This document shows positions 1-64,000 of a stretch of 64,000 nt of DNA, in pieces. Made by a program: the position numbers and the translations under genes. This stretch comes from Nitrosarchaeum sp. Lineage in GTDB: Archaea > Thermoproteota > Nitrososphaeria > Nitrososphaerales > Nitrosopumilaceae. Under the pieces are notes generated by a model, which did no database searches, had not been told where the DNA came from, and worked only from the letters and a program-made list of their open reading frames with translations. The stretch spans positions 1 to 64,000 of the forward strand of contig JAIOOR010000008.1 in the NCBI GenBank assembly GCA_021414365.1, written 5' to 3'. Positions within the stretch are counted from its first letter, which is position 1. The number at the start of each line of letters is the position of its first letter.

Positions 1-2304
1 GGATCGGATATCGCACCTGAGAGAGTTGTTTACTCGTTTACAAAATTCTCACCAATCACTAATGAAGAGATCCAATTTCTATTACCAAACTCCCCATTTG
101 GTGAAGAACCAAAATTCTATCTAGAATCGCTTCCCAGCAAAGACAATCAATGGTATTATCAATTAATGAGCAAATACATCAATGCAGGAAATATTCCAGA
201 ACCATTTGATGTAACTGTGGATGTTTTAGTAGGTGATGGAACAAAACTTCAAAGCTTGGAATACAAAAAATGTCAGGTGCTAGAATACAAGACATATCTT
301 GAAGATTCATTATTTCTCAGAAAGTTTACAAACAAGTTTGAAAAAGAATTCAGAGACAGAACAATTTTCCAGTGTGTTGGGTATGCTTTTGATGCAACAT
401 TACAAAAACCACTAGAAAAATCACTTGACACTTTTAACTTTGTACCATCAGAGCAAACCAGAATAACACAAATGGTTGCAACATTTTCTGGCGGTGATTT
501 GGAAAAACCAATTGAGGTCAATACAATAGGCAAGTTCACACCAAAAATTGAGCAGAGACACCAGACTCAGGCACAACTAGTCAAGTTTAGCGTGACAATA
601 ATACCTAATGTCGAATCTGGGGCAAGTCCTACTACCTTTGGACCTCCTGATTATTGCGAACCAGGACAAAATCCCCCTGGATGCAAGCCTTGTCCACCAA
701 ACAATCCACATTGTAGTGAATCTGGAGGTGGCGGTGGAGGATCAGGTGGATGTGAAGAGCCAGACTGTACAACTGAACCACCAATTGAACCAGAAGAGCC
801 AGGAATACCGACTTCATCATATACAGTTCTAGATACGATGCCACATCTTTCCATAACACAAAAAAATGATTACATAAAATCCACAGAGTTTACTCTGATG
901 TCTCTTCCAAGTAAGGACAAGTTACCATACTATGATATTGTAAGTAAATACATCAATCCAGGAAAAAAGCCGGAGCTATTTGATGTCACACTGGATTATC
1001 TTAGTGGTGATGGCACAATAATACAATCCTGGAAATATAGTTCTTGTGAGATTACGGACTTTAAGATAAAACGTAATGATGTCCTAACTACTTTTTCATT
1101 AAGCAACATAACAGGTGCAGCAGATATTGTCGAAACATCTACTTTGTCCTGTAGTGGATTCTCAGTTGACTTTGATCAGAAAAACAGCAATTCAGAATAT
1201 ACCACAATACCAACACCATACGATAGAGCAATGATTAATCTAGCACACTGGTATGGAGGAGAATTACAAATCCAAAGATCTTCTGCATTATTGCAAGAAT
1301 TTAACACGTTAGGTGATTCAAACATCTCTGTTGGTGGGTTACCAAACATACATCACAAAGATGTATATCAGTTTGTCAGCAGATATGTCAATCCCGGAAA
1401 GGCTCCAGAACCTGTCAATATGAGATTTGATACTGTTACTGGGGATGGCACAATTCTGTTTTCTACTATTTATGACAAATGTACTATCAAAGATGCCTCA
1501 ACACATCTTAGTGACAATATGGCATTAATTCGATATACCTCAAGTCTGAAATCAGAAATACACGGTAACTCTTTGATTGACTGTATAGGAACCAGCTTTA
1601 AGGTTTCACCTCAAAATGATCCTAAATTCGATCATAGTGGAAATTTGAGAAAAGTCTCCCCAATTATTCAAACATCGATTGGAGTTCCTGCAGAAGATGT
1701 ATCGTGCAACGATGGATTTACCCTTATGATTCGTCCGCCAAATAATATTCCAGTCTGTGTGAAAAATGATGATACCTCACAGTTTGAAGGGCGAGGATGG
1801 AAAATTCCATCACAGACAGAAAATAAAAACATTGTAGATATACTAAGACCTATTTTGCCGTCAGAGTCTGAAAGAGCATTATCATTTACAGTAAGTTTTG
1901 AGGGAACGGATATTTCACCATCGCAAACAGTTGAAACATTTTCGAAATTTGTCCCAATCGCTGATGAAAATTCCAGAATACAGACACCTTCTAATCCACT
2001 AGATTCTTCAGAAAAGACATTCTACTTGGAATCACTTCCAAGCAAAGAAAAGAATTGGTTTTATGAATTAGCTAGTCGTTATGTTAATGCTGGAACAAAA
2101 CCAGAAAACTTCAATGTTACAGTACAGGTAAGAGATGGACAAGGTGATGTGCTGCAAACCTGGGATTATAAAGAATGTGAAATTACAGAATTTACAACCT
2201 ACTATGATGATAATTTACTAAGATACAAATTTCATGGAAAATGGCAATCAGAGATTAAAGACAAGTCCATTTTTAGATGCGCTGGCTTGTCAATTAATTC
2301 TTAA
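1..2304 (+). CDS. Large repeat-built exported protein, 5' end outside window
   Basis: The frame is open from base 1, so the first ATG at 166 is internal and the N-terminus is missing; 767 residues are visible. At least four diverged copies of one module can be read, beginning near bases 112, 889, 1351 and 2019. Each carries a [S/R]-[K/R]-Y-[I/V]-N-x-G signature, a GDGT-like turn and two cysteines about 45 residues apart (for example YKKCQ then IFQCVG). Modules are followed by a strand such as SFEGTDISPS ending in a KF.P motif. A linker at about 640-830 is rich in Cys, Pro and Gly. The paired cysteines suggest disulfide-bonded beta domains outside the cell, perhaps in surface adhesion. I do not recognise a named family. 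Confidence 0.75.
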   Translation, partial: GSDIAPERVVYSFTKFSPITNEEIQFLLPNSPFGEEPKFYLESLPSKDNQWYYQLMSKYINAGNIPEPFDVTVDVLVGDGTKLQSLEYKKCQVLEYKTYLEDSLFLRKFTNKFEKEFRDRTIFQCVGYAFDATLQKPLEKSLDTFNFVPSEQTRITQMVATFSGGDLEKPIEVNTIGKFTPKIEQRHQTQAQLVKFSVTIIPNVESGASPTTFGPPDYCEPGQNPPGCKPCPPNNPHCSESGGGGGGSGGCEEPDCTTEPPIEPEEPGIPTSSYTVLDTMPHLSITQKNDYIKSTEFTLMSLPSKDKLPYYDIVSKYINPGKKPELFDVTLDYLSGDGTIIQSWKYSSCEITDFKIKRNDVLTTFSLSNITGAADIVETSTLSCSGFSVDFDQKNSNSEYTTIPTPYDRAMINLAHWYGGELQIQRSSALLQEFNTLGDSNISVGGLPNIHHKDVYQFVSRYVNPGKAPEPVNMRFDTVTGDGTILFSTIYDKCTIKDASTHLSDNMALIRYTSSLKSEIHGNSLIDCIGTSFKVSPQNDPKFDHSGNLRKVSPIIQTSIGVPAEDVSCNDGFTLMIRPPNNIPVCVKNDDTSQFEGRGWKIPSQTENKNIVDILRPILPSESERALSFTVSFEGTDISPSQTVETFSKFVPIADENSRIQTPSNPLDSSEKTFYLESLPSKEKNWFYELASRYVNAGTKPENFNVTVQVRDGQGDVLQTWDYKECEITEFTTYYDDNLLRYKFHGKWQSEIKDKSIFRCAGLSINS

Positions 2305-2311
2305 ACTATAG

Positions 2312-2707
2312 TTAGTTGATGTATTTTTTGTTTTGAAAGTAATACAATGTTCCTCTAGCTTGACCTGGCATACTAAGCCCAAAGTTTCCAAGTACATTTT
2401 TGACATCTTCTGAATTCATCATCCAATATCCTTCTCTAGTCAAATCATCAACTACTTTGAGAAATTCATCAAATCCGCCTAACTTACGGCTAACTATAGC
2501 AAGAGCATCTGACTTATAGTAGATTAGTTCTTTGTTGTGTCTGATTTTTTCAATGTCTTTGTATTCTGCTTTTATCCCTCTACCCTGTTCTTTACCAATG
2601 CTTACTGCCTCTTTTTGAACATCTTGTACAGTTTCTTTTACATCATCAATTTTTTCTTCAATGGATTCATGTATGTCATCTATTTTTTCTTTGATAGATT
2701 TTCCCAA
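2312..2707 (-). CDS. Hypothetical protein with N-terminal amphipathic coiled coil
   Basis: 131 residues. The first 45 or so are a charged heptad-like helix with repeated KEKIDD, EEKIDD and DDVKETV segments. A compact C-terminal part follows, containing GGFDEFLKVVDDLTREGYW and a short GNFGLSMPGQARG turn. There is no signal peptide or membrane segment, so it is probably cytosolic. It lies tail to tail with the repeat protein, 7 bases away. No function is recognised. The long uninterrupted frame and ordinary composition support a real gene. Confidence 0.6.
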   Translation of the reverse strand: MGKSIKEKIDDIHESIEEKIDDVKETVQDVQKEAVSIGKEQGRGIKAEYKDIEKIRHNKELIYYKSDALAIVSRKLGGFDEFLKVVDDLTREGYWMMNSEDVKNVLGNFGLSMPGQARGTLYYFQNKKYIN

Positions 2708-2817
2708 TACTATACAATCCAGAGATAAGATATATAATTTTCACAAAGTTATCTCTGAATTAGCAAGGCAAATTCAATATAATTTAGAAGAATAATAATG
2801 AAAATAGCACTCAACTT

Positions 2818-2827
2818 TTTATATTTA
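2818..2827 (+). promoter_or_regulatory. TATA box for the Met-rich protein gene
   Basis: TTTATATTTA is centred about 25 bases before the ATG at 2847. That is the archaeal TATA-to-start distance, so the transcript would begin at or next to the start codon (leaderless). Confidence 0.5.
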
Positions 2828-2846
2828 GGATACATGTTACAATCAA

Positions 2847-3266
2847 ATGGTTAACCAGTATGTTTGGATTGGAATTGTTGTAGGTATATTCTTTGTAGGA
2901 ATTGGGATTGGTTATTCCATACAATCTAACACGTCGACTGTACCAATGATGATGACACCTCAACAAATGCAACAAATGATGAACAATCCACAGATGATGA
3001 ATCAATGGCAACAAACCATGATGAATAATCCTCAAATCATGAATCAATGGATGAATAACCCTCAACATGTAGAACATATGACAGAAATGATGAATCAAAA
3101 TCATGATTTTATGCAACAAATGATGTCGCAGATGATCAATGATCCTAACATAAGATTACAAATGTTAGGTCACATGACTGAAAATCCAGAAATGATGCAG
3201 CAACTTAGAGGGATGATGGCTGGCAATATGACTGGAATGATGGATGACATGATGAATCAACCCTAA
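2847..3266 (+). CDS. Membrane-anchored methionine-rich protein
   Basis: 139 residues: one N-terminal membrane segment (about residues 5-24) followed by a tail dominated by Met, Gln and Asn. The tail repeats NNPQMMNQW-type units and ends in MMAGNMTGMMDDMMNQP. MxxM and MM pairs of this kind bind Cu(I) or Ag(I) in periplasmic copper proteins, so a copper-buffering role outside the membrane is plausible in a copper-rich ammonia oxidiser. The NP-x-MM spacing also resembles STI1-type repeats, so a protein-interaction role is an alternative. The start is supported by the TATA box 25 bases upstream. Function is inferred from composition only. Confidence 0.65.
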   Translation: MVNQYVWIGIVVGIFFVGIGIGYSIQSNTSTVPMMMTPQQMQQMMNNPQMMNQWQQTMMNNPQIMNQWMNNPQHVEHMTEMMNQNHDFMQQMMSQMINDPNIRLQMLGHMTENPEMMQQLRGMMAGNMTGMMDDMMNQP

Positions 3267-3301
3267 ATTCTAATACAATATTTCAGTCAATAAATGCAAA
3301 A

Positions 3302-4207
3302 TCAAACAGGATTAATCAAAGACTCTTTTCTATTCATCAGATATATCCCAAATATCATAATGCCAGCAGCGACAATTTGAAACCAGCTGATTTGTTCTTG
3401 CAAAAAGACAGATGCAGCAACCAAACCAAAAACAGACGACATGGAAAATATCAAAACAGTTCTTACTGTGTTTATTCTCTTTAGACTCTGCAAGAAAAAG
3501 TAAAGCGAAGCTGCAAATCCCACCATTCCAAGAACAAGAATTGGAGGAATCTCTGATGGTTCAATGAATAATGGTACACCAAACCCAAATACTGCAATAA
3601 CAAACATGATTGATCCACCTATTACACATTTGATTTGAGCAATTTTTGCAACGTTGATTTTTTGCGCCAGTATTCTGCTCAAGTTGTTATCTATTCCCCA
3701 GAATAGCATCGATAAAATCAACAACATATCCTGATAGTGAAGCTGCTGTAATGTAAAATCTGAAAAATTCAGATCAGTTGTAACAATTATCATTCCTGCC
3801 AAAATAAGAGCAGTTGCTACATATCCTATCTTTCCAAGTCTTTCTTTGAAAAATATCATTGCAAGCAAAACTGAAAAAAACACTTCACCGTTTGCAATTA
3901 GTGCGGCATCAGAAGCTGATGCATGTGTCAATCCAACAAAAAATAGACTAGGTGCAATTACAGCACCACATATCGATATTGCAAGTATCAAAAGATAATT
4001 TTTCTTTGTATTTTGAAATGACTGTTTTTGTGCAAGAGGTGTCAGTGTTGCAGCTGCAATCAAGTAAATTAATGATGAAAGCAATAATGGATTCACAGTG
4101 GATACCAGCGGTTTTGCCAATACAGAGACAGAACCAAACATTACTGCAGCCAATATTGCAAACAGGTAACCGAGACGTTGGCTGCCATATTTTTGGGTCA
4201 AATCCAT
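3302..4207 (-). CDS. EamA-family (drug/metabolite) transporter
   Basis: 301 residues with ten predicted hydrophobic helices in two halves, the usual DMT/EamA arrangement. The N-terminal half begins YLFAILAAVMFGSVSVLAKP. The second half carries the family-typical W-G-I-D-N-N-L-S segment near residue 170 and ends with EQISWFQIVAAGIMIFGIYL, the characteristic final helix. These proteins export small metabolites or amino acids; the substrate cannot be told here. The gene stands alone, convergent with the Met-rich protein gene and divergent from a small exported protein gene. Confidence 0.85.
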   Translation of the reverse strand: MDLTQKYGSQRLGYLFAILAAVMFGSVSVLAKPLVSTVNPLLLSSLIYLIAAATLTPLAQKQSFQNTKKNYLLILAISICGAVIAPSLFFVGLTHASASDAALIANGEVFFSVLLAMIFFKERLGKIGYVATALILAGMIIVTTDLNFSDFTLQQLHYQDMLLILSMLFWGIDNNLSRILAQKINVAKIAQIKCVIGGSIMFVIAVFGFGVPLFIEPSEIPPILVLGMVGFAASLYFFLQSLKRINTVRTVLIFSMSSVFGLVAASVFLQEQISWFQIVAAGIMIFGIYLMNRKESLINPV

Positions 4208-4259
4208 GCCTTTTGGAATTATGATTTGTTTATTTTAAGTCGTGGTTTGAAGTTAATTA

Positions 4260-4272
4260 TCGTATCATACGA
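4260..4272. promoter_or_regulatory. Perfect inverted repeat, possible operator
   Basis: TCGTAT-C-ATACGA, 6-bp arms around one base, lies in the 193-bp divergent gap upstream of the EamA transporter. Its size fits a dimeric winged-helix regulator site. No regulator gene is adjacent. Confidence 0.25.
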
Positions 4273-4400
4273 ATCAAAGATAGTGATTTGATCAACCTAC
4301 AAATGATCAGTACATTCCGTTTCTATAATGTTCCAAAAAGGAATCATAGTTTTCAATAAAGGACCATTTTACTTTAGTAATATCAAGACTAGATAATCAT

Positions 4401-4589
4401 ATGAAGACACATCTAATATTCACAATAATGCTAGTCATGTCCATATTTGTGATTACAGATGCAAATGCAGTAGATGATTCCCAAATACCACCAAAAGATC
4501 AACCAAACTTTGACCCAAAAATTTCAAGTGAAATAATTGATGGCAAGACAGTAGAAATTGTAGAATTTAATTGCAAGCTAGCAAAATAA
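4401..4589 (+). CDS. Small exported protein
   Basis: 62 residues. A clear signal peptide (MKTHLIFTIMLVMSIFVITDANA, about residues 1-23) with a likely cut after ANA leaves a mature peptide of about 39 residues containing one Cys near the C-terminus (EFNCKLAK). No homologous family is recognised. The signal peptide is the main support; the gene is short. Confidence 0.5.
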   Translation: MKTHLIFTIMLVMSIFVITDANAVDDSQIPPKDQPNFDPKISSEIIDGKTVEIVEFNCKLAK

Positions 4590-4638
4590 TGTTTTCTATA
4601 TTCAATTGCAGAAGAGTAAAAACAATTCTATTCAACAG

Positions 4639-5121
4639 TTATGGTAATACTACTAGTTGTCCTACCATACTTGGTAAATCATATGTACAGTAATAGGTAA
4701 ATGTCCCTACAGTGTCAGCTGTGAAACTAAATGTAGTGCTTTCTCCGCCAGCTAGATCATAGTTCATTTTGTATGGAGATTCCAGTGTGAAAGTATGTCT
4801 GTCCTCTGGTTCCTCTGCTGGGTTGATAAAGTGAATTGTTATTTCGTCTCCTTTATGGACTACAATTTCTGTTAGCGAGAATACTGCTACTGGCACACCA
4901 AGTTTTTCCTCATCGGCGTTTAATTCCTGCGTAAAAATGTAAAACTCATTTTTGTTAATGCCTGGTGCCCCAACCTGCAAGTTTTCATATTGTTCATGAC
5001 CTATCACCGCATCTACTTTGTCATTTAGGCTAACAAGCATCACTAATGCAGCAGATGACATTATAATTGCCACTGCAATTCCTACAATCAATCCAGCTGT
5101 TATCACATTGTTTGATGCCAT
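4639..5121 (-). CDS. Membrane-anchored cupredoxin with incomplete type 1 ligand set
   Basis: 160 residues: an N-terminal anchor (about 8-31), a spacer, then a cupredoxin beta-sandwich with VHKGDEITIHFIN, a candidate copper ligand His109 (DRHTF), and the C-terminal loop FTYYCTYDLPSMVGQL containing Cys145 and Met152. A normal type 1 loop has C-x(4)-H-x(4)-M or a near variant; here no His follows Cys145, and Asp148 stands where nitrosocyanin-like loops have His. It could carry an unusual copper site or act as a structural or chaperone protein. The fold assignment is firm; electron transfer is an inference. Confidence 0.8.
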   Translation of the reverse strand: MASNNVITAGLIVGIAVAIIMSSAALVMLVSLNDKVDAVIGHEQYENLQVGAPGINKNEFYIFTQELNADEEKLGVPVAVFSLTEIVVHKGDEITIHFINPAEEPEDRHTFTLESPYKMNYDLAGGESTTFSFTADTVGTFTYYCTYDLPSMVGQLVVLP

Positions 5122-5281
5122 TATACTCTCACCATGTTGTTATCTATCATTGCATTAAAAGAAATATGTTGATTTTTAATCTTGATTTGAATTATTGTTC
5201 CTAAAAGTACAAAATCTTTTTTGTAGGAATGTAAAATCAATATCAATTAAGACCAATAGATAGTGTCATAAAGTTTGAAAT

Positions 5282-5359
5282 CTATTCATCATCTGATATT
5301 AGCCATGACAGTCCTCTTATTTCTTCCCAGACAGGTTTTGGCTCATTGTTTTCTAACAT
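5282..5359 (-). CDS. Possible 25-residue mini-protein
   Basis: A short frame encodes NEPKPVWEEIRGLSWLISDD with a Met-Leu-Glu-Asn start and a final Glu, an acidic, Trp-containing peptide. It sits alone in an otherwise gene-free stretch. Only the amino acid composition argues for coding; it may be chance. Confidence 0.2.
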   Translation of the reverse strand: MLENNEPKPVWEEIRGLSWLISDDE

Positions 5360-5437
5360 ATCATAGTATAACAAAAATTAGTTTAAAAGATCCATGAATC
5401 ATTTGTTCAGATCAATGATCCATATAATCAGATTAAT

Positions 5438-5520
5438 GAAAAAAGGCTTGGGTCAAGCTACCCAAGCCCTGGACGATGGTTAACTCAGCAGGCGAATGAC
5501 TTCCATTAGCATGTGAAACC
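5438..5520 (-). ncRNA. Candidate structured small RNA ending in an intrinsic-terminator hairpin
   Basis: On the minus strand a perfect 9-bp stem, GGCTTGGGT / ACCCAAGCC (5468-5460 with 5453-5445, loop AGCTTG), is followed directly by six T (5444-5439). Upstream, GGTT (from 5520) can pair with AACC, enclosing an AATG/CATT hairpin. A TTTTAA element at 5549-5544 lies about 26 bases before the G run at 5520, the archaeal promoter spacing. No coding frame fits. The expected transcript is about 83 nt. It does not look like tRNA, SRP RNA or RNase P RNA. Confidence 0.5.
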
Positions 5521-5543
5521 CAAATTGGTATGGCAAATTTTCC

Positions 5544-5549
5544 TTAAAA
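5544..5549 (-). promoter_or_regulatory. TATA-like element for the minus-strand small RNA
   Basis: TTTTAA on the minus strand is centred about 26 bases before the proposed RNA start at 5520. It is short and weak by itself; its value comes from its position before the structured segment. Confidence 0.3.
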
Positions 5550-5604
5550 GACTCGCGTAGAAATTATCAGTATGATCTAAATACTATTTTGGTAAATTGA
5601 GCAT

Positions 5605-5662
5605 GATTGGAACTCTCACCAAACAACTAACCGTTGTTGGTCTTAAGATCCAATCTCTTTTT
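5605..5662 (+). ncRNA. Candidate plus-strand hairpin RNA with T-tract
   Basis: An outer 7-bp stem GATTGGA / TCCAATC (5605-5611 with 5649-5655) encloses an internal loop of seven to eight bases per side. An inner stem follows, CCAA-A-CAAC / GTTGTTGG (5619-5627 with 5633-5640), with loop TAACC and one bulged A. TCTTTTT comes after the outer stem at 5656-5662. A TAAATACTA element at about 5578-5586 is near the right distance for a promoter. It could be a free small RNA or the terminator of a longer RNA. It ends 4 bases before the stop of the amidohydrolase gene on the other strand. Confidence 0.4.
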
Positions 5663-5665
5663 CAT

Positions 5666-7057
5666 TTAAGAATATGGACGCTCAATTAATTTGCCATGTC
5701 CTAGTTTTCCAACAACTGTAAAATCTTCAGCAACTAGTTGGCCTCGAACAATTGTTTTAACAGGCCAGCCCTTTAGTGACATTCCCTCATATACGATATA
5801 GTCAGAAAATCCGCCAAACAGTTCTGATGATACTTTGTTTTCTTTTTTCAAGTTTATCATGGTAATATCAGCATCTGCATCTTTGGATAATGTGCCTTTT
5901 TTTGGATGCATTCCAAATATTTGAGCCGCATTAGTGCTTGTAAATCGTACAAACTGCTCTAGTGAGATCTTGTTTTTGTTAACCCCCTCACTTAACAAAA
6001 TTGGTATCACCGTACCAATTCCTGGAAATCCTGCAAGTGCCCCCCAAACATCAGTGCCGCCAAGTTTTAGATTTAGCTGATTTGCAACATGGTCTGTTCC
6101 TATGGTATCAATTAGATTGTGCGATAATGCATCCCATACTGCAGCATTATCTTGCGCAGTTCTAATTGGAGGCATTACTTTGGCAAGATATCCTTTCTGA
6201 TTTTCATATGATAGTGTAAGATAGTGAGGACATGTCTCTACAAAAATTTTGGTTCCTAGTTTTCTCTCTTCTGCAATTTGCTGCAATGCTTTTTGAGAAC
6301 CAATATGAACAAAGTAAATTGTACAGTTATAGTCACGTCCAAATTTGCAAACTGTTTTGATTGCCTTTGCTTCAAATTCAGGAGATCTACTTTCAGACCA
6401 CGCAGGAAGACCATCGCGTTTTTTCTCTTTAGCAGTCTTTATTCCGCAAGCACAGGATTCATAGTCTTCTGCGTGAACTAGTACAGGACATCCAAGCGAT
6501 GCCGCATTTTTTACAATCTCTTCTACTAGTTTATCATTTACATCTACTATTTCTTCAGATAATTGCGAAGAATATGGAGACATGTCCATGTATACATGAC
6601 CCACGTCACCGCCAAGATTCATGTAAATTTTAAACGAAGTGATTCCTTTTTCAATGCAGTAAGGCATTTCGCTGATTTGTTTAGGAGTAAAAATAGATGC
6701 ATGAACTGTATAATCGATGTAGTGACTTTTTGACGCAGCGTCTAGTTGATCTGGCAGTGAATTTTTAAATGAATTTTTCAATCGCAGCATTCTCATCATG
6801 GTTGTTATTCCGCCAATAGCTGCTGCATGTGATTCAGTTTTTGCAGCTTTATCAATTGGAGAATAAACTCCATAGTGAACGTGAGTATCTATTGGCCCAG
6901 GTATTGAGATTAAACCATTTCCATTTATTTTGTTATCACATGCAGGAATATCATTTGTAAAACCGACAATTTTTCCCTCATCAATTATGATGTTTTTGTC
7001 AAGCATTCCTTGAGGTAAAATTATGTGCGAATTTGTGATCACGGTGTCATACGTCAT
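5666..7057 (-). CDS. Cyclic amidohydrolase (dihydroorotase/dihydropyrimidinase-like)
   Basis: 463 residues, the usual length for the family. Metal-binding motifs appear in order: DTHVHYG near residue 58, a Lys in TSFKIYMN that would be carbamylated to bridge the two metals, His in LVHAED, His in FVHIGS, and the catalytic Asp in IGTDHV. The C-terminus has the composite-domain ADADITMINL strand. The enzyme should hydrolyse a cyclic amide such as dihydroorotate, hydantoin or allantoin. No pyrimidine gene is adjacent, so the substrate is open. It lies 8.7 kb from any other nucleotide gene in the window, and the downstream gap carries the candidate small RNAs. Confidence 0.85.
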   Translation of the reverse strand: MTYDTVITNSHIILPQGMLDKNIIIDEGKIVGFTNDIPACDNKINGNGLISIPGPIDTHVHYGVYSPIDKAAKTESHAAAIGGITTMMRMLRLKNSFKNSLPDQLDAASKSHYIDYTVHASIFTPKQISEMPYCIEKGITSFKIYMNLGGDVGHVYMDMSPYSSQLSEEIVDVNDKLVEEIVKNAASLGCPVLVHAEDYESCACGIKTAKEKKRDGLPAWSESRSPEFEAKAIKTVCKFGRDYNCTIYFVHIGSQKALQQIAEERKLGTKIFVETCPHYLTLSYENQKGYLAKVMPPIRTAQDNAAVWDALSHNLIDTIGTDHVANQLNLKLGGTDVWGALAGFPGIGTVIPILLSEGVNKNKISLEQFVRFTSTNAAQIFGMHPKKGTLSKDADADITMINLKKENKVSSELFGGFSDYIVYEGMSLKGWPVKTIVRGQLVAEDFTVVGKLGHGKLIERPYS

Positions 7058-7168
7058 CAGAAATTTTTCATGTCTTGCAGTCTATTATGCGTTGAGGATA
7101 TCATGTAAGAAAATCATGCCAGAAAAACTCTCAGTAGACTTATCTAGTTTAAAAATTGTAATTTTTTT

Positions 7169-8437
7169 ATGAAAGTTTTACTTTTGATATGTACAGTTAT
7201 TTTTATTGGAATTATAATTATTCCATATACATTTGCAGAGCAGAACAAGTCACTACCTAAAATTCTTGATGAAAATTATACAGTTGAACAATTTGTAGCA
7301 GAAGGCATTCCAAATAGCCCAACTACCATGACCTTTCTTGGAGATGACATTTTGGTATTGCAAAGATATGACGGAATAGTTAGACTGGTAAGAGATGGGG
7401 TTTTGCAACCAGAGCCGGTATTGGATGTGTCTGTTGCAAAAGATGGAGAGAGAGGAATGCTTGGAATTACATCTGATGGCTCCAAAGTGTATGTATATTT
7501 TACAGCAGCTGACTCTGATGCAGGAAAGGCAATTGAAAATAGAATTTATCGATATGATTGGGATGGTAAAAAATTAGTAAATCCAGAATTGCTCAAGACA
7601 TTACCTAGTGATAATTATTATCATAATGGAGGTGCAATGACTAGCTTTGGCGGGCAGACATATGCAGTGATTGGAGATAATGGAAATTACGGTAGACTAC
7701 AAAATAGAGATGCTGATTGGAAAAATGATACCAGTGTAATTCTCAGAATAGATCCACCAGGAAAACATTATGCAATGGGAATTCGAAATAGTTTTGGATT
7801 AACAGTAGACCCAATAACAGGAAATTTATGGGATACTGAAAATGGAGATGATTCAAATGACGAGATTAATCTGGTGCCAGAAAATTTTAACAGTGGTTGG
7901 ATTGAGATAACAGGAATCACAAAGAATCAAACTCTAATTGACTCATTGCCAAAATATGGAGATTTTGTGTATAGCAATCCAGAATTTGTATGGGAAAAAC
8001 CAGTTTGCACTACTGGAATTGCATTTAGTACATCAGAAAAATTTGCGCAAACAGATAGAGTCTTTGTTGGGGATTGCAATAATGGAAATCTTTATCGTTT
8101 TAATCTAAATGAGCAAAGAACTGGATTTGTTTTTAATTCGCCTGATCTTCAAGACAGTACATTAAACATTGGCGAATCCAATGAGGAAGTTTTGTTTGGA
8201 ACTGGTTTTGGTGCAATTACAGATGTGGAAGAAGGACCAGACGGCTTTTTGTATATTGTGTCACTATCTAATGGAAAAATATACAGAATAATTCCAAAGG
8301 AATTTGCACCTATGTCAGAATCAAAAGGTGATTATGCACCTGGTGGATTTGAGATTATTGTTTATCTAGGAATAATTCTTGTTATCTCTGGAGTGGCAAT
8401 TTACTTTATCAGAAAGAGTCTTCGAACAAGAAAGTAA
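7169..8437 (+). CDS. PQQ-type glucose/sorbosone dehydrogenase-like membrane protein
   Basis: 422 residues. It has an N-terminal signal (about 1-23, ending TFA), a six-bladed beta-propeller with the family motifs YYHNGGAM, YAMGIRNSFGL and VFVGDCNNG, and a C-terminal membrane anchor (about 392-415) followed by RKSLRTRK. The family oxidises sugars or aldoses with a bound quinone or acts as a calcium-stabilised lectin-like propeller. Orientation would place the propeller outside the cell. True PQQ use in Thaumarchaeota is uncertain, so the enzymatic role is inferred from family only. Confidence 0.85.
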   Translation: MKVLLLICTVIFIGIIIIPYTFAEQNKSLPKILDENYTVEQFVAEGIPNSPTTMTFLGDDILVLQRYDGIVRLVRDGVLQPEPVLDVSVAKDGERGMLGITSDGSKVYVYFTAADSDAGKAIENRIYRYDWDGKKLVNPELLKTLPSDNYYHNGGAMTSFGGQTYAVIGDNGNYGRLQNRDADWKNDTSVILRIDPPGKHYAMGIRNSFGLTVDPITGNLWDTENGDDSNDEINLVPENFNSGWIEITGITKNQTLIDSLPKYGDFVYSNPEFVWEKPVCTTGIAFSTSEKFAQTDRVFVGDCNNGNLYRFNLNEQRTGFVFNSPDLQDSTLNIGESNEEVLFGTGFGAITDVEEGPDGFLYIVSLSNGKIYRIIPKEFAPMSESKGDYAPGGFEIIVYLGIILVISGVAIYFIRKSLRTRK

Positions 8438-8538
8438 TAGACTCAGGATGGATTGAAAAATGTGCAAGAAATTACAAAAGACAATCATAGATTTGCATTA
8501 GAAAATGAATAAAAACACATCTCTGAGATGTAATGGCA

Positions 8539-8610
8539 GGGCCGGTGGTTTAGTGGTATAATGCCTCGTTCGCAACGAGGATGTCGGGGGTTCAATTCCC
8601 CCCCGGTCCA
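8539..8610 (+). tRNA. tRNA-Ala (anticodon CGC)
   Basis: 72 nt with a full cloverleaf. The acceptor GGGCCGG pairs with CCGGTCC, giving the G3:U70 pair that marks alanine tRNAs, and the discriminator is A. The anticodon stem CCTCG/CGAGG holds loop TTCGCAA, anticodon CGC. The T arm is GGGGG-TTCAATT-CCCCC. No intron is seen and CCA is not encoded. Confidence 0.95.
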
Positions 8611-8658
8611 TTAATAGTTCCAGAAACTATTATACATAAACAGAGATTACAAATTTCC

Positions 8659-9018
8659 ATGAAGGTTTTTGATGGAAAAAAAGCCGCACAAGAATACATG
8701 TCCAAACACACTCTTGCGTTTTCTACTCCAGAATTAACTCTGATGAGATTTGCATTTTGGTTAGGAGATACGGTTCCAGATCCTCAAAACAAAGACAATA
8801 CACTTCCAAGAATGCTGACATTTATGGTAGAACAAGACTTTGCACCAATTTTAATTGATGATGACAAATACGAGCCATCCGGTGCTGTAAAAAGTTCAAA
8901 TGTTTACGGAAATGCATTTGTAGAAGCTAGTTCTGATGGAAAGTTTTGTTCTGAATGTGGTACAACTTTATCAAAGACAGCAAAATTCTGTCCTGAATGC
9001 GGTACAACACAGGATTAA
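8659..9018 (+). CDS. Small protein with C-terminal zinc ribbon
   Basis: 119 residues when started at the ATG at 8659 (MKVFDGKKAA). A longer frame begins at 8581 inside tRNA-Ala and is not credible. The N-terminal domain (about 1-85) is unknown. The C-terminus has a double-CxxC zinc ribbon, CSECG followed by AKFCPECG. Two neighbouring genes (9023-9544 and 10068-10796) end in the same kind of ribbon. Function is unknown; such ribbons often serve in protein or nucleic acid binding. Confidence 0.8.
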   Translation: MKVFDGKKAAQEYMSKHTLAFSTPELTLMRFAFWLGDTVPDPQNKDNTLPRMLTFMVEQDFAPILIDDDKYEPSGAVKSSNVYGNAFVEASSDGKFCSECGTTLSKTAKFCPECGTTQD

Positions 9019-9022
9019 AATT

Positions 9023-9544
9023 TTATGCTTTAGTGCCACATTTTGTGCAAAACTTTGCATTTGGTCTTAGTGATGCACCACATGATGTACATCCACCAGA
9101 TGCAACTGTTCTTCTTGGCATTAATGCTGGATCAGGTGAGGGTAAAGTTCCAACATCACCAAATGCTTGTTGTGCAGATACAATACCTGGAGGACCACCA
9201 ACAGGATTTTGTGCAGAACCAGATCTTGGCATTCCCATTCCAGCCATCATTCCAGGTTGTCCCATTCCCGGCATTAATCCAGGAGATTGAGTATTGCCAG
9301 AACCTGCACCGCGAGATTTTTTCAGCTCAAAGATAACTTTGATTGCTAAAAATTCCAATGCAGAGTAAGCTACAACATAATCGCCTAGTTTTTGAAAGAA
9401 TTCTTTGTCACTTAGTAGACCCTTTTTGTACATGTTATTGGTATCAAGAAATGATTCATAGTACCCTTGAGAATCATCAAACAAACTTTGCAGTTTGTCA
9501 AATAGCATGTTTAGTGTATCTACTTCACCAAATGACATACCCAT
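9023..9544 (-). CDS. Helical protein with Gly/Pro/Met-rich linker and C-terminal zinc ribbon
   Basis: 173 residues. An N-terminal helical domain (about 1-78) is followed by a low-complexity linker (about 79-140) with PGMGQPGMMAGMGMP. The zinc ribbon CTSCGASLRPNAKFCTKCG forms the C-terminus. The stop lies 4 bases from that of the preceding convergent ribbon protein. The architecture suggests a flexible tether joining a helical domain to a binding ribbon. No function is recognised. Confidence 0.75.
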   Translation of the reverse strand: MGMSFGEVDTLNMLFDKLQSLFDDSQGYYESFLDTNNMYKKGLLSDKEFFQKLGDYVVAYSALEFLAIKVIFELKKSRGAGSGNTQSPGLMPGMGQPGMMAGMGMPRSGSAQNPVGGPPGIVSAQQAFGDVGTLPSPDPALMPRRTVASGGCTSCGASLRPNAKFCTKCGTKA

Positions 9545-9604
9545 GCTTTACTTTTGGAATATTAATTACTTTAGGATCAAAAAATAGAAAAATGTGCTAA
9601 TGGG

Positions 9605-9934
9605 TTATGCTTGTAATGCTCTATCAATCATATTTTTGTATGATTCTTTTGATGCTGCACCAACTTGCTGACTAACTATTTCGCCTTTGTTAAGGAGAAT
9701 CAAGGTTGGAATGCTAAAGACATTGTATTTTGCTGCCAAGTCATTGGCCTCATCTACATTGACTTTGACAAATTTTACTTTGCCTTGATAGTCATTTGCC
9801 AGTTCTTCTACTACTGGACCTACCATTCTACATGGACCACACCACTGGGCCCAAAAGTCAACAAACACTGGCATATCAGAGTGAATTACATTGATTTCCC
9901 AAGACTTTGCATCTGAAATTTCTGTTATTCCCAT
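9605..9934 (-). CDS. trxA: Thioredoxin
   Basis: 109 residues, the standard single-domain length. The active site WCGPC has its redox cysteines at residues 32 and 35, inside the canonical FVDFWAQWCGPCRM. The cis-proline loop SIPT is near residue 77, and the final helix follows QQVGAASK. It is a cytosolic dithiol reductase. It is a single gene, with a divergent promoter region towards the PRC-barrel gene at 10068. Confidence 0.95.
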   Translation of the reverse strand: MGITEISDAKSWEINVIHSDMPVFVDFWAQWCGPCRMVGPVVEELANDYQGKVKFVKVNVDEANDLAAKYNVFSIPTLILLNKGEIVSQQVGAASKESYKNMIDRALQA

Positions 9935-10032
9935 AATGACTATAATTTATGGGACGTACCTAAAAATGTTCACCAGAATTAGCACCATATTTTTTGTTGG
10001 AAAAGAAAAATCAAAAAAAATAGATTTAGTGA

Positions 10033-10044
10033 TATATACTTAAA
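10033..10044 (+). promoter_or_regulatory. TATA box for the PRC-barrel gene
   Basis: TATATACTTAAA is followed about 26 bases later by the ATG at 10068, implying a leaderless transcript. Confidence 0.5.
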
Positions 10045-10067
10045 TGTCGTTTCAATAAAGCGGAGAT

Positions 10068-10796
10068 ATGAGTAGTGAACTTAGACTTAAAAAATTAAGA
10101 GGATCTGGCGGCTATGTAATGGCAACTGTAACTGATCAACAACAAATGAAAGGAAATCTAGGAGGCCCAGATCTATTTTTGGCACCAATTGGTAGACTGG
10201 ATAGCCAGAAAATTACTAAACATTTTTGCAATACATGTGAAAAAGAATTTGAGGGTCCTCCAAAAATTACATATGAAAATCCAAATGAGGAAGTTGCAGA
10301 AAATTTAATTCTTGCAGAAAAAGGCCAGTATGTTTGTAATTCATGTAGTGCAGTAATAGCAGAGTATAGAGAATTTAGAAAACAAAATGAGACAGTTGAA
10401 GTTGGAAGTGCAAAGCCATTAGAGACAAGACAAACTACACAAATCTCACAACCTGAACCTGTACAAGTAAAACCAGAAATCGCACCTGCTACACAACCAG
10501 GTCCAGCTACAGCAGTTAGCTCAATTGAAGGATTAGCAGTGTATGATGAAAATGCAAAAATGATCGGAAAGGCAAAACAAGTTGGAATAGATTCTAATCA
10601 ATCAGTAGTGTTGTTAGTTATAAAAAATGATGGGACCGAGGGCAGTATACCATGGAATAGCATAAGAAAGGTAGGAGAGGTGATTCTTTTAGGAAGCCCA
10701 GTAGTTACAGTTCAACCAGGAAAGTGCGCAAGTTGCGGATTTTCAAATAAAGAAGGCTCCAAGTTCTGTGAAGAATGTGGCAGTAAGCTACAATAA
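10068..10796 (+). CDS. PRC-barrel-like protein with two zinc-binding segments
   Basis: 242 residues. The N-terminal part carries CNTC near residue 56 and CNSC near residue 93, a split zinc site. A Pro/Gln-rich linker follows at about 125-150. A PRC-barrel-like domain comes next at about 152-215 (GLAVYDENAKMIGKAKQVGI ending in SPVV). The C-terminal ribbon is CASCGFSNKEGSKFCEECG. PRC barrels bind RNA or proteins; thaumarchaeal cell-division protein CdvA also has one, but this is not CdvA. A role as an adaptor is an inference. Confidence 0.75.
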   Translation: MSSELRLKKLRGSGGYVMATVTDQQQMKGNLGGPDLFLAPIGRLDSQKITKHFCNTCEKEFEGPPKITYENPNEEVAENLILAEKGQYVCNSCSAVIAEYREFRKQNETVEVGSAKPLETRQTTQISQPEPVQVKPEIAPATQPGPATAVSSIEGLAVYDENAKMIGKAKQVGIDSNQSVVLLVIKNDGTEGSIPWNSIRKVGEVILLGSPVVTVQPGKCASCGFSNKEGSKFCEECGSKLQ

Positions 10797-10834
10797 GTGC
10801 AGATAAATTTAATCAATCAAACTATAGGCGATTA

Positions 10835-11500
10835 ATGAAGTTGAACAAAAAAATCATGTCAAAAGGAATACTCAAAGACATCATAATTGTAGCTATAGGA
10901 GTAGTTGCAATTTGGGTTGGTCTACAAGTTGTATTTGGGACGCAAAATCCATTTTATGTAGTAGCCAGTGGAAGTATGATTCCAGTTTTACAAGTATATG
11001 ATGTGTTAATTGTTCAAGGACATGAGCCATTTGAAGACATTAAAGTTGGTGATATCATTGTCTTTAATCGTCCATCAGGACATGACAGAGTAATTGTACA
11101 TAGAGTTGCAGCAATTATTGATGATGACCCTAAAACAATCAGAACAAAAGGAGATGCAAATCCAGCATCAATTCCAGGAACTGATTATCCAATTACCAAA
11201 GAAGAGTATATCGGTAAAGTTGCCTATACAATTCCACAAATAGGCTATGTCACACAAATATTGAAACCTCCGATGAATTATATCATAATTGTAATTGTCA
11301 TAGGAGTCATGGTTGTAAAGCAAATGTCTAAAAAGAAAAATGAAAAAGAATTGAGTTTGAAGTCATTTAATCAAAACGATTCCAAGGTAGAGTTATCTGC
11401 AGATATTCCAGAATTAGACAAACTAGAAAAAGATAATGAATATTCTAAACACGAAGAAAGTAAACTTCCTGAAGCAGACGAATCAAAAGATCAAAAATAA
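10835..11500 (+). CDS. Signal peptidase I, archaeal type
   Basis: 221 residues. One N-terminal membrane helix (about 13-33) precedes the catalytic Ser47 in VVASGSMIP. The DRVIVHRV motif gives His89 instead of the bacterial Lys, as in the archaeal/ER branch of family S26. A second hydrophobic helix (about 149-165) is followed by a long charged tail rich in Lys and Glu. It removes signal peptides from exported proteins at the outer face of the membrane. The gene follows the PRC-barrel gene by 38 bases on the same strand. Confidence 0.9.
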   Translation: MKLNKKIMSKGILKDIIIVAIGVVAIWVGLQVVFGTQNPFYVVASGSMIPVLQVYDVLIVQGHEPFEDIKVGDIIVFNRPSGHDRVIVHRVAAIIDDDPKTIRTKGDANPASIPGTDYPITKEEYIGKVAYTIPQIGYVTQILKPPMNYIIIVIVIGVMVVKQMSKKKNEKELSLKSFNQNDSKVELSADIPELDKLEKDNEYSKHEESKLPEADESKDQK

Positions 11501-11510
11501 TTTTCTTGAA

Positions 11511-13043
11511 TTACAAAACTGAATCTTTGGTCTTAAAGACACGATTGAAATAATCAGATTGTTCATTTGGTTTTTCAATGTCATTTGTAATTCCTGCAAG
11601 GTTTTTTGCAAGATTCTTTTTGTATCCAATTTGCATCTGTCTCTGGATTTGTATTCTCTGTGCTTGCGGCGAACCAGCTCCATGCATTGATTCAGTAAGA
11701 TAACCAACAGCATTTCTTCCTAGTGTCATGTTTTCAATTAGTCGTAGTACTCTCATTCTGTTTTCAACATCAACACCCTTTCTACCTTTAAGATATTTTT
11801 TAAGTAATGGTCCTGCTACTGGATGTCTAAAGTCTTTCTCAGACGGTAGTGTCACCACCAACCCACCTGCAATGTCCTGTGCTAGTCTACTAATTTCATA
11901 TGGGAATCTAGTTACATTGTGTTTGCAAACTTGGGCAAGCATGTCATCATTAAGATATACACCGGATTTCATTTTGTGTCCTTGGTGCGATGATGCAATT
12001 CCTGCAGCAAAAATTGTCTCATTAAGATGAGTCATCTCAATGAGTTTGTCTTTAATGTGAGATACATTTGGTATTCCGTTATAGTCAGCTATGGTGGCTG
12101 CCGCACCAATCAATACATCGCCTAATCCAGTTTTACAAACATAACTACGTCTATGATAACAAGTGAAGCGCTCAACTAGCATTGCTGCAAATTCGTATTC
12201 ACCATGCATGAACACTTTATCCCATGGAATGAATACTCTATCTAAAATCATCAGAGCTTCTTGTCCTCCATATTTTGCATTACCATCATCAATGGTTCCT
12301 TCCTCCATGCTTCTAGTGTCACATGATTGTCTTCCGTAGATGTAAGTCACACCTTTAGCATCTGCTGGAATTGCACCAACAATAGCCCAGTCTTTGTCGT
12401 TTTCTGTTAATCGTATTGTAGGCATTAGAATAATCCAATGTGAGTTGATACAGCCAGTTTGATGTGCTTTAGCTCCTGAAACATAGACTCCTTTATCGTC
12501 TTTGGCAACTACTCTAGTAAACAAATCAGGATCCTCTTGCTCTGCTGGTCCCTTACTTCTGTCTCCCTTTGGATCAGTCATGGCACCGCCAATGACAAGA
12601 TTTTCTTTTTGAACCATCTTTACAAATTCTAAAAATCGTTTATGATAATTGGTTTTATGTTTCTCATCAATTTCAAATGTAGTAGAATGCAAAGAATTCA
12701 GTGCATCCATTCCAACACATCTCTGGAAACATGTTCCAGTGTTTTGTCCTAGTTTTCTCTGCATTTTATTTTGTAAAACTAGGTCTTGTGCACTTTCTGC
12801 AATATGTAAAAATCTGTTAACTCTTAATCCAGTAATTGATGAATTGGCAGAAGCAAGTTCCTCTTCTCGTACAGCCAAGTCATATGTCTCAGCTACTGCA
12901 TTAATTGATGGTCTAATCATTGGGTGATCTACTGGTTCTTTTACTAGTTCACCAAAAAGGTAAATTTTGAGATCTCTTCCTCTCAGGCTTTGAATATAAT
13001 CTTCGCCTGTTCTTATGGTCTTAAACTTCTCAACGTTTGCCAC
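11511..13043 (-). CDS. abfD: 4-hydroxybutyryl-CoA dehydratase
   Basis: 510 residues, full length for the 4-hydroxyphenylacetate hydroxylase-fold dehydratase. The [4Fe-4S] ligands are visible as the C-x3-C pair GTCFQRC (Cys105, Cys109) and a His plus Cys in YHRRSYVCK. Flavin-contact segments such as KGPAEQEDPDLF and SGAKAHQTGCINSHW are present. It converts 4-hydroxybutyryl-CoA to crotonyl-CoA in the 3-hydroxypropionate/4-hydroxybutyrate CO2-fixation cycle. The start is GTG, set by a TATA box 26 bases upstream. The neighbouring upstream gene probably makes its substrate. Confidence 0.95.
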   Translation of the reverse strand: MANVEKFKTIRTGEDYIQSLRGRDLKIYLFGELVKEPVDHPMIRPSINAVAETYDLAVREEELASANSSITGLRVNRFLHIAESAQDLVLQNKMQRKLGQNTGTCFQRCVGMDALNSLHSTTFEIDEKHKTNYHKRFLEFVKMVQKENLVIGGAMTDPKGDRSKGPAEQEDPDLFTRVVAKDDKGVYVSGAKAHQTGCINSHWIILMPTIRLTENDKDWAIVGAIPADAKGVTYIYGRQSCDTRSMEEGTIDDGNAKYGGQEALMILDRVFIPWDKVFMHGEYEFAAMLVERFTCYHRRSYVCKTGLGDVLIGAAATIADYNGIPNVSHIKDKLIEMTHLNETIFAAGIASSHQGHKMKSGVYLNDDMLAQVCKHNVTRFPYEISRLAQDIAGGLVVTLPSEKDFRHPVAGPLLKKYLKGRKGVDVENRMRVLRLIENMTLGRNAVGYLTESMHGAGSPQAQRIQIQRQMQIGYKKNLAKNLAGITNDIEKPNEQSDYFNRVFKTKDSVL

Positions 13044-13064
13044 ATTGAGATTTATTTTAGGTTG

Positions 13065-13072
13065 TATAAATA
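13065..13072 (-). promoter_or_regulatory. TATA box for 4-hydroxybutyryl-CoA dehydratase
   Basis: TATTTATA on the minus strand is centred 26 bases before the GTG at 13043, so the mRNA should start on the start codon. It gives the dehydratase its own promoter within the 70-bp gap after the acyl-CoA synthetase gene. Confidence 0.55.
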
Positions 13073-13113
13073 TTCTAAAACAGTATAAGTGAAAATTTAC
13101 GAGTAAATTACGA

Positions 13114-15210
13114 TCAGAGTCCGATTCTTACATCAAGAATCTTGCAGCCCTTGCCTTTCTCCATTACCAATACAGGGTTCATGTCAAGTTCTTTGATTTC
13201 TGTAAAGTCAGTAACTAGTTGCGATAATCTCTGAATGCATTCAGATAGTTTTGAGACATCAGATGGTTTTTCACCTCGTACTCCTTGCAGTATTTTTTGT
13301 GTTTTGATAGATGTAATCATGTCGTCTGCTTCTTTGTCAGTGACTGGTGCAAGTTTGAAGGTGACATCTTTGAGAACTTCAACGTAGATTCCGCCCATTC
13401 CAAGCATGATGACAGGACCAAATCCAGGCTCTAATTTGGAACCTATAATCAACTCTTTACCACCTTTAATCATTTCAACAATTAAAACTCCCTTTATCTC
13501 GGCATTTTTGTTGTATTTTTTGGCATTTGCAATTATTATTTTGAATGCCTCTTTGATTTCTGAATCATTTGTTAAATTTACTTTGACACCACCAGCATCT
13601 GACTTGTGAATAATTTGCGGTGATGCAATCTTCATTACTACAGGATAACCTATTTGCTTTGCAATCTTTATTGCGTCTGCTTCTGTTTTTGCAAGTGCAC
13701 TTTTTGGCAATGGTAATCCATATGCCTTGAGAACTTCTTGTCCTTCTTCTTCTAAAAGATTTGGTCGTTTTTCTTTTTTGACTTTATCAAAGATTTTCTT
13801 GGCTTTTAGTTTGTCAACTTTGAATTTGGGAATTTTTCCTTCAGGTGATTTGGTCCAATTTGAAAACTTGAGCATGGCAGCAAGTGCTCTAATTGATCCT
13901 TCTGCATATGTATAATATGGAACATCACCTGCAGCTAGAATTTCTCTATTTGTAATTCCTTCATCTAATCCCATCAAGCTTGCAAGCATTGTCTTTTTGT
14001 ATTTTTTTGACATTGCAACAATTACGTCTGCTAATTTATCATAGTTCAAAGTTCCAGATGGAGTACACATTGAGATCACAGAGCCCACATTAGGATGTGC
14101 CAAGACACGATCCAAAACATTACTGAATCTATTAAAATCAGCATCGCCTACAATGTCTACTGGATTGCGTGAGCTACCCCAAGGAGGTATTACAGCATCA
14201 ATTTTTTTACGAATGGTATCAATGTTTGCCATTTTAATTCCAAGTTTGGAGCATGCGTCAGTAGATATGATTGCAGGTCCGCCAGCATTAGACACAATTA
14301 CAAGATCTCCGCCGGAAGGAAGTGGTTGCTTTGAAAACGCAACTGCATAATCAAAGAGTTCTTCCATTGTATCAACACGAATTGCGCCTGATTGTTTTAG
14401 CAAGGCATCATAGATTTCATCAGAGCCCATCAAAGCACCAGTATGAGACATTGCAGCCTTGGCGCCTTCAGGACTACGACCAGACTTTAGAACAAGAACT
14501 GGTTTTTTGAGTTTTTTAGTAATATTTTTACAAACTTTGAGAAATTCCTGACCATCACCCATATCCTCAAGATACATCACAATTACTTTGGTTTGATTGT
14601 GATTAGCTAACATTTTTAGAATATCAACTTCGCTCATTGCAGCTTTGTTTCCCATACTGATTACTGCAGAGAATCCAATTCCTTGTGCACTAGCATCTTC
14701 AACTAGTGCTGCACATATTGCACCACTTTGAGATACTAGTGCGATTTTGCCAGACTTGGGAGTGACTTTAAGAAAAGTAGAATTCATCATTGTCTTTGGA
14801 TCAAGATTCATTACTCCAAGACAATTTGGACCAATGATTTGTATTTTGTATTTTTTAGCAATGTCTTTTAGCTTCTGTTCTCTTTTTGCTCCTTCTTCAT
14901 CTACTTCTTTGAATCCGGCAGTGATGATAATGACTCCTTTGACTTTTTTCTTGCCACATTCCTCTAAAACATCTGCAACCAAAAGATTGTTAATTACAAT
15001 TACTGCAAGATCAACAGGTTTTGGAATATCCAAGACACTCTTGTAAGCTGTTTTGTAAAATACAGTGGGTCTTGTAGGACTGACAGGAAAAACAGTACCT
15101 TTGAAGCCATTCATAATATTTGATGTAATGGTTGCTCCAACGCTACCTCGTTTGTCAGATGCACCGATAATTGCTATAGATTTTGGTGAGAGAAAAACAG
15201 ATTCGACCAC
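13114..15210 (-). CDS. ADP-forming acyl-CoA synthetase, probably 4-hydroxybutyryl-CoA synthetase
   Basis: 698 residues, the fused alpha-beta form of NDP-forming acyl-CoA synthetases. It comprises a CoA-binding Rossmann domain (SIAIIGASDKRGSVG near residue 11), succinyl-CoA-ligase-like domains with the SHTGAL loop, and an ATP-grasp domain (GGVKVNL, then ELIIGSKLEPGFGP). In Thaumarchaeota such enzymes replace the AMP-forming ligases and make the carbon-fixation cycle cheaper in ATP. Adjacency to 4-hydroxybutyryl-CoA dehydratase argues that the substrate is 4-hydroxybutyrate, as known for the matching gene pair of Nitrosopumilus maritimus. The GTG start is set by a TATA box. Confidence 0.9.
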   Translation of the reverse strand: MVESVFLSPKSIAIIGASDKRGSVGATITSNIMNGFKGTVFPVSPTRPTVFYKTAYKSVLDIPKPVDLAVIVINNLLVADVLEECGKKKVKGVIIITAGFKEVDEEGAKREQKLKDIAKKYKIQIIGPNCLGVMNLDPKTMMNSTFLKVTPKSGKIALVSQSGAICAALVEDASAQGIGFSAVISMGNKAAMSEVDILKMLANHNQTKVIVMYLEDMGDGQEFLKVCKNITKKLKKPVLVLKSGRSPEGAKAAMSHTGALMGSDEIYDALLKQSGAIRVDTMEELFDYAVAFSKQPLPSGGDLVIVSNAGGPAIISTDACSKLGIKMANIDTIRKKIDAVIPPWGSSRNPVDIVGDADFNRFSNVLDRVLAHPNVGSVISMCTPSGTLNYDKLADVIVAMSKKYKKTMLASLMGLDEGITNREILAAGDVPYYTYAEGSIRALAAMLKFSNWTKSPEGKIPKFKVDKLKAKKIFDKVKKEKRPNLLEEEGQEVLKAYGLPLPKSALAKTEADAIKIAKQIGYPVVMKIASPQIIHKSDAGGVKVNLTNDSEIKEAFKIIIANAKKYNKNAEIKGVLIVEMIKGGKELIIGSKLEPGFGPVIMLGMGGIYVEVLKDVTFKLAPVTDKEADDMITSIKTQKILQGVRGEKPSDVSKLSECIQRLSQLVTDFTEIKELDMNPVLVMEKGKGCKILDVRIGL

Positions 15211-15232
15211 GTTAATTTGGACTAAGGATTTT

Positions 15233-15240
15233 GTATAATA
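15233..15240 (-). promoter_or_regulatory. TATA box for the ADP-forming acyl-CoA synthetase
   Basis: TATTATAC on the minus strand is centred about 26 bases before the GTG at 15210, predicting a leaderless transcript. Confidence 0.5.
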
Positions 15241-15273
15241 AAGTTATTCATGGAAATTTCTGATCTCTGTTTT

Positions 15274-15624
15274 TTAGCTTCCTAACATCTTTCCTGCCAA
15301 ATTTTCTTTTCGCGGAACCCACAATAGAGTAATTTTAGAAAATTTTCCAAACAGAGACCAAGCCTCACGTGCAAGTTCGCGTAGTTTTTCGTTGTTTATT
15401 GCAAATTCGTGATTTAGCTGAGAGATTGTATTTTTTGAATCGCTAAAAATTGTAATCTCTTCATAGTCCAAGTTTTTCAGTACTGCAATAATTGCCATGT
15501 ATTCGGCCTGATTGTTTGTTATTTCTGGTTTTTTTTCATAAAAAGATTCGCCTGTCTCTTTTACAAAATAGCCAAACCCGCCATTAGGACCGCCAGATCC
15601 ATCCACATACACGTTAATTCCCAT
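15274..15624 (-). CDS. RNase HI-like protein lacking the last acidic catalytic residue
   Basis: 116 residues, a minimal RNase HI fold. YVDGSG supplies the first Asp, TNNQAEY the Glu and IFSDSKN the second Asp. The final motif, normally N-x-x-A-D, reads KENLAGKMLG, with Gly where Asp is expected. RNase HI removes RNA from RNA/DNA hybrids; three of four metal ligands remain, so activity may be weakened or altered. The gene overlaps the upstream membrane-protein gene by 11 bases and is probably co-transcribed with it. Confidence 0.8.
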   Translation of the reverse strand: MGINVYVDGSGGPNGGFGYFVKETGESFYEKKPEITNNQAEYMAIIAVLKNLDYEEITIFSDSKNTISQLNHEFAINNEKLRELAREAWSLFGKFSKITLLWVPRKENLAGKMLGS

Positions 15625-16048
15625 CTTTATACAACCTCGTCATTTTTACACTCAGATTAACTACTATCAAGTAAATTATTGTAGATATAATTTGCGATGA
15701 AATAGAAGCAACATATGCATCATAGTTTATGTTTAGAAAATAATATTGCAAGAGCCATCTTATTATTGTATAAACGACTTCAGCTATACCAAGTGACGTT
15801 ATAATTTTAATTAGATCGTGTTTTAGTTTTGATTTATCAGATTCAAGCAAATATTTTTTTCGATTATCCAAATAATACAAGCCACCAAATGTAGAAAAAT
15901 AAACTACATAATCAACAAGTAACGTATAAGTGGTATTAAGATAGTCTGCTTGCTCAGATAATAAATGAGCAACAACTGCAGATATTACAATTGATGCCCC
16001 AAAAGCAACAAGAATATTTTTGTTTAACATAAAATATTTTTGTAACAT
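15614..16048 (-). CDS. Hypothetical four-helix membrane protein
   Basis: 144 residues with four predicted membrane helices (about 8-30, 40-58, 75-100, 112-132) and a charged loop, DNRKKYLLESDKSKLKHD, between helices 2 and 3. No family is recognised. It overlaps the RNase HI-like gene by 11 bases, so the two are likely translated from one mRNA. Its role is unknown. Confidence 0.6.
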   Translation of the reverse strand: MLQKYFMLNKNILVAFGASIVISAVVAHLLSEQADYLNTTYTLLVDYVVYFSTFGGLYYLDNRKKYLLESDKSKLKHDLIKIITSLGIAEVVYTIIRWLLQYYFLNINYDAYVASISSQIISTIIYLIVVNLSVKMTRLYKDGN

Positions 16049-16077
16049 AAAATTAGTAATTAATAACTACAATTAAA

Positions 16078-16362
16078 CTAGTCCAAAGTAATCTTTAGAA
16101 ATATCAACAATCCTGCAAGTTCTGCAATGCCTACTCCTAACATGTATGGAAATATTTCATATGAAAAAATTTGATCCATTGAAAAATATGCAAATGCCCC
16201 AATAACATTATGAAGAAACAACATGCCTGCAACAACAATCATGCCTAATGGAAGCTGCGCTCTTGTCTTTGCATACATTTTTCCAAAAATGCAAATCAAG
16301 ACCCCAAGTACTATCATATTGATAATTGAAACAACAGACAACACTAGAGAGTTAGATTCCAT
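16078..16362 (-). CDS. Hypothetical three-helix membrane protein
   Basis: 94 residues with three hydrophobic segments (about 5-25, 36-58, 68-92) and a short Lys/Arg-rich turn, KMYAKTRAQLP. It is encoded 25 bases downstream of the winged-helix regulator gene on the same strand. A small integral membrane partner beside an ArsR-like regulator is common in archaea, but no function can be assigned. Confidence 0.6.
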   Translation of the reverse strand: MESNSLVLSVVSIINMIVLGVLICIFGKMYAKTRAQLPLGMIVVAGMLFLHNVIGAFAYFSMDQIFSYEIFPYMLGVGIAELAGLLIFLKITLD

Positions 16363-16387
16363 TTAGAGAGAAGCATCTCCTGATCTT

Positions 16388-16717
16388 TTATTTACTTTTA
16401 TCCAGTTTTCCTTCAATTTCTTCTAGTGACTCCATATTTGCTTCTAAAAATGCAGATATAAAATACATAATGCTGTATTTTTCTCCAACTTTTGTGACCA
16501 TATTGTTTTTTTCAAGAACTTTAATGTGATGCTGAATAGCCTTGTAATCAAGACCCATTTCCTTGGCTAGTTGATTTGTGTTAAGCGGTGTTTTTTTCAG
16601 TATTGATATGATTCGTAGACGGTTTAGTCCTCCTCGCGAGCCTGCAAAAACAAACCAGAGAAGTCTTTTGGAATCTGGATCATTTGCCATAAGCCATAAA
16701 ATTCTTGTATTTCTCAA
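16388..16717 (-). CDS. Winged-helix transcriptional regulator (ArsR-like)
   Basis: 109 residues. A winged helix-turn-helix spans about residues 30-90, with recognition helix AKEMGLDYKAIQHHIKVLEK and wing NNMVTKVGEKYSIMY. The N-terminus GGLNRLRIISILKK is typical of archaeal ArsR-type domains. A short coiled C-terminus follows for dimerisation. No metal-binding Cys cluster is present, so the signal is unknown. It probably controls itself and the downstream membrane protein gene. Confidence 0.8.
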   Translation of the reverse strand: MRNTRILWLMANDPDSKRLLWFVFAGSRGGLNRLRIISILKKTPLNTNQLAKEMGLDYKAIQHHIKVLEKNNMVTKVGEKYSIMYFISAFLEANMESLEEIEGKLDKSK

Positions 16718-16779
16718 TTAAAAGACATTACGGGATTAGAAAGTATAAAAAACATAATCAAGCAATTCATGTGAACTAG

Positions 16780-17658
16780 ATGTTAAACTATGATGCTCCA
16801 TTGTATAGACCTCCTTCAGAGGCAAGATCATTAATTTTTCAAGTAACTCTGGGATGTTCGTTTAACGAGTGTTCTTTTTGTGACATGTATAGATCAAAAC
16901 AGTATTCAGAAAAACCATGGGATGAAGTAAAATTTGAAATCGATCTAATGGCAAAACAATTGCCTGATACAAGAAAAATCTTTTTGGCAGATGGTGACGC
17001 GCTAAATCTTGATTCAGAGTATATTGTAAAAATTGTAAAATATCTCTATGAAAAATTTCCAAGCTTGGAGAGAATTTCTTGTTATGCAATGCCTATGAAT
17101 ATTTTAAAGAAAACTGAAGAAGAATTAAAGAAAATGCATGATGCAGGATTGGATATGCTTTACTTGGGAATTGAAAGTGGTTCAGATATTATTTTAAAAA
17201 AAGTAACAAAAGGAGCAATTGCAAAAACAATTACCAAATCAGTCAACAAGGCAAAAGATGCTGGATATGTCATGTCTTGTATGATAATTTTGGGATTGGG
17301 TGGCAGAACTTATTCCAAAGAACACATCAAAGGAACTGCAGAAGTGATCAATGCTTGCTCTCCTCATTATGTAGGAGCACTGACTCTTTATTTAGAAAAC
17401 GGAATAAAACAAGAATTTATGGAAAAGTTTGGAGAGCCATTTATTAAAATCAATGATGATGAATCTCTAGAAGAATTGTATGATTTAATCAGTCAGATAC
17501 AAACCAAAGAAGAGATAGTCTTCAGGGCAAATCATGGCTCTAATGCATATACAATCAAGGGCACATTCCCACAAGACAAGCAAGAAATGTTAAAGAAAAT
17601 AGAATGGATGAAACAGCACCCAGAGATTATGCGTCCTGAGGGACTGCGCGGATTTTAA
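16780..17658 (+). CDS. Radical SAM protein
   Basis: 292 residues. The cluster motif is CSFNECSFC, a C-x4-C-x2-C variant in a GCSFNECSFCDMYRSKQYS segment near residue 25, seen in a minor group of radical SAM proteins. LFLADGDALNL and GIESGSD match the SAM-binding beta strands. The C-terminal part has HGSNAY and KGTFPQDK. The substrate is unknown. The stop overlaps the stop of the convergent nickel/cobalt permease gene by 4 bases. Confidence 0.85.
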   Translation: MLNYDAPLYRPPSEARSLIFQVTLGCSFNECSFCDMYRSKQYSEKPWDEVKFEIDLMAKQLPDTRKIFLADGDALNLDSEYIVKIVKYLYEKFPSLERISCYAMPMNILKKTEEELKKMHDAGLDMLYLGIESGSDIILKKVTKGAIAKTITKSVNKAKDAGYVMSCMIILGLGGRTYSKEHIKGTAEVINACSPHYVGALTLYLENGIKQEFMEKFGEPFIKINDDESLEELYDLISQIQTKEEIVFRANHGSNAYTIKGTFPQDKQEMLKKIEWMKQHPEIMRPEGLRGF

Positions 17659-18404
17659 AATCTAAATAGATTTTCTATAATTCCAATTTGATATACAATT
17701 GTCATGCCCAAGACAAAGCTAAGTGAGCCTGTCAAGTATCGCATTATTGTTTTGGCTTTGATGTTATTTGATAAGCCAAATGGAATACCTATCAATCCTC
17801 CAATTAAGGACATTCCAATAATAGTGCCTATTCCAAATATACCAATGAACATCAAGGCTGTTGTTAGGCTGTGAATCGCTCCAGAAGTCATAATGATTAG
17901 TGTTCCGCTTCCAGCAAGACCGTGAATCATTCCAATTAAATATGATTTATGGTTGTGTGAGTGATTTTTGTCATCATGATTGTGTTCATCAAAATGAATT
18001 GAGCCGTCTTTATGTGTATGAGGGTGTCTATGTTTAATTTTTAGAATACTTTTGTTTGTAATTCTTGTAATTGCCAATAAAATCAACATCAATCCAACTA
18101 AAAACTCAAATCCAGAAAAAACTTCTTTTTGTAGTGTAAATGTAAAACCATAAACTAGCAAACCAACAAGAAGTAAAGTAGTTGTGTGTCCAGCCCCCCA
18201 AACTGCACCAAGCAATGAGGATTTTGTGAAATTTGATTTGACAAGTTGTTTTTTTGATTGAATGGTATTAGAATTTGTGATCTGTGTAGATACTGCAGCT
18301 ATGTGATCGGCTTCAAAAGCATGTTGAATTCCAAGTGTTAATCCAAATCCAGCAATGATAACAGGAACAAAATCACCAATTTGACCAAAGATTTCTTCCA
18401 ACAA
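17655..18404 (-). CDS. Nickel/cobalt permease (NiCoT/UreH-like)
   Basis: 249 residues with six or more membrane helices. The NiCoT signature H-x4-D-H is present as HAFEADHIAAV (His28, Asp33, His34) in the second helix region. A cytosolic or extracytosolic loop near residues 130-155 is packed with His (HPHTHKDGSIH, HNHDDKNHSHNH), suited to metal capture. It should import Ni2+ or Co2+. Cobalt for the cobalamin genes at 47.6-51.8 kb is an attractive substrate, but this is an inference. Confidence 0.85.
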   Translation of the reverse strand: MLEEIFGQIGDFVPVIIAGFGLTLGIQHAFEADHIAAVSTQITNSNTIQSKKQLVKSNFTKSSLLGAVWGAGHTTTLLLVGLLVYGFTFTLQKEVFSGFEFLVGLMLILLAITRITNKSILKIKHRHPHTHKDGSIHFDEHNHDDKNHSHNHKSYLIGMIHGLAGSGTLIIMTSGAIHSLTTALMFIGIFGIGTIIGMSLIGGLIGIPFGLSNNIKAKTIMRYLTGSLSFVLGMTIVYQIGIIENLFRF

Positions 18405-18452
18405 TTTACCTCACAGGGTTTCTTGGTATCATGTTAAAAAGAATTTCCAAAG

Positions 18453-18704
18453 TCAGAGTTGCTCAACTATTGGCTTTAGATTATCTGGCAGATCAGGAAT
18501 TTCGGTATGGCTTTCATTGTTTTGTAGTATTTCTGGTCCTATTCTTCGTACTCGCTGAGTCCCAATTAGTGTGTCAATATTTCTTTGAATGTCTTTTTCT
18601 GATAAAATTGTCTTTAATTTCTCAATTACAGTTTCTTCATTTTCATATTTTTTAATTGCATATTGCACAAGGATAATTTTTTCATTTGTAGAATAATCAG
18701 TCAT
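18453..18704 (-). CDS. Hypothetical small helical protein
   Basis: 83 residues, mostly charged helix, with two Ile/Leu-rich amphipathic segments and a C-terminal Pro-rich end (IPDLPDNLKPIVEQL). It has no Cys and no membrane segment. The gene lies 42 bases after the glutaredoxin-like gene on the same strand and may be the last gene of the CcdA operon. Function is unknown. Confidence 0.55.
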   Translation of the reverse strand: MTDYSTNEKIILVQYAIKKYENEETVIEKLKTILSEKDIQRNIDTLIGTQRVRRIGPEILQNNESHTEIPDLPDNLKPIVEQL

Positions 18705-18746
18705 TTGAAAATACCATAATATTCAGAGTAAAAAACATTAGTGAAA

Positions 18747-18968
18747 CTAGGAGAATTTCTTTTTTAGATCTTCTTTTTTAGGAATACCTGTAAACTCTAA
18801 TTTTCCATCAATTACTAATCCAGGTGCTGTAAATATCGGATATTTTTCTAAATATTCTGGTTTTTCAGTTACATCAATCAAATCATATTTTATGCCTAGT
18901 TGGTCTAATATCTTCTCAAGAACAATACAGTTTGAGCATCCAGGGGTAGTAAGAACTTGTACTTTCAT
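18747..18968 (-). CDS. Glutaredoxin/thioredoxin-like small protein
   Basis: 73 residues with the redox pair TTPGCSNC (Cys11, Cys14) at the end of strand 1, cis-Pro TAPGLVIDG near residue 50, and a short C-terminal helix. It has the size of the thioredoxin-fold proteins that move electrons to or from CcdA. Its start overlaps the stop of the YHS gene as ATGA, so translation is coupled. The operon is CcdA-like, YHS, then this gene. Confidence 0.85.
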   Translation of the reverse strand: MKVQVLTTPGCSNCIVLEKILDQLGIKYDLIDVTEKPEYLEKYPIFTAPGLVIDGKLEFTGIPKKEDLKKKFS

Positions 18969-19102
18969 GACTCTGTGAACTGATCAGGATTATTCTCAAA
19001 AGCCCATCTGCAACTAGCGCAGCAAAAATAGTATTTGTTACCTTTGTGTTCTATAGAATCATGTTTTTCATCAACTTCCATGCCACATACTGGATCTTTC
19101 AT
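18965..19102 (-). CDS. YHS-domain mini-protein (short gene)
   Basis: 45 residues, beginning MKDPVCGMEVDE and containing KGNKYYFCCASCRWAF, the complete YHS metal-binding fold: Cys6, then Cys27, Cys28 and Cys31. YHS domains occur in copper and mercury handling proteins and in heavy-metal ATPases. The start overlaps the stop of the CcdA-like gene by 4 bases (ATGA), and its stop overlaps the start of the glutaredoxin-like gene the same way. These overlaps make the reading frame secure despite its length. Confidence 0.85.
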   Translation of the reverse strand: MKDPVCGMEVDEKHDSIEHKGNKYYFCCASCRWAFENNPDQFTES

Positions 19103-20115
19103 AGTATCATCTTCTTCTTTTGATTAATAAAATACCACATTATTGGAAATATGATTAATACAGAAAAGATTATCGGAACAAGATCATGTGGTATGGTAAA
19201 ATTATATGGATTTTGATGAATGTGTTGTCCTATGTGAAATTCAACAGGCAATCCTGCCATTGATACTAGGTTATTCCAACCAATATGCACTATAGTACTT
19301 TCATACCAAACATGTCCTCCTGGAAGACCGTTAATTATCAAAAATGCACCAATCATAACAAGCATCCATCCTGTGATTTTTTCTACTTTGATTCTATTTG
19401 TGGTTAATACTTTAGTTGCATTTATTCCAAGTACGGCAAGAAGTGAAAATAGAATCAACGGTATTGCTCTTCCAACACCATGCACAAGACCTAGTGACGA
19501 GCCAATCTCCAAACTTCCAGTTCCTGCTATGTAAATTAAAAGCCAGTAAAACATTGGATTTGGACATCCAACACCTGCATTGCCAAGTAGAACACCCATC
19601 AGATACGACTTTACATATTCGCCTCTGTTTTGGATAAATTTAGGTGTCTTGGAATATGTTGGCATTGCAATTGTAATTAACTTTAGTTGCGATAAACCAA
19701 AAACAAATCCTGCAATTCCAGCTATCAAAAACATTATTGTGGAGAACTGATCAAGTGATGCTGTTTTTCCAATAGTTGCAACACCCAAACCGTACAAAGT
19801 TATGGTTGTGACAAGTCCTGCACCAAATAACAGAGCCATACTCAAACCCTTTTTGTATCCTTTTCCCATGCTTAATGGAATTATAATGAATACCAGTGGA
19901 AGTGTACAGGGCAAAATGATCATTGAAAGACCAGCAACATAAGCAATAACCAGCCAAGACGGATACGAAAATTCACTTCCAGATTTTACAGTAAGATCAT
20001 TAGTTAATGAAAAAATTATTCCAAGAAAAATAAATGAAAACAAGACAAATACCAGAATAACGCCAGACTTTTTGGCAAATACAGAATTTGACATAACTTG
20101 ATAATGTTGTGTCAC
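19099..20115 (-). CDS. CcdA/DsbD-like thiol transporter
   Basis: 338 residues with about eight membrane helices. The redox cysteines are in MIILPCTLPLVF (Cys70) and GVGCPNPMFYW, matching the CcdA/DsbD pattern of one Cys in each symmetric half. It passes reducing power across the membrane. It opens an operon with a YHS mini-protein and a glutaredoxin-like protein, and faces an Lrp/TRASH regulator, so metal-thiol handling is more likely than cytochrome c maturation. Confidence 0.8.
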   Translation of the reverse strand: MTQHYQVMSNSVFAKKSGVILVFVLFSFIFLGIIFSLTNDLTVKSGSEFSYPSWLVIAYVAGLSMIILPCTLPLVFIIIPLSMGKGYKKGLSMALLFGAGLVTTITLYGLGVATIGKTASLDQFSTIMFLIAGIAGFVFGLSQLKLITIAMPTYSKTPKFIQNRGEYVKSYLMGVLLGNAGVGCPNPMFYWLLIYIAGTGSLEIGSSLGLVHGVGRAIPLILFSLLAVLGINATKVLTTNRIKVEKITGWMLVMIGAFLIINGLPGGHVWYESTIVHIGWNNLVSMAGLPVEFHIGQHIHQNPYNFTIPHDLVPIIFSVLIIFPIMWYFINQKKKMIL

Positions 20116-20177
20116 ATACTTGAATACTAGACTTTACAATTGTAAAATCATAAATATTCTCAAAAATAACTCATTTG

Positions 20178-20603
20178 GTGCCATTTCAGCCAGATGATAT
20201 CGATATTGCAATAATTGAATCACTGATCAAAGATGGAAGAAAATCATTTCGACAGATATCACGTGAAATCAAAATAAGCACACCCACTGTTCAAGCTAGA
20301 TATGAAAGACTAGTCAATGTGGGGTTGATAAAATCGGTCTCTCCAGTAATTGATCTTGGAATGCTTGAAAACAAGACTGAAAAACGTCTTGAGAACATAA
20401 AGGCAAAATCAACAAAGAAACATGATGTGAAAATAACCAAAGATATGATTCTAAAAATGACATGTGATCTTTGTAAAGGCTCAATCTCTGACAAACCACA
20501 TGTTCTGAAAATAGCTAATTTTGAGAGATTTTTTTGCTGTACTTCTTGTAGGACGCTGTATAAAGAAAAGTACAAGGGAAGAATTGAATCGCTGTCAGAT
20601 TAA
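20178..20603 (+). CDS. Lrp/AsnC-type regulator with TRASH metal-binding domain
   Basis: 141 residues from the GTG at 20178; a TTG one codon earlier is also possible. An AsnC-type helix-turn-helix (DIDIAIIESLIKDGRKSFRQ onward, about 8-55) is joined by a short linker to a TRASH zinc-finger-like domain (MTCDLCKGSISD, then FFCCTSCRTLYKEKY). This plan matches archaeal metal-sensing regulators such as those controlling copper ATPases in Sulfolobus. It is divergently placed from the CcdA operon, 62 bases away, and probably regulates it in response to a thiophilic metal. Confidence 0.85.
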   Translation: MPFQPDDIDIAIIESLIKDGRKSFRQISREIKISTPTVQARYERLVNVGLIKSVSPVIDLGMLENKTEKRLENIKAKSTKKHDVKITKDMILKMTCDLCKGSISDKPHVLKIANFERFFCCTSCRTLYKEKYKGRIESLSD

Positions 20604-20624
20604 AACTACATTTGAATTGTAGTT
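20604..20624 (+). terminator. Hairpin at the end of the TRASH-regulator gene
   Basis: AACTACA / TGTAGTT (20604-20610 with 20618-20624, seven-base loop) starts directly after the stop codon. A second hairpin, AGCCACA / TGTGGTT (20669-20675 with 20680-20686), is followed by a short T run. Either could end the mRNA. Confidence 0.4.
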
Positions 20625-20812
20625 CCATTTTGAACCACTAATGTTCTGAAAATATTTTAGTCTATAGAAGCCACAAATGTGTGGTTTTGGGAATATTTTG
20701 GGCACAATTATGTGTAAAATTAAATTTCAAGATTATCCAATATGGTTTTAAAAATCACTTTTTACAATAAATCTTATTAGCAACAAAGACACGTTATATT
20801 TAGAGAAATCAA

Positions 20813-21073
20813 ATGGGCGAAAATTATGTGAGAATAGGTGGAAGAGGAACATCAAGAAGAGTTGCTAAAAAAGAAGATGATAATTGGACTGGTGCTGAAT
20901 TTAAAAATTCACAAGAAAAACGAAAAGAAGAATCAAAAAATAGTTACATTTCTGTAGGAAGAGGTACTAGTAAAATCAAGTTTGGAGATATTGATACAAC
21001 ATCTCAGCGACCTTCAGGGAAAGGTATGTGGGTAAGTTCTGGCAGAGGAACAGGTAAGCGCTTCATAAAGTGA
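20813..21073 (+). CDS. Small basic protein with three GRGT repeats
   Basis: 86 residues. Three copies of one motif occur: YVRIGGRGTSRR near residue 5, YISVGRGTSKI near residue 45 and WVSSGRGTGKR at the C-terminus. Between them lie charged, probably unstructured linkers rich in Lys, Glu, Asn and Ser. The basic Gly-Arg-Gly-Thr turns suggest nucleic acid or phosphate binding. No family is recognised. Codon structure and the regular repeats support a real gene. Confidence 0.65.
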   Translation: MGENYVRIGGRGTSRRVAKKEDDNWTGAEFKNSQEKRKEESKNSYISVGRGTSKIKFGDIDTTSQRPSGKGMWVSSGRGTGKRFIK

Positions 21074-21160
21074 TCTGTGCACACAATACATAAAATCTCA
21101 TAAAGATTTGTTATAAAGACAAAATCATATTTTAAATAAAAAAAAGAAAAAATTTAAGAT

Positions 21161-21508
21161 TTATTTGAAAGAACGTACTTTGCGAATTACTTTGTTGTGA
21201 TCAAATGCAGCAGTAGTAGTCACATACAAGATATGGTTCTTACCAGCAGGCATTACTATTCTTTTAACTGTATCATATTCAGCGACTACATATTTGCATG
21301 ATCCAAGTGTTCGAAGTAGTTTTTTTCGTTGTTTCCAGTCATGAGCAGCAGCTTTCAGTGACGCTAAGCTTTGATTTTTGGATACAAGAATTTTTACTTT
21401 CTTTGAACGTTCCGAGAAAATCAATTTTCCTTGAAGGTCACAAACACTAACTACTCTTACAGAAGGACTTAATTTCAAAAGTTTTTCTGCAGCAGATTGT
21501 ATTTCCAT
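21161..21508 (-). CDS. Hypothetical protein, possible roadblock-like fold
   Basis: 115 residues. Alternating strands and helices include VRVVSVCDLQGKLIFSER near the N-terminus and PAGKNHILYVTTTA near the C-terminus, an arrangement reminiscent of roadblock/LC7 and profilin-like folds. It ends in a basic helix, HNKVIRKVRSF. It has no membrane segment. The fold suggestion is weak and no function is claimed. Confidence 0.6.
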   Translation of the reverse strand: MEIQSAAEKLLKLSPSVRVVSVCDLQGKLIFSERSKKVKILVSKNQSLASLKAAAHDWKQRKKLLRTLGSCKYVVAEYDTVKRIVMPAGKNHILYVTTTAAFDHNKVIRKVRSFK

Positions 21509-21641
21509 GTTATTGGTTTGTGTGGTAATTGATAAAATTTATGATCTAGGATATATGGTAAAATCTTAATCCAAAGGTCATTTCTCCCATACAAACTGTT
21601 CTTAGTTTTTCCAAATTCCTATCTAGCCCCATGAAAGGATA

Positions 21642-21716
21642 TGGGCCCACAGGGATTTGAACCCTGGATTTTCGCCGTGTAAGGGCGACGTCATAACCGA
21701 TCTGGACCATGAGCCC
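21642..21716 (-). tRNA. tRNA-Val (anticodon UAC)
   Basis: 75 nt. The acceptor GGGCTCA pairs with TGGGCCC, discriminator A. The anticodon stem TCGCC/GGCGA holds loop CTTACAC, anticodon TAC. The T arm is CAGGG-TTCAAAT-CCCTG. No intron is seen and CCA is not encoded. Confidence 0.95.
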
Positions 21717-21794
21717 AGAAACATTCGTTGATGAAAACCATTTAAACTTTGAGAAAGGGACAATCTAGAAATTTGATCAGAATTTTGTACAAGT

Positions 21795-22811
21795 ATGATC
21801 GATTTAGATTTTTTTTCTAGTCCAATAGGATTAGGTCATGTAACAAGAGATATAGCTATTGCAAATAATTTTGAAAACATATCAACAAAATTTGTAACAG
21901 GAAGTGGAGCTGCAAAAATTCTAAAAAATTTAGATTTGAAAGTTGAAGACATATACATTCCTCCGCAATTTATTGTAGAAAATGGAATGCTAAAGAATTC
22001 AACAAGATGGCTCTGGAATTATTATCGATATTATAAACGATGTAAAAAAATTGCTAAAAAGATTATCGAGATAGATAATCCAAGACTAGTAATTAGTGAT
22101 GAGGATTTTGCTTCACTTACTGTTGCTCAAAATAAAAAAATACCTACAGTTTTGATTACAGATGTTGTACAAACTAATTTCATAAATGGAATAACATCAT
22201 TTATTGAAAAAAAGATGAATAAATCAATGCAAGAAATTATGAAAAAATGCGATACCGTAATTATTCCAGAAAATGGCCCTGATGAAGGAAATATTAGAAG
22301 AGTTGGACCTATTGTAAGACAAATAAATTTTTCTAGAGAAGAACTTCGGAAAAAATTCTCTTTTGATAAAAAAACCATAGTTATTTCAATAGGAGGAACA
22401 GATGCGGGGGTGTTTCTAATTGAGAAAACACTAGAATCTATAGCAAAAATAAATCAGGACATAAATGTAATAATTGTTTCAGGACCATCTATGAGCAAAA
22501 AGTTTGGAGATTCTATAAGAAATTTGGGATTTGTAAATAATCTTCATGAGATGATTTTTGCAGCTGATGTCACAGTATCTCTTGCAGGTAAATCAACTAT
22601 TGACGAGGCAAAAGCATATGGAACACCTGGAATTTTTATTCCAATAAAGGGACATTTTGAGCAAGAAGGCAATGCCAAAGAAGAGGGTTTTGTTTTTGAA
22701 GATATTAATAGATTGGATAAATTAATCTTAGAAAAACTAGAGCAGAAACGAAATCCCTTGGAGACTAGAGGGGCAATTAACGCATACAATATAATCAAAA
22801 AGTTAATTTGA
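21795..22811 (+). CDS. Glycosyltransferase of GT-B fold (MurG/GT28-like)
   Basis: 338 residues. The N-terminal domain begins with a glycine-containing loop, SPIGLGHVTRDIAIAN, which fits the acceptor-side Rossmann fold. The C-terminal domain carries VISIGGTDAG and SLAGKSTIDEAKAYGTP, the nucleotide-sugar-binding signature of the MurG/GT28 group, ending in HFEQEGNAKEEGFV. It should transfer a sugar from a UDP- or similar donor, perhaps to a lipid or surface glycan. The gene stands 52 bases before aspartate kinase on the same strand. Confidence 0.8.
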   Translation: MIDLDFFSSPIGLGHVTRDIAIANNFENISTKFVTGSGAAKILKNLDLKVEDIYIPPQFIVENGMLKNSTRWLWNYYRYYKRCKKIAKKIIEIDNPRLVISDEDFASLTVAQNKKIPTVLITDVVQTNFINGITSFIEKKMNKSMQEIMKKCDTVIIPENGPDEGNIRRVGPIVRQINFSREELRKKFSFDKKTIVISIGGTDAGVFLIEKTLESIAKINQDINVIIVSGPSMSKKFGDSIRNLGFVNNLHEMIFAADVTVSLAGKSTIDEAKAYGTPGIFIPIKGHFEQEGNAKEEGFVFEDINRLDKLILEKLEQKRNPLETRGAINAYNIIKKLI

Positions 22812-22863
22812 CAAAATTTGATCCAATCCTTAATAGATAGCCAATTAATTTTGTTAAAGTACT

Positions 22864-24276
22864 ATGAAGTTAGTTGTAGCCAAGTTTGGTGGAAGCGCAA
22901 TTGGTATTGATGGTGTTTCAATTCCACTAATTGTTGCTAGAATTAATGATTTAAAGAAAGATTCCAAGATTATCGCAGTTTTCTCAGCACCGCTTACAAC
23001 TCAAAATGGAAAAAAGTGCTCACTTACAGATGTAATTTTAGAACAAGGAAGAAATGTGGAAAAAGGGACCAAAGCAACTTTGGATACTGTAAAATCATGC
23101 TATCAAAAAATTCTGGAGCTAGTAAATTCAGAAAATAAAAAAGATTGTCAAAAAGTCATAGACTCGTTCCTAAAAAAGGCCGAAAAGGCATTAGATGAGG
23201 CCCTTGAGAAAAAAGAATTTGCCGAAGAGATACGTTCACGATCATTGGCTTTTTCAGGAGAGATTTTAATGTCGCATGTGATGAATTACATTTTAAAAAG
23301 TAATGGAATAAAAACAGATGCAGTAAGTTACGATGACTGGCCAATAATCACAGATTATAACATAGAATCAACAAATTTTCTTGCAGCAAAATCCAGAGAG
23401 AATCTGGATAAAACAGCTAAACTAGTAGAAGAAAATGATGTAGTTACAATAGGCGGTTTTATAGGTAAAACTCCAGATGGTATCACTACTACGTATGAGC
23501 GAGGGGGCTCTGATAGAACTGCGGCTGATCTGGGAATATTATTTCATAAAAAATATGATACCATAATAGACTTTGAAAAAGACAGCTCTGTAGTATCTGC
23601 TGATCCAAAAATTGTTGAAACAGGACTGACTGAAGTGGATCAACTGTCATACAATGAAGCAAGACTGGCAGGAATGTTTGGAATGAAAATTTTAGATCCC
23701 ATTGCAATAAAGGAGATTGTGGAAAATGGAGTCGATATGCCAATTATTGTCACAAATATGAAAGATCCATCAAAGACCACCATAATCAAGAGAATTCCAG
23801 ATAGTAGAAATGATCATCCAATTAAGATAGTTACTGGAAAAGAAAATTGTGCGATTTTTAAAATTGAGACAAATTCGGCGCAAAAATTGCTAATATCACT
23901 AGAAAAAGACAAGCGATATAGTGAATATGTGATATTATCTCCATTTACAAAAGATGGAGTTGAGTTTTCAAGAATATTATTTTTAGATGGAGATTATGTC
24001 AAAAGAAATGAAAAATATTTTCTTGGATTTGATTCGCTTGCATCAATTACATACAGCCGAGGAGTAATTACATTAATTGGTGATGAAATGTGGAGAGTAC
24101 AACAAGTAGCATCAAGGACTAGTGCAAAGATTGGCGAAGCTGGACTAAACATTCTGAATATGGATGCGCAAGAAGAGACTTCAAGAATAATTATCGTAGT
24201 TGAAGATTCTAAAGATAACATTAGAAAAGCAATAAATGCAATTCACAAAGAAAAATCTAAGATTAATTTTATTTAA
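22864..24276 (+). CDS. lysC: Aspartate kinase
   Basis: 470 residues with an N-terminal amino acid kinase domain (VAKFGGSAIG at the start, GGFIGKTPDG and YERGGSDRTAADLG near 200-220) and two C-terminal ACT domains (about 320-470) for feedback control. It phosphorylates aspartate, the first step towards threonine, methionine and lysine. Aspartate-semialdehyde dehydrogenase, the next enzyme, is at 51.9 kb, so the pathway genes are scattered. The candidate structured RNA at 24288 starts 12 bases after the stop. Confidence 0.95.
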   Translation: MKLVVAKFGGSAIGIDGVSIPLIVARINDLKKDSKIIAVFSAPLTTQNGKKCSLTDVILEQGRNVEKGTKATLDTVKSCYQKILELVNSENKKDCQKVIDSFLKKAEKALDEALEKKEFAEEIRSRSLAFSGEILMSHVMNYILKSNGIKTDAVSYDDWPIITDYNIESTNFLAAKSRENLDKTAKLVEENDVVTIGGFIGKTPDGITTTYERGGSDRTAADLGILFHKKYDTIIDFEKDSSVVSADPKIVETGLTEVDQLSYNEARLAGMFGMKILDPIAIKEIVENGVDMPIIVTNMKDPSKTTIIKRIPDSRNDHPIKIVTGKENCAIFKIETNSAQKLLISLEKDKRYSEYVILSPFTKDGVEFSRILFLDGDYVKRNEKYFLGFDSLASITYSRGVITLIGDEMWRVQQVASRTSAKIGEAGLNILNMDAQEETSRIIIVVEDSKDNIRKAINAIHKEKSKINFI

Positions 24277-24287
24277 TTGAGTGAAAG

Positions 24288-24366
24288 TGGCGTTACGGGT
24301 TTTCACCTGTAGCGCCATTAAGGGTTTGTTCATGGACCGTTATCTAGACTTAGTCCGGCGTTACCC
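24288..24366 (+). ncRNA. Candidate structured RNA downstream of aspartate kinase
   Basis: Stem 1 pairs TGGCGTTACGGGT (24288-24300) with ACCTGTAGCGCCA (24305-24317), 13 pairs with a TTTC loop. Its two non-Watson-Crick positions are G-U when read as plus-strand RNA but C-A on the other strand, so the plus strand is the RNA. A second element follows: GGGT/ACCC (24322-24325, 24363-24366) enclosing GGAC/GTCC (24334-24337, 24353-24356). The second element ends with GGCGTTAC, a copy of the 5' arm of stem 1, so the two copies could compete for GTAGCGCC. AAAAACA follows, which also allows an H/ACA-like reading. Confidence 0.5.
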
Positions 24367-24409
24367 AAAAACACGCGTTAAGTATAGTTAGATTTTCTAG
24401 TATTTAGAG

Positions 24410-24427
24410 CTGATCTATATAGATCAG
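24410..24427. terminator. 18-base perfect palindrome between convergent genes
   Basis: CTGATCTATATAGATCAG lies 1 base from the stop of the convergent membrane protein gene and is followed by TTT on the plus strand. It can fold as a hairpin from either strand, so a two-way terminator is the simplest reading. Confidence 0.45.
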
Positions 24428-24428
24428 T

Positions 24429-24647
24429 TTAGCTACGCTCAGCTGCATACCAAAGAATCATGCCTGCACCGATTATTGCGTACCACTTGAAGTTTTTCTT
24501 GTTTAGAAAAATATTGGCTGATGCTAGTTCTTCATCCCGATAAGTAGCTAGTCTAATCTTTTTCATTTCAAAGGCTTGACCAACCAAACCAACTATTAAA
24601 AGTGCAATTGCGATAAAACCCAAAACCCATTCCATGCTGAAAAACAT
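24429..24647 (-). CDS. Small two-helix membrane protein
   Basis: 72 residues with hydrophobic segments at about 6-24 and 54-68, separated by a charged middle (KKIRLATYRDEELASANIFL). The tail ends WYAAERS. No family is recognised. Good codon structure and the terminator-like palindrome just after the stop support a real gene. Confidence 0.6.
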   Translation of the reverse strand: MFFSMEWVLGFIAIALLIVGLVGQAFEMKKIRLATYRDEELASANIFLNKKNFKWYAIIGAGMILWYAAERS

Positions 24648-24735
24648 GCTTGGTCAAATATGTAGTTTCCAGATTTGCCATAAAATTCCATTCTAAAGAT
24701 AATTCTTTAAATTAGTAGAGTATTTTCCCTCTCCT

Positions 24736-25650
24736 ATGAAAGAAATTGGCAAAATTTGGATGAATGGGAAATTAGTTCCATTCAGAGATGCCAAAGTACA
24801 TGTACTTACTCATGCTTTGCATTATTCAACATCAATCTTTGAAGGGATTAGATGTTATGATACTCCTAATGGCTCAGCGATTTTCCGACTTGCAGAACAT
24901 GTTGATAGACTCTTCAATTCAGCAAAACTGTATTCTATGAAAATGCAATTTTCTAAAAAAGAGATCTCAGATGCGATTATCAAAACTGTAAAGGCTAGTG
25001 GCTTAAAAGAATGTTACATTAGACCACTGGCATACTATGGTTATGGTACAATGGGTCTTACACCAACTCCAAACAAAGTTGATGTGTCAATTGCTTGTTG
25101 GGAGTGGAGTATGGGGGAAGGAAAAGCAGGAAAATTCTCTGGTGCAAAATGTAAGGTTTCAAGTTGGTTAAAGATAGATTCTAGATCGCAACCAACGCAA
25201 GCAAAAGCAGCATCAAACTATGCAAATGCTGCACTGGCAAGAGTGGAAGCACTTGAGAATGGATATGATGAGGCAATAATGTTAAATTTACATGGAAAAA
25301 TTTCCGAAGGTAGTGCAGAAAATATTTTTGTCATAAAAAATGATATTATTCAAACACCTCCACTTTCAGCGGGGGGACTGGAAGGAATTACGAGAGATAG
25401 TGTAATCCAAATCATTGAAGAAAATGGTGGATTTGTAATAGAAAGAGATCTTGAAAGAGATGACTTGTATTGCGCTGATGAAATATTTATGACAGGAACA
25501 GCTGCAGAGGTAAAATCAGTTACGCAAATTGATAAAGTGATAATAGGAAATGCAAAAATGGGAAAAATTACAAAAGCATTACAAAAATCATTTTCAGATG
25601 TGACAATGGGAAAAGATGAAAGATTCTTGCCATGGTTGACTTTTATCTAA
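24736..25650 (+). CDS. ilvE: Branched-chain amino acid aminotransferase
   Basis: 304 residues, fold-type IV PLP enzyme. It has the expected opening IWMNGKLVPFRDAKVHVLTH, HYSTSIFEGIRCY, the PLP Lys in QPTQAKAASNYANA (about residue 157), and the cofactor-phosphate segment EGSAENIFVIK. It makes valine, leucine and isoleucine from their keto acids with glutamate. It is a single gene. Confidence 0.95.
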   Translation: MKEIGKIWMNGKLVPFRDAKVHVLTHALHYSTSIFEGIRCYDTPNGSAIFRLAEHVDRLFNSAKLYSMKMQFSKKEISDAIIKTVKASGLKECYIRPLAYYGYGTMGLTPTPNKVDVSIACWEWSMGEGKAGKFSGAKCKVSSWLKIDSRSQPTQAKAASNYANAALARVEALENGYDEAIMLNLHGKISEGSAENIFVIKNDIIQTPPLSAGGLEGITRDSVIQIIEENGGFVIERDLERDDLYCADEIFMTGTAAEVKSVTQIDKVIIGNAKMGKITKALQKSFSDVTMGKDERFLPWLTFI

Positions 25651-25692
25651 TTTTCCAAGAAGTTTTTTACCTACAGATATAGTAATGTAAGC

Positions 25693-25854
25693 ATGGAATA
25701 TTGTGCAACTGGAAATACCCAAGAAATTTGTTGGTTTTGTAGAAAAGGTCGCCATGAAGATTGTATGAAAGAGATCCCAGTAGATAACAGATCAGACGGT
25801 CCCCATGATTGCACATTTGACACAAAACTTGTTCCTTGTAAGTGCAAGCATTAA
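25693..25854 (+). CDS. Cys-rich mini-protein (short gene)
   Basis: 53 residues: MEYCATGNTQEICWFCRKGR, then HEDCMKEIP, PHDCTFDTK and VPCKCKH. Seven Cys and three His in CxxC-like pairs suggest one or two zinc sites. A plain ATG start lies 42 bases after the aminotransferase stop, and the stop is 38 bases before the methyltransferase start, so it fits the gap well. Function is unknown; the Cys pattern is the evidence for coding. Confidence 0.6.
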   Translation: MEYCATGNTQEICWFCRKGRHEDCMKEIPVDNRSDGPHDCTFDTKLVPCKCKH

Positions 25855-25892
25855 ACAATTAATATCAAATACAAGACATATGAAAATATTTT

Positions 25893-26447
25893 ATGAATTA
25901 CGATAAGGAGTTTTGGGATAAATATGCAAATGAAAATGAATCTAAATTCAATGAGGAATTTGCAAAATTTGTAAGGGACTTGGCTATTTCATTACGTTGT
26001 ACAAGCGTATTAGAAATAGGGTGTGGCACTGGGATTGATTTGAAGCTATTTCCAGAAACATTTGAGGTTCATGGTGTAGACTTGAATGACACAGCACTAA
26101 ATATTGCAAAAGAAAAACTTTCCAAGTTTGATTTTCAAAAATCTTCAATTACAGATTTGCCTTTTGAAGATTCTTCAATTGATTTTGTTTTTACTCATCA
26201 ACTTTTAAATTATCTTGAGGATGATGTTTTAGAAAAAGGTATTTCTGAAATGCACAGAGTTGCAGGAAAATACATTATGAATTGTGAGAGATATGATGAA
26301 GCAGAAAAACAAATCAATGATATCTCAAAATTCCGAAATATGCAAAAAAGATGGCTAGACTATAAAGTCAGAATTGTAAGCAATGTAGATATGCATGAAG
26401 AGATAGAACCAGATAAAAGTAGATTTACTCTACTAAGAAAACTTTAG
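25893..26447 (+). CDS. SAM-dependent methyltransferase
   Basis: 184 residues, class I Rossmann methyltransferase. Motif I is VLEIGCGTGIDLKLF near residue 40; the acidic motif II is EVHGVDLND, and the motif after is SITDLPFEDSSIDFVFTHQ. The C-terminal half is short and ends in LLRKL. The substrate is not evident. The gene starts 38 bases after the Cys-rich mini-protein on the same strand. Confidence 0.85.
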   Translation: MNYDKEFWDKYANENESKFNEEFAKFVRDLAISLRCTSVLEIGCGTGIDLKLFPETFEVHGVDLNDTALNIAKEKLSKFDFQKSSITDLPFEDSSIDFVFTHQLLNYLEDDVLEKGISEMHRVAGKYIMNCERYDEAEKQINDISKFRNMQKRWLDYKVRIVSNVDMHEEIEPDKSRFTLLRKL

Positions 26448-26459
26448 AAAACCAGTTTT

Positions 26460-28265
26460 TTACTGTGAAATAGATTTAGGTAAATCTACAGGTATTTTTG
26501 GTAAGGTAATTGTGAATGTAGTAGGATTATTTTTAACTGAAATTTTTCCATTGTGTTGTTCTATAATATTTTTGCAGCTAGCCAGACCTAATCCAGTTCC
26601 TTTTTGCTTGGTAGTAAAGAGTGGTTCAAATATTTTATCCATGAATTCCTTTGGAATACCTGTACCAGAATCTATAAAGTCAATGATGATATTATCATTA
26701 TTTGACTTGATCTGAATTTCAATGGTACCTCCTTGAGGTATTGCTTGGATTGCATTTACAATGAGATTGATAAAAACAGCATCAATCTTTATTGAGTCAC
26801 AACTAGTAACAGCATCTGAATCGGAAACGGTGATTGTGACATCATGTGGGACATTAACTTTATCAATTGATCCTAAAATTATTGTCCTAAGTGATGTTGT
26901 ACTCAACTTTAGCGGTGAGTTTCGAACATAACCTAATACATCATCTACTTGATGAGATATTCTATCAATGCTTTTTTCTATTAGATCAAGTCTTTTAGTG
27001 ATGATACTATCAGAGATTTTTGCATCTGCAGGATGTTGTTTTATCAGATCAATAGACATTTTCATAACAGATAATGGATTTCTCAAGTCATGAGCTAAAC
27101 GTCCAGATAATTCTCCTATTGCTGAAAGTCTTTCTGCTTTGAGTACAGCTTGTGTTTTTTCCTCTACTAGATATTCCAGATTATTTCTTTGTTCTTCAAG
27201 TTCATGCGTTCTCATTTTAACAAATTGTGTTAGACTCTTGTTAATTGTAAGAATTATTGCAGTAAACACTACAAGCATTGCTACAATCCCAAGCATGAGA
27301 TTATCAACAGATATTTCTTTTTCAGAATTAAAGTAAGTTATACTAATCAAAGAAATAACTACAGTCATACAAAATATTATCAGTGTGAGTGGGATGCCTA
27401 ACTTGTTGATTGTTTCAAATTTTACATTCTCATTGAAAAATATTTCTTGATTTTTATCATTAGAATTATTTACTAGTTTTAAGCGACTATGCAAAGAAAA
27501 TATCAGCAAAAGATAACTGTACAGATACATTAAATCTACTGGATGTCCATCATAGTATGAACCATCTAGTGTTGAAAAAAGATAGAATGTATCAGACATA
27601 CTATAAATTAAAAACCCAAATAATAATAACATCCAAGAATAGCTTACTCCTTTTTTTGCCAGAAACATAATGCCAATAATGGCAGGAAGTAATTGGAATG
27701 AAGACAGTATTGGATATGAAAGTGCAATTGATTTAGAAATGATATCTAATCCTCCTTCTGTTTCTTCTATGGCATTAAAACATGCCAACAGAGATGGAAT
27801 CAAAAATACAAATGATAATACAAATGAAAAGAGCCAAATTTTTTTGGTAATTGATTTTCGGATAGATTTTAAAGAAATTAAAAGAAAAACAACAAAGAAG
27901 GGATATGCTGCAATATAGAAAATATCCGCTTCTGATGGAAATGGATCCACATTATAGACATAATCATATAAGTACCAAATCTGATCACCAATAAACCAGC
28001 ATGAAACCCCTATTGTAAAAAACAAAAATGCTTTTGACTGATAGTGTTTTTGTTTGTATAATTTGATGGTGAGAATGACTGTAAATACAACTAACGTTCC
28101 AAGAATAATTTCGTTTGCTGGAAAAGAAATCCAGAAAAATTGTGAAGCATCTAGAAATGGCCTTAGCTGATAAACTAGAGTTATTGCCACTAGAAAGGCT
28201 ATTAAAAAAAGGACAGATCTATGTTCTTCTTTAATTTGTTTTTGCTTGTTTACTAAATTATCCAT
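26460..28265 (-). CDS. Membrane sensor histidine kinase
   Basis: 601 residues. About ten membrane helices fill residues 15-345. A coiled linker (MRTHELEEQRNNLEYLVEEK) then leads to the HisKA domain with phospho-acceptor His near 391 (GRLAHDLRNPLSVMKMS). The HATPase_c domain at 490-595 has the N box (INLIVNAIQAIP), G1 (DSGTGIP) and G2 (GTGLGLASCKN). It divides from a response regulator gene 169 bases away and probably phosphorylates it. The input signal is unknown; a membrane signal is likely given the helices. Confidence 0.9.
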   Translation of the reverse strand: MDNLVNKQKQIKEEHRSVLFLIAFLVAITLVYQLRPFLDASQFFWISFPANEIILGTLVVFTVILTIKLYKQKHYQSKAFLFFTIGVSCWFIGDQIWYLYDYVYNVDPFPSEADIFYIAAYPFFVVFLLISLKSIRKSITKKIWLFSFVLSFVFLIPSLLACFNAIEETEGGLDIISKSIALSYPILSSFQLLPAIIGIMFLAKKGVSYSWMLLLFGFLIYSMSDTFYLFSTLDGSYYDGHPVDLMYLYSYLLLIFSLHSRLKLVNNSNDKNQEIFFNENVKFETINKLGIPLTLIIFCMTVVISLISITYFNSEKEISVDNLMLGIVAMLVVFTAIILTINKSLTQFVKMRTHELEEQRNNLEYLVEEKTQAVLKAERLSAIGELSGRLAHDLRNPLSVMKMSIDLIKQHPADAKISDSIITKRLDLIEKSIDRISHQVDDVLGYVRNSPLKLSTTSLRTIILGSIDKVNVPHDVTITVSDSDAVTSCDSIKIDAVFINLIVNAIQAIPQGGTIEIQIKSNNDNIIIDFIDSGTGIPKEFMDKIFEPLFTTKQKGTGLGLASCKNIIEQHNGKISVKNNPTTFTITLPKIPVDLPKSISQ

Positions 28266-28434
28266 AAATGCAAACCTCTTTCACATAGTGTGGAGTAATA
28301 ATAAGATAATATGTTTTTGTGAAATTTTGTGCTTAATACGTATAATCATTATAGAAAGATAGTTAATTATCAATATGTAATAAATTACACAGACTGAGGC
28401 TTTAATAACATCTTAATACTATCATACCTCGGAT

Positions 28435-28857
28435 ATGACAAAAATAATTCTGGTTGTAGAAGATGATATGGAATTATTAGATTTGTATGCAGAGATATTA
28501 CAAGTGAATAGGTATAATGTTCAAACAGCTATAAACGGTGAAGAAGCAGTATCAAAATACAGGCAAATACATCCAGACTTGGTGGTGATGGATGGTGATA
28601 TGCCAAAACTTGATGGGTATGAGGCATTTTCGCAAATCATAGAAATGGACAAAAATGCAAAAGTGGTAATAGTGACAGGTTATTCCGAATTTGAGCTAAA
28701 AAATAAAAGAGCACTAGAGCAAGGACTAGTTTCTGTTATTTCAAAACCAATTGGAATAGACACACTGTTAGATTTGGCAAAGAAATATTCAGATGTAACA
28801 AATTTAGAAAAACAAGATCCAGTTTCTAATTCAAATTTAGAAAGATCTATAAGCTAA
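28435..28857 (+). CDS. Response regulator, receiver domain only
   Basis: 140 residues. Acidic pair ED-D at 9-11, phospho-acceptor Asp53 in VVMDGDMP, Thr in VIVTGYS and Lys in ISKPIG complete the receiver set. There is no DNA-binding domain; a short polar tail follows residue 120. It is divergent from the histidine kinase gene and is its probable partner. Output would need another protein, as in CheY-type signalling. Confidence 0.9.
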   Translation: MTKIILVVEDDMELLDLYAEILQVNRYNVQTAINGEEAVSKYRQIHPDLVVMDGDMPKLDGYEAFSQIIEMDKNAKVVIVTGYSEFELKNKRALEQGLVSVISKPIGIDTLLDLAKKYSDVTNLEKQDPVSNSNLERSIS

Positions 28858-28878
28858 CACAATAACAAACATTGAGAT

Positions 28879-28965
28879 ATGACAAATAATTCTTGGTGGA
28901 AAGGATTGCCAGAAGAGATTGAATCTGATTTAGAAATTTTGTCAGATTTGAAAAATCAAAACTGA
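28879..28965 (+). CDS. Possible 28-residue mini-protein
   Basis: MTNNSWWKGLPEEIESDLEI opens a short acidic peptide, with a Trp-Trp pair. The ATG lies 21 bases after the response regulator stop, so it could share that mRNA. Evidence is only the neat frame and position; chance is possible. Confidence 0.3.
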   Translation: MTNNSWWKGLPEEIESDLEILSDLKNQN

Positions 28966-29004
28966 TTTTAAATTATTGTTTACAAGTTGAAATTTAACAA
29001 AAAA

Positions 29005-29078
29005 CGGGTCTAGTGGGATTCGGACCCACGACAACCGGATTAAGAGTCCGGTGCGCTACCTGGCTGCGCCATAGACCC
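29005..29078 (-). tRNA. tRNA-Lys (anticodon CUU)
   Basis: 74 nt. The acceptor GGGTCTA pairs with TAGACCC, discriminator G. The anticodon stem CCGGA/TCCGG holds loop CTCTTAA, anticodon CTT. The T arm is GTGGG-TCCGAAT-CCCAC. No intron is seen and CCA is not encoded. Confidence 0.95.
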
Positions 29079-29137
29079 ACAAAAATAGCAAATCCTAGAG
29101 TTGTTATTAATCTTAAGATTGTAAAAGAAATGAAAAT

Positions 29138-29740
29138 TTAGTTTTGAGCTTTTGCTTCAATTTCAGCATACTTTTCAAGAATTGCAGTAAGTGCAGTTGA
29201 AACTGGAACATCGTTCATTTTTTTCTTTTCGGCAAGTAGTTTTTGGTATGCATCTAATGTAATGTATACTGGAATTGAACCATTTCCTTCAAGTAGTCCT
29301 CGGACATTGTAGAGTGCAGTTTCCATTCCTCTTTCAGCAGATTTTGCAAATTTTGCTTTATCCAAAATTGCTCCTAATGGACCAAATGGCATGGCATAAT
29401 CTACTGACATAGTTACTCTGGTTAAATTATCACCTAGTGATTTGAATTCGTTGGTAATTTTCCAGTGTTTAAATGGACCTTGAATCTGTTTTGCAGAAAT
29501 TCTTTCATTTCTGACAAACTCAGTTGTCTCACAATCCCATTCTAATCGTTTACCACTAAAGTCGCCGATTATTCTAAATGTTGTTCCAACACCCATTCCT
29601 TCTTTGATGTTCATAGGAATTACTGTCATGCCTACTGTATCATTTTTGATTTGATCAGAAACATGTTCTGGTCTTGCAAAATAAGTAAATACATTTTCTA
29701 CAGGTGTTTTAATATCGATTGATTTTGTTACGATAGTCAA
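29138..29740 (-). CDS. SRPBCC (START-like) fold protein with helical tail
   Basis: 200 residues. The first 150 match a polyketide-cyclase/START helix-grip fold: ITKSIDIKTPVENVFTYFAR-like opening, long alternating strands, and a final helix, SAERGMETALYNVRGLLEG. The remaining tail includes YITLDAYQKLLAEKKKM and a helical AILEKYAEIEAKAQ end. The family binds hydrophobic ligands; the ligand is not known here. It is a single gene next to tRNA-Lys. Confidence 0.75.
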   Translation of the reverse strand: MTIVTKSIDIKTPVENVFTYFARPEHVSDQIKNDTVGMTVIPMNIKEGMGVGTTFRIIGDFSGKRLEWDCETTEFVRNERISAKQIQGPFKHWKITNEFKSLGDNLTRVTMSVDYAMPFGPLGAILDKAKFAKSAERGMETALYNVRGLLEGNGSIPVYITLDAYQKLLAEKKKMNDVPVSTALTAILEKYAEIEAKAQN

Positions 29741-29836
29741 CGTTTCAGTCTCTTGCCAATAAGGATTTAAAGGTTTTGAAGATTTTCTTATGGAAATTGA
29801 TTAACACTATATTCATGCGAAGATTTCATATTCATA

Positions 29837-30361
29837 ATGATAAAATTACGATCAGTTGGTATTATATTTATTTTAGTATCAACTATGGTTCCTTTATTTT
29901 CTGATGCATATGCACATTCAATGTTTAATTCTGCAGAAGAATTTCTTGGAGGATATAGAGTTCAGGTTGCAACGTTACCAGAATTTCCACAGATAGGAGA
30001 AAAATCGCAGATTTTATTTAGAGTTGGAGATAGGGATTTTAATGAAGTCGATAATTTTACAATGGGTATTAGGTTTTTTTACAATGATCAACAAATTGAT
30101 GCAATCAATCCAGAATCACATAAAGGCGGTCATTACGAGATGGATTATGTCTGGGAAAAACCAGGAAATCATGTTGTTAAAGTAGATCTATACGATATGG
30201 GTGGTAAACCAGGAATTCTAACGTATACTTTTAACATGAGTACTCAAAGTCCATTTGGATATATTTTCATCATGTCAATTACAATAGGTGCTATTACATT
30301 AGGAGTAGTTGTAGCTTATATCTATCTGCCAAAAAAAATAAAATTTAAATCTAGAGCGTAG
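29837..30361 (+). CDS. Exported beta-domain protein with C-terminal anchor
   Basis: 174 residues: signal peptide (1-26, ending DAYA), a His-containing start of the mature part (HSMFNSAEE), an immunoglobulin-like beta domain with GGHYEMDYVWEKPGNH, and a C-terminal helix (about 142-163). It resembles FixH/YtkA-type extracytosolic domains that accompany cytochrome oxidases. It converges on the oxidase operon and overlaps the CtaA gene end by 11 bases. A role in oxidase assembly is an inference from position. Confidence 0.65.
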   Translation: MIKLRSVGIIFILVSTMVPLFSDAYAHSMFNSAEEFLGGYRVQVATLPEFPQIGEKSQILFRVGDRDFNEVDNFTMGIRFFYNDQQIDAINPESHKGGHYEMDYVWEKPGNHVVKVDLYDMGGKPGILTYTFNMSTQSPFGYIFIMSITIGAITLGVVVAYIYLPKKIKFKSRA

Positions 30362-30794
30362 ATTCAATCGGTTTTTTTGCAATTCTAAATGCAAACAATG
30401 CAGTTAACAAAACCATTGAAAACAATAGTATTCCAACACCCAAATGAATTGCAACAAGGACAGCATGAAGTTTTAGATTAATTACTATAGCACCTAAAGT
30501 AATCTGAGTAACTACAAGTGTTGCTGCAAAAGTACTAGTGAATTTTATCTTTCTTCCAGCATTTCTGTTAAGCCAACTTCCTATTGCAGTTGCAATTACA
30601 AGTGCAGTAGTAGTCACAGCAATTAACCGATGAGTCCATTCAATGAAATATTTTTCATTAGGTAACACACCATTTGGACAAAGTGGCCAGTCAGGACATG
30701 TCAATCCAAGTCCAGCTGATGAGACATATCCCCCGATAAACATCAAAGAATACAAAACAATTAGAGATGCTAATGCGAGATATTTTAGAGCCAA
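30351..30794 (-). CDS. ctaA: CtaA/Cox15-type heme A synthase, half-size
   Basis: 147 residues with four membrane helices, half the size of bacterial CtaA, as known for archaeal forms that work as dimers. Visible features are the extracytosolic Cys-containing loop TCPDWPLCPNG after helix 1, the heme-ligand His in EWTHRLIAV, and a second His in LKLHAVLVAIHLGVG. It converts heme O to heme A for the oxidase. It is the last gene of the oxidase operon, starting 1 base after the duplicated cupredoxin stop. Confidence 0.85.
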   Translation of the reverse strand: MALKYLALASLIVLYSLMFIGGYVSSAGLGLTCPDWPLCPNGVLPNEKYFIEWTHRLIAVTTTALVIATAIGSWLNRNAGRKIKFTSTFAATLVVTQITLGAIVINLKLHAVLVAIHLGVGILLFSMVLLTALFAFRIAKKPIESTL

Positions 30795-30795
30795 A

Positions 30796-31758
30796 CTATT
30801 CTACTATGAATGAACCTTTCATTCCTTGCAATGCATGTCCTGGAACTGTACAAATGTAGTAGTAGGTTCCTGGTGCACCTGCAATAAATGTAACACTGCC
30901 ATCTTGACCTGGTTTTAATGGATTTGATGCAGCTGCAATTGCAGAATTCCAAAGTACGTTATTGACATTTTCTGGATCTGAGACAATTCCAAATGCATGA
31001 AATGATTTACCGTTATTTGTTACTGAAAAAGTAATTTCATCACCAGATTTTACTTTAAATTCTGGATTATGTCCTTCTTCTCCAGGTAATGCATTAAATG
31101 CAAATGTTTTGAAATCAGATGATTCAATAAAGTTTACACTGAAATCAAGGTGATTTCCAGTTGGGGCTGCAGCCTTTGGAGCTTCTATTGCTTGTGCGGG
31201 ACCCACAATAATCTCTCCAACCATACCTTGTTCTCTGTGACCTGGAACTGTACAAATGTAGTAGTAGGTTCCTTCTTCAGATGGAATAAATTCAGATGTG
31301 CCACTTTCACCAGGTTTTAGTGGATTTGAAGCAGTTTTAATTGCGCTAGTTGAAATGATTCCTGTAACTCCTTCACTTACTTTGGTTACACCAAAGGCAT
31401 GAAATGATTTTCCTCCATTTGCAACATTAAAGACAATTTCATCACCTACATTTGCATTAATTGTAGGATTGTGCCCTTCCTCTCCAGGTAATGCATTAAA
31501 TGCAAATGTTTTGAAATCAGATGATTCAATAAAGTTTAGAGTCATTGCTATGTGTTTTCCAGTTGCTACACTTGGTGCAAGATTATGTTCAGATTCTCCT
31601 GCCATTTGAGCAACTACTGGAGCTTGATATGAAGTCCAATAATCCCACATGCTAAAGAAAATTATACCACCAACAATGCAAATACCTAGCATTATCGCCA
31701 TCATTTTTCCAGTCCTTGCTGAAGTTGTTCTGTAAATTTCTTGGTTGTGTTGATTCAT
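30796..31758 (-). CDS. Membrane-anchored duplicated cupredoxin of the oxidase operon
   Basis: 320 residues: one N-terminal helix (about 18-37) and two cupredoxin domains, about 68-187 and 202-320, offset by 134 residues. Each has a complete type 1 copper set: His120, Cys169, His174, Met179, and His254, Cys303, His308, Met313. The domains share a stretch of over 20 identical residues and 58 identical bases (31079-31136 and 31481-31538). It lies 11 bases after coxA, so it probably carries electrons to the oxidase in place of cytochrome c. Confidence 0.9.
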   Translation of the reverse strand: MNQHNQEIYRTTSARTGKMMAIMLGICIVGGIIFFSMWDYWTSYQAPVVAQMAGESEHNLAPSVATGKHIAMTLNFIESSDFKTFAFNALPGEEGHNPTINANVGDEIVFNVANGGKSFHAFGVTKVSEGVTGIISTSAIKTASNPLKPGESGTSEFIPSEEGTYYYICTVPGHREQGMVGEIIVGPAQAIEAPKAAAPTGNHLDFSVNFIESSDFKTFAFNALPGEEGHNPEFKVKSGDEITFSVTNNGKSFHAFGIVSDPENVNNVLWNSAIAAASNPLKPGQDGSVTFIAGAPGTYYYICTVPGHALQGMKGSFIVE

Positions 31759-31769
31759 TTCATATTCTC

Positions 31770-33296
31770 CTAATGATGTGGGTTCTTTGCTTCAAAAGGA
31801 TAATAGTATTTGCCACCTAGATTGAATGGATCGTCGGTGTCTGCTAATTTTCCTTTGCCAGAACTGTAAATCATGTTTATCAAAAATATCACCATACTGA
31901 CACCAATAATCATAGCACCTACTGAAGCAATTTGGTTCATAGTAATCCATTCTGGAATTGGCGGATAATCATAAACTCTTCTTGGCATTCCGTATAGACC
32001 AAGTACATGTTGTGTAAAGAATACCAAAACTGTTCCTATAAATGATAATACAAAGTGAACTTGTCCCATTCTCTCATTATACATTCTTCCTGTTACATAT
32101 GGGAATATGTAGTAAAAGAAACCTATCGAGCCAAATGCAATCGTTCCCATTACAAATAGGTGGAAGTGACCAACTACCCAATAGCTGTCATGTGTTTGAA
32201 AGTCCAATGGCATTGCAGCATTTACAACACCACCTGCTCCTGCTGAGAAAAATAATGCAATTCCTCCAACAGCCCACATCATTGGTGTTGCAAATTTGAT
32301 TCTACCATTCCACATTGTTGCAATAAAGTTAAAGACGTGCATTGCAGATGCAGGTACTGCAGCTAGTGTTCCTATCATAAATACAGTTTTTTCAGTAAAT
32401 GACATTCCTGTAGCATACATGTGATGTGCCCAAGATGAGAAACTTACCATAGATAATAATACAAAAGCAAAGATTCCAGAGCTGTGACTAAAGATTGGTT
32501 TTCTTGAAAATCTTGGAATAATTTCATACATCATTCCGATTGCTGGAATGACTAGTACATACACTTCAGGATGGAATGTAAACCAGAACAAGTGTGCATA
32601 TGCAATTGGGTCACCACCCATTGCAGGATTGAAGAATCCACTTACACCAAGTCTGTCAGTAAGTAACATCAAAAGTGCTGCTGCAAATGTAGGAATTGCA
32701 ACTAGAACAATTAATGATGATGTCAAAAATGACCAAGCCAATAATGGTACTTGGCCAATTGACATGTCTGGGTGTTTACATTTTAAAATTGTAACAATAA
32801 AGTTGATAGCACCAAGTACTGATGAAATTCCCAAAATTTTTAGCCCAAATATCCACATGTCTGCGGCTGGGCCTGGTGCACTGATAATAGAATATGGTGG
32901 TGTTGCATACCAAGTAAAGTCAGCAAAGCCCAACCAGATTAGTGCACCTGCCGGTGGAATCATCCAAAATGCTATTGCATTTAATTTTGGATATGCCATA
33001 TCCTTGTATCTGACCATAATTGGTACAAGGTAATTACCAACTGCAGATGCAAATGGTAGAATGAATAAGAAAATCAATGTTGTTCCGTGTACAGTGAACA
33101 TTCTGTTAAATGTCATCGAGTCTGCAATTATTTGTGATCCTGGTAAGAACAGTTCGGCTCTAATTGCAAGAGCTAATGTACCACCAAGAAACAAGAATGC
33201 AAGAGATGTTATGAGGTATAATAATCCGACATCAGTATGATGTGTTGAAAACATTATTTGCCAAATTGGACGTGGCTTTTGTAATTCCAGAACCAT
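31770..33296 (-). CDS. coxA: Heme-copper oxidase subunit I
   Basis: 508 residues, about twelve membrane helices. Low-spin heme His is in FTVHGTTLIF. The active-site His-Tyr pair is in FWFTFHPEVYVL, CuB histidines in WAHHMYATG, and heme ligands in YWVVGHFHLFVMG. It reduces O2 to water and pumps protons. It is the central gene of an operon with split subunit II upstream and a double cupredoxin and CtaA downstream. Confidence 0.97.
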   Translation of the reverse strand: MVLELQKPRPIWQIMFSTHHTDVGLLYLITSLAFLFLGGTLALAIRAELFLPGSQIIADSMTFNRMFTVHGTTLIFLFILPFASAVGNYLVPIMVRYKDMAYPKLNAIAFWMIPPAGALIWLGFADFTWYATPPYSIISAPGPAADMWIFGLKILGISSVLGAINFIVTILKCKHPDMSIGQVPLLAWSFLTSSLIVLVAIPTFAAALLMLLTDRLGVSGFFNPAMGGDPIAYAHLFWFTFHPEVYVLVIPAIGMMYEIIPRFSRKPIFSHSSGIFAFVLLSMVSFSSWAHHMYATGMSFTEKTVFMIGTLAAVPASAMHVFNFIATMWNGRIKFATPMMWAVGGIALFFSAGAGGVVNAAMPLDFQTHDSYWVVGHFHLFVMGTIAFGSIGFFYYIFPYVTGRMYNERMGQVHFVLSFIGTVLVFFTQHVLGLYGMPRRVYDYPPIPEWITMNQIASVGAMIIGVSMVIFLINMIYSSGKGKLADTDDPFNLGGKYYYPFEAKNPHH

Positions 33297-33339
33297 TAGT
33301 AACTCTCCTCACTTGAAAGTTTGGATAAAAGGGTTAGCA

Positions 33340-33801
33340 TCAAGATGATGGTTCTGCCTCCTCCACAATTAGTTTACCACGCATATTATAGTGAATTAAT
33401 CCACAATATTCTCTGCATTGAATGTCATGTTCTCCAACTTCCATTGGTGCAAACCATACTGTATTGACTCTTCCAGGTATTGCATCTAACAATACTACAT
33501 AATCATGAATGTTAAATGAATGATTAACATCTTTTGATGTTATTTCAAATTTGTAGGCTTTACCCACTTTAACATGTAGTTCACCAATTTCCTTTGTTCC
33601 ATCTTCATGTTCAAATGACCAGAACCATTGTTGTCCTGTCACTTTGATAACTTCGGCATCTGCTGGAATGTGTTCAACTAATCTTTCGGCATTCCATGCT
33701 TCTGCGCCTACCCAAACCATTAAAGCTATTACAACGCCAACATAAACCCATTCAGGCCAGTTAGAGTGATGTCCCATTCTACCATACTCCTTCCTTTTCA
33801 T
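33340..33801 (-). CDS. coxB: Heme-copper oxidase subunit II, C-terminal part with CuA site
   Basis: 153 residues. One membrane helix (about 17-36) is followed by the extracytosolic CuA domain. The CuA ligands are complete: His94 in DVNHSF, then Cys129, Glu131, Cys133, His137 and Met140 in QCREYCGLIHYNM. The W-x-W motif QQWFWSFEH is present. The first helix of a standard subunit II is absent here and is supplied by the overlapping upstream gene (33779-34042), so subunit II appears split in the loop between the two helices. Confidence 0.9.
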   Translation of the reverse strand: MKRKEYGRMGHHSNWPEWVYVGVVIALMVWVGAEAWNAERLVEHIPADAEVIKVTGQQWFWSFEHEDGTKEIGELHVKVGKAYKFEITSKDVNHSFNIHDYVVLLDAIPGRVNTVWFAPMEVGEHDIQCREYCGLIHYNMRGKLIVEEAEPSS

Positions 33802-34042
33802 ATGGAGTTGGAGTAGCCTTTGGATTAGATTCTCTAAATCTCCAACATAACCAAATTATAGTTCCAGATACTACTGCGCCAACCGTAAATGCTACAGTCA
33901 TCATTCGATAAAATAAATTCCAAATTACTACTCTACGATCAACATATCCTTCAGGTTCATCACCTGCAGCAAAGACGTAATCTGCTGCTGGAATGATTAC
34001 TAAAATTGCCAATACTAAGAATAGACCAAATATACTCTTCAT
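33779..34042 (-). CDS. Oxidase subunit II, N-terminal fragment as separate gene
   Basis: 87 residues: signal peptide or first anchor (1-25, ending VFA), then one membrane helix (about 46-69), then WRFRESNPKATPTPYEKEG, which resembles the first helix and following loop of subunit II. It overlaps the CuA-bearing gene by 23 bases in another frame. Together the two polypeptides give a full subunit II topology. It is the first gene of the oxidase operon; a TATA element lies at 34073-34080. Confidence 0.75.
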   Translation of the reverse strand: MKSIFGLFLVLAILVIIPAADYVFAAGDEPEGYVDRRVVIWNLFYRMMTVAFTVGAVVSGTIIWLCWRFRESNPKATPTPYEKEGVW

Positions 34043-34072
34043 TAGCGATTGACAGACGTGACCTGTGATTTC

Positions 34073-34080
34073 TATTTAAG
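34073..34080 (-). promoter_or_regulatory. TATA box of the terminal oxidase operon
   Basis: CTTAAATA on the minus strand is centred about 34 bases before the ATG at 34042, predicting a start near 34050 and an 8-base leader. No other promoter-like element is seen within the tightly spaced operon. Confidence 0.4.
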
Positions 34081-34098
34081 GGTTTTCAAGATTACTAT

Positions 34099-34722
34099 CT
34101 ACCAATCTTGATTGAAACGCGATGGATCCATTACATTAAGTCCGGAAATTGAAAATTTACGTTTGTATTCTCTAAAGATATTCAGAGATGCATTTGCAAT
34201 AATTAATTCAAATAGATTCGTTGGTGTAAGATCTACTACGGTAGATAGCATTGCTTTGATTGGATCCATGTGAGTTACAAGTACAACGTTTTGATCAGGA
34301 TGATTTTCAATGACATGATCTACAATACCTAGTATACGTTTTTTTACTTCTGAGAAAGTCTCAACACCGTTATGAGCAATTTCTAATTCACCATTATAGA
34401 ATTTCATAAAAACATTACCATGACTGTTAAAGATTTCATCGTATGGCACACCAGTAAATTTTCCCATGTCAAGTTCAATTAGTCTATCATCAATTGTTAC
34501 ATCAATGGAATTGTGTTTGCCAACAATTTCTGCAGTGTGTCTTGCTCTTTCAATAGGACTAGAATAAATTGCAGAGATATTCATGTGTTCTAAGAATTTT
34601 GCTGCCTTTTCTGCCTGATCAATTCCCTTTTCAGTTAATGGTACACCTGGAGTTCTTCCAGTGAGAATTCTTTCGAGATTATTTTTTGCCTGACCATGTC
34701 TCAGAAAAATAATAGAGCCCAA
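34099..34722 (-). CDS. Histidine phosphatase superfamily protein (phosphoglycerate mutase-like)
   Basis: 207 residues. The catalytic RHG motif is FLRHGQAKNN near residue 7, the second Arg-containing segment is SPIERARHTAEIV, and the second catalytic His is in LVTHMDPI near residue 156. The superfamily transfers or removes phosphate through a phospho-His. It could act on phosphoglycerate, alpha-ribazole phosphate or another ester; cobalamin genes are at 47.6 kb, which makes alpha-ribazole phosphatase one possibility, but not a firm one. Confidence 0.85.
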   Translation of the reverse strand: MGSIIFLRHGQAKNNLERILTGRTPGVPLTEKGIDQAEKAAKFLEHMNISAIYSSPIERARHTAEIVGKHNSIDVTIDDRLIELDMGKFTGVPYDEIFNSHGNVFMKFYNGELEIAHNGVETFSEVKKRILGIVDHVIENHPDQNVVLVTHMDPIKAMLSTVVDLTPTNLFELIIANASLNIFREYKRKFSISGLNVMDPSRFNQDW

Positions 34723-34772
34723 TCTGATCGAATGCCAAATAAAGATAATAATAAGATTCTCAGGACAATATC

Positions 34773-35444
34773 ATGAAAATTGGGATTATTGGCGGAACTG
34801 GAGGAATGGGAAAAGGTTTTGCTCTTAGATGGTCTCAAAATCATAATGTAATAGTCGGTTCCAGAGATGCATCAAGAGCATCAGATTCTGCAAAAGAATA
34901 CACAAATCTTGCAAAAGAATCATTTGGACAAATTAATGGAACAATTACAGGAAACGATAATGTTTCAGTTGCCAAAGATAGTGATGTTTTGATTTTATCA
35001 ATTCCTTATGAGAACATTGATTCTGTCTGCTCAGAAATTTTACCTGTAGTCAAAGATAGTTGTGTAGTTGTATCGCCAATTGTTCCAATGATAAAAACAG
35101 ATGTAGGGTTTGAATTTATTCCAATTAAAGAAAACAAACCATTTTCATATCAACTTGTTTTAAAATATATGAAAAATAAATCAAAACTAGTTTCTGCATT
35201 TCATGTTATTTCTGAAAAGAAACTTGTCAACCCAACAATGGTACTGGATTATGATATTTTTGTATGTGGTGATGATAAAGAATCAATTGAGGTGGTAAAT
35301 GGTTTGATTAATGAAATTAAAGGATTAAGACCAATTTACTTGGGACCAGGAGAATTATCATATCTTGCAGAGATTTCAACACCGTTATTGCTAAATGCAA
35401 TGATAAGAAATAAGATAAAAAATCCAGGTATCAAAATTATCTAA
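34773..35444 (+). CDS. npdG: NADPH:F420 oxidoreductase
   Basis: 223 residues. The Rossmann opening MKIGIIGGTGGMGKGFALRW and the NADP-binding GSRDASRA segment are family typical. LSIPYENI and SAFHVISEK lie in the expected places. It moves hydride between F420H2 and NADP+. Two genes downstream, a PPOX-type flavin or F420-binding protein is encoded on the same strand, consistent with F420 use. Confidence 0.9.
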   Translation: MKIGIIGGTGGMGKGFALRWSQNHNVIVGSRDASRASDSAKEYTNLAKESFGQINGTITGNDNVSVAKDSDVLILSIPYENIDSVCSEILPVVKDSCVVVSPIVPMIKTDVGFEFIPIKENKPFSYQLVLKYMKNKSKLVSAFHVISEKKLVNPTMVLDYDIFVCGDDKESIEVVNGLINEIKGLRPIYLGPGELSYLAEISTPLLLNAMIRNKIKNPGIKII

Positions 35445-35461
35445 GGATAATTTTACTAGTG

Positions 35462-35695
35462 ATGAGCCACGAATATTATAGACGAGGGAGAAATTGGTAT
35501 ACTGCAATTGGTGCACTTTTTCTAATTATGGCAGGAATTGTTCTTGTCAGACAAGTAATACTCTGGGGTCCAGAATTTGTAGAGGACTTTATTGTAAATT
35601 CAGAATTTACCAATGAGAAAGTATCAATAGGTATGATTGGCTTTGGTGTTTTTATGATACTAGTGGGATTTAGAAAACATGAATCGCAAAGATGA
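35462..35695 (+). CDS. Small two-helix membrane protein
   Basis: 77 residues from the ATG at 35462 (a GTG one codon earlier is not needed). Hydrophobic segments span about 15-31 and 55-68, with RRGRNWYTAIG before the first. It follows npdG by 17 bases and overlaps the PPOX-like gene by 17 bases, so the three form one operon. No function is recognised. Confidence 0.6.
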   Translation: MSHEYYRRGRNWYTAIGALFLIMAGIVLVRQVILWGPEFVEDFIVNSEFTNEKVSIGMIGFGVFMILVGFRKHESQR

Positions 35696-36077
35696 ATTTT
35701 TAAAAACTCAAAAAGTTTTACATTTTACAACTATAGGAAGTAACAAAACTCCACACATAGTACCTGTTTGGTATATGTATAGTTCAAAAAAAATCTACAT
35801 CGGCACAAACACTAGAACCCAAAAGGTAAAAAACGTAAAGAAAAACAACAAAGTTGCATTTTGTGTAGATGTAGGGATAAATTCTCCAATATACGGTGTA
35901 ATGGGTCAGGGAAAGGCAAATGTCATTTTAGAAGATAACAGGGTAAAACAAATTGCAAGAAAAATACTAGCAAGATATTTCAAAAGCATACAAAACAAAT
36001 CTGCAATAGAGTTACTGGATGATACTGATTGTATTATAGAGGTAATTCCAGAAAAGTTATCTACGTGGAGTTATTGA
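35679..36077 (+). CDS. PPOX-type split-barrel flavin/F420-binding protein
   Basis: 132 residues. The pyridoxamine-oxidase-like barrel shows HFTTIGSNKTPHIVPVWYMY, IYIGTNTRTQKVKNVK and VAFCVDVG, the usual strands and cofactor-phosphate contacts. Members bind FMN, F420 or heme and reduce varied substrates. Encoded just after npdG, so F420 is a fair guess. A similar protein is encoded at 41404. Confidence 0.8.
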   Translation: MNRKDEFLKTQKVLHFTTIGSNKTPHIVPVWYMYSSKKIYIGTNTRTQKVKNVKKNNKVAFCVDVGINSPIYGVMGQGKANVILEDNRVKQIARKILARYFKSIQNKSAIELLDDTDCIIEVIPEKLSTWSY

Positions 36078-37246
36078 CTGACAAACTCTTCAATCTTGTT
36101 CATTGCTGAATCTAGAATTTCAAGACTAGGTAGATAGACTAGTCTAAAATGCCCACTGCCATATTTTTCTCCAAAGCCAGAACCATGTACTGTTAGTACT
36201 CCTTTTGATTCTAAGAGTTTTTGTACAAATTCTTTATCAGTTCCAAATCGATTATCTTCAATCTTTGGAAAAGCATAAAATGCGCCTTGTGGATTGGGAC
36301 AAGACAAACCTGGCATTGAATTTAATCTTTTTACAACCAAGTCTCTTCGCTTTTTTAATTCAGATACAAATTCAGAGATGTATCCTTGAGGTCCTCGCAG
36401 TGATTCTAATGCTGCATGTTGAACTGGAAGATTTGTAGCAATTCTTACTCTGGCAAGTTTTGGAAGATTTTCTCGCAGTGCATCAAGTTTTGAGGATTGA
36501 TTAAATGCAATATAACCAATTCGCCATCCAGACATTAAATGAACTTTGGAGAATCCATTAAGAACAATTACAGGCGAATCTCCTGCTACTTTACCAATTC
36601 CTACAAATTTTTGATCAAAAATTATTTGATCATAAATTTCATCACAGATTATGTATAGATTATGTTGATTTGCAATTTCAACTAATTTTTTAAGTGATGA
36701 TTCATTAAATACAACACCGGTTGGATTGTTTGGGCTAATCAAACAAATGGCAATAGTTTTTGAGGTAATCTTTGATTTAATATCATCAATATCAGGTGTA
36801 GAGTTGTCTAAATCAACTGCAAATTCTACAGGAATTCCACCATGAAGTCTGACATATGAGGCATATGGTGGATAGTAAGGTCCTGGTAATAATACCTCAT
36901 CACCTTCTTCAACAATTGACGATATTACCATATCAAGTCCTTCAGAGACACCGTTTGTAATTAGAATATCATCAGCTGAAATTGATAATCCCTTTACATT
37001 TTCTTTTTTTGCAATTTCTACTCTGAGTTCTTTGAGACCTTCTGATGCAGAGTAATAGTTTTCTCCTTTTCTTATTGCATTAATCATTGCCTCTTTTACA
37101 TTATCAGGAGGTTGAAAACCAAACTGTACAGGATCACCAATGTTAAGATAATCAACTTTCATTCCTTTTTGTTCAACTTTTCTTGCAGCTAGAACAATAT
37201 CTCTAATTGCATATTCAACACCAGCTACTTTCTTTGATATTTTCAA
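36071..37246 (-). CDS. Class I aminotransferase (alanine/aspartate type)
   Basis: 391 residues from the TTG at 37246 (MKISKKVAGVEYAIRDIVLA), which matches the family N-terminus. A longer frame from 37303 would run into tRNA-Arg and adds 19 residues with no likeness to the family. PLP features are YYSASEGL, SPNNPTGVV, CDEIYDQI, the PLP Lys in LNGFSKVHLMSGWRIGY, and the C-terminal Arg in GHFRLVY. It most resembles archaeal alanine aminotransferases. Its stop overlaps the PPOX gene by 7 bases. Confidence 0.9.
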   Translation of the reverse strand: MKISKKVAGVEYAIRDIVLAARKVEQKGMKVDYLNIGDPVQFGFQPPDNVKEAMINAIRKGENYYSASEGLKELRVEIAKKENVKGLSISADDILITNGVSEGLDMVISSIVEEGDEVLLPGPYYPPYASYVRLHGGIPVEFAVDLDNSTPDIDDIKSKITSKTIAICLISPNNPTGVVFNESSLKKLVEIANQHNLYIICDEIYDQIIFDQKFVGIGKVAGDSPVIVLNGFSKVHLMSGWRIGYIAFNQSSKLDALRENLPKLARVRIATNLPVQHAALESLRGPQGYISEFVSELKKRRDLVVKRLNSMPGLSCPNPQGAFYAFPKIEDNRFGTDKEFVQKLLESKGVLTVHGSGFGEKYGSGHFRLVYLPSLEILDSAMNKIEEFVSQ

Positions 37247-37290
37247 AGTATCTAGACAGATATTTAGGCCTGTTAAATTCTTACTTGTTT

Positions 37291-37365
37291 GGACTCGTAG
37301 CACAGTCTGGATAGTGCGAGCGGCTTCGAACCGCTAGGTCGAGGGATCGAAGCCCTCCGAGCCCT
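37291..37365 (+). tRNA. tRNA-Arg (anticodon UCG), unusual acceptor and T loop
   Basis: 75 nt and a full cloverleaf: D stem GCAC/GTGC, anticodon stem AGCGG/CCGCT with loop CTTCGAA (anticodon TCG), T stem GAGGG/CCCTC. Three oddities: position 3 A faces C70 in the acceptor stem, the T loop begins A54 instead of T (ATCGAAG), and the discriminator is T. All other pairs are good, so it is likely functional. Confidence 0.85.
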
Positions 37366-37408
37366 CTTAGATTATTTTATTAAACAAACAATTCACTGAC
37401 TAGATGAA

Positions 37409-37900
37409 TTGAAGATTTCTCTATTCAAAATTGGTTTAGTGTTAAGTGTAATTGGAATGATTTGGATATCATTTGTTTTTCTCCAAGGAGACAGAATATC
37501 TGAAGAAATTGTGTTAAAATCAACAAATTCACATGATATGGAGTTGAATTTTAATGGAAAAGGTATTGGATACTACAAAGTATTCATGCCAGAATTTGTA
37601 GGTAATCAAGTATTTGTTCAGATTTTAGATAGGAATCAGAATATAATATCTGAAGAAATTATTCAAACAAAGATGTCTGTTGGTTATTTTAATTTTGAAA
37701 AAAGCGGAATCTATACTATAAAAATAACAAATCCATCTGAAAACCAAATAAATCTGCAAGTTGAGCTTGGAGATGCAAACTCTGAAAATATGATATCTCC
37801 AGGTGTGATGATATTGATAGGTGCAGTAATGATTATTGTATCATGTTATATGAAATTAAAAAATTATAGTATTGAACAGCCAGATGAGAATATCTCATAG
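37409..37900 (+). CDS. Hypothetical membrane protein with extracytosolic beta domain
   Basis: 163 residues from TTG. An N-terminal helix (about 7-26) and a C-terminal helix (about 129-147) flank a beta-rich domain with GIGYYKVFMPEFVGNQVFVQ and YTIKITNPSENQ, much like a small jelly-roll or pre-peptidase-like fold. It converges on the next gene with a 37-base overlap. No function is recognised. Confidence 0.6.
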   Translation: MKISLFKIGLVLSVIGMIWISFVFLQGDRISEEIVLKSTNSHDMELNFNGKGIGYYKVFMPEFVGNQVFVQILDRNQNIISEEIIQTKMSVGYFNFEKSGIYTIKITNPSENQINLQVELGDANSENMISPGVMILIGAVMIIVSCYMKLKNYSIEQPDENIS

Positions 37901-38457
37901 ACTGGAAGACACTGTATTGTGTGACCAAAAATCAAAACTAGGTTAAAAACAAGCCAAGTTGTAAAAAATAAAAATGAAATAATAGAGAAAGGAAGAAACA
38001 CTTTGAGTTTTGTTTTTTGCAGATTTTTTAATATTAGAAATCCACCTAATGCAGATAAGACTAGGCCAAATTCTAGTGGTTGATGTGACCAAGAGAGTAA
38101 ACCGTCAATTCCAAAGACATCATGTGAAAGTGAATCTGCATATCCTGCAACTATTTGGATTAGTGAACCAGTAATTACTAGGATGATTCCATTTTTTAGA
38201 GAATTTTTTGTAGAGTTTCTAAGTAAAAGAATTGTCCCTATGATTGCTGCACTGGTAGTTATTGAAACACCAGTGTAAACTACAATGTGTGGAATACTCC
38301 AAAAGAATTCAGGCTCTTTTTGGAGATGAGATATTGCATCCCAAAAACCTGCAGACACAACTACAAAAGGTCCAATTACTGCAAGAACTGAAACTAGAGA
38401 TACAAGTGTACTAGTTTTTGCAAGTGATGAATTTGAAAATTTTTGGATTAATTTCAT
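37864..38457 (-). CDS. Polytopic membrane protein with conserved-looking His residues
   Basis: 197 residues with about five membrane helices. His occurs in or near helices in WSIPHIVVYTG, YADSLSHDVFG and LSWSHQPLEFG, which could bind metal or heme. SHDVFGIDGLLSWSHQPLE lies between helices 3 and 4. No family is recognised. An inverted repeat at 38475-38497 lies just upstream of the start. Confidence 0.6.
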   Translation of the reverse strand: MKLIQKFSNSSLAKTSTLVSLVSVLAVIGPFVVVSAGFWDAISHLQKEPEFFWSIPHIVVYTGVSITTSAAIIGTILLLRNSTKNSLKNGIILVITGSLIQIVAGYADSLSHDVFGIDGLLSWSHQPLEFGLVLSALGGFLILKNLQKTKLKVFLPFSIISFLFFTTWLVFNLVLIFGHTIQCLPVYEIFSSGCSIL

Positions 38458-38474
38458 TTTACTTTTCTTATCTA

Positions 38475-38497
38475 TTACGATATTTGAAGTGTCGTAA
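38475..38497. promoter_or_regulatory. Inverted repeat upstream of the polytopic membrane protein gene
   Basis: TTACGA and TCGTAA, 11 bases apart, lie 18 bases before the start of the minus-strand gene. Possible operator; no bound regulator can be named. Confidence 0.2.
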
Positions 38498-38575
38498 ATG
38501 TATCAAATAAAAAAATTGAACAATGTGGGTAATTTTGAGAATTAACTATATTAGATCAAAAGAATCAGAGATGTC

Positions 38576-38815
38576 ATGAATCCCGGGATAGGGTTAATGA
38601 AAAGAAGACTGGAAAAAGAAAAAGATGCAATTGCTTTAGCTGTTTCAGGTATTGCAAAAAAATATGATATTCAACCAGAAAATATCAAGACATTAGAGAC
38701 AAAATATGATGGAGATGCAGGAGATTGGTATGTTGCACTTGGATGGAATGAGAAAAAAGCCATTATCCAGATGGATTCAGTGCTGGGAACAATTACAGAG
38801 ATTAAAGAAATTTAA
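38576..38815 (+). CDS. Small PepSY-like protein
   Basis: 79 residues. A basic helix (GLMKRRLEKEKDAIALAVS) is followed by a beta hairpin, DWYVALGWNEKKAIIQMDS, then VLGTITEIKEI. The strand-turn-strand end resembles PepSY-type small domains. It precedes an SDR gene by 25 bases on the same strand. Function is unknown. Confidence 0.6.
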   Translation: MNPGIGLMKRRLEKEKDAIALAVSGIAKKYDIQPENIKTLETKYDGDAGDWYVALGWNEKKAIIQMDSVLGTITEIKEI

Positions 38816-38840
38816 TTACATAATAATTCCTTACAACAAT

Positions 38841-39488
38841 ATGACTAGAGCAATTGTTCTTGGTGGTTCTAGAGGGATTGGTAAGGCAATTTCAGAGTCA
38901 CTAAAATCAATAGGAATTGATGTGTTTGCAGCATCAAAAAATGATATGGATACATCAAATTTGGATAGTGTGAAAAAATTTGTTGGAATTCATAATCAAA
39001 CAGATGTGCTTGTTCTCAATACAGGTGGACCTACAGCCAAAGAATTTGCAAATATTACAGAAGAGGATTGGAATAAATATCACAATCAGTTATTTTTGGG
39101 ATTTTGTATAATTTTACAAAATATCAAAATTAATGATGGAGGATACATATTTTTGATTAGTTCCAGTGTAATCAAAGAACCAAACTCAAAATTAATAATA
39201 TCATCTGCGTATCGCGCCGCATTTAGTGAAGTATTTAAAATTCTAAGCAAAGATTATGCAGCAAAAAATATCAGTTGTATCAACATTGCACCAGGACTAA
39301 TCAGTACAGATAGAACCAAAGAATTAATAGAAAACATTGAAGAATACAAAAAATCTCTCCCCATGAAAAGACTTGGTGAACCAGAAGAGATCGGTAACTT
39401 TGTTAAAGCTATTATTCAAAATAAGATAAAGTATCTTTCAGGTGTTGTAATTAATTTTGATGGTGCAAATTCAAGTTATATTTTTTAG
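38841..39488 (+). CDS. Short-chain dehydrogenase-fold protein without the YxxxK motif
   Basis: 215 residues from the ATG at 38841 (a longer frame starts inside the previous gene and is rejected). The NAD(P)-binding turn is VLGGSRGIGKAI and the strand LVLNTGGP replaces NNAG. The active-site Ser is in FLISSSVI. The expected Tyr-x3-Lys reads SSAYRAAFSEV, with Phe in the Lys position. C-terminal INIAPGLISTDR is normal. It belongs to a divergent SDR group; activity is uncertain. Confidence 0.8.
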   Translation: MTRAIVLGGSRGIGKAISESLKSIGIDVFAASKNDMDTSNLDSVKKFVGIHNQTDVLVLNTGGPTAKEFANITEEDWNKYHNQLFLGFCIILQNIKINDGGYIFLISSSVIKEPNSKLIISSAYRAAFSEVFKILSKDYAAKNISCINIAPGLISTDRTKELIENIEEYKKSLPMKRLGEPEEIGNFVKAIIQNKIKYLSGVVINFDGANSSYIF

Positions 39489-39490
39489 AA

Positions 39491-40129
39491 TTATTTTTTG
39501 AATTGGACATTTGGTGCATCAGATTGATTTTGGATTGCAATCAATCCACCTTCACGTAGTTGTTGCAATAATTGCATTACTTCTTTTTCTACTTGATTTC
39601 TTTGCAATCCTGTCTGTTGTGCAAATATCTCTACTAATTCAGTGACTTTACGCTGACCATTACAAGACTTCCAAAAATCTACAATTGCTTGATTAACCAT
39701 GAATCCTTGTTCATGTTCATTGGCTAGTACCATTGAACCATCTTCTTGTTTGACTAGTTTTCCAACTCCTTGAGGCAAAGCAGTTTCATAATTAATTGGG
39801 GCAGGAGTCATCATTGCTGCACTCATATTTTTGATTTTTGCTTTTCCTTCTTCGGTCATGCTATCCATTGTCCATTTTGGTTCCCAAACAATATCGACTT
39901 TAACGTTATTTACTCCAGGAACTTTTTTTGCATATCTTGTTACATCTTGAACTAATGTCTCATGTAAGGGACAGCCTTGAGTAGTCATTGTCATTTTGAT
40001 ATTAACATTATTGTTTTCTACAACATCAATTCCATAGATTAATCCCATTTCAACAATGTTTAGAGGGACTTCGGGATCCATGCATTGTTTAAGAGAATCT
40101 TTTATGGCTTGTGCTGTAACGGTTCCCAT
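39491..40129 (-). CDS. DUF59 (MIP18/SufT-like) and PqqD-like domain fusion
   Basis: 212 residues. The N-terminal DUF59 domain (about 1-105) has CMDPEVPLNIVEMGLIYGI and the conserved Cys in TTQGCPLHE, and is used in Fe-S assembly in SufT and MIP18. The C-terminal domain (about 125-205) resembles PqqD: GSMVLANEHEQGFMVNQ, then an all-helical end with LVEIFAQQTGL and LLQQLREGGLI. Fusion of the two suggests delivery of Fe-S clusters to a radical SAM client, which is an inference. Confidence 0.75.
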   Translation of the reverse strand: MGTVTAQAIKDSLKQCMDPEVPLNIVEMGLIYGIDVVENNNVNIKMTMTTQGCPLHETLVQDVTRYAKKVPGVNNVKVDIVWEPKWTMDSMTEEGKAKIKNMSAAMMTPAPINYETALPQGVGKLVKQEDGSMVLANEHEQGFMVNQAIVDFWKSCNGQRKVTELVEIFAQQTGLQRNQVEKEVMQLLQQLREGGLIAIQNQSDAPNVQFKK

Positions 40130-40168
40130 ATTGTTAAATGCTGTTTTAAAATCAATAAAAACTTTCTA

Positions 40169-41230
40169 TTAATTAGCTTCAAATAATTTTTTGATGGATT
40201 CTTCATATGGTGGTTTGGCTACACCTTTTTCGGTAATTATTCCTGAGATTAGCTCAGGAGGAGTCATATCAAATGCCGGATTTATTACATTAATGTCATC
40301 AGGAGCCGTTTTTCTGTCACCAATTCCAGTTACTTCAGTTCCCTTTCTCATCTCAATAATTACATCTTTAGCATCACTTTTCATATCAAATGTTGACAAA
40401 GGTGCTGCCACATAAAATGGAATTCCATGTTGTTTTGCCATGGTTGCTACTTGATAGGTTCCAATTTTATTAAAGACGTGACCAGTTCTTACAATTCTGT
40501 CTGCTCCAACTATTACTTTGTCTACTAATCCATTTGCCATCGAGTATCCCACTGCAGTGTCAGGAATTAGACTGACGTCAAACCCATCATGTTTTAGCTC
40601 AAATGCGGTTAATCTAGAACCTTGTTGTATGGGTCTTGTTTCAGTTGCTATGACTTTCACATTTTTTCCACTTTCCCTTGTTGCTCTAATCACACCAAGA
40701 GCTGTTCCATATGCCACTGTAGCTAATGCACCTGCATTACAATGAGTCATTATAGTATCATTATTATCGAATAAAACAGAACCATGTTTTCCCATGGATT
40801 TGTTTATTTCAATATCTTCTTCTGCCATCTTTTTGGATTCATCGATTACAGATTGTTTGATTTGCTCAATTGTAGTTCCTGAATTTGCAACTTTCATTAT
40901 TTTGTCTAATCCCCACTTTAGATTAACTGCAGTAGGCCTAGTTTCATAAAGAATTTTTCTTGCTTTTTCTAGATCAGAAATAAGTTCATCTTTTGTAGTT
41001 GCCTTGCTTTGTAAAGATGCCAATGCCAGGCCAAAAGCTCCAGATACTCCAATCGCGGGAGCACCTCTAACAATCAGAGTTCTAATGGCATCGGCTACTT
41101 GATTAAAATCATTATATGTTACAAAGACTAGTTGATTTGGTAATTTGGTTTGATCAATCATGATTACTTTGTTATCTTTCCACTCTACAGTTCTAAGAGA
41201 TGAGTGAATATTGGTAGATTGTTCTTCCAT
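40169..41230 (-). CDS. mtnA: Methylthioribose-1-phosphate isomerase
   Basis: 353 residues. RGAPAIGVSGAFGLALA, the catalytic Cys in MTHCNAGALATVAYG, ETRPIQQGSRLTAFEL and GADRIVRTGHVFNKIGT are the family motifs of the eIF2B-like sugar-phosphate isomerases. It takes part in recycling the methylthio group of SAM, or in archaea a related nucleoside pathway. Adenine deaminase at 45.3 kb could handle the adenine released in the same route. It has a clear single start. Confidence 0.9.
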   Translation of the reverse strand: MEEQSTNIHSSLRTVEWKDNKVIMIDQTKLPNQLVFVTYNDFNQVADAIRTLIVRGAPAIGVSGAFGLALASLQSKATTKDELISDLEKARKILYETRPTAVNLKWGLDKIMKVANSGTTIEQIKQSVIDESKKMAEEDIEINKSMGKHGSVLFDNNDTIMTHCNAGALATVAYGTALGVIRATRESGKNVKVIATETRPIQQGSRLTAFELKHDGFDVSLIPDTAVGYSMANGLVDKVIVGADRIVRTGHVFNKIGTYQVATMAKQHGIPFYVAAPLSTFDMKSDAKDVIIEMRKGTEVTGIGDRKTAPDDINVINPAFDMTPPELISGIITEKGVAKPPYEESIKKLFEAN

Positions 41231-41403
41231 TATATTTTAGAGAAAATTTTAACCATATTTAAAATGAGATTAATACAGATTATCATAAAATACAGTGTAA
41301 GTATGAATGGACCTCATGAATTAAACCACAAATAATTTTCTGAATCATTCTCAAGTTCGATGTTTAAAAGATTACTTTAATACGAATTAGTCATAATTGA
41401 TGT

Positions 41404-41874
41404 ATGGTAAAAATTCCGAGAGAGATAAAAGAATTCATTGAAGCTCAAGGAATTTTTGCAGTAGGAACTACTGGGCCAAATAATTTACCCAATATATCAC
41501 CTAGAATTTTCTTTAGAATTGATGAAGATTCAATATATTGGCTAGATTTTTTCAAACATAAATCTCACAAAAACATTCAAGCAAATCCTTGGGTTACCAT
41601 TGCAGTTTTTAATAAAGAAGATTTGAGGGGTTTTCAATTTAGAGGAATTGTGAGTTTTGTAACAGATGAACTAATAAAAACAGAAATCAAAGAATCTATT
41701 ATTAAAAAAATATTAGAAAAAAATTCATCCGAGAAAGTAAAGAAACTTAGTGAGAAAAGAGATGTGCAAGTAATACAGTTTAAACCAAAAGTAGGATATT
41801 CATTAAATCCTGAAGAGTTCAGCGATATGTGTATAGGATCTGATATTGATTCTACGCAGTTATTTCAAAAGTAA
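41404..41874 (+). CDS. PPOX-type flavin-binding protein
   Basis: 156 residues. A pyridoxamine-oxidase-like barrel shows IFAVGTTGPNNLPNISPR, YWLDFFKHKSHKNIQAN and WVTIAVFN in order. It is likely an FMN- or F420-binding reductase. It precedes a DUF2024 gene and a 2H phosphodiesterase gene on the same strand. A similar protein is encoded at 35679. Confidence 0.8.
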   Translation: MVKIPREIKEFIEAQGIFAVGTTGPNNLPNISPRIFFRIDEDSIYWLDFFKHKSHKNIQANPWVTIAVFNKEDLRGFQFRGIVSFVTDELIKTEIKESIIKKILEKNSSEKVKKLSEKRDVQVIQFKPKVGYSLNPEEFSDMCIGSDIDSTQLFQK

Positions 41875-41905
41875 TCCATTAATAATCAGATTTTTTGAAA
41901 TGGTT

Positions 41906-42166
41906 ATGGATTTTCATGTATTTGATACATATGTCAAATCAAAAAATGGACATGTCATGCATTTCGATGTGGTAACTGACAAAAATAATGTAGAATATGC
42001 AATTACATATGCAAAAAAATGGTTAGAAAGTATCGGAGAAAAAGAGGCTAAGATCACTAGTGAGGAATGTAAGTTTTGTCATACGCAGTCAGTATCAGAA
42101 GAAATTGAGATTGATATAATGACAGATGGTTATTTCATTGCAAAAATAGATGGTTGTCCTGAATAA
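41906..42166 (+). CDS. DUF2024-like protein
   Basis: 86 residues from the ATG at 41906 (another ATG lies at 41900). MDFHVFDTYVKSKNGHVMHF and the DVVTDKNN strand match DUF2024. A Cys pair is in EECKFCHTQ, near residue 55, followed by a DGYFIAKIDGCPE end. Function of the family is unknown; the CxxCH could bind zinc. It is followed 13 bases later by the 2H phosphodiesterase gene. Confidence 0.7.
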   Translation: MDFHVFDTYVKSKNGHVMHFDVVTDKNNVEYAITYAKKWLESIGEKEAKITSEECKFCHTQSVSEEIEIDIMTDGYFIAKIDGCPE

Positions 42167-42179
42167 TATTTGAATAATC

Positions 42180-42674
42180 ATGTATGCAATTTGGCTTACC
42201 TTTTCTAAAAGTGATAAAGATTATCTAAAGAGTGTAATTGATAAAATTTCAGAAAAATATTCTGCTCCAAAATTTGAACCTCATATTACAGTTTACGGAT
42301 TAGTTGATTTGAAATTTGATTTAATTGATAATATCATTAAAAAAGTATCACGGAATTCTAATTCGTTTTTGGTAAAGAAATCAAAAATATTACAATCTGA
42401 AGTATTTTGGAAGACAGTATACGTAGAATTAGAAATGAATCAACAGATGGAATTAATTCATAAAAATCTTAAAAACCATTTTGAAAAAATTTTAAAATAT
42501 GAATTCAATCCACATATCAGTTTAATTTACAAAATATTATCAATTGAAAAAAGAATCAAAATTATAAATGAGTTAAGCATTAAAAATGAATTCAGAGTAA
42601 ATAAGATTGCCTTACAAGAATTTTTCCCAGATATTGAAAAATGGAAGATTGTAAAAGAATATGAGTTAATTTAA
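42180..42674 (+). CDS. 2H phosphodiesterase superfamily protein
   Basis: 164 residues. The two catalytic H-x-[T/S] motifs are present: FEPHITVYGL near residue 37 and FNPHISLIYK near residue 117, in symmetric halves of the fold. Members hydrolyse 2',3'-cyclic phosphates of RNA or ADP-ribose or join RNA ends. The substrate is open. It is the last gene of a short plus-strand run from 41404. Confidence 0.85.
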   Translation: MYAIWLTFSKSDKDYLKSVIDKISEKYSAPKFEPHITVYGLVDLKFDLIDNIIKKVSRNSNSFLVKKSKILQSEVFWKTVYVELEMNQQMELIHKNLKNHFEKILKYEFNPHISLIYKILSIEKRIKIINELSIKNEFRVNKIALQEFFPDIEKWKIVKEYELI

Positions 42675-42743
42675 AAAAATTAGTTGGCTAGAATATAGCG
42701 CATTGAAAAATTGCATATTTTAGAAAATAATTTAAATTAGATT

Positions 42744-43607
42744 TTATAGTAATGCTGCTCCAAAGACTCCAGCAGAATCACCTAATTTGTTTTTTATAAT
42801 TGGAGTATCAATCATGTCTGAAAAGACTTTGTGATATACAGAATTTTTTCCTTCATTGTATAAAAAATCAATATTAGATAGACCTCCACCTAAAACTATT
42901 ACATCTGGATCTAAAATATCAATTACGTTTGCTAAACCAAATCCAAAATTTTCCAAAAATTCATTCTTCCATTTTCTTGCATTGGAATTCTCAAGATTTT
43001 TTATGATTTCAGGCATATTTTGTGATTTTCCAGTTAATTCTTGCCATCGTTTTTCTAATGCTGGACCACTAATGTACGTCTCAACACAGCCTTGCTTTCC
43101 ACAATAGCAATTATTTCCATTTTGATGTAAGGTATGATGTCCCCATTCTCCAGCAATATTGGTTCTACCATGATGAATTTTTCCATTGATCACTATTCCT
43201 CCACCAATTCCAGTACCCATTATTACTCCAAAAATAACATTAAATCCATTAGCAGCACCCAGTTTAGCTTCAGCTATTGCAAAACAGTTTGCATCGTTTT
43301 CTATTGAGATCTTTTTATCAAACTTATTTTCTAAATCTTCTCTAAATGGTTTATCAATGAGACATTGAGTATTACTATTTTTTATCAAACCAGTTTTTTT
43401 TGAAATTGCTCCCGGAGTACAAATTCCAACAGTATAGTCTTTAATGTCTTCTAAAAGATCTGTAGATAGTGTATGAATCGTGTTTAATATTTTATAATAA
43501 TCACTTTGTGGCGTTGGAACTCTTTTTCTTTTCATGATGTTGAGGTTTTGATCTAATAGAATTACTTCTGTTTTTGTTCCACCAAGATCTATACCTAGTT
43601 TATACAA
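42744..43607 (-). CDS. ROK-family sugar kinase
   Basis: 287 residues. The ATP phosphate motif is LGIDLGGTKTEVILLD, the sugar-binding and catalytic segment includes IENDANCFAIAEA, and the ROK zinc motif is HTLHQNGNNCYCGKQGCVET. GTGIGGGIVINGKIHHG precedes it. It phosphorylates glucose or another hexose. It is a single gene convergent to the 2H phosphodiesterase. Confidence 0.9.
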   Translation of the reverse strand: MYKLGIDLGGTKTEVILLDQNLNIMKRKRVPTPQSDYYKILNTIHTLSTDLLEDIKDYTVGICTPGAISKKTGLIKNSNTQCLIDKPFREDLENKFDKKISIENDANCFAIAEAKLGAANGFNVIFGVIMGTGIGGGIVINGKIHHGRTNIAGEWGHHTLHQNGNNCYCGKQGCVETYISGPALEKRWQELTGKSQNMPEIIKNLENSNARKWKNEFLENFGFGLANVIDILDPDVIVLGGGLSNIDFLYNEGKNSVYHKVFSDMIDTPIIKNKLGDSAGVFGAALL

Positions 43608-43660
43608 TAATAATTTAATGAAAAAGGGCTGCTTAAGTTTTATCTAACTACGTTAGAATT

Positions 43661-45262
43661 TTATCGTCCTGGTGCCCCAGAAACAGAAATCACATCATCA
43701 ATTCTGAGAATCATACAAGCAGCTTCAGTTGCAGATTTAATTATCTGCTCTTTTACTGCAAGAGGCTCTACAACATCAATGGCCAACATATCTGCAATTT
43801 TTGTATTTCTTGCATCTATTCCTGTCCATTTACGACCTTGATTTTGTTTTGCTCTAAGTGTAGCCATGGTATCAATAGGATCCATTCCAGCATTTTCTGC
43901 TATTGTAAGTGGAATAATCTCCAATGCCTCAGCATATTTTTTAATTGCAAGTTGTTCTCTACCATCAAAACTATCTGCCCATTCTTTTAGTTTAGATGCT
44001 GCATATGATTCAGGAGCTCCACCACCTGCAACAATTTCTGGTTTTTCAATTACATCTTTTACTACCATCAAAGAATCATGAATTGAGCGGTCAACTTCAT
44101 CAACAACTCTTTGTGAGCCACCTCGGATAAGCAAAGTTACAGACTGTGGATTTTTACATCCTTCAATGAATACCCATTTATCTGATTCAACTTTCTTTTG
44201 ATGAGCCAAATCAGCAGCACCTAGATCTTTTTCTGAAAGGTCATCAAGATTAGAAATAACACGTCCTCCGGTAGCTTTACTAAGTTTTATCATGTCACTT
44301 TCTTTAACACGTCTAACTGCCATTATACCATATTTTGCTAAATAGTGTTGTGCGATATCATCAATTCCTTTTTGACAAATCAATACATTAACGCCAACAC
44401 GGTGAAGTTTGTCTACCATTGTTTTGAGCATTCTATTTTCTTCTTCCAAAAACATTTGCATTTGTGTAGGATCAGTAATTCTTATTTCTGAACTCATCTC
44501 AGTCTTTTCAATTTCTAGTGCAGAATTTAAAAGTGCAATTTTAGCTTTCTCGATTTTTGTTGGCATGCCACTATGAACAACTTCTTTGTCTAACACAATG
44601 CCTTTGATTATTTGAGTATCGGTAATAGAACCACCTGCTTTCTTTTCAACTTTAATATTTTCAAGATCAACAGAATAGGTTTCTGCCTTTTTTGTTGCAA
44701 CCTTTAAGATTGCATCAACTACAATTTTGGAAAGTATGTCACTATCTTCAGAGATTAATTTTGATTGCATGCTAGTTGTGGCAATTTTGAGAAGTGTTTC
44801 TCTATCATCAGGTTTAATCTTTTTTGCCATTTCAGCATAAATTTCTAATGTTTTTTCAGCTGCTGCTTGATATCCGTCAATAATTACTGATGCATGAACG
44901 TCTTTTTTGAGAAGATCTTCTGCTCTAGCTAAAAGAGCTCCTCCAAAAACTACAGATGATGTAGTACCATCACCTACTTCATTATCAACTGTTTTTGAAA
45001 TTTCAACCATCATTTTTGCAGCTGGGTGTTGAACATCAATTTCTTTTAAGATAGTTGCACCATCATTTGTAATAGTAACATCACCTAAAGAATCAACTAA
45101 CATTTTATCTAAACCTCTTGGACCTAAACTACTTCTAACTAATTCAGCAACTAGTTTGGCAGCAGCTATGTTATTGTGTTGAGCATCTTTACCTTTTTGT
45201 TGTAATGCGCTCTCTTTTAGAACTAAAACTGGACCATTAGGTGTTTGTTGAATTGATGCCAT
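43661..45262 (-). CDS. Thermosome subunit (group II chaperonin)
   Basis: 533 residues, the usual length. ATP-binding motifs are [29 protein letters not shown] and [12 protein letters not shown]; the apical loop segment and GGGAPE near residue 400 are normal, and NAGMDPIDT precedes the C-terminus. It forms a double-ring ATP-driven folding chamber in the cytosol. The C-terminal tail ends [13 protein letters not shown] element lies at 45292-45299, 7 bases leader. Confidence 0.95.
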
Positions 45263-45291
45263 ATAGATAAACTACAATCCTCTGTATCCCC

Positions 45292-45299
45292 CTTTTTAA
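45292..45299 (-). promoter_or_regulatory. TATA-like element before thermosome
   Basis: TTAAAAAG on the minus strand is centred about 33 bases before the ATG at 45262. It would give a leader of about 7 bases. Sequence match is moderate. Confidence 0.35.
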
Positions 45300-45301
45300 C
45301 A

Positions 45302-47068
45302 TTACTTAGTGATTGGATTAACATAAGATCGGGTTTTAACATCTACGATTCCACCGGATGTTATACGAATTGATGGAAGAGCAAGAAATGGTAAGAAAAG
45401 TGGAATTAGATGAGGTCTTAAAAATTTACAGCCAGAATCTACAATTGAATTATTGATTTGTTCAAAATTAGATAAAACTTTTTCAAATGCATCAGTAGAA
45501 ACAATTCCTGCTAGTTGCAACGGTAATGATGCAATAGTTTTACCAGATTTTATTACAACTAGACCACCATGATTTTTTGTAAGAATATTTGCAGCGATTG
45601 ACATATCAGAATCATTAGAACCGATCACAATCATATCATTTTCATGAAAACTCCAAGTTGATGCTAAAGCACCAATATCCGCACCAAAATTTTCAAGAAA
45701 TCCTATTGCATGTTTGTTGGTTCCATGAATTCTATCAAATGCTGCTACTTTCCAGACGTCTTTATCTAAAGAAGCAAGAACATTTCCTTCTTTAGCAGAT
45801 AGTTCAACAGAGCCTAATTTAGTAATAATTTCAGTTTGCATAAAGATAGTATTTGCAAGAATACTTTTGTTTTTGGACATAATGGCAAAATCTTTGGAAG
45901 AGAGTTTTTTTAGTTTGATTGTGTTTTTTATCCATGAAGGAATTATTTTTTTCTTTATTGAAGTAACAATTGTTCCATTTGAAACAACCAGTTTTCCACC
46001 TACAAAGACTTTGTTGGGTTTAACGGATTTTAAGTCATCAAAAATTAAGATATCTGCAAGTTTTCCGGGTGCAATGCCACCCAAATCTTTACTCATGTTG
46101 TAATAATCAAAGCAATTTTTTGAAGCCATTGAGATAGCATCTATTGGATTTAGGCCAAGTTTGATTGATTCTCTTACACAATGATCAATATGACCATATT
46201 TTACAATATCTAGAGGATCAAGTCCATCAGAACAAAACATCAATCTATTAAGAGATATTCCATTATACAAGACACATGAAATTATTTCTTTTAAATCTCG
46301 TCTAATTGATCCTTCTCTAATCATTACCCACATTCCTAGACGTAATCTTTCCAATACTTGATCAAAATTGATAGGTTCGTGACAAGACAGAATTCCAGAT
46401 GCAACATATGCATTAAGTTTTTTTCCACTTGCTCCAGCTGTATGTCCATTAATGATACAATCTTTTTCTAGCATAGAATACAAGGATTTCATTGTTTTAG
46501 AATCTCGAAGTGTGACTTTGGTCCATGAAAAAACTTCACCTAATCCTAAAACATGAGGATGCATTACTGCAGATTTTTCTTGAGATAGTGATAAAGAATT
46601 ACTATGACTAAATTTTCTATCAACAGGAAGGCCTCCTGGAACAACTTGAAATATTCTAATTGGTAAATCCTCACCAAGTTTTAGAAATTCTTGAAATCCT
46701 TTGTAACCAGATACGCTAACAACATCTATAGGATCTGAGAAAAGGGATGTCACTCCACATAAAAGAGATTTTTTTGCAAATTCAGAAGGTAAAACAAATT
46801 GATCAATGTGTAAGTGAGGATCAGCAAAACCTGGACTCACATATTGTTCTTTGATATCAATGATAGTGGTTTTCGTTCCAATCGCATGTCCCGCATCTGG
46901 ACCCACATATGCAATTCTATCATTAATAATGGCAATCTGGATTTTTGGAATAATTTCTCTAGTGTAAACGGATAGTAAAGAACAGTTGTTTAAAACGAGA
47001 TCGGCTTTTTTGTCACCCATTGCCACGGAGTTTAATGAAGAAATCGAATTCGCTAGGCTCGAAGTCAC
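45302..47068 (-). CDS. ade: Adenine deaminase
   Basis: 588 residues from the GTG at 47068. A frame from 47089 also exists, but the TATA box at 47097-47090 sits 26 bases before 47068, so the 47089 codon would not be in the mRNA. The metal site is SPGFADPHLHIDQF; adenine-deaminase signatures are ITSG-related HTAGASGKKLN and FCSDGLDPLDI. The enzyme turns adenine into hypoxanthine for purine salvage. Divergent from the L44e gene. Confidence 0.9.
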   Translation of the reverse strand: MTSSLANSISSLNSVAMGDKKADLVLNNCSLLSVYTREIIPKIQIAIINDRIAYVGPDAGHAIGTKTTIIDIKEQYVSPGFADPHLHIDQFVLPSEFAKKSLLCGVTSLFSDPIDVVSVSGYKGFQEFLKLGEDLPIRIFQVVPGGLPVDRKFSHSNSLSLSQEKSAVMHPHVLGLGEVFSWTKVTLRDSKTMKSLYSMLEKDCIINGHTAGASGKKLNAYVASGILSCHEPINFDQVLERLRLGMWVMIREGSIRRDLKEIISCVLYNGISLNRLMFCSDGLDPLDIVKYGHIDHCVRESIKLGLNPIDAISMASKNCFDYYNMSKDLGGIAPGKLADILIFDDLKSVKPNKVFVGGKLVVSNGTIVTSIKKKIIPSWIKNTIKLKKLSSKDFAIMSKNKSILANTIFMQTEIITKLGSVELSAKEGNVLASLDKDVWKVAAFDRIHGTNKHAIGFLENFGADIGALASTWSFHENDMIVIGSNDSDMSIAANILTKNHGGLVVIKSGKTIASLPLQLAGIVSTDAFEKVLSNFEQINNSIVDSGCKFLRPHLIPLFLPFLALPSIRITSGGIVDVKTRSYVNPITK

Positions 47069-47089
47069 AAATTTTGTTGTTATTTGCAC

Positions 47090-47097
47090 CTATTATA
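47090..47097 (-). promoter_or_regulatory. TATA box that fixes the adenine deaminase start
   Basis: TATAATAG on the minus strand is centred 26 bases before the GTG at 47068 and overlaps the other possible start at 47089. It supports the shorter, leaderless reading. Confidence 0.5.
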
Positions 47098-47106
47098 GAT
47101 TCAATG

Positions 47107-47115
47107 CTTAAATTA
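47107..47115 (+). promoter_or_regulatory. TATA box for L44e-S27e
   Basis: CTTAAATTA is centred about 27 bases before the ATG at 47138, predicting a near-leaderless ribosomal protein mRNA. It lies 10 bases from the divergent adenine deaminase box. Confidence 0.5.
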
Positions 47116-47137
47116 CCGTTGAGGCGGTTTTTTTCAT

Positions 47138-47419
47138 ATGAACATACCCAAGGTTATGCGCAAGTATTGTGCTAAATGTAAGACGCATACTGAACAGAAG
47201 GTGTCCATTTACAAGGCTGGAAAAAGAAGAGGTTCTGCAAGAGGAGAACGTAGACATGCAGAACGTAAACAGGGATATGGTGGACAAAAGTTCCCAAAAC
47301 TTGCCAAGCCTGCAAAAGTCACTAAGAAAGTAACTCCAATTATGACATGTACTGTATGTAAAAAGAAATACAATAAAATTGGTATTAGAATTAAGAAATT
47401 TGAGTTGGTGGCAGCATGA
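47138..47419 (+). CDS. rpl44e: Ribosomal protein L44e
   Basis: 93 residues. MNIPKVMRKYCAKCKTHTEQ opens with the first zinc pair and TCTVCKKKYNKIG supplies the second. The central basic region is KAGKRRGSARGERRHAERK. It is part of the large subunit. Its stop and the start of S27e overlap as ATGA, so translation is coupled. Confidence 0.97.
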   Translation: MNIPKVMRKYCAKCKTHTEQKVSIYKAGKRRGSARGERRHAERKQGYGGQKFPKLAKPAKVTKKVTPIMTCTVCKKKYNKIGIRIKKFELVAA

Positions 47420-47613
47420 AGAAAGATCATATTGAAATTCCAAAGCCATCAAGTAAATTCCAGAAAGTTAACTGTAATGAATGTGGAGAGCTACAGGTTG
47501 TGTATTCTCATGCATCACAAGCTGTTGTGTGTAATTCTTGTGGCAACAATATTGCTGAACCAACAGGGTCTAAAGCAAAAATCAATGGAAAAATCTCAGG
47601 CAGTGCTGAGTAA
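47416..47613 (+). CDS. rps27e: Ribosomal protein S27e
   Basis: 65 residues. Zinc ligands are in VNCNECGELQ and VVCNSCGN, the S27e pattern. It is part of the small subunit and follows L44e with a 4-base overlap. Its 3' end overlaps the CobY gene on the other strand by 18 bases. Confidence 0.97.
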   Translation: MKKDHIEIPKPSSKFQKVNCNECGELQVVYSHASQAVVCNSCGNNIAEPTGSKAKINGKISGSAE

Positions 47614-48180
47614 ATCATAATCTTGTTTTGTGTTTAAATTAAAAGCGATTCTTTTATCATCAATGATTATAAATTTTTCAGAAATGTTTTCCAATATGGA
47701 AATATTTTTTGCATTTACTAATGAAATTCCAGTATAGCAACATTGTTGATTTTCAAAATTAAACCAGTAATTTGTAGAGAGGTTTAATGAATCTAGAAAT
47801 TTTTTTGTGACAAGTATTGTGGTCCAAATATTTTCTTGATCATATTGATTTACAATGTTCTTTATAATTTCTGCATCCAAATAGGGTAAATCTGCAGATG
47901 TAATCAAAACAAAATCGTTTAATGATTTAAGAACCAAATTAAGATCTTCAACATAACCTTCACCTGGAGTATTAATTAGATCAATATTGTTTTCTTCTAA
48001 TAATTTTTTTGTTTTTGGTGAATTAGAACTTGTAATTGCAAATATTTTGGAAAAGCATTCAGAATTTTTTAATGCGTCAACTACATGAAGAACAATAGGT
48101 TTTTTATATTTTAAAAGTAGTTTTTCTCCAGCAATATTCATTCTACTTCCTTTGCCTCCTGCCATTACGATGCCAATCAT
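47596..48180 (-). CDS. cobY: CobY-type adenosylcobinamide-phosphate guanylyltransferase
   Basis: 194 residues. The nucleotidyltransferase opening is IGIVMAGGKGSRMNIAGEK, and the metal and nucleotide segment is VLITSADLPYLDAEII. Archaea use CobY in place of bacterial CobU to make adenosylcobinamide-GDP. The position directly after CobS (4-base overlap) and the operon support the assignment over a MobA-type role. It is the last gene of the cobalamin operon. Confidence 0.85.
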   Translation of the reverse strand: MIGIVMAGGKGSRMNIAGEKLLLKYKKPIVLHVVDALKNSECFSKIFAITSSNSPKTKKLLEENNIDLINTPGEGYVEDLNLVLKSLNDFVLITSADLPYLDAEIIKNIVNQYDQENIWTTILVTKKFLDSLNLSTNYWFNFENQQCCYTGISLVNAKNISILENISEKFIIIDDKRIAFNLNTKQDYDLLSTA

Positions 48181-48902
48181 ACTGAAACAAATATTAGAAG
48201 AGAAGTTAGTCGAGTAAGTTCGTTTGTAGCTCCCAATACATCTCCAGTAATACCTCCAAAACTACGAGCAGTTAAGACTACTAGGAATAGTGTTAGTGCA
48301 GTACCTACTCCAAATAAGAGCAATCCGATGAGACCACCTAGAACAATCAATGGAATTAGAGTAATTATTGCTGCCAGTATCAATTTCTTTTTGTTTTTCA
48401 TCATTTCAACAAATGGTGAATTTGAGCCCAAAGATGCGGATTTTCCAACACTTGCCATTAAAACCATCGAGAATTTTGCAAATATCTCACTAAGTAAAAT
48501 TGCTAAAAATAATTGATATCCAGTAGATAATGAGATTGCAATTATCAATCCAACAATATACAAAACTATTGCAGCTATTCCTGCTGTTCCAGTAGAAAGA
48601 TCTTTCATAGCTGCAAGTTTTTTTTCTTTTGTTCCTTTTACCATCAAACCATCGGCAAAATCAGCTAAGCCATCAGTATGATGAATACCAGTTAGTATTG
48701 CAAATGAAGCAACTACTAACAAACTAACGATTAATGGATCTAAAAATAAGGAAAGACCGAATCCTATCGAACCAACAATTAATCCGATTACAATTCCAAC
48801 TATCGGAAAAACATACATGTATTTTGCAATTATTTCAAGATTGGAATTACTAGTTGGAATAATAGTCAAAAATGAAAATACTGAGCCAATTTCTTTAAGC
48901 AT
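48177..48902 (-). CDS. cobS: Adenosylcobinamide-GDP ribazoletransferase
   Basis: 241 residues with about six membrane helices. The motif GIHHTDGLADFADGLMVKGT near residue 80 is the CobS metal and substrate site. It joins the lower ligand nucleoside (alpha-ribazole or a related base) to adenosylcobinamide-GDP, the last assembly step. It overlaps CbiB by 8 bases and CobY by 4 bases. Confidence 0.95.
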   Translation of the reverse strand: MLKEIGSVFSFLTIIPTSNSNLEIIAKYMYVFPIVGIVIGLIVGSIGFGLSLFLDPLIVSLLVVASFAILTGIHHTDGLADFADGLMVKGTKEKKLAAMKDLSTGTAGIAAIVLYIVGLIIAISLSTGYQLFLAILLSEIFAKFSMVLMASVGKSASLGSNSPFVEMMKNKKKLILAAIITLIPLIVLGGLIGLLLFGVGTALTLFLVVLTARSFGGITGDVLGATNELTRLTSLLIFVSV

Positions 48903-49866
48903 GAATCCACCATCCCAAATATGACAAAAATAAAATGATAGGAACTACCATAATACCACAAAACAATATTGAAGTTACTTTCATTATTGAAATAGCTGAT
49001 TTTACATGTTCTTTAGTAAACGAAATATTACCATCACCAAGTGAATAGTGATCAATCTTTTCAAATTTTGCTTCCAAAGCTCCTGCAATAGCTGCCATAG
49101 GATAGCCAGCATTAGGGCTAGTAGTTTTTCTTCCATCACGCATCATTATCTCATAGGATTTTTTCCAATTATGTCCAAGAATCATGGCACTAAGTATCAT
49201 AGTAAATCCTGTTAGTCTAGATGGAATGTAATTCAAAATTTTGTCACAGTTTGCTCCAAACCATCCAACATTTTTGAAAATATCTGTTTTGTATCCAATC
49301 ATAGAATCTGCTGTGTTGATAACTCTGTAAACAAATGCTCCAGGTAATCCAAAAAATGCAAAGAAAAAAAGAGGCCCAATAATACCATCTACAGTATTCT
49401 CACTAATGCTTTCTAATACACCTGAAAATATGTGATTCTTGTCGAGATTTTTTGTATTTCGCTTTACAATCATGGATAAATTATCTCTAGCAGAAGAAAT
49501 ATTGTCTTGCTCTATGGCAGTCACTACAGCAAGGGCATGTTTTTCCATTCCTTTTATTGAGATGGTTGTCTTTAGCAATATACCACCAACAATTACTGAA
49601 ATTATGATGTATAGATTATTCATAGTTATTAATTTAATTCCAATATTCAAAAATATTAGTAGAGATACAACGATTACAGCAGAAATCAAAATAATAAAAA
49701 CACCTCCAAGTTTTTCAAAATTTTCAGATGAATTTTTTGCATATGGAGTTAATTTTGCAATAAGAGATCCAATCCAAGACGTTGGATGAAATTTATTTCT
49801 AGGATCTCCTACTATAAAGTCTAATACCAGTGCAAAAAATACTATCAGTATGGATTCAATTATCAA
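48895..49866 (-). CDS. cbiB: Adenosylcobinamide-phosphate synthase
   Basis: 323 residues, membrane protein. Family motifs are DFIVGDPRNKFHPTSWIGSL at the N-terminus and KTTSPNAGYPMAAIAGAL near residue 247. It attaches aminopropanol or its phosphate to cobyric acid. It overlaps CbiP by 4 bases (ATGA) and CobS by 8 bases. Confidence 0.95.
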   Translation of the reverse strand: MIIESILIVFFALVLDFIVGDPRNKFHPTSWIGSLIAKLTPYAKNSSENFEKLGGVFIILISAVIVVSLLIFLNIGIKLITMNNLYIIISVIVGGILLKTTISIKGMEKHALAVVTAIEQDNISSARDNLSMIVKRNTKNLDKNHIFSGVLESISENTVDGIIGPLFFFAFFGLPGAFVYRVINTADSMIGYKTDIFKNVGWFGANCDKILNYIPSRLTGFTMILSAMILGHNWKKSYEIMMRDGRKTTSPNAGYPMAAIAGALEAKFEKIDHYSLGDGNISFTKEHVKSAISIMKVTSILFCGIMVVPIILFLSYLGWWIHA

Positions 49867-50702
49867 CTTATCATCCTCTCTATTTCTCTAATATTCAAAT
49901 TTGAATTTACTAATCGGCTTAGCTTATCAATCTCATTTTCTATTTTATCTAGATTTTTTTTATTCCATGTGAGATTTTTTGCTTTGCCACTTAACGAATC
50001 TTCTTCAGGTAGATTCAAGTCAATCATTGGTATTATACCCAATACTGAACATTTTGTTATCTCTTTAATTTTTTCAAAACCTGGTTTAAGAATATCTATA
50101 TCACCTCGAAATTTATTAAAAACAAATCCTTTGATTAATTTTTGATGTTTTTTATCTAAAAGAGACATAGTCCCCACAATACTTGCAAACGAACCTCCTC
50201 TATCAATATCTGTAATTAATAATACTGGTGAATTAGATATTTCAGCCATTTTCATATTTGCTATATCAGATTTTTTTAAATTGATTTCAGTTGGGGATCC
50301 AGCGCCTTCTAAGATAATGAGATCATAATTTTTTTGAAGAAATTTAAGGGATTTTGTAGCAACTTGAATTCCCTTAGTTAGGGCAAATTTTTGATAGTAT
50401 TCAGTAGCATGCATTTTTTTAAAGAATTTTCCATTTTGGTATACATTACTATAGTAATTTCCAAGAGGTTTTAGAAGAATTGGATTTAGATCAGGTGTAA
50501 TTTCACATCGTGCTGCTATTGCTTGTATAGCTTGTGCTCTAGATATTTCAAAATCTTTTGTTTTGTAGGCGTAGTTTGACATGTTTTGAGACTTGAAGGG
50601 CGCTACAGAAAATCCCTTATCAGCAAAGATTCTACATAGTGCTACAACCAGTGTTGTTTTACCCGAACCTGAGGATGTACCTTGAATCATTAATGATTTC
50701 AT
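49863..50702 (-). CDS. cbiP: Cobyric acid synthase without glutamine amidotransferase domain
   Basis: 279 residues; the normal enzyme has about 480-500. The N-terminal ATP-dependent synthetase domain is intact: IQGTSSGSGKTTLVVALCRI, APFKSQNMSNYAYKT, ILEGAGSPTEINL and ITDIDRGGSFASIVGT. After LPEEDSLSGKAKNL, where the glutaminase domain should begin, the protein passes straight to a tail like the usual CbiP C-terminus (EIDKLSRLVNSNLNIREIER). The next gene overlaps the stop, so no second domain follows. The enzyme amidates cobyrinic diamide; free ammonia could be its nitrogen source. Confidence 0.85.
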   Translation of the reverse strand: MKSLMIQGTSSGSGKTTLVVALCRIFADKGFSVAPFKSQNMSNYAYKTKDFEISRAQAIQAIAARCEITPDLNPILLKPLGNYYSNVYQNGKFFKKMHATEYYQKFALTKGIQVATKSLKFLQKNYDLIILEGAGSPTEINLKKSDIANMKMAEISNSPVLLITDIDRGGSFASIVGTMSLLDKKHQKLIKGFVFNKFRGDIDILKPGFEKIKEITKCSVLGIIPMIDLNLPEEDSLSGKAKNLTWNKKNLDKIENEIDKLSRLVNSNLNIREIERMIS

Positions 50703-51772
50703 AACATCTCCAAAGCTTTGATTAATTTGTCATTTTCTTTTCTTGTCTTTACAGCAATTCTAATGTAATTATCATTCAATCCACGAATTGTACTGCAATC
50801 ACGAATTAGAATTTTTTTTTCTAGTAATTTTTTCTGAAGTGTTTTTGATTTTATTTTTGTCTTTATTAAAATAAAATTTGTTGATGTGGTATTACATTGA
50901 AAATTATTTAATTTAGAAATACGATTAATTAAATAAAATGATTCTTTTTTAATTATTTTTTTTACTTTGTTTAAATAAGATAAATCAGAAAGAGCAGTAC
51001 TTGCAGCATACTGTGCTAATCCTGAAACATTCCATGGGATTTTGATTTTATTTAAAATAGAAATCATTTGTTTAGAACCAATACCATAACCAATTCGTAA
51101 GCCAGCTAGTGCAAACGATTTTGTCAAAGATCTTAAGACAAATAAATTCGTGCAATTCTTAACTAGTTTAATGATTGATTCATCATAATCTGGGACTAAC
51201 TCAATAAAGCATTCATCAATGAAAACCAAAGTTTTCTTTTTATTTGCTGATGCAATTATTTTCTTCAAAGTTTTTTTAGGTATTAGATTACCTGTAGGAT
51301 TATTTGGATTGCAGATGAAGACACATCCATTATTTGGTAGTTTGGAAATAAAGCCATCAATATCTTTTTCTAAATTCATTGTTTTAAAAAATGAAACTTT
51401 TGCACCACTGAGTTTTGCTGCAGATTCATACTCTCCAAATATTGGAATTGGAATTAAAACAGGAGTTTTAACAGACAAAAATGCTTGACAGAAATTATAG
51501 ATAATTTCTGTTGCACCATTTCCTATTACAATTTGAGAGGAATGTATTTTGGTATAGTGTTGAAGGCTTTTTGTTAGTTGAATTGATTCTGAATCAGGGT
51601 AGATTTGAATTGTTTCTAGATGATTTTTTATGGTTTTACGCACCAATGAAGAAGTACCTGTAGGACTAATGTTTGAGCTAAAATCCAGAATGTCGATATT
51701 TGGATGTGATACAGAGAATGGACCTCCGTGTTTAATCCGCTTATGATTAGAGATATTTGGATTTATCCTCAT
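50699..51772 (-). CDS. Threonine-phosphate decarboxylase-like aminotransferase
   Basis: 357 residues, PLP fold type I. Features: KHGGPFSVSHPNIDILDFSS, NGATEIIYNF, CNPNNPTGN, FIDECFIEL and the PLP Lys in VLRSLTKSFALAGLRIGYGI. It resembles histidinol-phosphate aminotransferases and CobD-type decarboxylases, which make aminopropanol phosphate for cobalamin. First gene of the cobalamin operon with a 4-base overlap to CbiP, so the cobalamin role is favoured. Confidence 0.85.
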   Translation of the reverse strand: MRINPNISNHKRIKHGGPFSVSHPNIDILDFSSNISPTGTSSLVRKTIKNHLETIQIYPDSESIQLTKSLQHYTKIHSSQIVIGNGATEIIYNFCQAFLSVKTPVLIPIPIFGEYESAAKLSGAKVSFFKTMNLEKDIDGFISKLPNNGCVFICNPNNPTGNLIPKKTLKKIIASANKKKTLVFIDECFIELVPDYDESIIKLVKNCTNLFVLRSLTKSFALAGLRIGYGIGSKQMISILNKIKIPWNVSGLAQYAASTALSDLSYLNKVKKIIKKESFYLINRISKLNNFQCNTTSTNFILIKTKIKSKTLQKKLLEKKILIRDCSTIRGLNDNYIRIAVKTRKENDKLIKALEML

Positions 51773-51857
51773 AATTTGAAGTGCTCTGTGCTAATATAGT
51801 ATGTTTTGGTCAAAATTCAGAGAACAATTATTAATTGAATAATAGATTTTTTAGATC

Positions 51858-52940
51858 ATGAGTAAAAAAAGAGTGGCAATTGTGGGAGTTACGGGTTCCG
51901 TAGGACAGGAATTTGTTCTATCATTAAATAACCATCCTTGGTTTGAAGTTACTCAAATTGCAGCGTCTGAACGTTCTGCAGGAAAAAAATATCTTGATGC
52001 TATCAAAGATCCCAATAGTGGAATAATATCTTGGGAAGTAGATGGTCAGATGCCAGAATACATCAAAGACATGACTGTAAAAAATATTGATGAATTAGAT
52101 TTATCACAATTAGATTTGGTTTTCTCTGCAGTTGAATCTAATGCAGCAAGAGACATTGAAACCAAGATTGCAGCACAACTACCAGTAATTTCAACTAGTT
52201 CTGCTTATCGATATGAAGAAGATGTTCCAATTTTAATTCCTGGAATAAATGATGAGCAATCAGAATTGTTAGAAATACAAAAGAAAAACAGAAATTGGAA
52301 AGGCTGGGTTGCGCCTCTACCAAATTGTACTACTACAGGTTTAGCAATTACTTTAAAACCACTTTATGAAAAATATGGTGCAAAGAAAGTCATGATGACT
52401 TCTATGCAAGCAATATCCGGAGCTGGTCGTGCCCCTGGCGTTTCCGCGATGAATATCACTGATAATATTATACCATATATTGCAAAAGAAGAAGAGAAAG
52501 TAAGAATTGAAACTAGAAAGATTCTTGGTAAGTTAAAGAATGGAAAAATTGAAGATGCAAACATAAGAGTAAGTTGTACATGTACAAGGGTTCCAGTTAT
52601 TGATGGTCATACAGAATCAGTTTTTGTAGAAACTGAAAAAGAGATAGACCCTCAAAGTGCAAAACAGGCATATGATAATGCTAATAATGAAAGTACAGTA
52701 ATGGGTCTTCCATCATCTCCTGAAAAATATTATGCATTTCATGAAGATCCAACTAGGCCTCAACCAAGAATGGAACGTAGTGTGGGTGATGGTATGACAA
52801 CTACTATTGGAAGAGTTGAAAAAGAACAGTTGTTTGATCACGGTTTAAAGTATGTATTATTTTCCCACAATAAAAAAATGGGATCAGCAAAAGGTGCGGT
52901 TTTGTTAGCAGAGATGCTTTACAAAAAAGGTAAAATTTAG
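51858..52940 (+). CDS. asd: Aspartate-semialdehyde dehydrogenase
   Basis: 360 residues. NADP site RVAIVGVTGSVGQEFVLSL, catalytic Cys in LPNCTTTGLAITLKP (about residue 157), and the substrate segment SCTCTRVPVIDGHTESV. It reduces aspartyl phosphate to the semialdehyde for threonine and methionine. Archaeal/fungal-type sequence. Single gene divergent from the cobalamin operon. Confidence 0.95.
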   Translation: MSKKRVAIVGVTGSVGQEFVLSLNNHPWFEVTQIAASERSAGKKYLDAIKDPNSGIISWEVDGQMPEYIKDMTVKNIDELDLSQLDLVFSAVESNAARDIETKIAAQLPVISTSSAYRYEEDVPILIPGINDEQSELLEIQKKNRNWKGWVAPLPNCTTTGLAITLKPLYEKYGAKKVMMTSMQAISGAGRAPGVSAMNITDNIIPYIAKEEEKVRIETRKILGKLKNGKIEDANIRVSCTCTRVPVIDGHTESVFVETEKEIDPQSAKQAYDNANNESTVMGLPSSPEKYYAFHEDPTRPQPRMERSVGDGMTTTIGRVEKEQLFDHGLKYVLFSHNKKMGSAKGAVLLAEMLYKKGKI

Positions 52941-52970
52941 ACTATTTTTTGTAATTTTTACAATAATAAC

Positions 52971-52978
52971 TTTATAAG
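52971..52978 (+). promoter_or_regulatory. TATA box for the Lrp-type regulator
   Basis: TTTATAAG predicts transcription from about 53000. Translation can therefore begin at or after 53001, which includes the Lrp-like codons from 53021 that precede the first normal start codon. Confidence 0.45.
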
Positions 52979-53020
52979 AACCAGAAATCTAGATCGCTTT
53001 GGGTGTTTTAAACGGTAAAA

Positions 53021-53479
53021 GTTGACGATTTAGATTTACAAATTTTGTCAGAATTATCTAATGATGCATCAATTTCAATTCCAAGATTATCAAAAAAAAT
53101 TAATGTTAATTCATCAGTAGTATATTCTAGAATAAAACGTCTAGTAAAACGAAAATTAATTGAACGTTTTACAATTGTTGTAAATGATGCAGAAATCGGT
53201 TATGGGGTAAAAGCATTAACAGGGATAAACATGGACACAAAAAAACGAGATCACATAATTGAAGAATTGTTTAAAATAGATGGAGTAAGAGAGATCGCTG
53301 AAGTTACAGGAAGATTTGACATTTTGGTTACAATGTATGCAAAGTCATTAGATCAGATGCACAAAATGGTATCTGAAAAAATTGGACGAATAGAAGGTAT
53401 ACAATCTTCAGAGTCATTTATTGAAATGAAGTCTCGCGCAAAAGCAATGCCATATAAGTCATTAAAGGATAGTGACTAG
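53021..53479 (+). CDS. Lrp/AsnC-family regulator with unclear start codon
   Basis: The first usual start codon is TTG at 53045, giving 144 residues, but the frame upstream encodes VDDLDLQI, the normal opening helix of Lrp proteins. Only ACG, GTA, AAA, GTT and ATT codons are available before an in-frame stop at 53009. The annotation starts at GTT 53021 as a proposal. The helix-turn-helix (ISIPRLSKKINVNSSVVYSR) and the ligand-binding RAM domain (VREIAEVTGRFDILVTMYA) are complete. The gene ends 2 bases before ctaB, so it may control heme O synthesis. Confidence 0.75.
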   Translation, partial: VDDLDLQILSELSNDASISIPRLSKKINVNSSVVYSRIKRLVKRKLIERFTIVVNDAEIGYGVKALTGINMDTKKRDHIIEELFKIDGVREIAEVTGRFDILVTMYAKSLDQMHKMVSEKIGRIEGIQSSESFIEMKSRAKAMPYKSLKDSD

Positions 53480-53481
53480 TA

Positions 53482-54411
53482 TTGCAAAAACAGAAATCTG
53501 AATCTCGTGTTGCAGTTTATTATGAATTAACAAAACCAAAAATTTGGTATTTGTTAGTATTTACTGCATTTGGAGCAGCTTTGACTGCATCAAATATTTA
53601 CAATATTGAAATTTCTTTTGGTACATGGGCATTAATGTTATTTTCGGTTGCAGCAGGTTCGGCTGCAGCTAATACTCTAACCAATTATCATGATAGAGAC
53701 ATAGATGCAATAATGGAAAGAACAAAAAATAGACCACTTCCATCAAAAAGAATCTATCCTGCTGAAAAAGCTAGAAATTTTGGGCTTGTATTAGCCGGAA
53801 TTTCTTTAGTGTTGGCGTTTAGTATGTCATTTACAACAACTTTAGAACAGGGTAGTTGGGCAACAGTTTTCATCGCATTTGGTTTAGCAAATAACATTCT
53901 TGTGTATTCATATATGTTAAAACGTAATTCTAGAACTAACATAATCTTAGGAGGCTTGTGTGGAGGATCGCCACCATTGATAGGATGGATAGCAGTTACT
54001 ACGACCGATTTATGGACGATGGGTTTGGCAATGGCAGGACTTGTGTTTATTTGGATTCCAATGCATATTTGGGCTTTAACATTACATTTCAAAGAAGATT
54101 ACAATAAAGTTAATGTCCCAATGTTGACTGCAGTACAATCTGAAAAAACATCAGCAAGAGCAATTGCTGGTTCAACTTTTGTAATGGTATTATTTTCAAT
54201 TGCACCTTTCTTTTTGACTACTGATAGTGGACAACCAATGGTAGGTTCAGTTTATTTGTGGACAGCAATAGCTTCTGGTGCTTTAATGATTATATTGTCA
54301 GTTTGGGTAATTGCAAAACCCATGGAGAAAGCATCATGGACTTTGTTCAAGTTTTCTAGTCCTTATTTGGCAGTTTTGTTTATAGCATTAATGGTAGATT
54401 CTGCATTATAA
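53482..54411 (+). CDS. ctaB: Protoheme IX farnesyltransferase (heme O synthase)
   Basis: 309 residues, UbiA family with about nine membrane helices. The prenyl diphosphate site is NTLTNYHDRDIDAIMERTKN and the second loop is FKEDYNKVNVPM. It adds the farnesyl chain to heme B, feeding CtaA at 30.35 kb and the oxidase at 31.8-34.0 kb. TTG start 2 bases after the Lrp stop. Confidence 0.95.
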   Translation: MQKQKSESRVAVYYELTKPKIWYLLVFTAFGAALTASNIYNIEISFGTWALMLFSVAAGSAAANTLTNYHDRDIDAIMERTKNRPLPSKRIYPAEKARNFGLVLAGISLVLAFSMSFTTTLEQGSWATVFIAFGLANNILVYSYMLKRNSRTNIILGGLCGGSPPLIGWIAVTTTDLWTMGLAMAGLVFIWIPMHIWALTLHFKEDYNKVNVPMLTAVQSEKTSARAIAGSTFVMVLFSIAPFFLTTDSGQPMVGSVYLWTAIASGALMIILSVWVIAKPMEKASWTLFKFSSPYLAVLFIALMVDSAL

Positions 54412-54639
54412 AATACTGTTATTATCATCTAAACTATTTAGCTCTTTTGTTACTTTGAAATGTGTTTCTAATAGTGATTCAATTTCATTTTGTAATTGAA
54501 AAGAATTCCATTTAGAATTAACTAATGAAATTAATTTTGTAATAATATTCCATTGAATATTATTTTGTTGATCAATTAATTCAAGAAATCGTTTTCCTTT
54601 TTCATCTTCTGACATATTTTTTAAATATTTCACAATCAT
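54406..54639 (-). CDS. Hypothetical small helical protein
   Basis: 77 residues, helical and charged, with WNIITKLISLVNSKWNSFQ and a Leu-rich end. A start at the internal ATG encoding MSEDEKGKRF (residue 9) is also possible. The stop overlaps the ctaB stop by 6 bases. Function is unknown. Confidence 0.5.
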   Translation of the reverse strand: MIVKYLKNMSEDEKGKRFLELIDQQNNIQWNIITKLISLVNSKWNSFQLQNEIESLLETHFKVTKELNSLDDNNSIL

Positions 54640-54732
54640 AAAAAGATAGCATGTGTAAAGATAATTAAATAAAATTATTTGTTATAAGTAAAAATTATAC
54701 AATTTAATTAATAGATAAAATTACAAAAAATA

Positions 54733-54897
54733 ATGAAATGTAGCATATCAGAGTGTAAAACTATAGCCAATAAGTCAGTAAAGATAGGATTTAAAGAAAC
54801 CAGAAATTTGTGTGAGTATCATTATAATTTGTTTAAAAATAAAGAAGAAAAACATGTACCAAATTTTAACAAAGCATCGAAATTTAAAGAAAAGTAG
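54733..54897 (+). CDS. Zinc-finger-like mini-protein (short gene)
   Basis: 54 residues: MKCSISECKT, then RNLCEYHYNLF, then a basic tail. Cys3, Cys8, Cys27 and His30 could form a small zinc site of the CCCH type. ATG start and stop fit the gap between neighbouring genes. Function is unknown; the spaced Cys/His is the evidence. Confidence 0.5.
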   Translation: MKCSISECKTIANKSVKIGFKETRNLCEYHYNLFKNKEEKHVPNFNKASKFKEK

Positions 54898-54964
54898 ACA
54901 ATCAATAATTTCCACATAATGGAATGATTGAAAACTTTAACATCTACTATTTTTAATGTATTTT

Positions 54965-55438
54965 ATGGCTACTAAGAAAAAAAATAGTCCAAAAAAGAAG
55001 TCCAAAAAAAAAATAATCGCTAAACCGATAAAACAAACAAAATCTTCAACAAATAAACCTGAATTTGAAAAAGCATGGAAAGAATATAATGCTGCTTTGA
55101 GTGTATGGAAAGAATCACTTGCACAATGGCAAAAAGCAACAAATGATACATTGATGACATATCATGATGCTTGTCAAAGAGCTTTAGAATCAGACACTGA
55201 GCTTTTGAAAAAAGTCAGTTCAAGTTGGGACAGTACATGGCAAGAGATAGGTCCAGAATACATTAAACAACAAACAAAAATGATTGAAAACATCTTTAAG
55301 GAAACTAACATAGATTCTATTAAAAAATTCAATGAACAGTGGGAAAAATTTTTAAAAACTTCTGGTGACGATTCAATTAAAGCATATCAAGAAGCAATAA
55401 AACAGTTCAATCAAGCTTGGCAAACAAGTAATATTTGA
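54965..55438 (+). CDS. Helical Trp-repeat protein, phasin-like, with basic N-terminus
   Basis: 157 residues from the ATG at 54965 (another ATG lies 9 bases upstream). A Lys-rich N-terminus (ATKKKNSPKKKSKKK) leads into an all-helical region with Trp at regular places. The 19-residue unit FNEQWEKFLKTSGDDSIKA near residue 122 and the following YQEAIKQFNQAW match the C-terminus of the protein at 56674-57105. The build resembles phasins and PhaE subunits that coat polyhydroxyalkanoate granules. The basic tail might bind nucleic acid instead. Confidence 0.65.
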   Translation: MATKKKNSPKKKSKKKIIAKPIKQTKSSTNKPEFEKAWKEYNAALSVWKESLAQWQKATNDTLMTYHDACQRALESDTELLKKVSSSWDSTWQEIGPEYIKQQTKMIENIFKETNIDSIKKFNEQWEKFLKTSGDDSIKAYQEAIKQFNQAWQTSNI

Positions 55439-55548
55439 CTGAAGTATTTTCAAATCAGTTAAAATCTTTAATGTATTCATAAAATAATATCATAAATTGA
55501 TGAATTTAGAAATAAGATTATAATTGGTTTTATTCAGTTTACTTTCAG

Positions 55549-55926
55549 ATGGAAATATCAATTGAGCCGTGGAAAAAATTAGTAATTCACGAGGTCATAG
55601 AATACAAATTTGATGACTGGGTAAAACAAATAGCATTTAGTACTAGATCTTCAGGAGGAGGTATTCCAACCATGCAGTGGACAAACGGAATTGTATTTTC
55701 TCCAGCAAATTTTCCTACGACAAATATCACGGTAGAAGAACAGTTAAAGGGAATACTTCATTGGTCTTCAGTGTCTTTTGCAATAAAAGAAAAATTTGAG
55801 AAGCAAATAGTAATTGAAAATGCAACAATTAATCTTGTAGATGTTAGTGTAAATGAAATTTTTAAAGAACTTGCACAAAATTTAAAGAAACGTTCAAAAT
55901 TTACAGTTTATTCTGAAAAAGAATAG
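55549..55926 (+). CDS. Hypothetical alpha/beta protein
   Basis: 125 residues. VIHEVIEYKFDDWVKQIAFS, a glycine-rich SSGGGIPTMQWTNGIVFS turn and a helical end with FKELAQNLKKRSKF. It has no membrane segment or Cys. It lies between the two Trp-repeat protein genes. No function is recognised. Confidence 0.55.
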   Translation: MEISIEPWKKLVIHEVIEYKFDDWVKQIAFSTRSSGGGIPTMQWTNGIVFSPANFPTTNITVEEQLKGILHWSSVSFAIKEKFEKQIVIENATINLVDVSVNEIFKELAQNLKKRSKFTVYSEKE

Positions 55927-56177
55927 TGGATTGTAAAGAGAAAATCAAAGAGGGTGAATCTATTTTAAAAAAGATGACATAATTTGAGCCTGATCTATAC
56001 TACGTAAAGTATTTTTTTTAATTCATATCTTGGTTCTGTAAATAAGGCATATTCAGCAATTTTTGAAGAAGCTAACAGAGGTTTTGGGTTATTTATTTCT
56101 GGGAAATATACCAAATAAATATTTTTAGAAAAAGCTAAAGTGAAAGATGATCAAAAAGATATAGATTTTTTTATGGT
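55927..56177. other. AT-rich gap without recognisable gene
   Basis: The stretch has stop codons in all frames and long A/T runs. I see no tRNA, hairpin with T-tract or repeated element in it. Confidence 0.4.
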
Positions 56178-56279
56178 TTGACAAAAAATTCGAGGAAGAG
56201 TATAAAAATAATCCAGATTTTATTAAAAAAAAGTTGTAAAGTACAAAATGAAGATAAAAAACTATCAAAAGTTAAGATC

Positions 56280-56504
56280 ATGATAAGAGCCAAAGAAAGA
56301 TTTGTGAGAGATCCTAATCAAGAAATATTAGTTTATTTAAAAAATGAAAAACTAAGTTCAGTTGAAGAATTACAAATTGAAATTAAAAGACAGATACCCG
56401 TATTTTTAGAAATAATAAATTATAAAAGAAGTAACAATGGTGAACCTAGAATTAATGAAAAACAGGTTTACTGTTTCAACATTTTTAGATATCGAAGAGA
56501 ATGA
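56280..56504 (+). CDS. Doubtful small basic protein
   Basis: 74 residues from the ATG at 56280 (a TTG at 56178 gives 108). It is rich in Lys, Arg and Ile: MIRAKERFVRDPNQEILVYL, then IPVFLEIINYKRSNNGEPR. A second frame, 56455-56610, overlaps its end and encodes FTVSTFLDIEENEDEFEII. Both are AT-rich; one or both may be remnants or chance. No family is recognised. Confidence 0.3.
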   Translation: MIRAKERFVRDPNQEILVYLKNEKLSSVEELQIEIKRQIPVFLEIINYKRSNNGEPRINEKQVYCFNIFRYRRE

Positions 56505-56673
56505 GGATGAGTTTGAAATTATCTATACATCAAAAATTTACATTTCAGTAATGAAGAGGTTTTTAATTGATGCGAGAGAGAAAATTAAAGAGTTGACATC
56601 GTGTACATGATTTTTTAAATTATTTAATTTGCATTAACCAAAATAAAGAAAGAAGATGATTTCGGGTAATTTA

Positions 56674-57105
56674 TCAGGACGTTTTGGATTTATTAGGCCA
56701 CATAGAATTCCAAGTTTCTGCAAATTTTTTCATCATTTCGCCATAAGCCTTCATTTGTTCCATTCCAGATGAATTTAGAGTGTTTTGCCAATTTTCTACA
56801 AACTGCTTGAATGTTGATGTATTTGATGCATTAAGAGATTTTTGCCAAGACTCTCCAAATTCTTTGAATGATTTCATTCCTACATCGTTAAGTGCTTTTT
56901 GCCAATTTTCTCCAAATAGCTTCATAGTATCCACACTAGATTCTTTGGTAGCTTTTTCCCATACATCATTGAATTTAGTTTGCATTTCATTAGTGGCATT
57001 TTGAATTTGCTCAAACATGGTTTTCCAATTTGCAAGAGATTTTGAATATTCTTGCCAAAGAGAATCCCATTCATATGATTTTTCTTCAGATGTCATAATT
57101 ACCAA
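56674..57105 (-). CDS. Protein of tandem 19-residue Trp repeats, phasin-like
   Basis: 143 residues; the second codon onwards reads MTSEEKSYEWDS if started at the internal ATG. Four 19-residue repeats run without gaps from about residue 48: FNDVWEKATKESSVDTMKL, FGENWQKALNDVGMKSFKE, FGESWQKSLNASNTSTFKQ, FVENWQNTLNSSGMEQMKA, then YGEMMKKFAETWNSMW. All should be helical with Trp on one face. A related protein is encoded at 54965. Phasin-like granule coating is one possibility. Confidence 0.75.
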   Translation of the reverse strand: MVIMTSEEKSYEWDSLWQEYSKSLANWKTMFEQIQNATNEMQTKFNDVWEKATKESSVDTMKLFGENWQKALNDVGMKSFKEFGESWQKSLNASNTSTFKQFVENWQNTLNSSGMEQMKAYGEMMKKFAETWNSMWPNKSKTS

Positions 57106-57146
57106 TAGTTTTTGAGACTCTTAAACTGATCCATAAAAATCAAATA

Positions 57147-57656
57147 TTAGATTTTTTTACGATGTTTTAATCTATTTTCCATTCTGATTTTTCCCTCGGC
57201 AAATTTTGTTCGATCTTCATCGGTTTTCAGTAATAATTTTGGAACAGGTTTTGGTTTTCCATTTTTATCTAATCCAACAAAAGTCACAAAAGCTGTTCCG
57301 GTTACAGTTTTAATGCCAGTTATGATATCTTCTGCCTCAGATCTTACTTCAATTTCCATTGAAGAGTTATGAACATAGTTTATTCTAGCATTTAATTTTA
57401 GAACATTCCCTACAAAAACAGGTTTTATGAAATTTACACTATCCATACTTACAGTTACTGCATTTGATTGAGAGTGTCTTTGAGCAACAATGCCGGCTAC
57501 CATATCAATATGTTTTAGAATTTCTCCTCCAAACACATTTCCTGCTGGATTTGCATCTGATGGAAACATTCTAACTGTTACATCAGCACTTGATTCTGAA
57601 GGACTTTTATTTTTAATTGGAGTTTCTGAGTCGTTTTGCAATAGAATGTTATACAT
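57147..57656 (-). CDS. Acyl-CoA thioesterase (hotdog fold)
   Basis: 169 residues. FPSDANPAGNVFGGEILKHI carries the catalytic Asn/Asp-type segment of the YciA/BFIT group, followed by VTVSMDSVNFIKPVFVG and TGTAFVTFVGLD. A basic C-terminus (ENRLKHRKK) ends it. It hydrolyses acyl-CoA. Downstream of UbiD on the same strand, 39 bases apart. Confidence 0.9.
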   Translation of the reverse strand: MYNILLQNDSETPIKNKSPSESSADVTVRMFPSDANPAGNVFGGEILKHIDMVAGIVAQRHSQSNAVTVSMDSVNFIKPVFVGNVLKLNARINYVHNSSMEIEVRSEAEDIITGIKTVTGTAFVTFVGLDKNGKPKPVPKLLLKTDEDRTKFAEGKIRMENRLKHRKKI

Positions 57657-57695
57657 TTAATCCAATTTAATTTATGCAGTAGTGATAACGTATTG

Positions 57696-59027
57696 TTATT
57701 TGAAATAGTCTTTTAGGTTTATTTTGTCTATTTTAGGTATTTTTGCTAATTCAAATCCTTCAGGACGCTTTAAAAGAGATCTTGTGGCATCAATGCCCAT
57801 TTTTGTAGTTTTTAAATTCTTTTGATCACTAGAAGGATCTAGGCTAGAACCCCGTACATTTTTTATTATTATCAAATCTTTATCAGCTTGAAATCTTGTA
57901 GCCATCGCATATTCAACAGATTCTGCGTTATTAGGATCAATATCTTCATCTACTATAGTAACTTGTTTCAATGAACGATGTGATTCAAATGTTTTTTTAA
58001 TTATTTTTTTTGGATCAGAATTAGTTTTCTTTTTAATTTGTACTACTGCATGTAGCCAGTTACATCCACCATTTGTCATTGAAACCTGCTGAATTTGAGG
58101 AAATGTTTTTTTCAATTCGCCGTTTAATTTTGATTCAATTGGCATTCCCATTAATAATCGATGTTCTGAAAAACCAGAAAGAATGTCATGAAAAATTGGA
58201 TTATTTCTATAATACAAAGAATCTAACTCAAAAATTGGTTGTGATCTGTGATGATCATAAGTTTGAAGCATTTCTACCATCCATTCAGGATGGATTTTAT
58301 CTTGGAGAATTTTTCCTTCCATGACAATTTCGGTTCCAGAAGGAACATGTAATCCAGTATAAGGAAGTTTAGCTAAAGTGAGTTTGTATCCTAAAAGAGA
58401 ATTTGCAATATCAATCTCATCTTTACCCCATTCAGCTTGATATGCACCTGCAATAGATATTGCTGGATGAACACCTACAGTGATTGCAATTTTAAGATCT
58501 TCATGATGTTCTTTTGCATCAAGAAAACATCTGTGAAGATGTCTTCCTTCAACCATTCTAATTGAAAAATGAGTATTATCAATTGGCATCATTCTGTGAA
58601 ATGATGAGTTTTGCTCTCCAGTTTCAGGATTTTTGACATATGCTATAGATGAAGTTATGAAAGGTCCAGATTCTTTTTCAAAATGGGTAACAATAGGCAT
58701 AATTGATATGTTTTTTGATTTATTTTCCATGAATTCTCCAGAGGAAATAATTTTAGGTTTTTTTGCTTTTTTAATGGCAGAAATCACAGTTTCATGGATT
58801 TTTTCTTCTTTACTTCCAATTGCTTGAGCAAATCTTTTCCTAGTACCGACTAGATTGGAAACTAAATTAAAATCACTTTCCATAATATTTTCAAATAAAA
58901 CAGCACTGGAACCATCAACTTTTGCGGTGATTCCAGCGATTTCATATTTTGTTGAAACACATTTTTTTATAGTTTTAAGTTCACCGCTTTTTTTTATCAA
59001 TGAAAGATAGTGTCTTAAATCTGTCAA
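57696..59027 (-). CDS. UbiD-family decarboxylase
   Basis: 443 residues. The family segments SFHRMMPIDNTHFSIRMVEG, GVHPAISIAGAYQ and TGLHVPSGTEIVMEG are present, with the Glu-rich catalytic region in EHRLLMGMP and TIVDEDIDPNN. UbiD enzymes use prenylated FMN to decarboxylate aromatic or unsaturated acids, for example in quinone synthesis. Overlaps the upstream gene by 4 bases (ATGA). No UbiX is in the window. Confidence 0.9.
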   Translation of the reverse strand: MTDLRHYLSLIKKSGELKTIKKCVSTKYEIAGITAKVDGSSAVLFENIMESDFNLVSNLVGTRKRFAQAIGSKEEKIHETVISAIKKAKKPKIISSGEFMENKSKNISIMPIVTHFEKESGPFITSSIAYVKNPETGEQNSSFHRMMPIDNTHFSIRMVEGRHLHRCFLDAKEHHEDLKIAITVGVHPAISIAGAYQAEWGKDEIDIANSLLGYKLTLAKLPYTGLHVPSGTEIVMEGKILQDKIHPEWMVEMLQTYDHHRSQPIFELDSLYYRNNPIFHDILSGFSEHRLLMGMPIESKLNGELKKTFPQIQQVSMTNGGCNWLHAVVQIKKKTNSDPKKIIKKTFESHRSLKQVTIVDEDIDPNNAESVEYAMATRFQADKDLIIIKNVRGSSLDPSSDQKNLKTTKMGIDATRSLLKRPEGFELAKIPKIDKINLKDYFK

Positions 59028-59362
59028 TTCTGAATCATATCCATAATTTCTGACATTATAGCTTTTGCAGTATCTATTTCTAATTCTTTTTGAATAAATG
59101 ATGAAACCACCGCAATACCTTTCATTCTGGTACTGATTCTTTCTGCAGTCAATTTTAGAAATAGTGATTCAGTGCGGGATGGAATAATTGTTGTTGTTAC
59201 TGCAGTAGGACCTGTAGCTAATGAAATAACCATAGAACCTAGCTTGTTAGAACCTTCAGTTATAGAAACAAAATACCCATTATCAAACTTAAGAATTTGT
59301 AAAGAAAAATTACGACTCTCCAAAGTAACGGTTTTCTGTGAAAACCCATTTGGAGAGTTCAA
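59024..59362 (-). CDS. Hypothetical protein coupled to UbiD
   Basis: 112 residues: beta strands FSLQILKFDNGYFVSITEG and GSMVISLATGP, then helices ending in AKAIMSEIMDMIQN. The pattern vaguely recalls archaeal proteasome-assembly-chaperone-type folds, but this is not firm. The stop overlaps the UbiD start as ATGA, so the two are translated together. Confidence 0.6.
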   Translation of the reverse strand: MNSPNGFSQKTVTLESRNFSLQILKFDNGYFVSITEGSNKLGSMVISLATGPTAVTTTIIPSRTESLFLKLTAERISTRMKGIAVVSSFIQKELEIDTAKAIMSEIMDMIQN

Positions 59363-59379
59363 TGAACTATGAACAAATC

Positions 59380-59754
59380 TTATGCTTTTATTGCTATTGA
59401 TTCAGTTTCTGGGGTTGGTTCTATTTTAGCAATTTTTGGTGCTTTAGCAACTTTTGCTTTAGCAACTTTTGCTTTCTGTTTTGCTTTGACCACTATTACC
59501 TCTTCAACTTCTTGTTGATTTTCAGCATTTGCTTTTGCTTCAATAGAATCAGCTTCTACTCTAGCACGAAGTTTTGCTTTGTATTTCAAGTTTCGTGGTT
59601 TTGTTCTTAATCTATATCCACAGCATGGACACCATAGACCTTCCCATTTGATGAATATTTCACAAATTTGACATCGTCGTTGTCCAGAAGCGTATCTTCC
59701 AGTTCCTACAGGCTTTTGAGCCTTGTATCTAACGCAAATTCCTTTACAAGTCAT
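59380..59754 (-). CDS. Cys-rich zinc protein with Ala/Lys-rich tail
   Basis: 124 residues. The N-terminal half is Cys-rich: MTCKGICVRYKA, then RRCQICEIF and LWCPCCGYRLRTKPRN. The C-terminal half is low-complexity, rich in Lys, Ala and Val (KAKVAKAKVAKAPK). The Cys-rich half looks like a small zinc-binding nucleic-acid protein, a type I associate with Thaumarchaeota. Function is unknown. Confidence 0.75.
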   Translation of the reverse strand: MTCKGICVRYKAQKPVGTGRYASGQRRCQICEIFIKWEGLWCPCCGYRLRTKPRNLKYKAKLRARVEADSIEAKANAENQQEVEEVIVVKAKQKAKVAKAKVAKAPKIAKIEPTPETESIAIKA

Positions 59755-60049
59755 CTTGGTAACATATTATAGAATTCATATCTATATAAGGATGGATCGA
59801 TAAAATTTTGATAAAAATAATTAAAAGTACCAAATAATTTCAATTTATGACACGATCATTGTCATTTGTTTGCAAGAAAAACCCAAAATCTTCAATAAAT
59901 ATGTATAGCTTATTGAAATATATACCATAGAAAAAATTTTGGTAAATTAATAAATTGAAAAGATATAGGAAAAATAATGTATTTTTCATAACTTATGATA
60001 AAATTAACTTAATTTTTATAATTAATTTTAATTATAAAATTATGAGAAT
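59755..60049. other. AT-rich gap with one inverted repeat
   Basis: No coding frame is credible. TTCAATAA and TTATTGAA (59891-59898, 59910-59917) form an 8-bp inverted repeat with an 11-base loop. AATTTTA/TAAAATT near 60023-60041 lies just after the stop of the RuvC-like gene and may act as its terminator. Confidence 0.35.
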
Positions 60050-60700
60050 TTAACCAGTCATAGAAAGAGGCAATATAAAATATCGGCATCCTTCTCTTTG
60101 TAAGATATATTTTGCTGAAAGCATATCACGTTTTCCTCTTTGATTAAAATTTTTAATTTTTAAGCTGGTTTTACGTTCATCAACAAATTCAAACTCAAAA
60201 GAAGAACAGAATCTAAGATTAAGCATTGTTACTATTTCTTTTGCAATATTCATATTTCCATTACCAATTTTCACAATCTTACGTTTTGCTCTCAAACCAC
60301 CTAAAACTGTGATTATATGTAATACTAATTCTTCAACAGATGAATTAAAAGAGCTTTCAATCTCTCGCCCAAAATAAAATATAGAAAGACCTATTCTTTG
60401 TCCAGGATCAATTCCGATAATAAGATCCTCCTCATAACCTAAAGATAGTTTTTGAATCATCAATCCTTTAATGACTGTAGGATGCTGTTCGAAAATATCC
60501 TCATATAACATGGGTTTTTTACATTCGGTAGGAGCCTCTTTTCTTGTTGTCAGAACCAAATGTCCATCATAATTTGAAATATCCTCAGGAAATATTGAAT
60601 CAAATGATAATTTTAATTTCTTTAATGAATTTGAAAATCTATAGTACGGTTTGCCATACGTGGTAGCAATTCCAATACGGGCATTAAGTAATGGATCGAT
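60050..60700 (-). CDS. RuvC/RNase H-fold protein with no normal start codon at its N-terminus
   Basis: The first usual start is a TTG at 60559 (169 residues), but the open frame runs 47 codons further upstream to an in-frame stop at 60706. It encodes well-formed protein: DPLLNARIGIATTYGKPYYR and later FPEDISNYDGHL. The only start-like codon near that end is ATC at 60700, used here as a proposal. The core has LIIGIDPGQRIGLSIFYFG and EFVDERKTSLK, the acidic strands of RuvC/YqgF-type nucleases. It could be a Holliday-junction or related nuclease. It follows the coiled-coil gene by 31 bases. Confidence 0.65.
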   Translation of the reverse strand: MDPLLNARIGIATTYGKPYYRFSNSLKKLKLSFDSIFPEDISNYDGHLVLTTRKEAPTECKKPMLYEDIFEQHPTVIKGLMIQKLSLGYEEDLIIGIDPGQRIGLSIFYFGREIESSFNSSVEELVLHIITVLGGLRAKRKIVKIGNGNMNIAKEIVTMLNLRFCSSFEFEFVDERKTSLKIKNFNQRGKRDMLSAKYILQREGCRYFILPLSMTG

Positions 60701-60731
60701 GTTTTAGGGGGATAGAATATCAGATTTAGGT

Positions 60732-61067
60732 TTATGCCTTCAAAACAGTTGACACGACATGTTTGACCGCTTCATCAAAATGTGCATCTATATTTGATTG
60801 AATTTCAGACAGTTTTTGTTGGCCTTCTTTAGTGATTTTTGAAGATTCGGAAGTTGCCTTTGTTTTAGCGGAGTTAATTATTAATTCAGCTTCTTTCGTA
60901 GCCATTTCTCGTGTTTTTTCTAAAAGCTTGTCAATTTCATTTAATGCCTTTATAGTTAGTTGTTTTTTCATATCTCCAATTTTACCGTTAAGTGAATCCA
61001 GATCATCTTCCAATCCTCTTAAAGATTGAATAATTCCAGTTACTTTTGATTCAGCCATATTGCTCAT
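60732..61067 (-). CDS. Coiled-coil protein, A-type ATPase subunit H-like
   Basis: 111 residues, nearly all a long coiled coil: LRGLEDDLDSLNGKIGDMKK, then KEAELIINSAKTKATSESS, ending FDEAVKHVVSTVLKA. The Ala/Lys pattern and size match the H subunit of the archaeal ATP synthase stalk. No other ATPase gene is in the window, so the call rests on the helix type alone. Start may be the second Met (MAESKV). Confidence 0.6.
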   Translation of the reverse strand: MSNMAESKVTGIIQSLRGLEDDLDSLNGKIGDMKKQLTIKALNEIDKLLEKTREMATKEAELIINSAKTKATSESSKITKEGQQKLSEIQSNIDAHFDEAVKHVVSTVLKA

Positions 61068-61143
61068 GATATATCAATTTCCTCAAATCCATTACTTAAA
61101 TCATTCAATTTTGACATATTTTTAGGCACGAAAGGAACAAAAA

Positions 61144-61485
61144 TCATCCAGAAGTTAAAAGTAAAATCGCTCTTGCTAGATCGCCTTTAGCTTCTTCTAG
61201 AGCGTTTTTGGCCTTTTCTTCATCTACTCCAGCTTGTTGACTGACTAATTGAATATCTTCATCAGAAAATATTGGAACTTCTAATTCTCGTTCCTCATAA
61301 CTGTCTGCAGTTACTGTAAAAATCGAGTTATCCTTTGCCTTCATCTCTGTCACTGATGGTTTTGATACAATAATCTCTTTTTTGTCAGTTTTAATAATTA
61401 CTTCTTGAACATTTGGAATCTCTTTCATATCTAGACCCATTTTATCCATCATTCTTCGCATTTCACGATTACCGCCTCGCATCAT
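61144..61485 (-). CDS. nac: Nascent polypeptide-associated complex protein
   Basis: 113 residues. The NAC domain includes VQEVIIKTDKKEIIVSKPSV and the C-terminal UBA domain FSDEDIQLVSQQAGVDEEKA with KGDLARAILLL. The N-terminus MMRGGNREMRRMMDKMGLDM is the ribosome-binding basic part. It binds nascent chains at the ribosome. It overlaps the PUA protein gene by 4 bases. Confidence 0.95.
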   Translation of the reverse strand: MMRGGNREMRRMMDKMGLDMKEIPNVQEVIIKTDKKEIIVSKPSVTEMKAKDNSIFTVTADSYEERELEVPIFSDEDIQLVSQQAGVDEEKAKNALEEAKGDLARAILLLTSG

Positions 61486-61961
61486 GATGATGATTCTCCA
61501 TTACGACTTTTTAAACTATCTCTGACTCTGATTGCCATGCCTCTATTAAAATCGGAAATCATTTCAGAAGACAAGATTGCTTTTCCAACTGCAATTACTT
61601 TATCTTTATACAGTATCGGTGTATCAGATGCAATTCTTATGTTTTTTCCACACCACACAACATGTTTACAGAATACAGATTTCCCTTCCTTTACAAATGG
61701 CGCAGCATCCTGATTTATTTCCAAACAATTTTCTTTGAATTTCTTACTTTTTAACAAAATTTGAGCAAAGTAGGGAGTGATTGCAAGACCACCATCAATT
61801 CTTAATGTACATAATAATTTTCCTTGATGAATTACAGTTCTAATCCTACCAGTTTTTCTTGAAAAAGTCATTTCAATATCTTTAGGCAAATACTTTGAAA
61901 CACCATTTCCAAATAATGCATCAATTGTATACTTTAATTTTAGAACTTGATCCATATTCAC
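61482..61961 (-). CDS. PUA-domain RNA-binding protein
   Basis: 159 residues. The C-terminal PUA domain (about 80-155) shows DAAPFVKEGKSVFCKHVVW and DKVIAVGKAILSSEMI. The N-terminal part (about 1-75) is like the pre-PUA region of MCT-1 or archaeosine transglycosylase tails. It probably binds tRNA or rRNA. It is co-transcribed with NAC (4-base overlap). Confidence 0.85.
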   Translation of the reverse strand: MNMDQVLKLKYTIDALFGNGVSKYLPKDIEMTFSRKTGRIRTVIHQGKLLCTLRIDGGLAITPYFAQILLKSKKFKENCLEINQDAAPFVKEGKSVFCKHVVWCGKNIRIASDTPILYKDKVIAVGKAILSSEMISDFNRGMAIRVRDSLKSRNGESSS

Positions 61962-62046
61962 GATACAATCTTTTCTAAATATTAGTTCAATGCTTTCATA
62001 TACTTCTGGTGGTAAACTATATAGATTGTATTTTTCAACATAGTTT

Positions 62047-63087
62047 ATGGAAGAAAGAGAGGAAACACGAAAAATTCAGTTTACAGGTAAGTCATCGTAT
62101 ATAGTTTCACTACCTAAACAGTGGGTCATGGATCTTGGTCTAAAACAAGGAGACCAAATCAGAATGATTAGAAAAGATTCACAAACATTAGAAATCTATC
62201 CACCAAAATTTGAAATGAGATCTCAAAAAAAGGAAGATGCTGTAATAGAGATAGAAAATGATGAAACGTCATCAATAGTAAGAAAACTAATTTCTCTGTA
62301 TTTTTTAGGTTATAAAACAATTAATGTCAAACCAAAAACTGGGAGATTAAATCCAGGTCAAAGAAATGCCGTAAAAGAAGCTGTAAAAAGAATGTTAATG
62401 GGTTCTGAAATAATTTCAGATTCTAGTAGTGGAATAATGGTTCAGGTTCTTGTAAATTTATTAGAACTATCAGTAGATGGTGCGATAAAAAGAATGATCC
62501 ATCTAGCTAAATCAATGTCAAATGATGCAATTTTAGCAATGAGTGAAAATAATTTGGAGCTTGCACAAGAAGTAATTAACACAGATGATGAGGTAGATCG
62601 ATTTGGATTTTATATTATTAGACAATTAAAGATTGCAATTCAAAATGAACACATGTTAAAAGAGATGGGATTTAAAAGTGCAAGAGATTGTTTGGGGTAT
62701 AGATTAGTTGTAAAGAATATTGAAAGAACAGGGGATCATGCATCATTTATTGCTAATGACATTTTAGAGTTCAAAAAACCAGTCAAAAAAGAGATAGTAG
62801 AAAAAATTCAGGAGATGAATGAGTTTGTTTTATCTGTTTTAGATGATGCATGTTTGGCATTATTCAAAGAAGATTACATGCAAGCTGAAAAAACAATTGA
62901 GAAAACAAAAGAGATAGTAAAATATGAGAGAAAAATAAGAGATGCATCAAAATTACTAAAAGATGAAGAAGATGTTTACAGAGTTAGAAGAATAACGGAA
63001 AATATTAGAAGAGTTGCAGAATATGCTAGTGATATAGCAGAAATTGTTCTTAATATGAACATAGAAAAATCATTAAAGAAAGCCTAG
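62047..63087 (+). CDS. PhoU-like regulator with AbrB-type N-terminus
   Basis: 346 residues. The N-terminal AbrB/SpoVT-type beta domain reads IQFTGKSSYIVSLPKQWVMD and QGDQIRMI. Two PhoU helical bundles follow (about 110-225 and 230-345), with EVDRFGFYIIRQ and ERTGDHASFIANDI as the metal-binding E-x3-D-like segments. It should regulate phosphate uptake. It is divergent from the PUA/NAC genes. Confidence 0.85.
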   Translation: MEEREETRKIQFTGKSSYIVSLPKQWVMDLGLKQGDQIRMIRKDSQTLEIYPPKFEMRSQKKEDAVIEIENDETSSIVRKLISLYFLGYKTINVKPKTGRLNPGQRNAVKEAVKRMLMGSEIISDSSSGIMVQVLVNLLELSVDGAIKRMIHLAKSMSNDAILAMSENNLELAQEVINTDDEVDRFGFYIIRQLKIAIQNEHMLKEMGFKSARDCLGYRLVVKNIERTGDHASFIANDILEFKKPVKKEIVEKIQEMNEFVLSVLDDACLALFKEDYMQAEKTIEKTKEIVKYERKIRDASKLLKDEEDVYRVRRITENIRRVAEYASDIAEIVLNMNIEKSLKKA

Positions 63088-63120
63088 GAATCATGAGTAA
63101 AAATAGGTGTCAAAATTAAA

Positions 63121-63735
63121 TTGCCAGAAAATAAAAAAGAATTCCCAGACTGGGATGTGTTCTATGGACAAAATGATGTAAAAACCATGCCATGGTATGA
63201 AAAGAATTTGGATTTAGATATGGTTGAAGAAATTCAGCACCTAGACAAAGGAAGATTTTTAGATCTTGGTACAGGTCCAGGAACACAGGCAATAGAATTA
63301 GCTAAAAAGGGATTTATTGTAACTGGTTCGGACGTATCCCCTTCAGCTATTAAAAAAGCTAAATCGTCCACCACTAATGTAAATTTTGTAATAGATGATA
63401 TTCTTAATTCAAAGTTTGAAAGAGAATCATTTGATTATATCTTAGACAGAGGATGTTTTCATGTGTTATCAGTAGATGAGAGAATTACGTATCTAAGTCA
63501 AATAAAACAAATTTTAAAGAAAAATGGAATGATTTTTTTGAAATGTATGAGTAAAAATGAGAAAAACTTACCAGAGGATAAGGGACCTCATAAATTTGAC
63601 AAAGAGGAGATAATCAATTATTTTAAGAGTGATTTTGAAATTAAAAAAAGTAAAGACACTGTTTATTATGGAACGCTTAAGCCATTACCAAAAGCACTCT
63701 TTTTTGTAATGAAAAAGTCTGAAGATTTAACTTGA
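63121..63735 (+). CDS. SAM-dependent methyltransferase
   Basis: 204 residues from TTG. Class I fold: RFLDLGTGPGTQAIELAKKG (motif I), VTGSDVSPSAIKKAK (motif II) and VIDDILNSKFERESFDYILD. LDRGCFHVLSVDERITYL resembles small-molecule methyltransferases of the tellurite-resistance or thiopurine type. The substrate is unknown. Follows the PhoU-like gene by 33 bases. Confidence 0.85.
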   Translation: MPENKKEFPDWDVFYGQNDVKTMPWYEKNLDLDMVEEIQHLDKGRFLDLGTGPGTQAIELAKKGFIVTGSDVSPSAIKKAKSSTTNVNFVIDDILNSKFERESFDYILDRGCFHVLSVDERITYLSQIKQILKKNGMIFLKCMSKNEKNLPEDKGPHKFDKEEIINYFKSDFEIKKSKDTVYYGTLKPLPKALFFVMKKSEDLT

Positions 63736-63762
63736 GTAACACCTTAGAACACAGTAAATAAA

Positions 63763-64000
63763 ATGAATTCTGCAATATTAATTACATATGATAAAGAAGA
63801 TGCCGTATCTGAAGCTATAGGATTATGTGATGCTGCAGGGATCCAAGTCATACATACAATACAACAGCATTTTCTAAAAAGACCAAAGTATGGAATAGGT
63901 GGTGGAGTTTTAGAGAAACTACAAGAGATTGCAGAAAAACTCAAACCAGATGTTATTGTTTTTGATGAAATACTAAAGCCAAGTCAAAATTACAATCTAG
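63763..64000 (+). CDS. hflX: HflX-type GTPase, N-terminal part, cut by window end
   Basis: 79 codons are visible. [20 protein letters not shown], the [12 protein letters not shown] segment (the usual GxGKxEEL region) and [16 protein letters not shown] match the HflX N-terminal domain. HflX binds the large ribosomal subunit and splits stalled ribosomes. The GTPase domain lies outside the window. Confidence 0.85.

Follow-up and report, generated by a model that had tools for sequence, protein, structure and literature searches.

A cobyric acid synthase without its glutaminase domain in ammonia-oxidising archaea

The cobalamin operon and its shortened cbiP gene

The window, a stretch of 64,000 nucleotides from Nitrosarchaeum sp. 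(contig JAIOOR010000008.1), carries an intact operon with the gene order cobD-cbiP-cbiB-cobS-cobY. Its second gene encodes a cobyric acid synthase (CbiP) of 279 residues from which the glutaminase domain GATase_3, approximately 200 residues, is missing. The genes are:

50699-51772, minus strand: cobD-type L-threonine-O-3-phosphate decarboxylase / HisC-like aminotransferase, first gene of the operon (TIGR01140, 286 bits, slightly below the cut-off of 290.55)
49863-50702, minus strand: cbiP without glutaminase domain, 279 residues, with synthetase residues 1 to ~237 joined directly to a two-helix tail (~247-279)
48895-49866, minus strand: cbiB, adenosylcobinamide-phosphate synthase (TIGR00380, 278 bits, above the cut-off)
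48177-48902, minus strand: cobS, adenosylcobinamide-GDP ribazoletransferase (TIGR00317, 171 bits, above the cut-off)
47596-48180, minus strand: cobY-like adenosylcobinamide-phosphate guanylyltransferase, conserved last gene of the operon (NF045495, 87.5 bits, E 8e-25, below the cut-off)

The first-pass annotation had described cbiP as embedded in an intact operon with 4-base overlaps. This holds for both cbiP junctions (50699-50702 with cobD, 49863-49866 with cbiB) as well as for cobS and cobY, while cbiB and cobS overlap by 8 bases. The order cobD-cbiP-cbiB-cobS is common to relatives with full-length and relatives with truncated CbiP.

The cobyric acid synthase model NF001989 (480 positions, cut-off 273 bits) matches the protein with 331 bits over positions 1-260 only, and TIGR00313 gives 298.8 bits, slightly below its cut-off of 309.9. 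A Pfam search found the CbiA nucleotide-binding domain and no match to GATase_3. Alignment to full-length orthologs reveals a single internal gap, which reaches from the LPEEDSL motif to the C-terminal tail (..KLSRLVNSNLNIREIERMI). The P-loop and the conserved motifs of the synthetase are present, and the catalytic Cys and His of GATase_3 are missing along with their domain. Profile coverage, domain search and alignments are thus in agreement with the original claim that the synthetase half and the C-terminal tail were kept while an amidotransferase domain of about 200 residues was lost. Under the NCBI model from which it takes its name, the protein passes as an ordinary cobyric acid synthase; because the GATase_3 domain is absent, it is a variant and not a standard member of CbiP/CobQ.

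An AlphaFold2 model of the window protein has a mean pLDDT of 91.8 and a pTM of 0.91. Its two tail helices (248-268 and 271-278) are the counterparts of helices 478-496 and 499-506 in the model of a full-length relative. In the models the synthetase fold is complete after removal of the glutaminase, which would be an insertion ahead of the last helices of this fold. Such an arrangement would explain the retention of the tail. A sequence search of solved structures with CbiP gave no match.

Distribution and order of the domain loss

The genome of the window (G000) contains archaeal amoA and thus belongs to an ammonia oxidiser. In the family of this genome (f1), in f8 and in the main f2 genus, intact CbiP orthologs have ~273-330 residues. 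The remaining CbiP-bearing families of the order and class (f6, f7, f13, f14 and f22) have frames of 483-558 residues that cover nearly the whole profile. A working CbiP glutaminase domain was present in none of 31 amo-positive genomes, being absent in 28 and degenerate in three. The length check called for by the first-pass annotation revealed no intact full-length CbiP among the ammonia-oxidising relatives covered. The amo-negative relatives with CbiP (20 of 20) have full-length proteins that keep the nucleophile motif (GICGGY-like), EIH and the HGIF-like His motif. Of 398 genomes sampled from the phylum, 112 contain CbiP; about 73 of these proteins come from ammonia-oxidising families and are all truncated, and the other ~39 all extend to profile position 440 or beyond. 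Within this archaeal class, loss of the CbiP glutaminase coincides with the presence of amoA. One draft genome of f8 (G325, 79% complete) has a truncated CbiP and gave no match for amoA.

Three ammonia oxidisers (G038, G054 and G168; INTERMEDIATES) have a longer CbiP frame whose glutaminase is predicted not to work. For G038 and G054 (family f3) the Cys is kept, HGIF reads YGLF and EIH reads REH or RRD; their GATase_3 scores are ~77 bits, compared to ~160-200 bits in amo-negative relatives. For G168, from another genus of f2 than the truncated members, GICGGY reads GIDEGY and the HGIF block is deleted. The Cys and His of the CbiP motifs correspond to the dyad C94/H189 of the homologous GatD, in which it is essential, and the dyad has been reported to be conserved in CobQ (PMC5871853).

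A tree of the synthetase domain places all ammonia oxidisers in one clade (100/99), within which the dead-domain sequences cluster with the truncated f2 sequences (97/88). This grouping implies at least two domain deletions after one probable inactivation. Since some deep-branching ammonia oxidisers still have a full-length, catalytically dead domain, activity was probably lost ahead of the deletion.

A scan of genome contigs yielded 80 named loci. A single clean truncation among them falls outside the ammonia oxidisers: in Oceanobacillus sp. Castelsardo (L157) the CbiP tail is kept and the operon cbiB-cobD-cobU-cbiP-cobS-cobC is intact. Among 161 genomes of this Bacillus-related family, 29 have CbiP. 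The glutaminase domain is absent from 24 of these, one of which has a broken frame, and the other five carry a full-length protein encoded at the same place in the operon. In the tree the truncated proteins sit with bacterial CbiP, with at least two losses. That the truncated forms of archaea and bacteria share one origin, by transfer, is excluded by the tree and by the AU test (p-AU 1e-12). To our knowledge the bacteria of this family are not ammonia oxidisers. The same deletion in this family shows that ammonia oxidation is not required. The proposal made in the first-pass annotation, that an ammonia-oxidising cell can spare the domain, stands therefore in part: within the class the loss tracks amoA, but the domain was also lost in a family that does not oxidise ammonia, and the glutaminase of CbiA is kept.

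Some further loci were recorded during this survey. A glutaminase-free cbiP lies in the operon of one bacterial genome, L224 (G774), which has a second cbiP elsewhere, full-length but with a broken frame. The full-length CbiP of Bacillota bacterium isolate ZC4RG07 (L125:2974-4494) has Gly as nucleophile (GIGGGY) and reads ENH in place of EIH, such that this sequence possibly represents a third lineage losing CbiP glutaminase activity. Long tblastn matches had hinted at truncated CbiP in Methanobacteriaceae; the frames there are 511-538 residues long with GVCGGF or similar motifs, and this candidate was dropped.

Other glutaminases and changes in the synthetase

A search of G000 for GATase_3 (PF07685) returned CbiA, PdxT and PurQ only, with no dedicated CbiP-type glutaminase, and a search for class-I domains (PF00117) added only TrpG, CarA, PyrG and two orphan proteins. 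On the outcome of these searches a dedicated stand-alone CbiP-type glutaminase was rejected as a candidate. In the loci examined, archaeal and bacterial, the cbiP operon showed no glutaminase gene, and no dedicated GATase_3 was found in the Oceanobacillus genome G727. The separate amidotransferase subunit that the first-pass annotation had proposed to look for was found neither in G000 nor in its relatives. Its second suggestion, that CbiA might show the same loss, did not hold: the glutaminase catalytic motifs of CbiA are intact in ammonia-oxidising archaea. CarA, PyrG, PurQ, TrpG and PdxT also retain their glutaminases. The loss is hence confined to CbiP and is not part of a wider change from glutamine to ammonia.

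The two orphan class-I glutaminases of G000 are:

G000:C19:32823-33362 (L098): 180 residues
G000:C1:20469-21158 (L097): 230 residues

Their class-I motifs are intact (GICYGAE..FHPE and GICLGSQ..FHME). Both occur in nearly all ammonia-oxidising genomes tested, and less consistently outside. The 230-residue protein is missing in G021 and the 180-residue protein in G027 (a 91%-complete draft), two genomes with truncated CbiP. Neither is linked to the cbiP operon; one gene overlaps that of a TPR protein, and the other lies near genes for glutamate dehydrogenase and 3-hydroxypropionate-CoA ligase.

An additional loss of the GMP synthase glutaminase was ruled out, as the other ammonia oxidisers that were checked have a full-length GuaA. 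The guaA gene (PF00958) was found in 16 of 17 genomes checked (G000 and relatives including G014, G020, G037 and G021), in several relatives ~7-9 kb from cbiP. The 99.86%-complete assembly of the window gave no match, nor did the corresponding place near window position 41000.

Full-length CbiP has 61 synthetase sites with at least 97% conservation, and truncated archaeal CbiP retains 94% of them. Among 64 sites with at least 93% conservation in full-length CbiP, five are altered in many truncated archaeal proteins and six in many truncated bacterial ones. Three of them, N44, S45 and T48, are common to both lineages (hypergeometric p 0.004, which is only a guide as the sites were chosen after inspection and relatedness was left uncorrected). 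N44 is invariant in all 71 full-length CbiP sequences used and in the dead-domain forms. The f2 proteins retain this Asn, while almost every f1 protein has Tyr or Phe at position 44 and almost every truncated bacterial protein Tyr, Phe, His or Arg. The loop that carries this position comes after the conserved FKxQNMS motif, and we infer that it contacted the glutaminase or the ammonia path.

Proposed function and comparison with known systems

The truncated CbiP is probably fed by free ammonia rather than by glutamine, and we consider it fairly likely that it is a working cobyric acid synthase freed of glutamine hydrolysis and dependent on free ammonia. In glutamine amidotransferases ammonia is made in one domain and consumed in the other, and many of them accept free ammonia. 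During the b,d,e,g-amidation of adenosylcobyrinic acid a,c-diamide the synthetase would still phosphorylate each side-chain carboxylate with ATP. Ammonia from the cytosolic pool would enter directly at the former delivery site of the glutaminase, and free ammonia would attack the acyl phosphate. Ammonia may have replaced glutamine first, with the domain still being structural, and the domain would have been shed later; the archaeal series of proteins with a dead domain or with none fits this path. The ammonium-rich physiology of ammonia oxidisers plausibly permitted the loss without being the sole permissive setting. Inactivation, deletion, constraint and the lack of a dedicated partner are the steps that the sequences show, while the use of free ammonia and its cellular source are what we infer. 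As a broader proposal, to which we give an even chance, glutaminase-free and free-ammonia-dependent CbiP would be a class that evolved several times (in ammonia-oxidising archaea by probably one inactivation and at least two domain losses, in the Bacillus-related family by at least two) and is marked by a convergent change of N44 that would adapt the synthetase to ammonia capture from solution.

That the short gene is an artefact of assembly or gene modelling, through a lost block or a frameshift, has a negligible probability. Nothing beyond isolated broken cbiP frames in two genomes speaks for it, whereas a similar length and the same junction recur in many independent genomes, single-contig ones among them. 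The two broken frames (G008:C1:1142280-1143114 and G009:C3:41744-42579) belong to otherwise good genomes of the same genus and are probably sequencing errors. The pairwise dN/dS of cbiP within the genus is 0.06-0.14, and the gene is under strong purifying selection. Recurrence of the length in intact orthologs, the dN/dS values and the kept operon order show that neither a frameshift nor chance is at work, and recurrence and dN/dS rule out frameshift, pseudogene or assembly error as cause of the short CbiP. It is also improbable, though less so, that the truncated protein is decaying or in another role, with cobyric acid made by another route or corrinoids being salvaged. The same two broken frames would fit such a decay, as would G727, whose truncated CbiP lies in a salvage-type operon; because CbiA gave no match in this genome, its CbiP may differ in role and act in salvage. 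Against this explanation, dN/dS is ~0.1, CbiP is retained across the ammonia-oxidising families, the two broken frames stand alone and may stem from sequencing errors, and these archaea keep CbiA. Ammonia-oxidising archaea have moreover been reported to encode the cobalamin pathway and are implicated as major B12 sources (PMC4303638).

The most serious competitor, which we still regard as unlikely, is that a separate glutaminase serves CbiP in trans in the manner of MurT/GatD, be it the glutaminase domain within CbiA or one of the two class-I orphans. The motifs kept by CbiA and by both orphans, the presence of the latter in nearly all ammonia-oxidising genomes tested, and the precedent of a synthetase and a CobQ-type glutaminase as two proteins are compatible with it. 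However, the operons examined in archaea and bacteria contain no glutaminase gene, each orphan is missing in one genome with truncated CbiP, and the orphans are ordinary class-I amidotransferases rather than of the CbiP-type GATase_3. Otherwise invariant synthetase positions are furthermore altered in both lineages, while a conserved docking partner would predict otherwise. Free ammonia as the nitrogen source faces constraints of its own. MurT/GatD with the glutaminase Cys changed to Gly retains ammonia-dependent amidation at pH 8.5, and MurT without GatD is inactive (PMC3266927). With ammonia used only at this pH and not without GatD, the glutaminase may well have a part in the structure. In the cells that have the truncated CbiP, CbiA and further glutamine-dependent enzymes retain their glutaminases, which indicates that cytosolic ammonia is no general substitute for glutamine.

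The truncated CbiP is a real, conserved architectural variant of a known enzyme, for which the ammonia mechanism is plausible and the ammonia-oxidiser explanation incomplete. We found no published description of CbiP glutaminase loss in the literature searched. If the CbiP of ammonia-oxidising archaea uses free ammonia, cellular ammonium would bear directly on their B12 output through one step, which takes four ammonia molecules per corrinoid. With the dead intermediates and the parallel bacterial loss, the evolution from glutamine to ammonia amidation becomes testable in one small, well-folded protein.

Among known systems, dethiobiotin synthetase (PDB 1dbs) is the solved structure that the model matches best (TM 0.60, normalised by query length) and likewise an ATP-dependent synthetase without glutaminase, but shares only 18% identity with the window CbiP. 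Its substrate is CO2 and not ammonia. The lipid II amidotransferase MurT/GatD resembles the truncated CbiP in having a synthetase without an attached CobQ-type glutaminase and in taking ammonia in vitro at pH 8.5. GatD, however, is a separate co-transcribed gene product required even for ammonia use, and here no GatD-like gene was found. CbiA belongs to the same pathway, is present in the same cells and combines a related synthetase with GATase_3, but retains its glutaminase in ammonia-oxidising archaea. With CbiP/CobQ itself (NF001989, TIGR00313) the window protein shares the synthetase domain, the P-loop, the motifs, the C-terminal helices and the operon with cobD, cbiB and cobS, and it differs by the absence of GATase_3 and its length of 279 versus ~490-530 residues.
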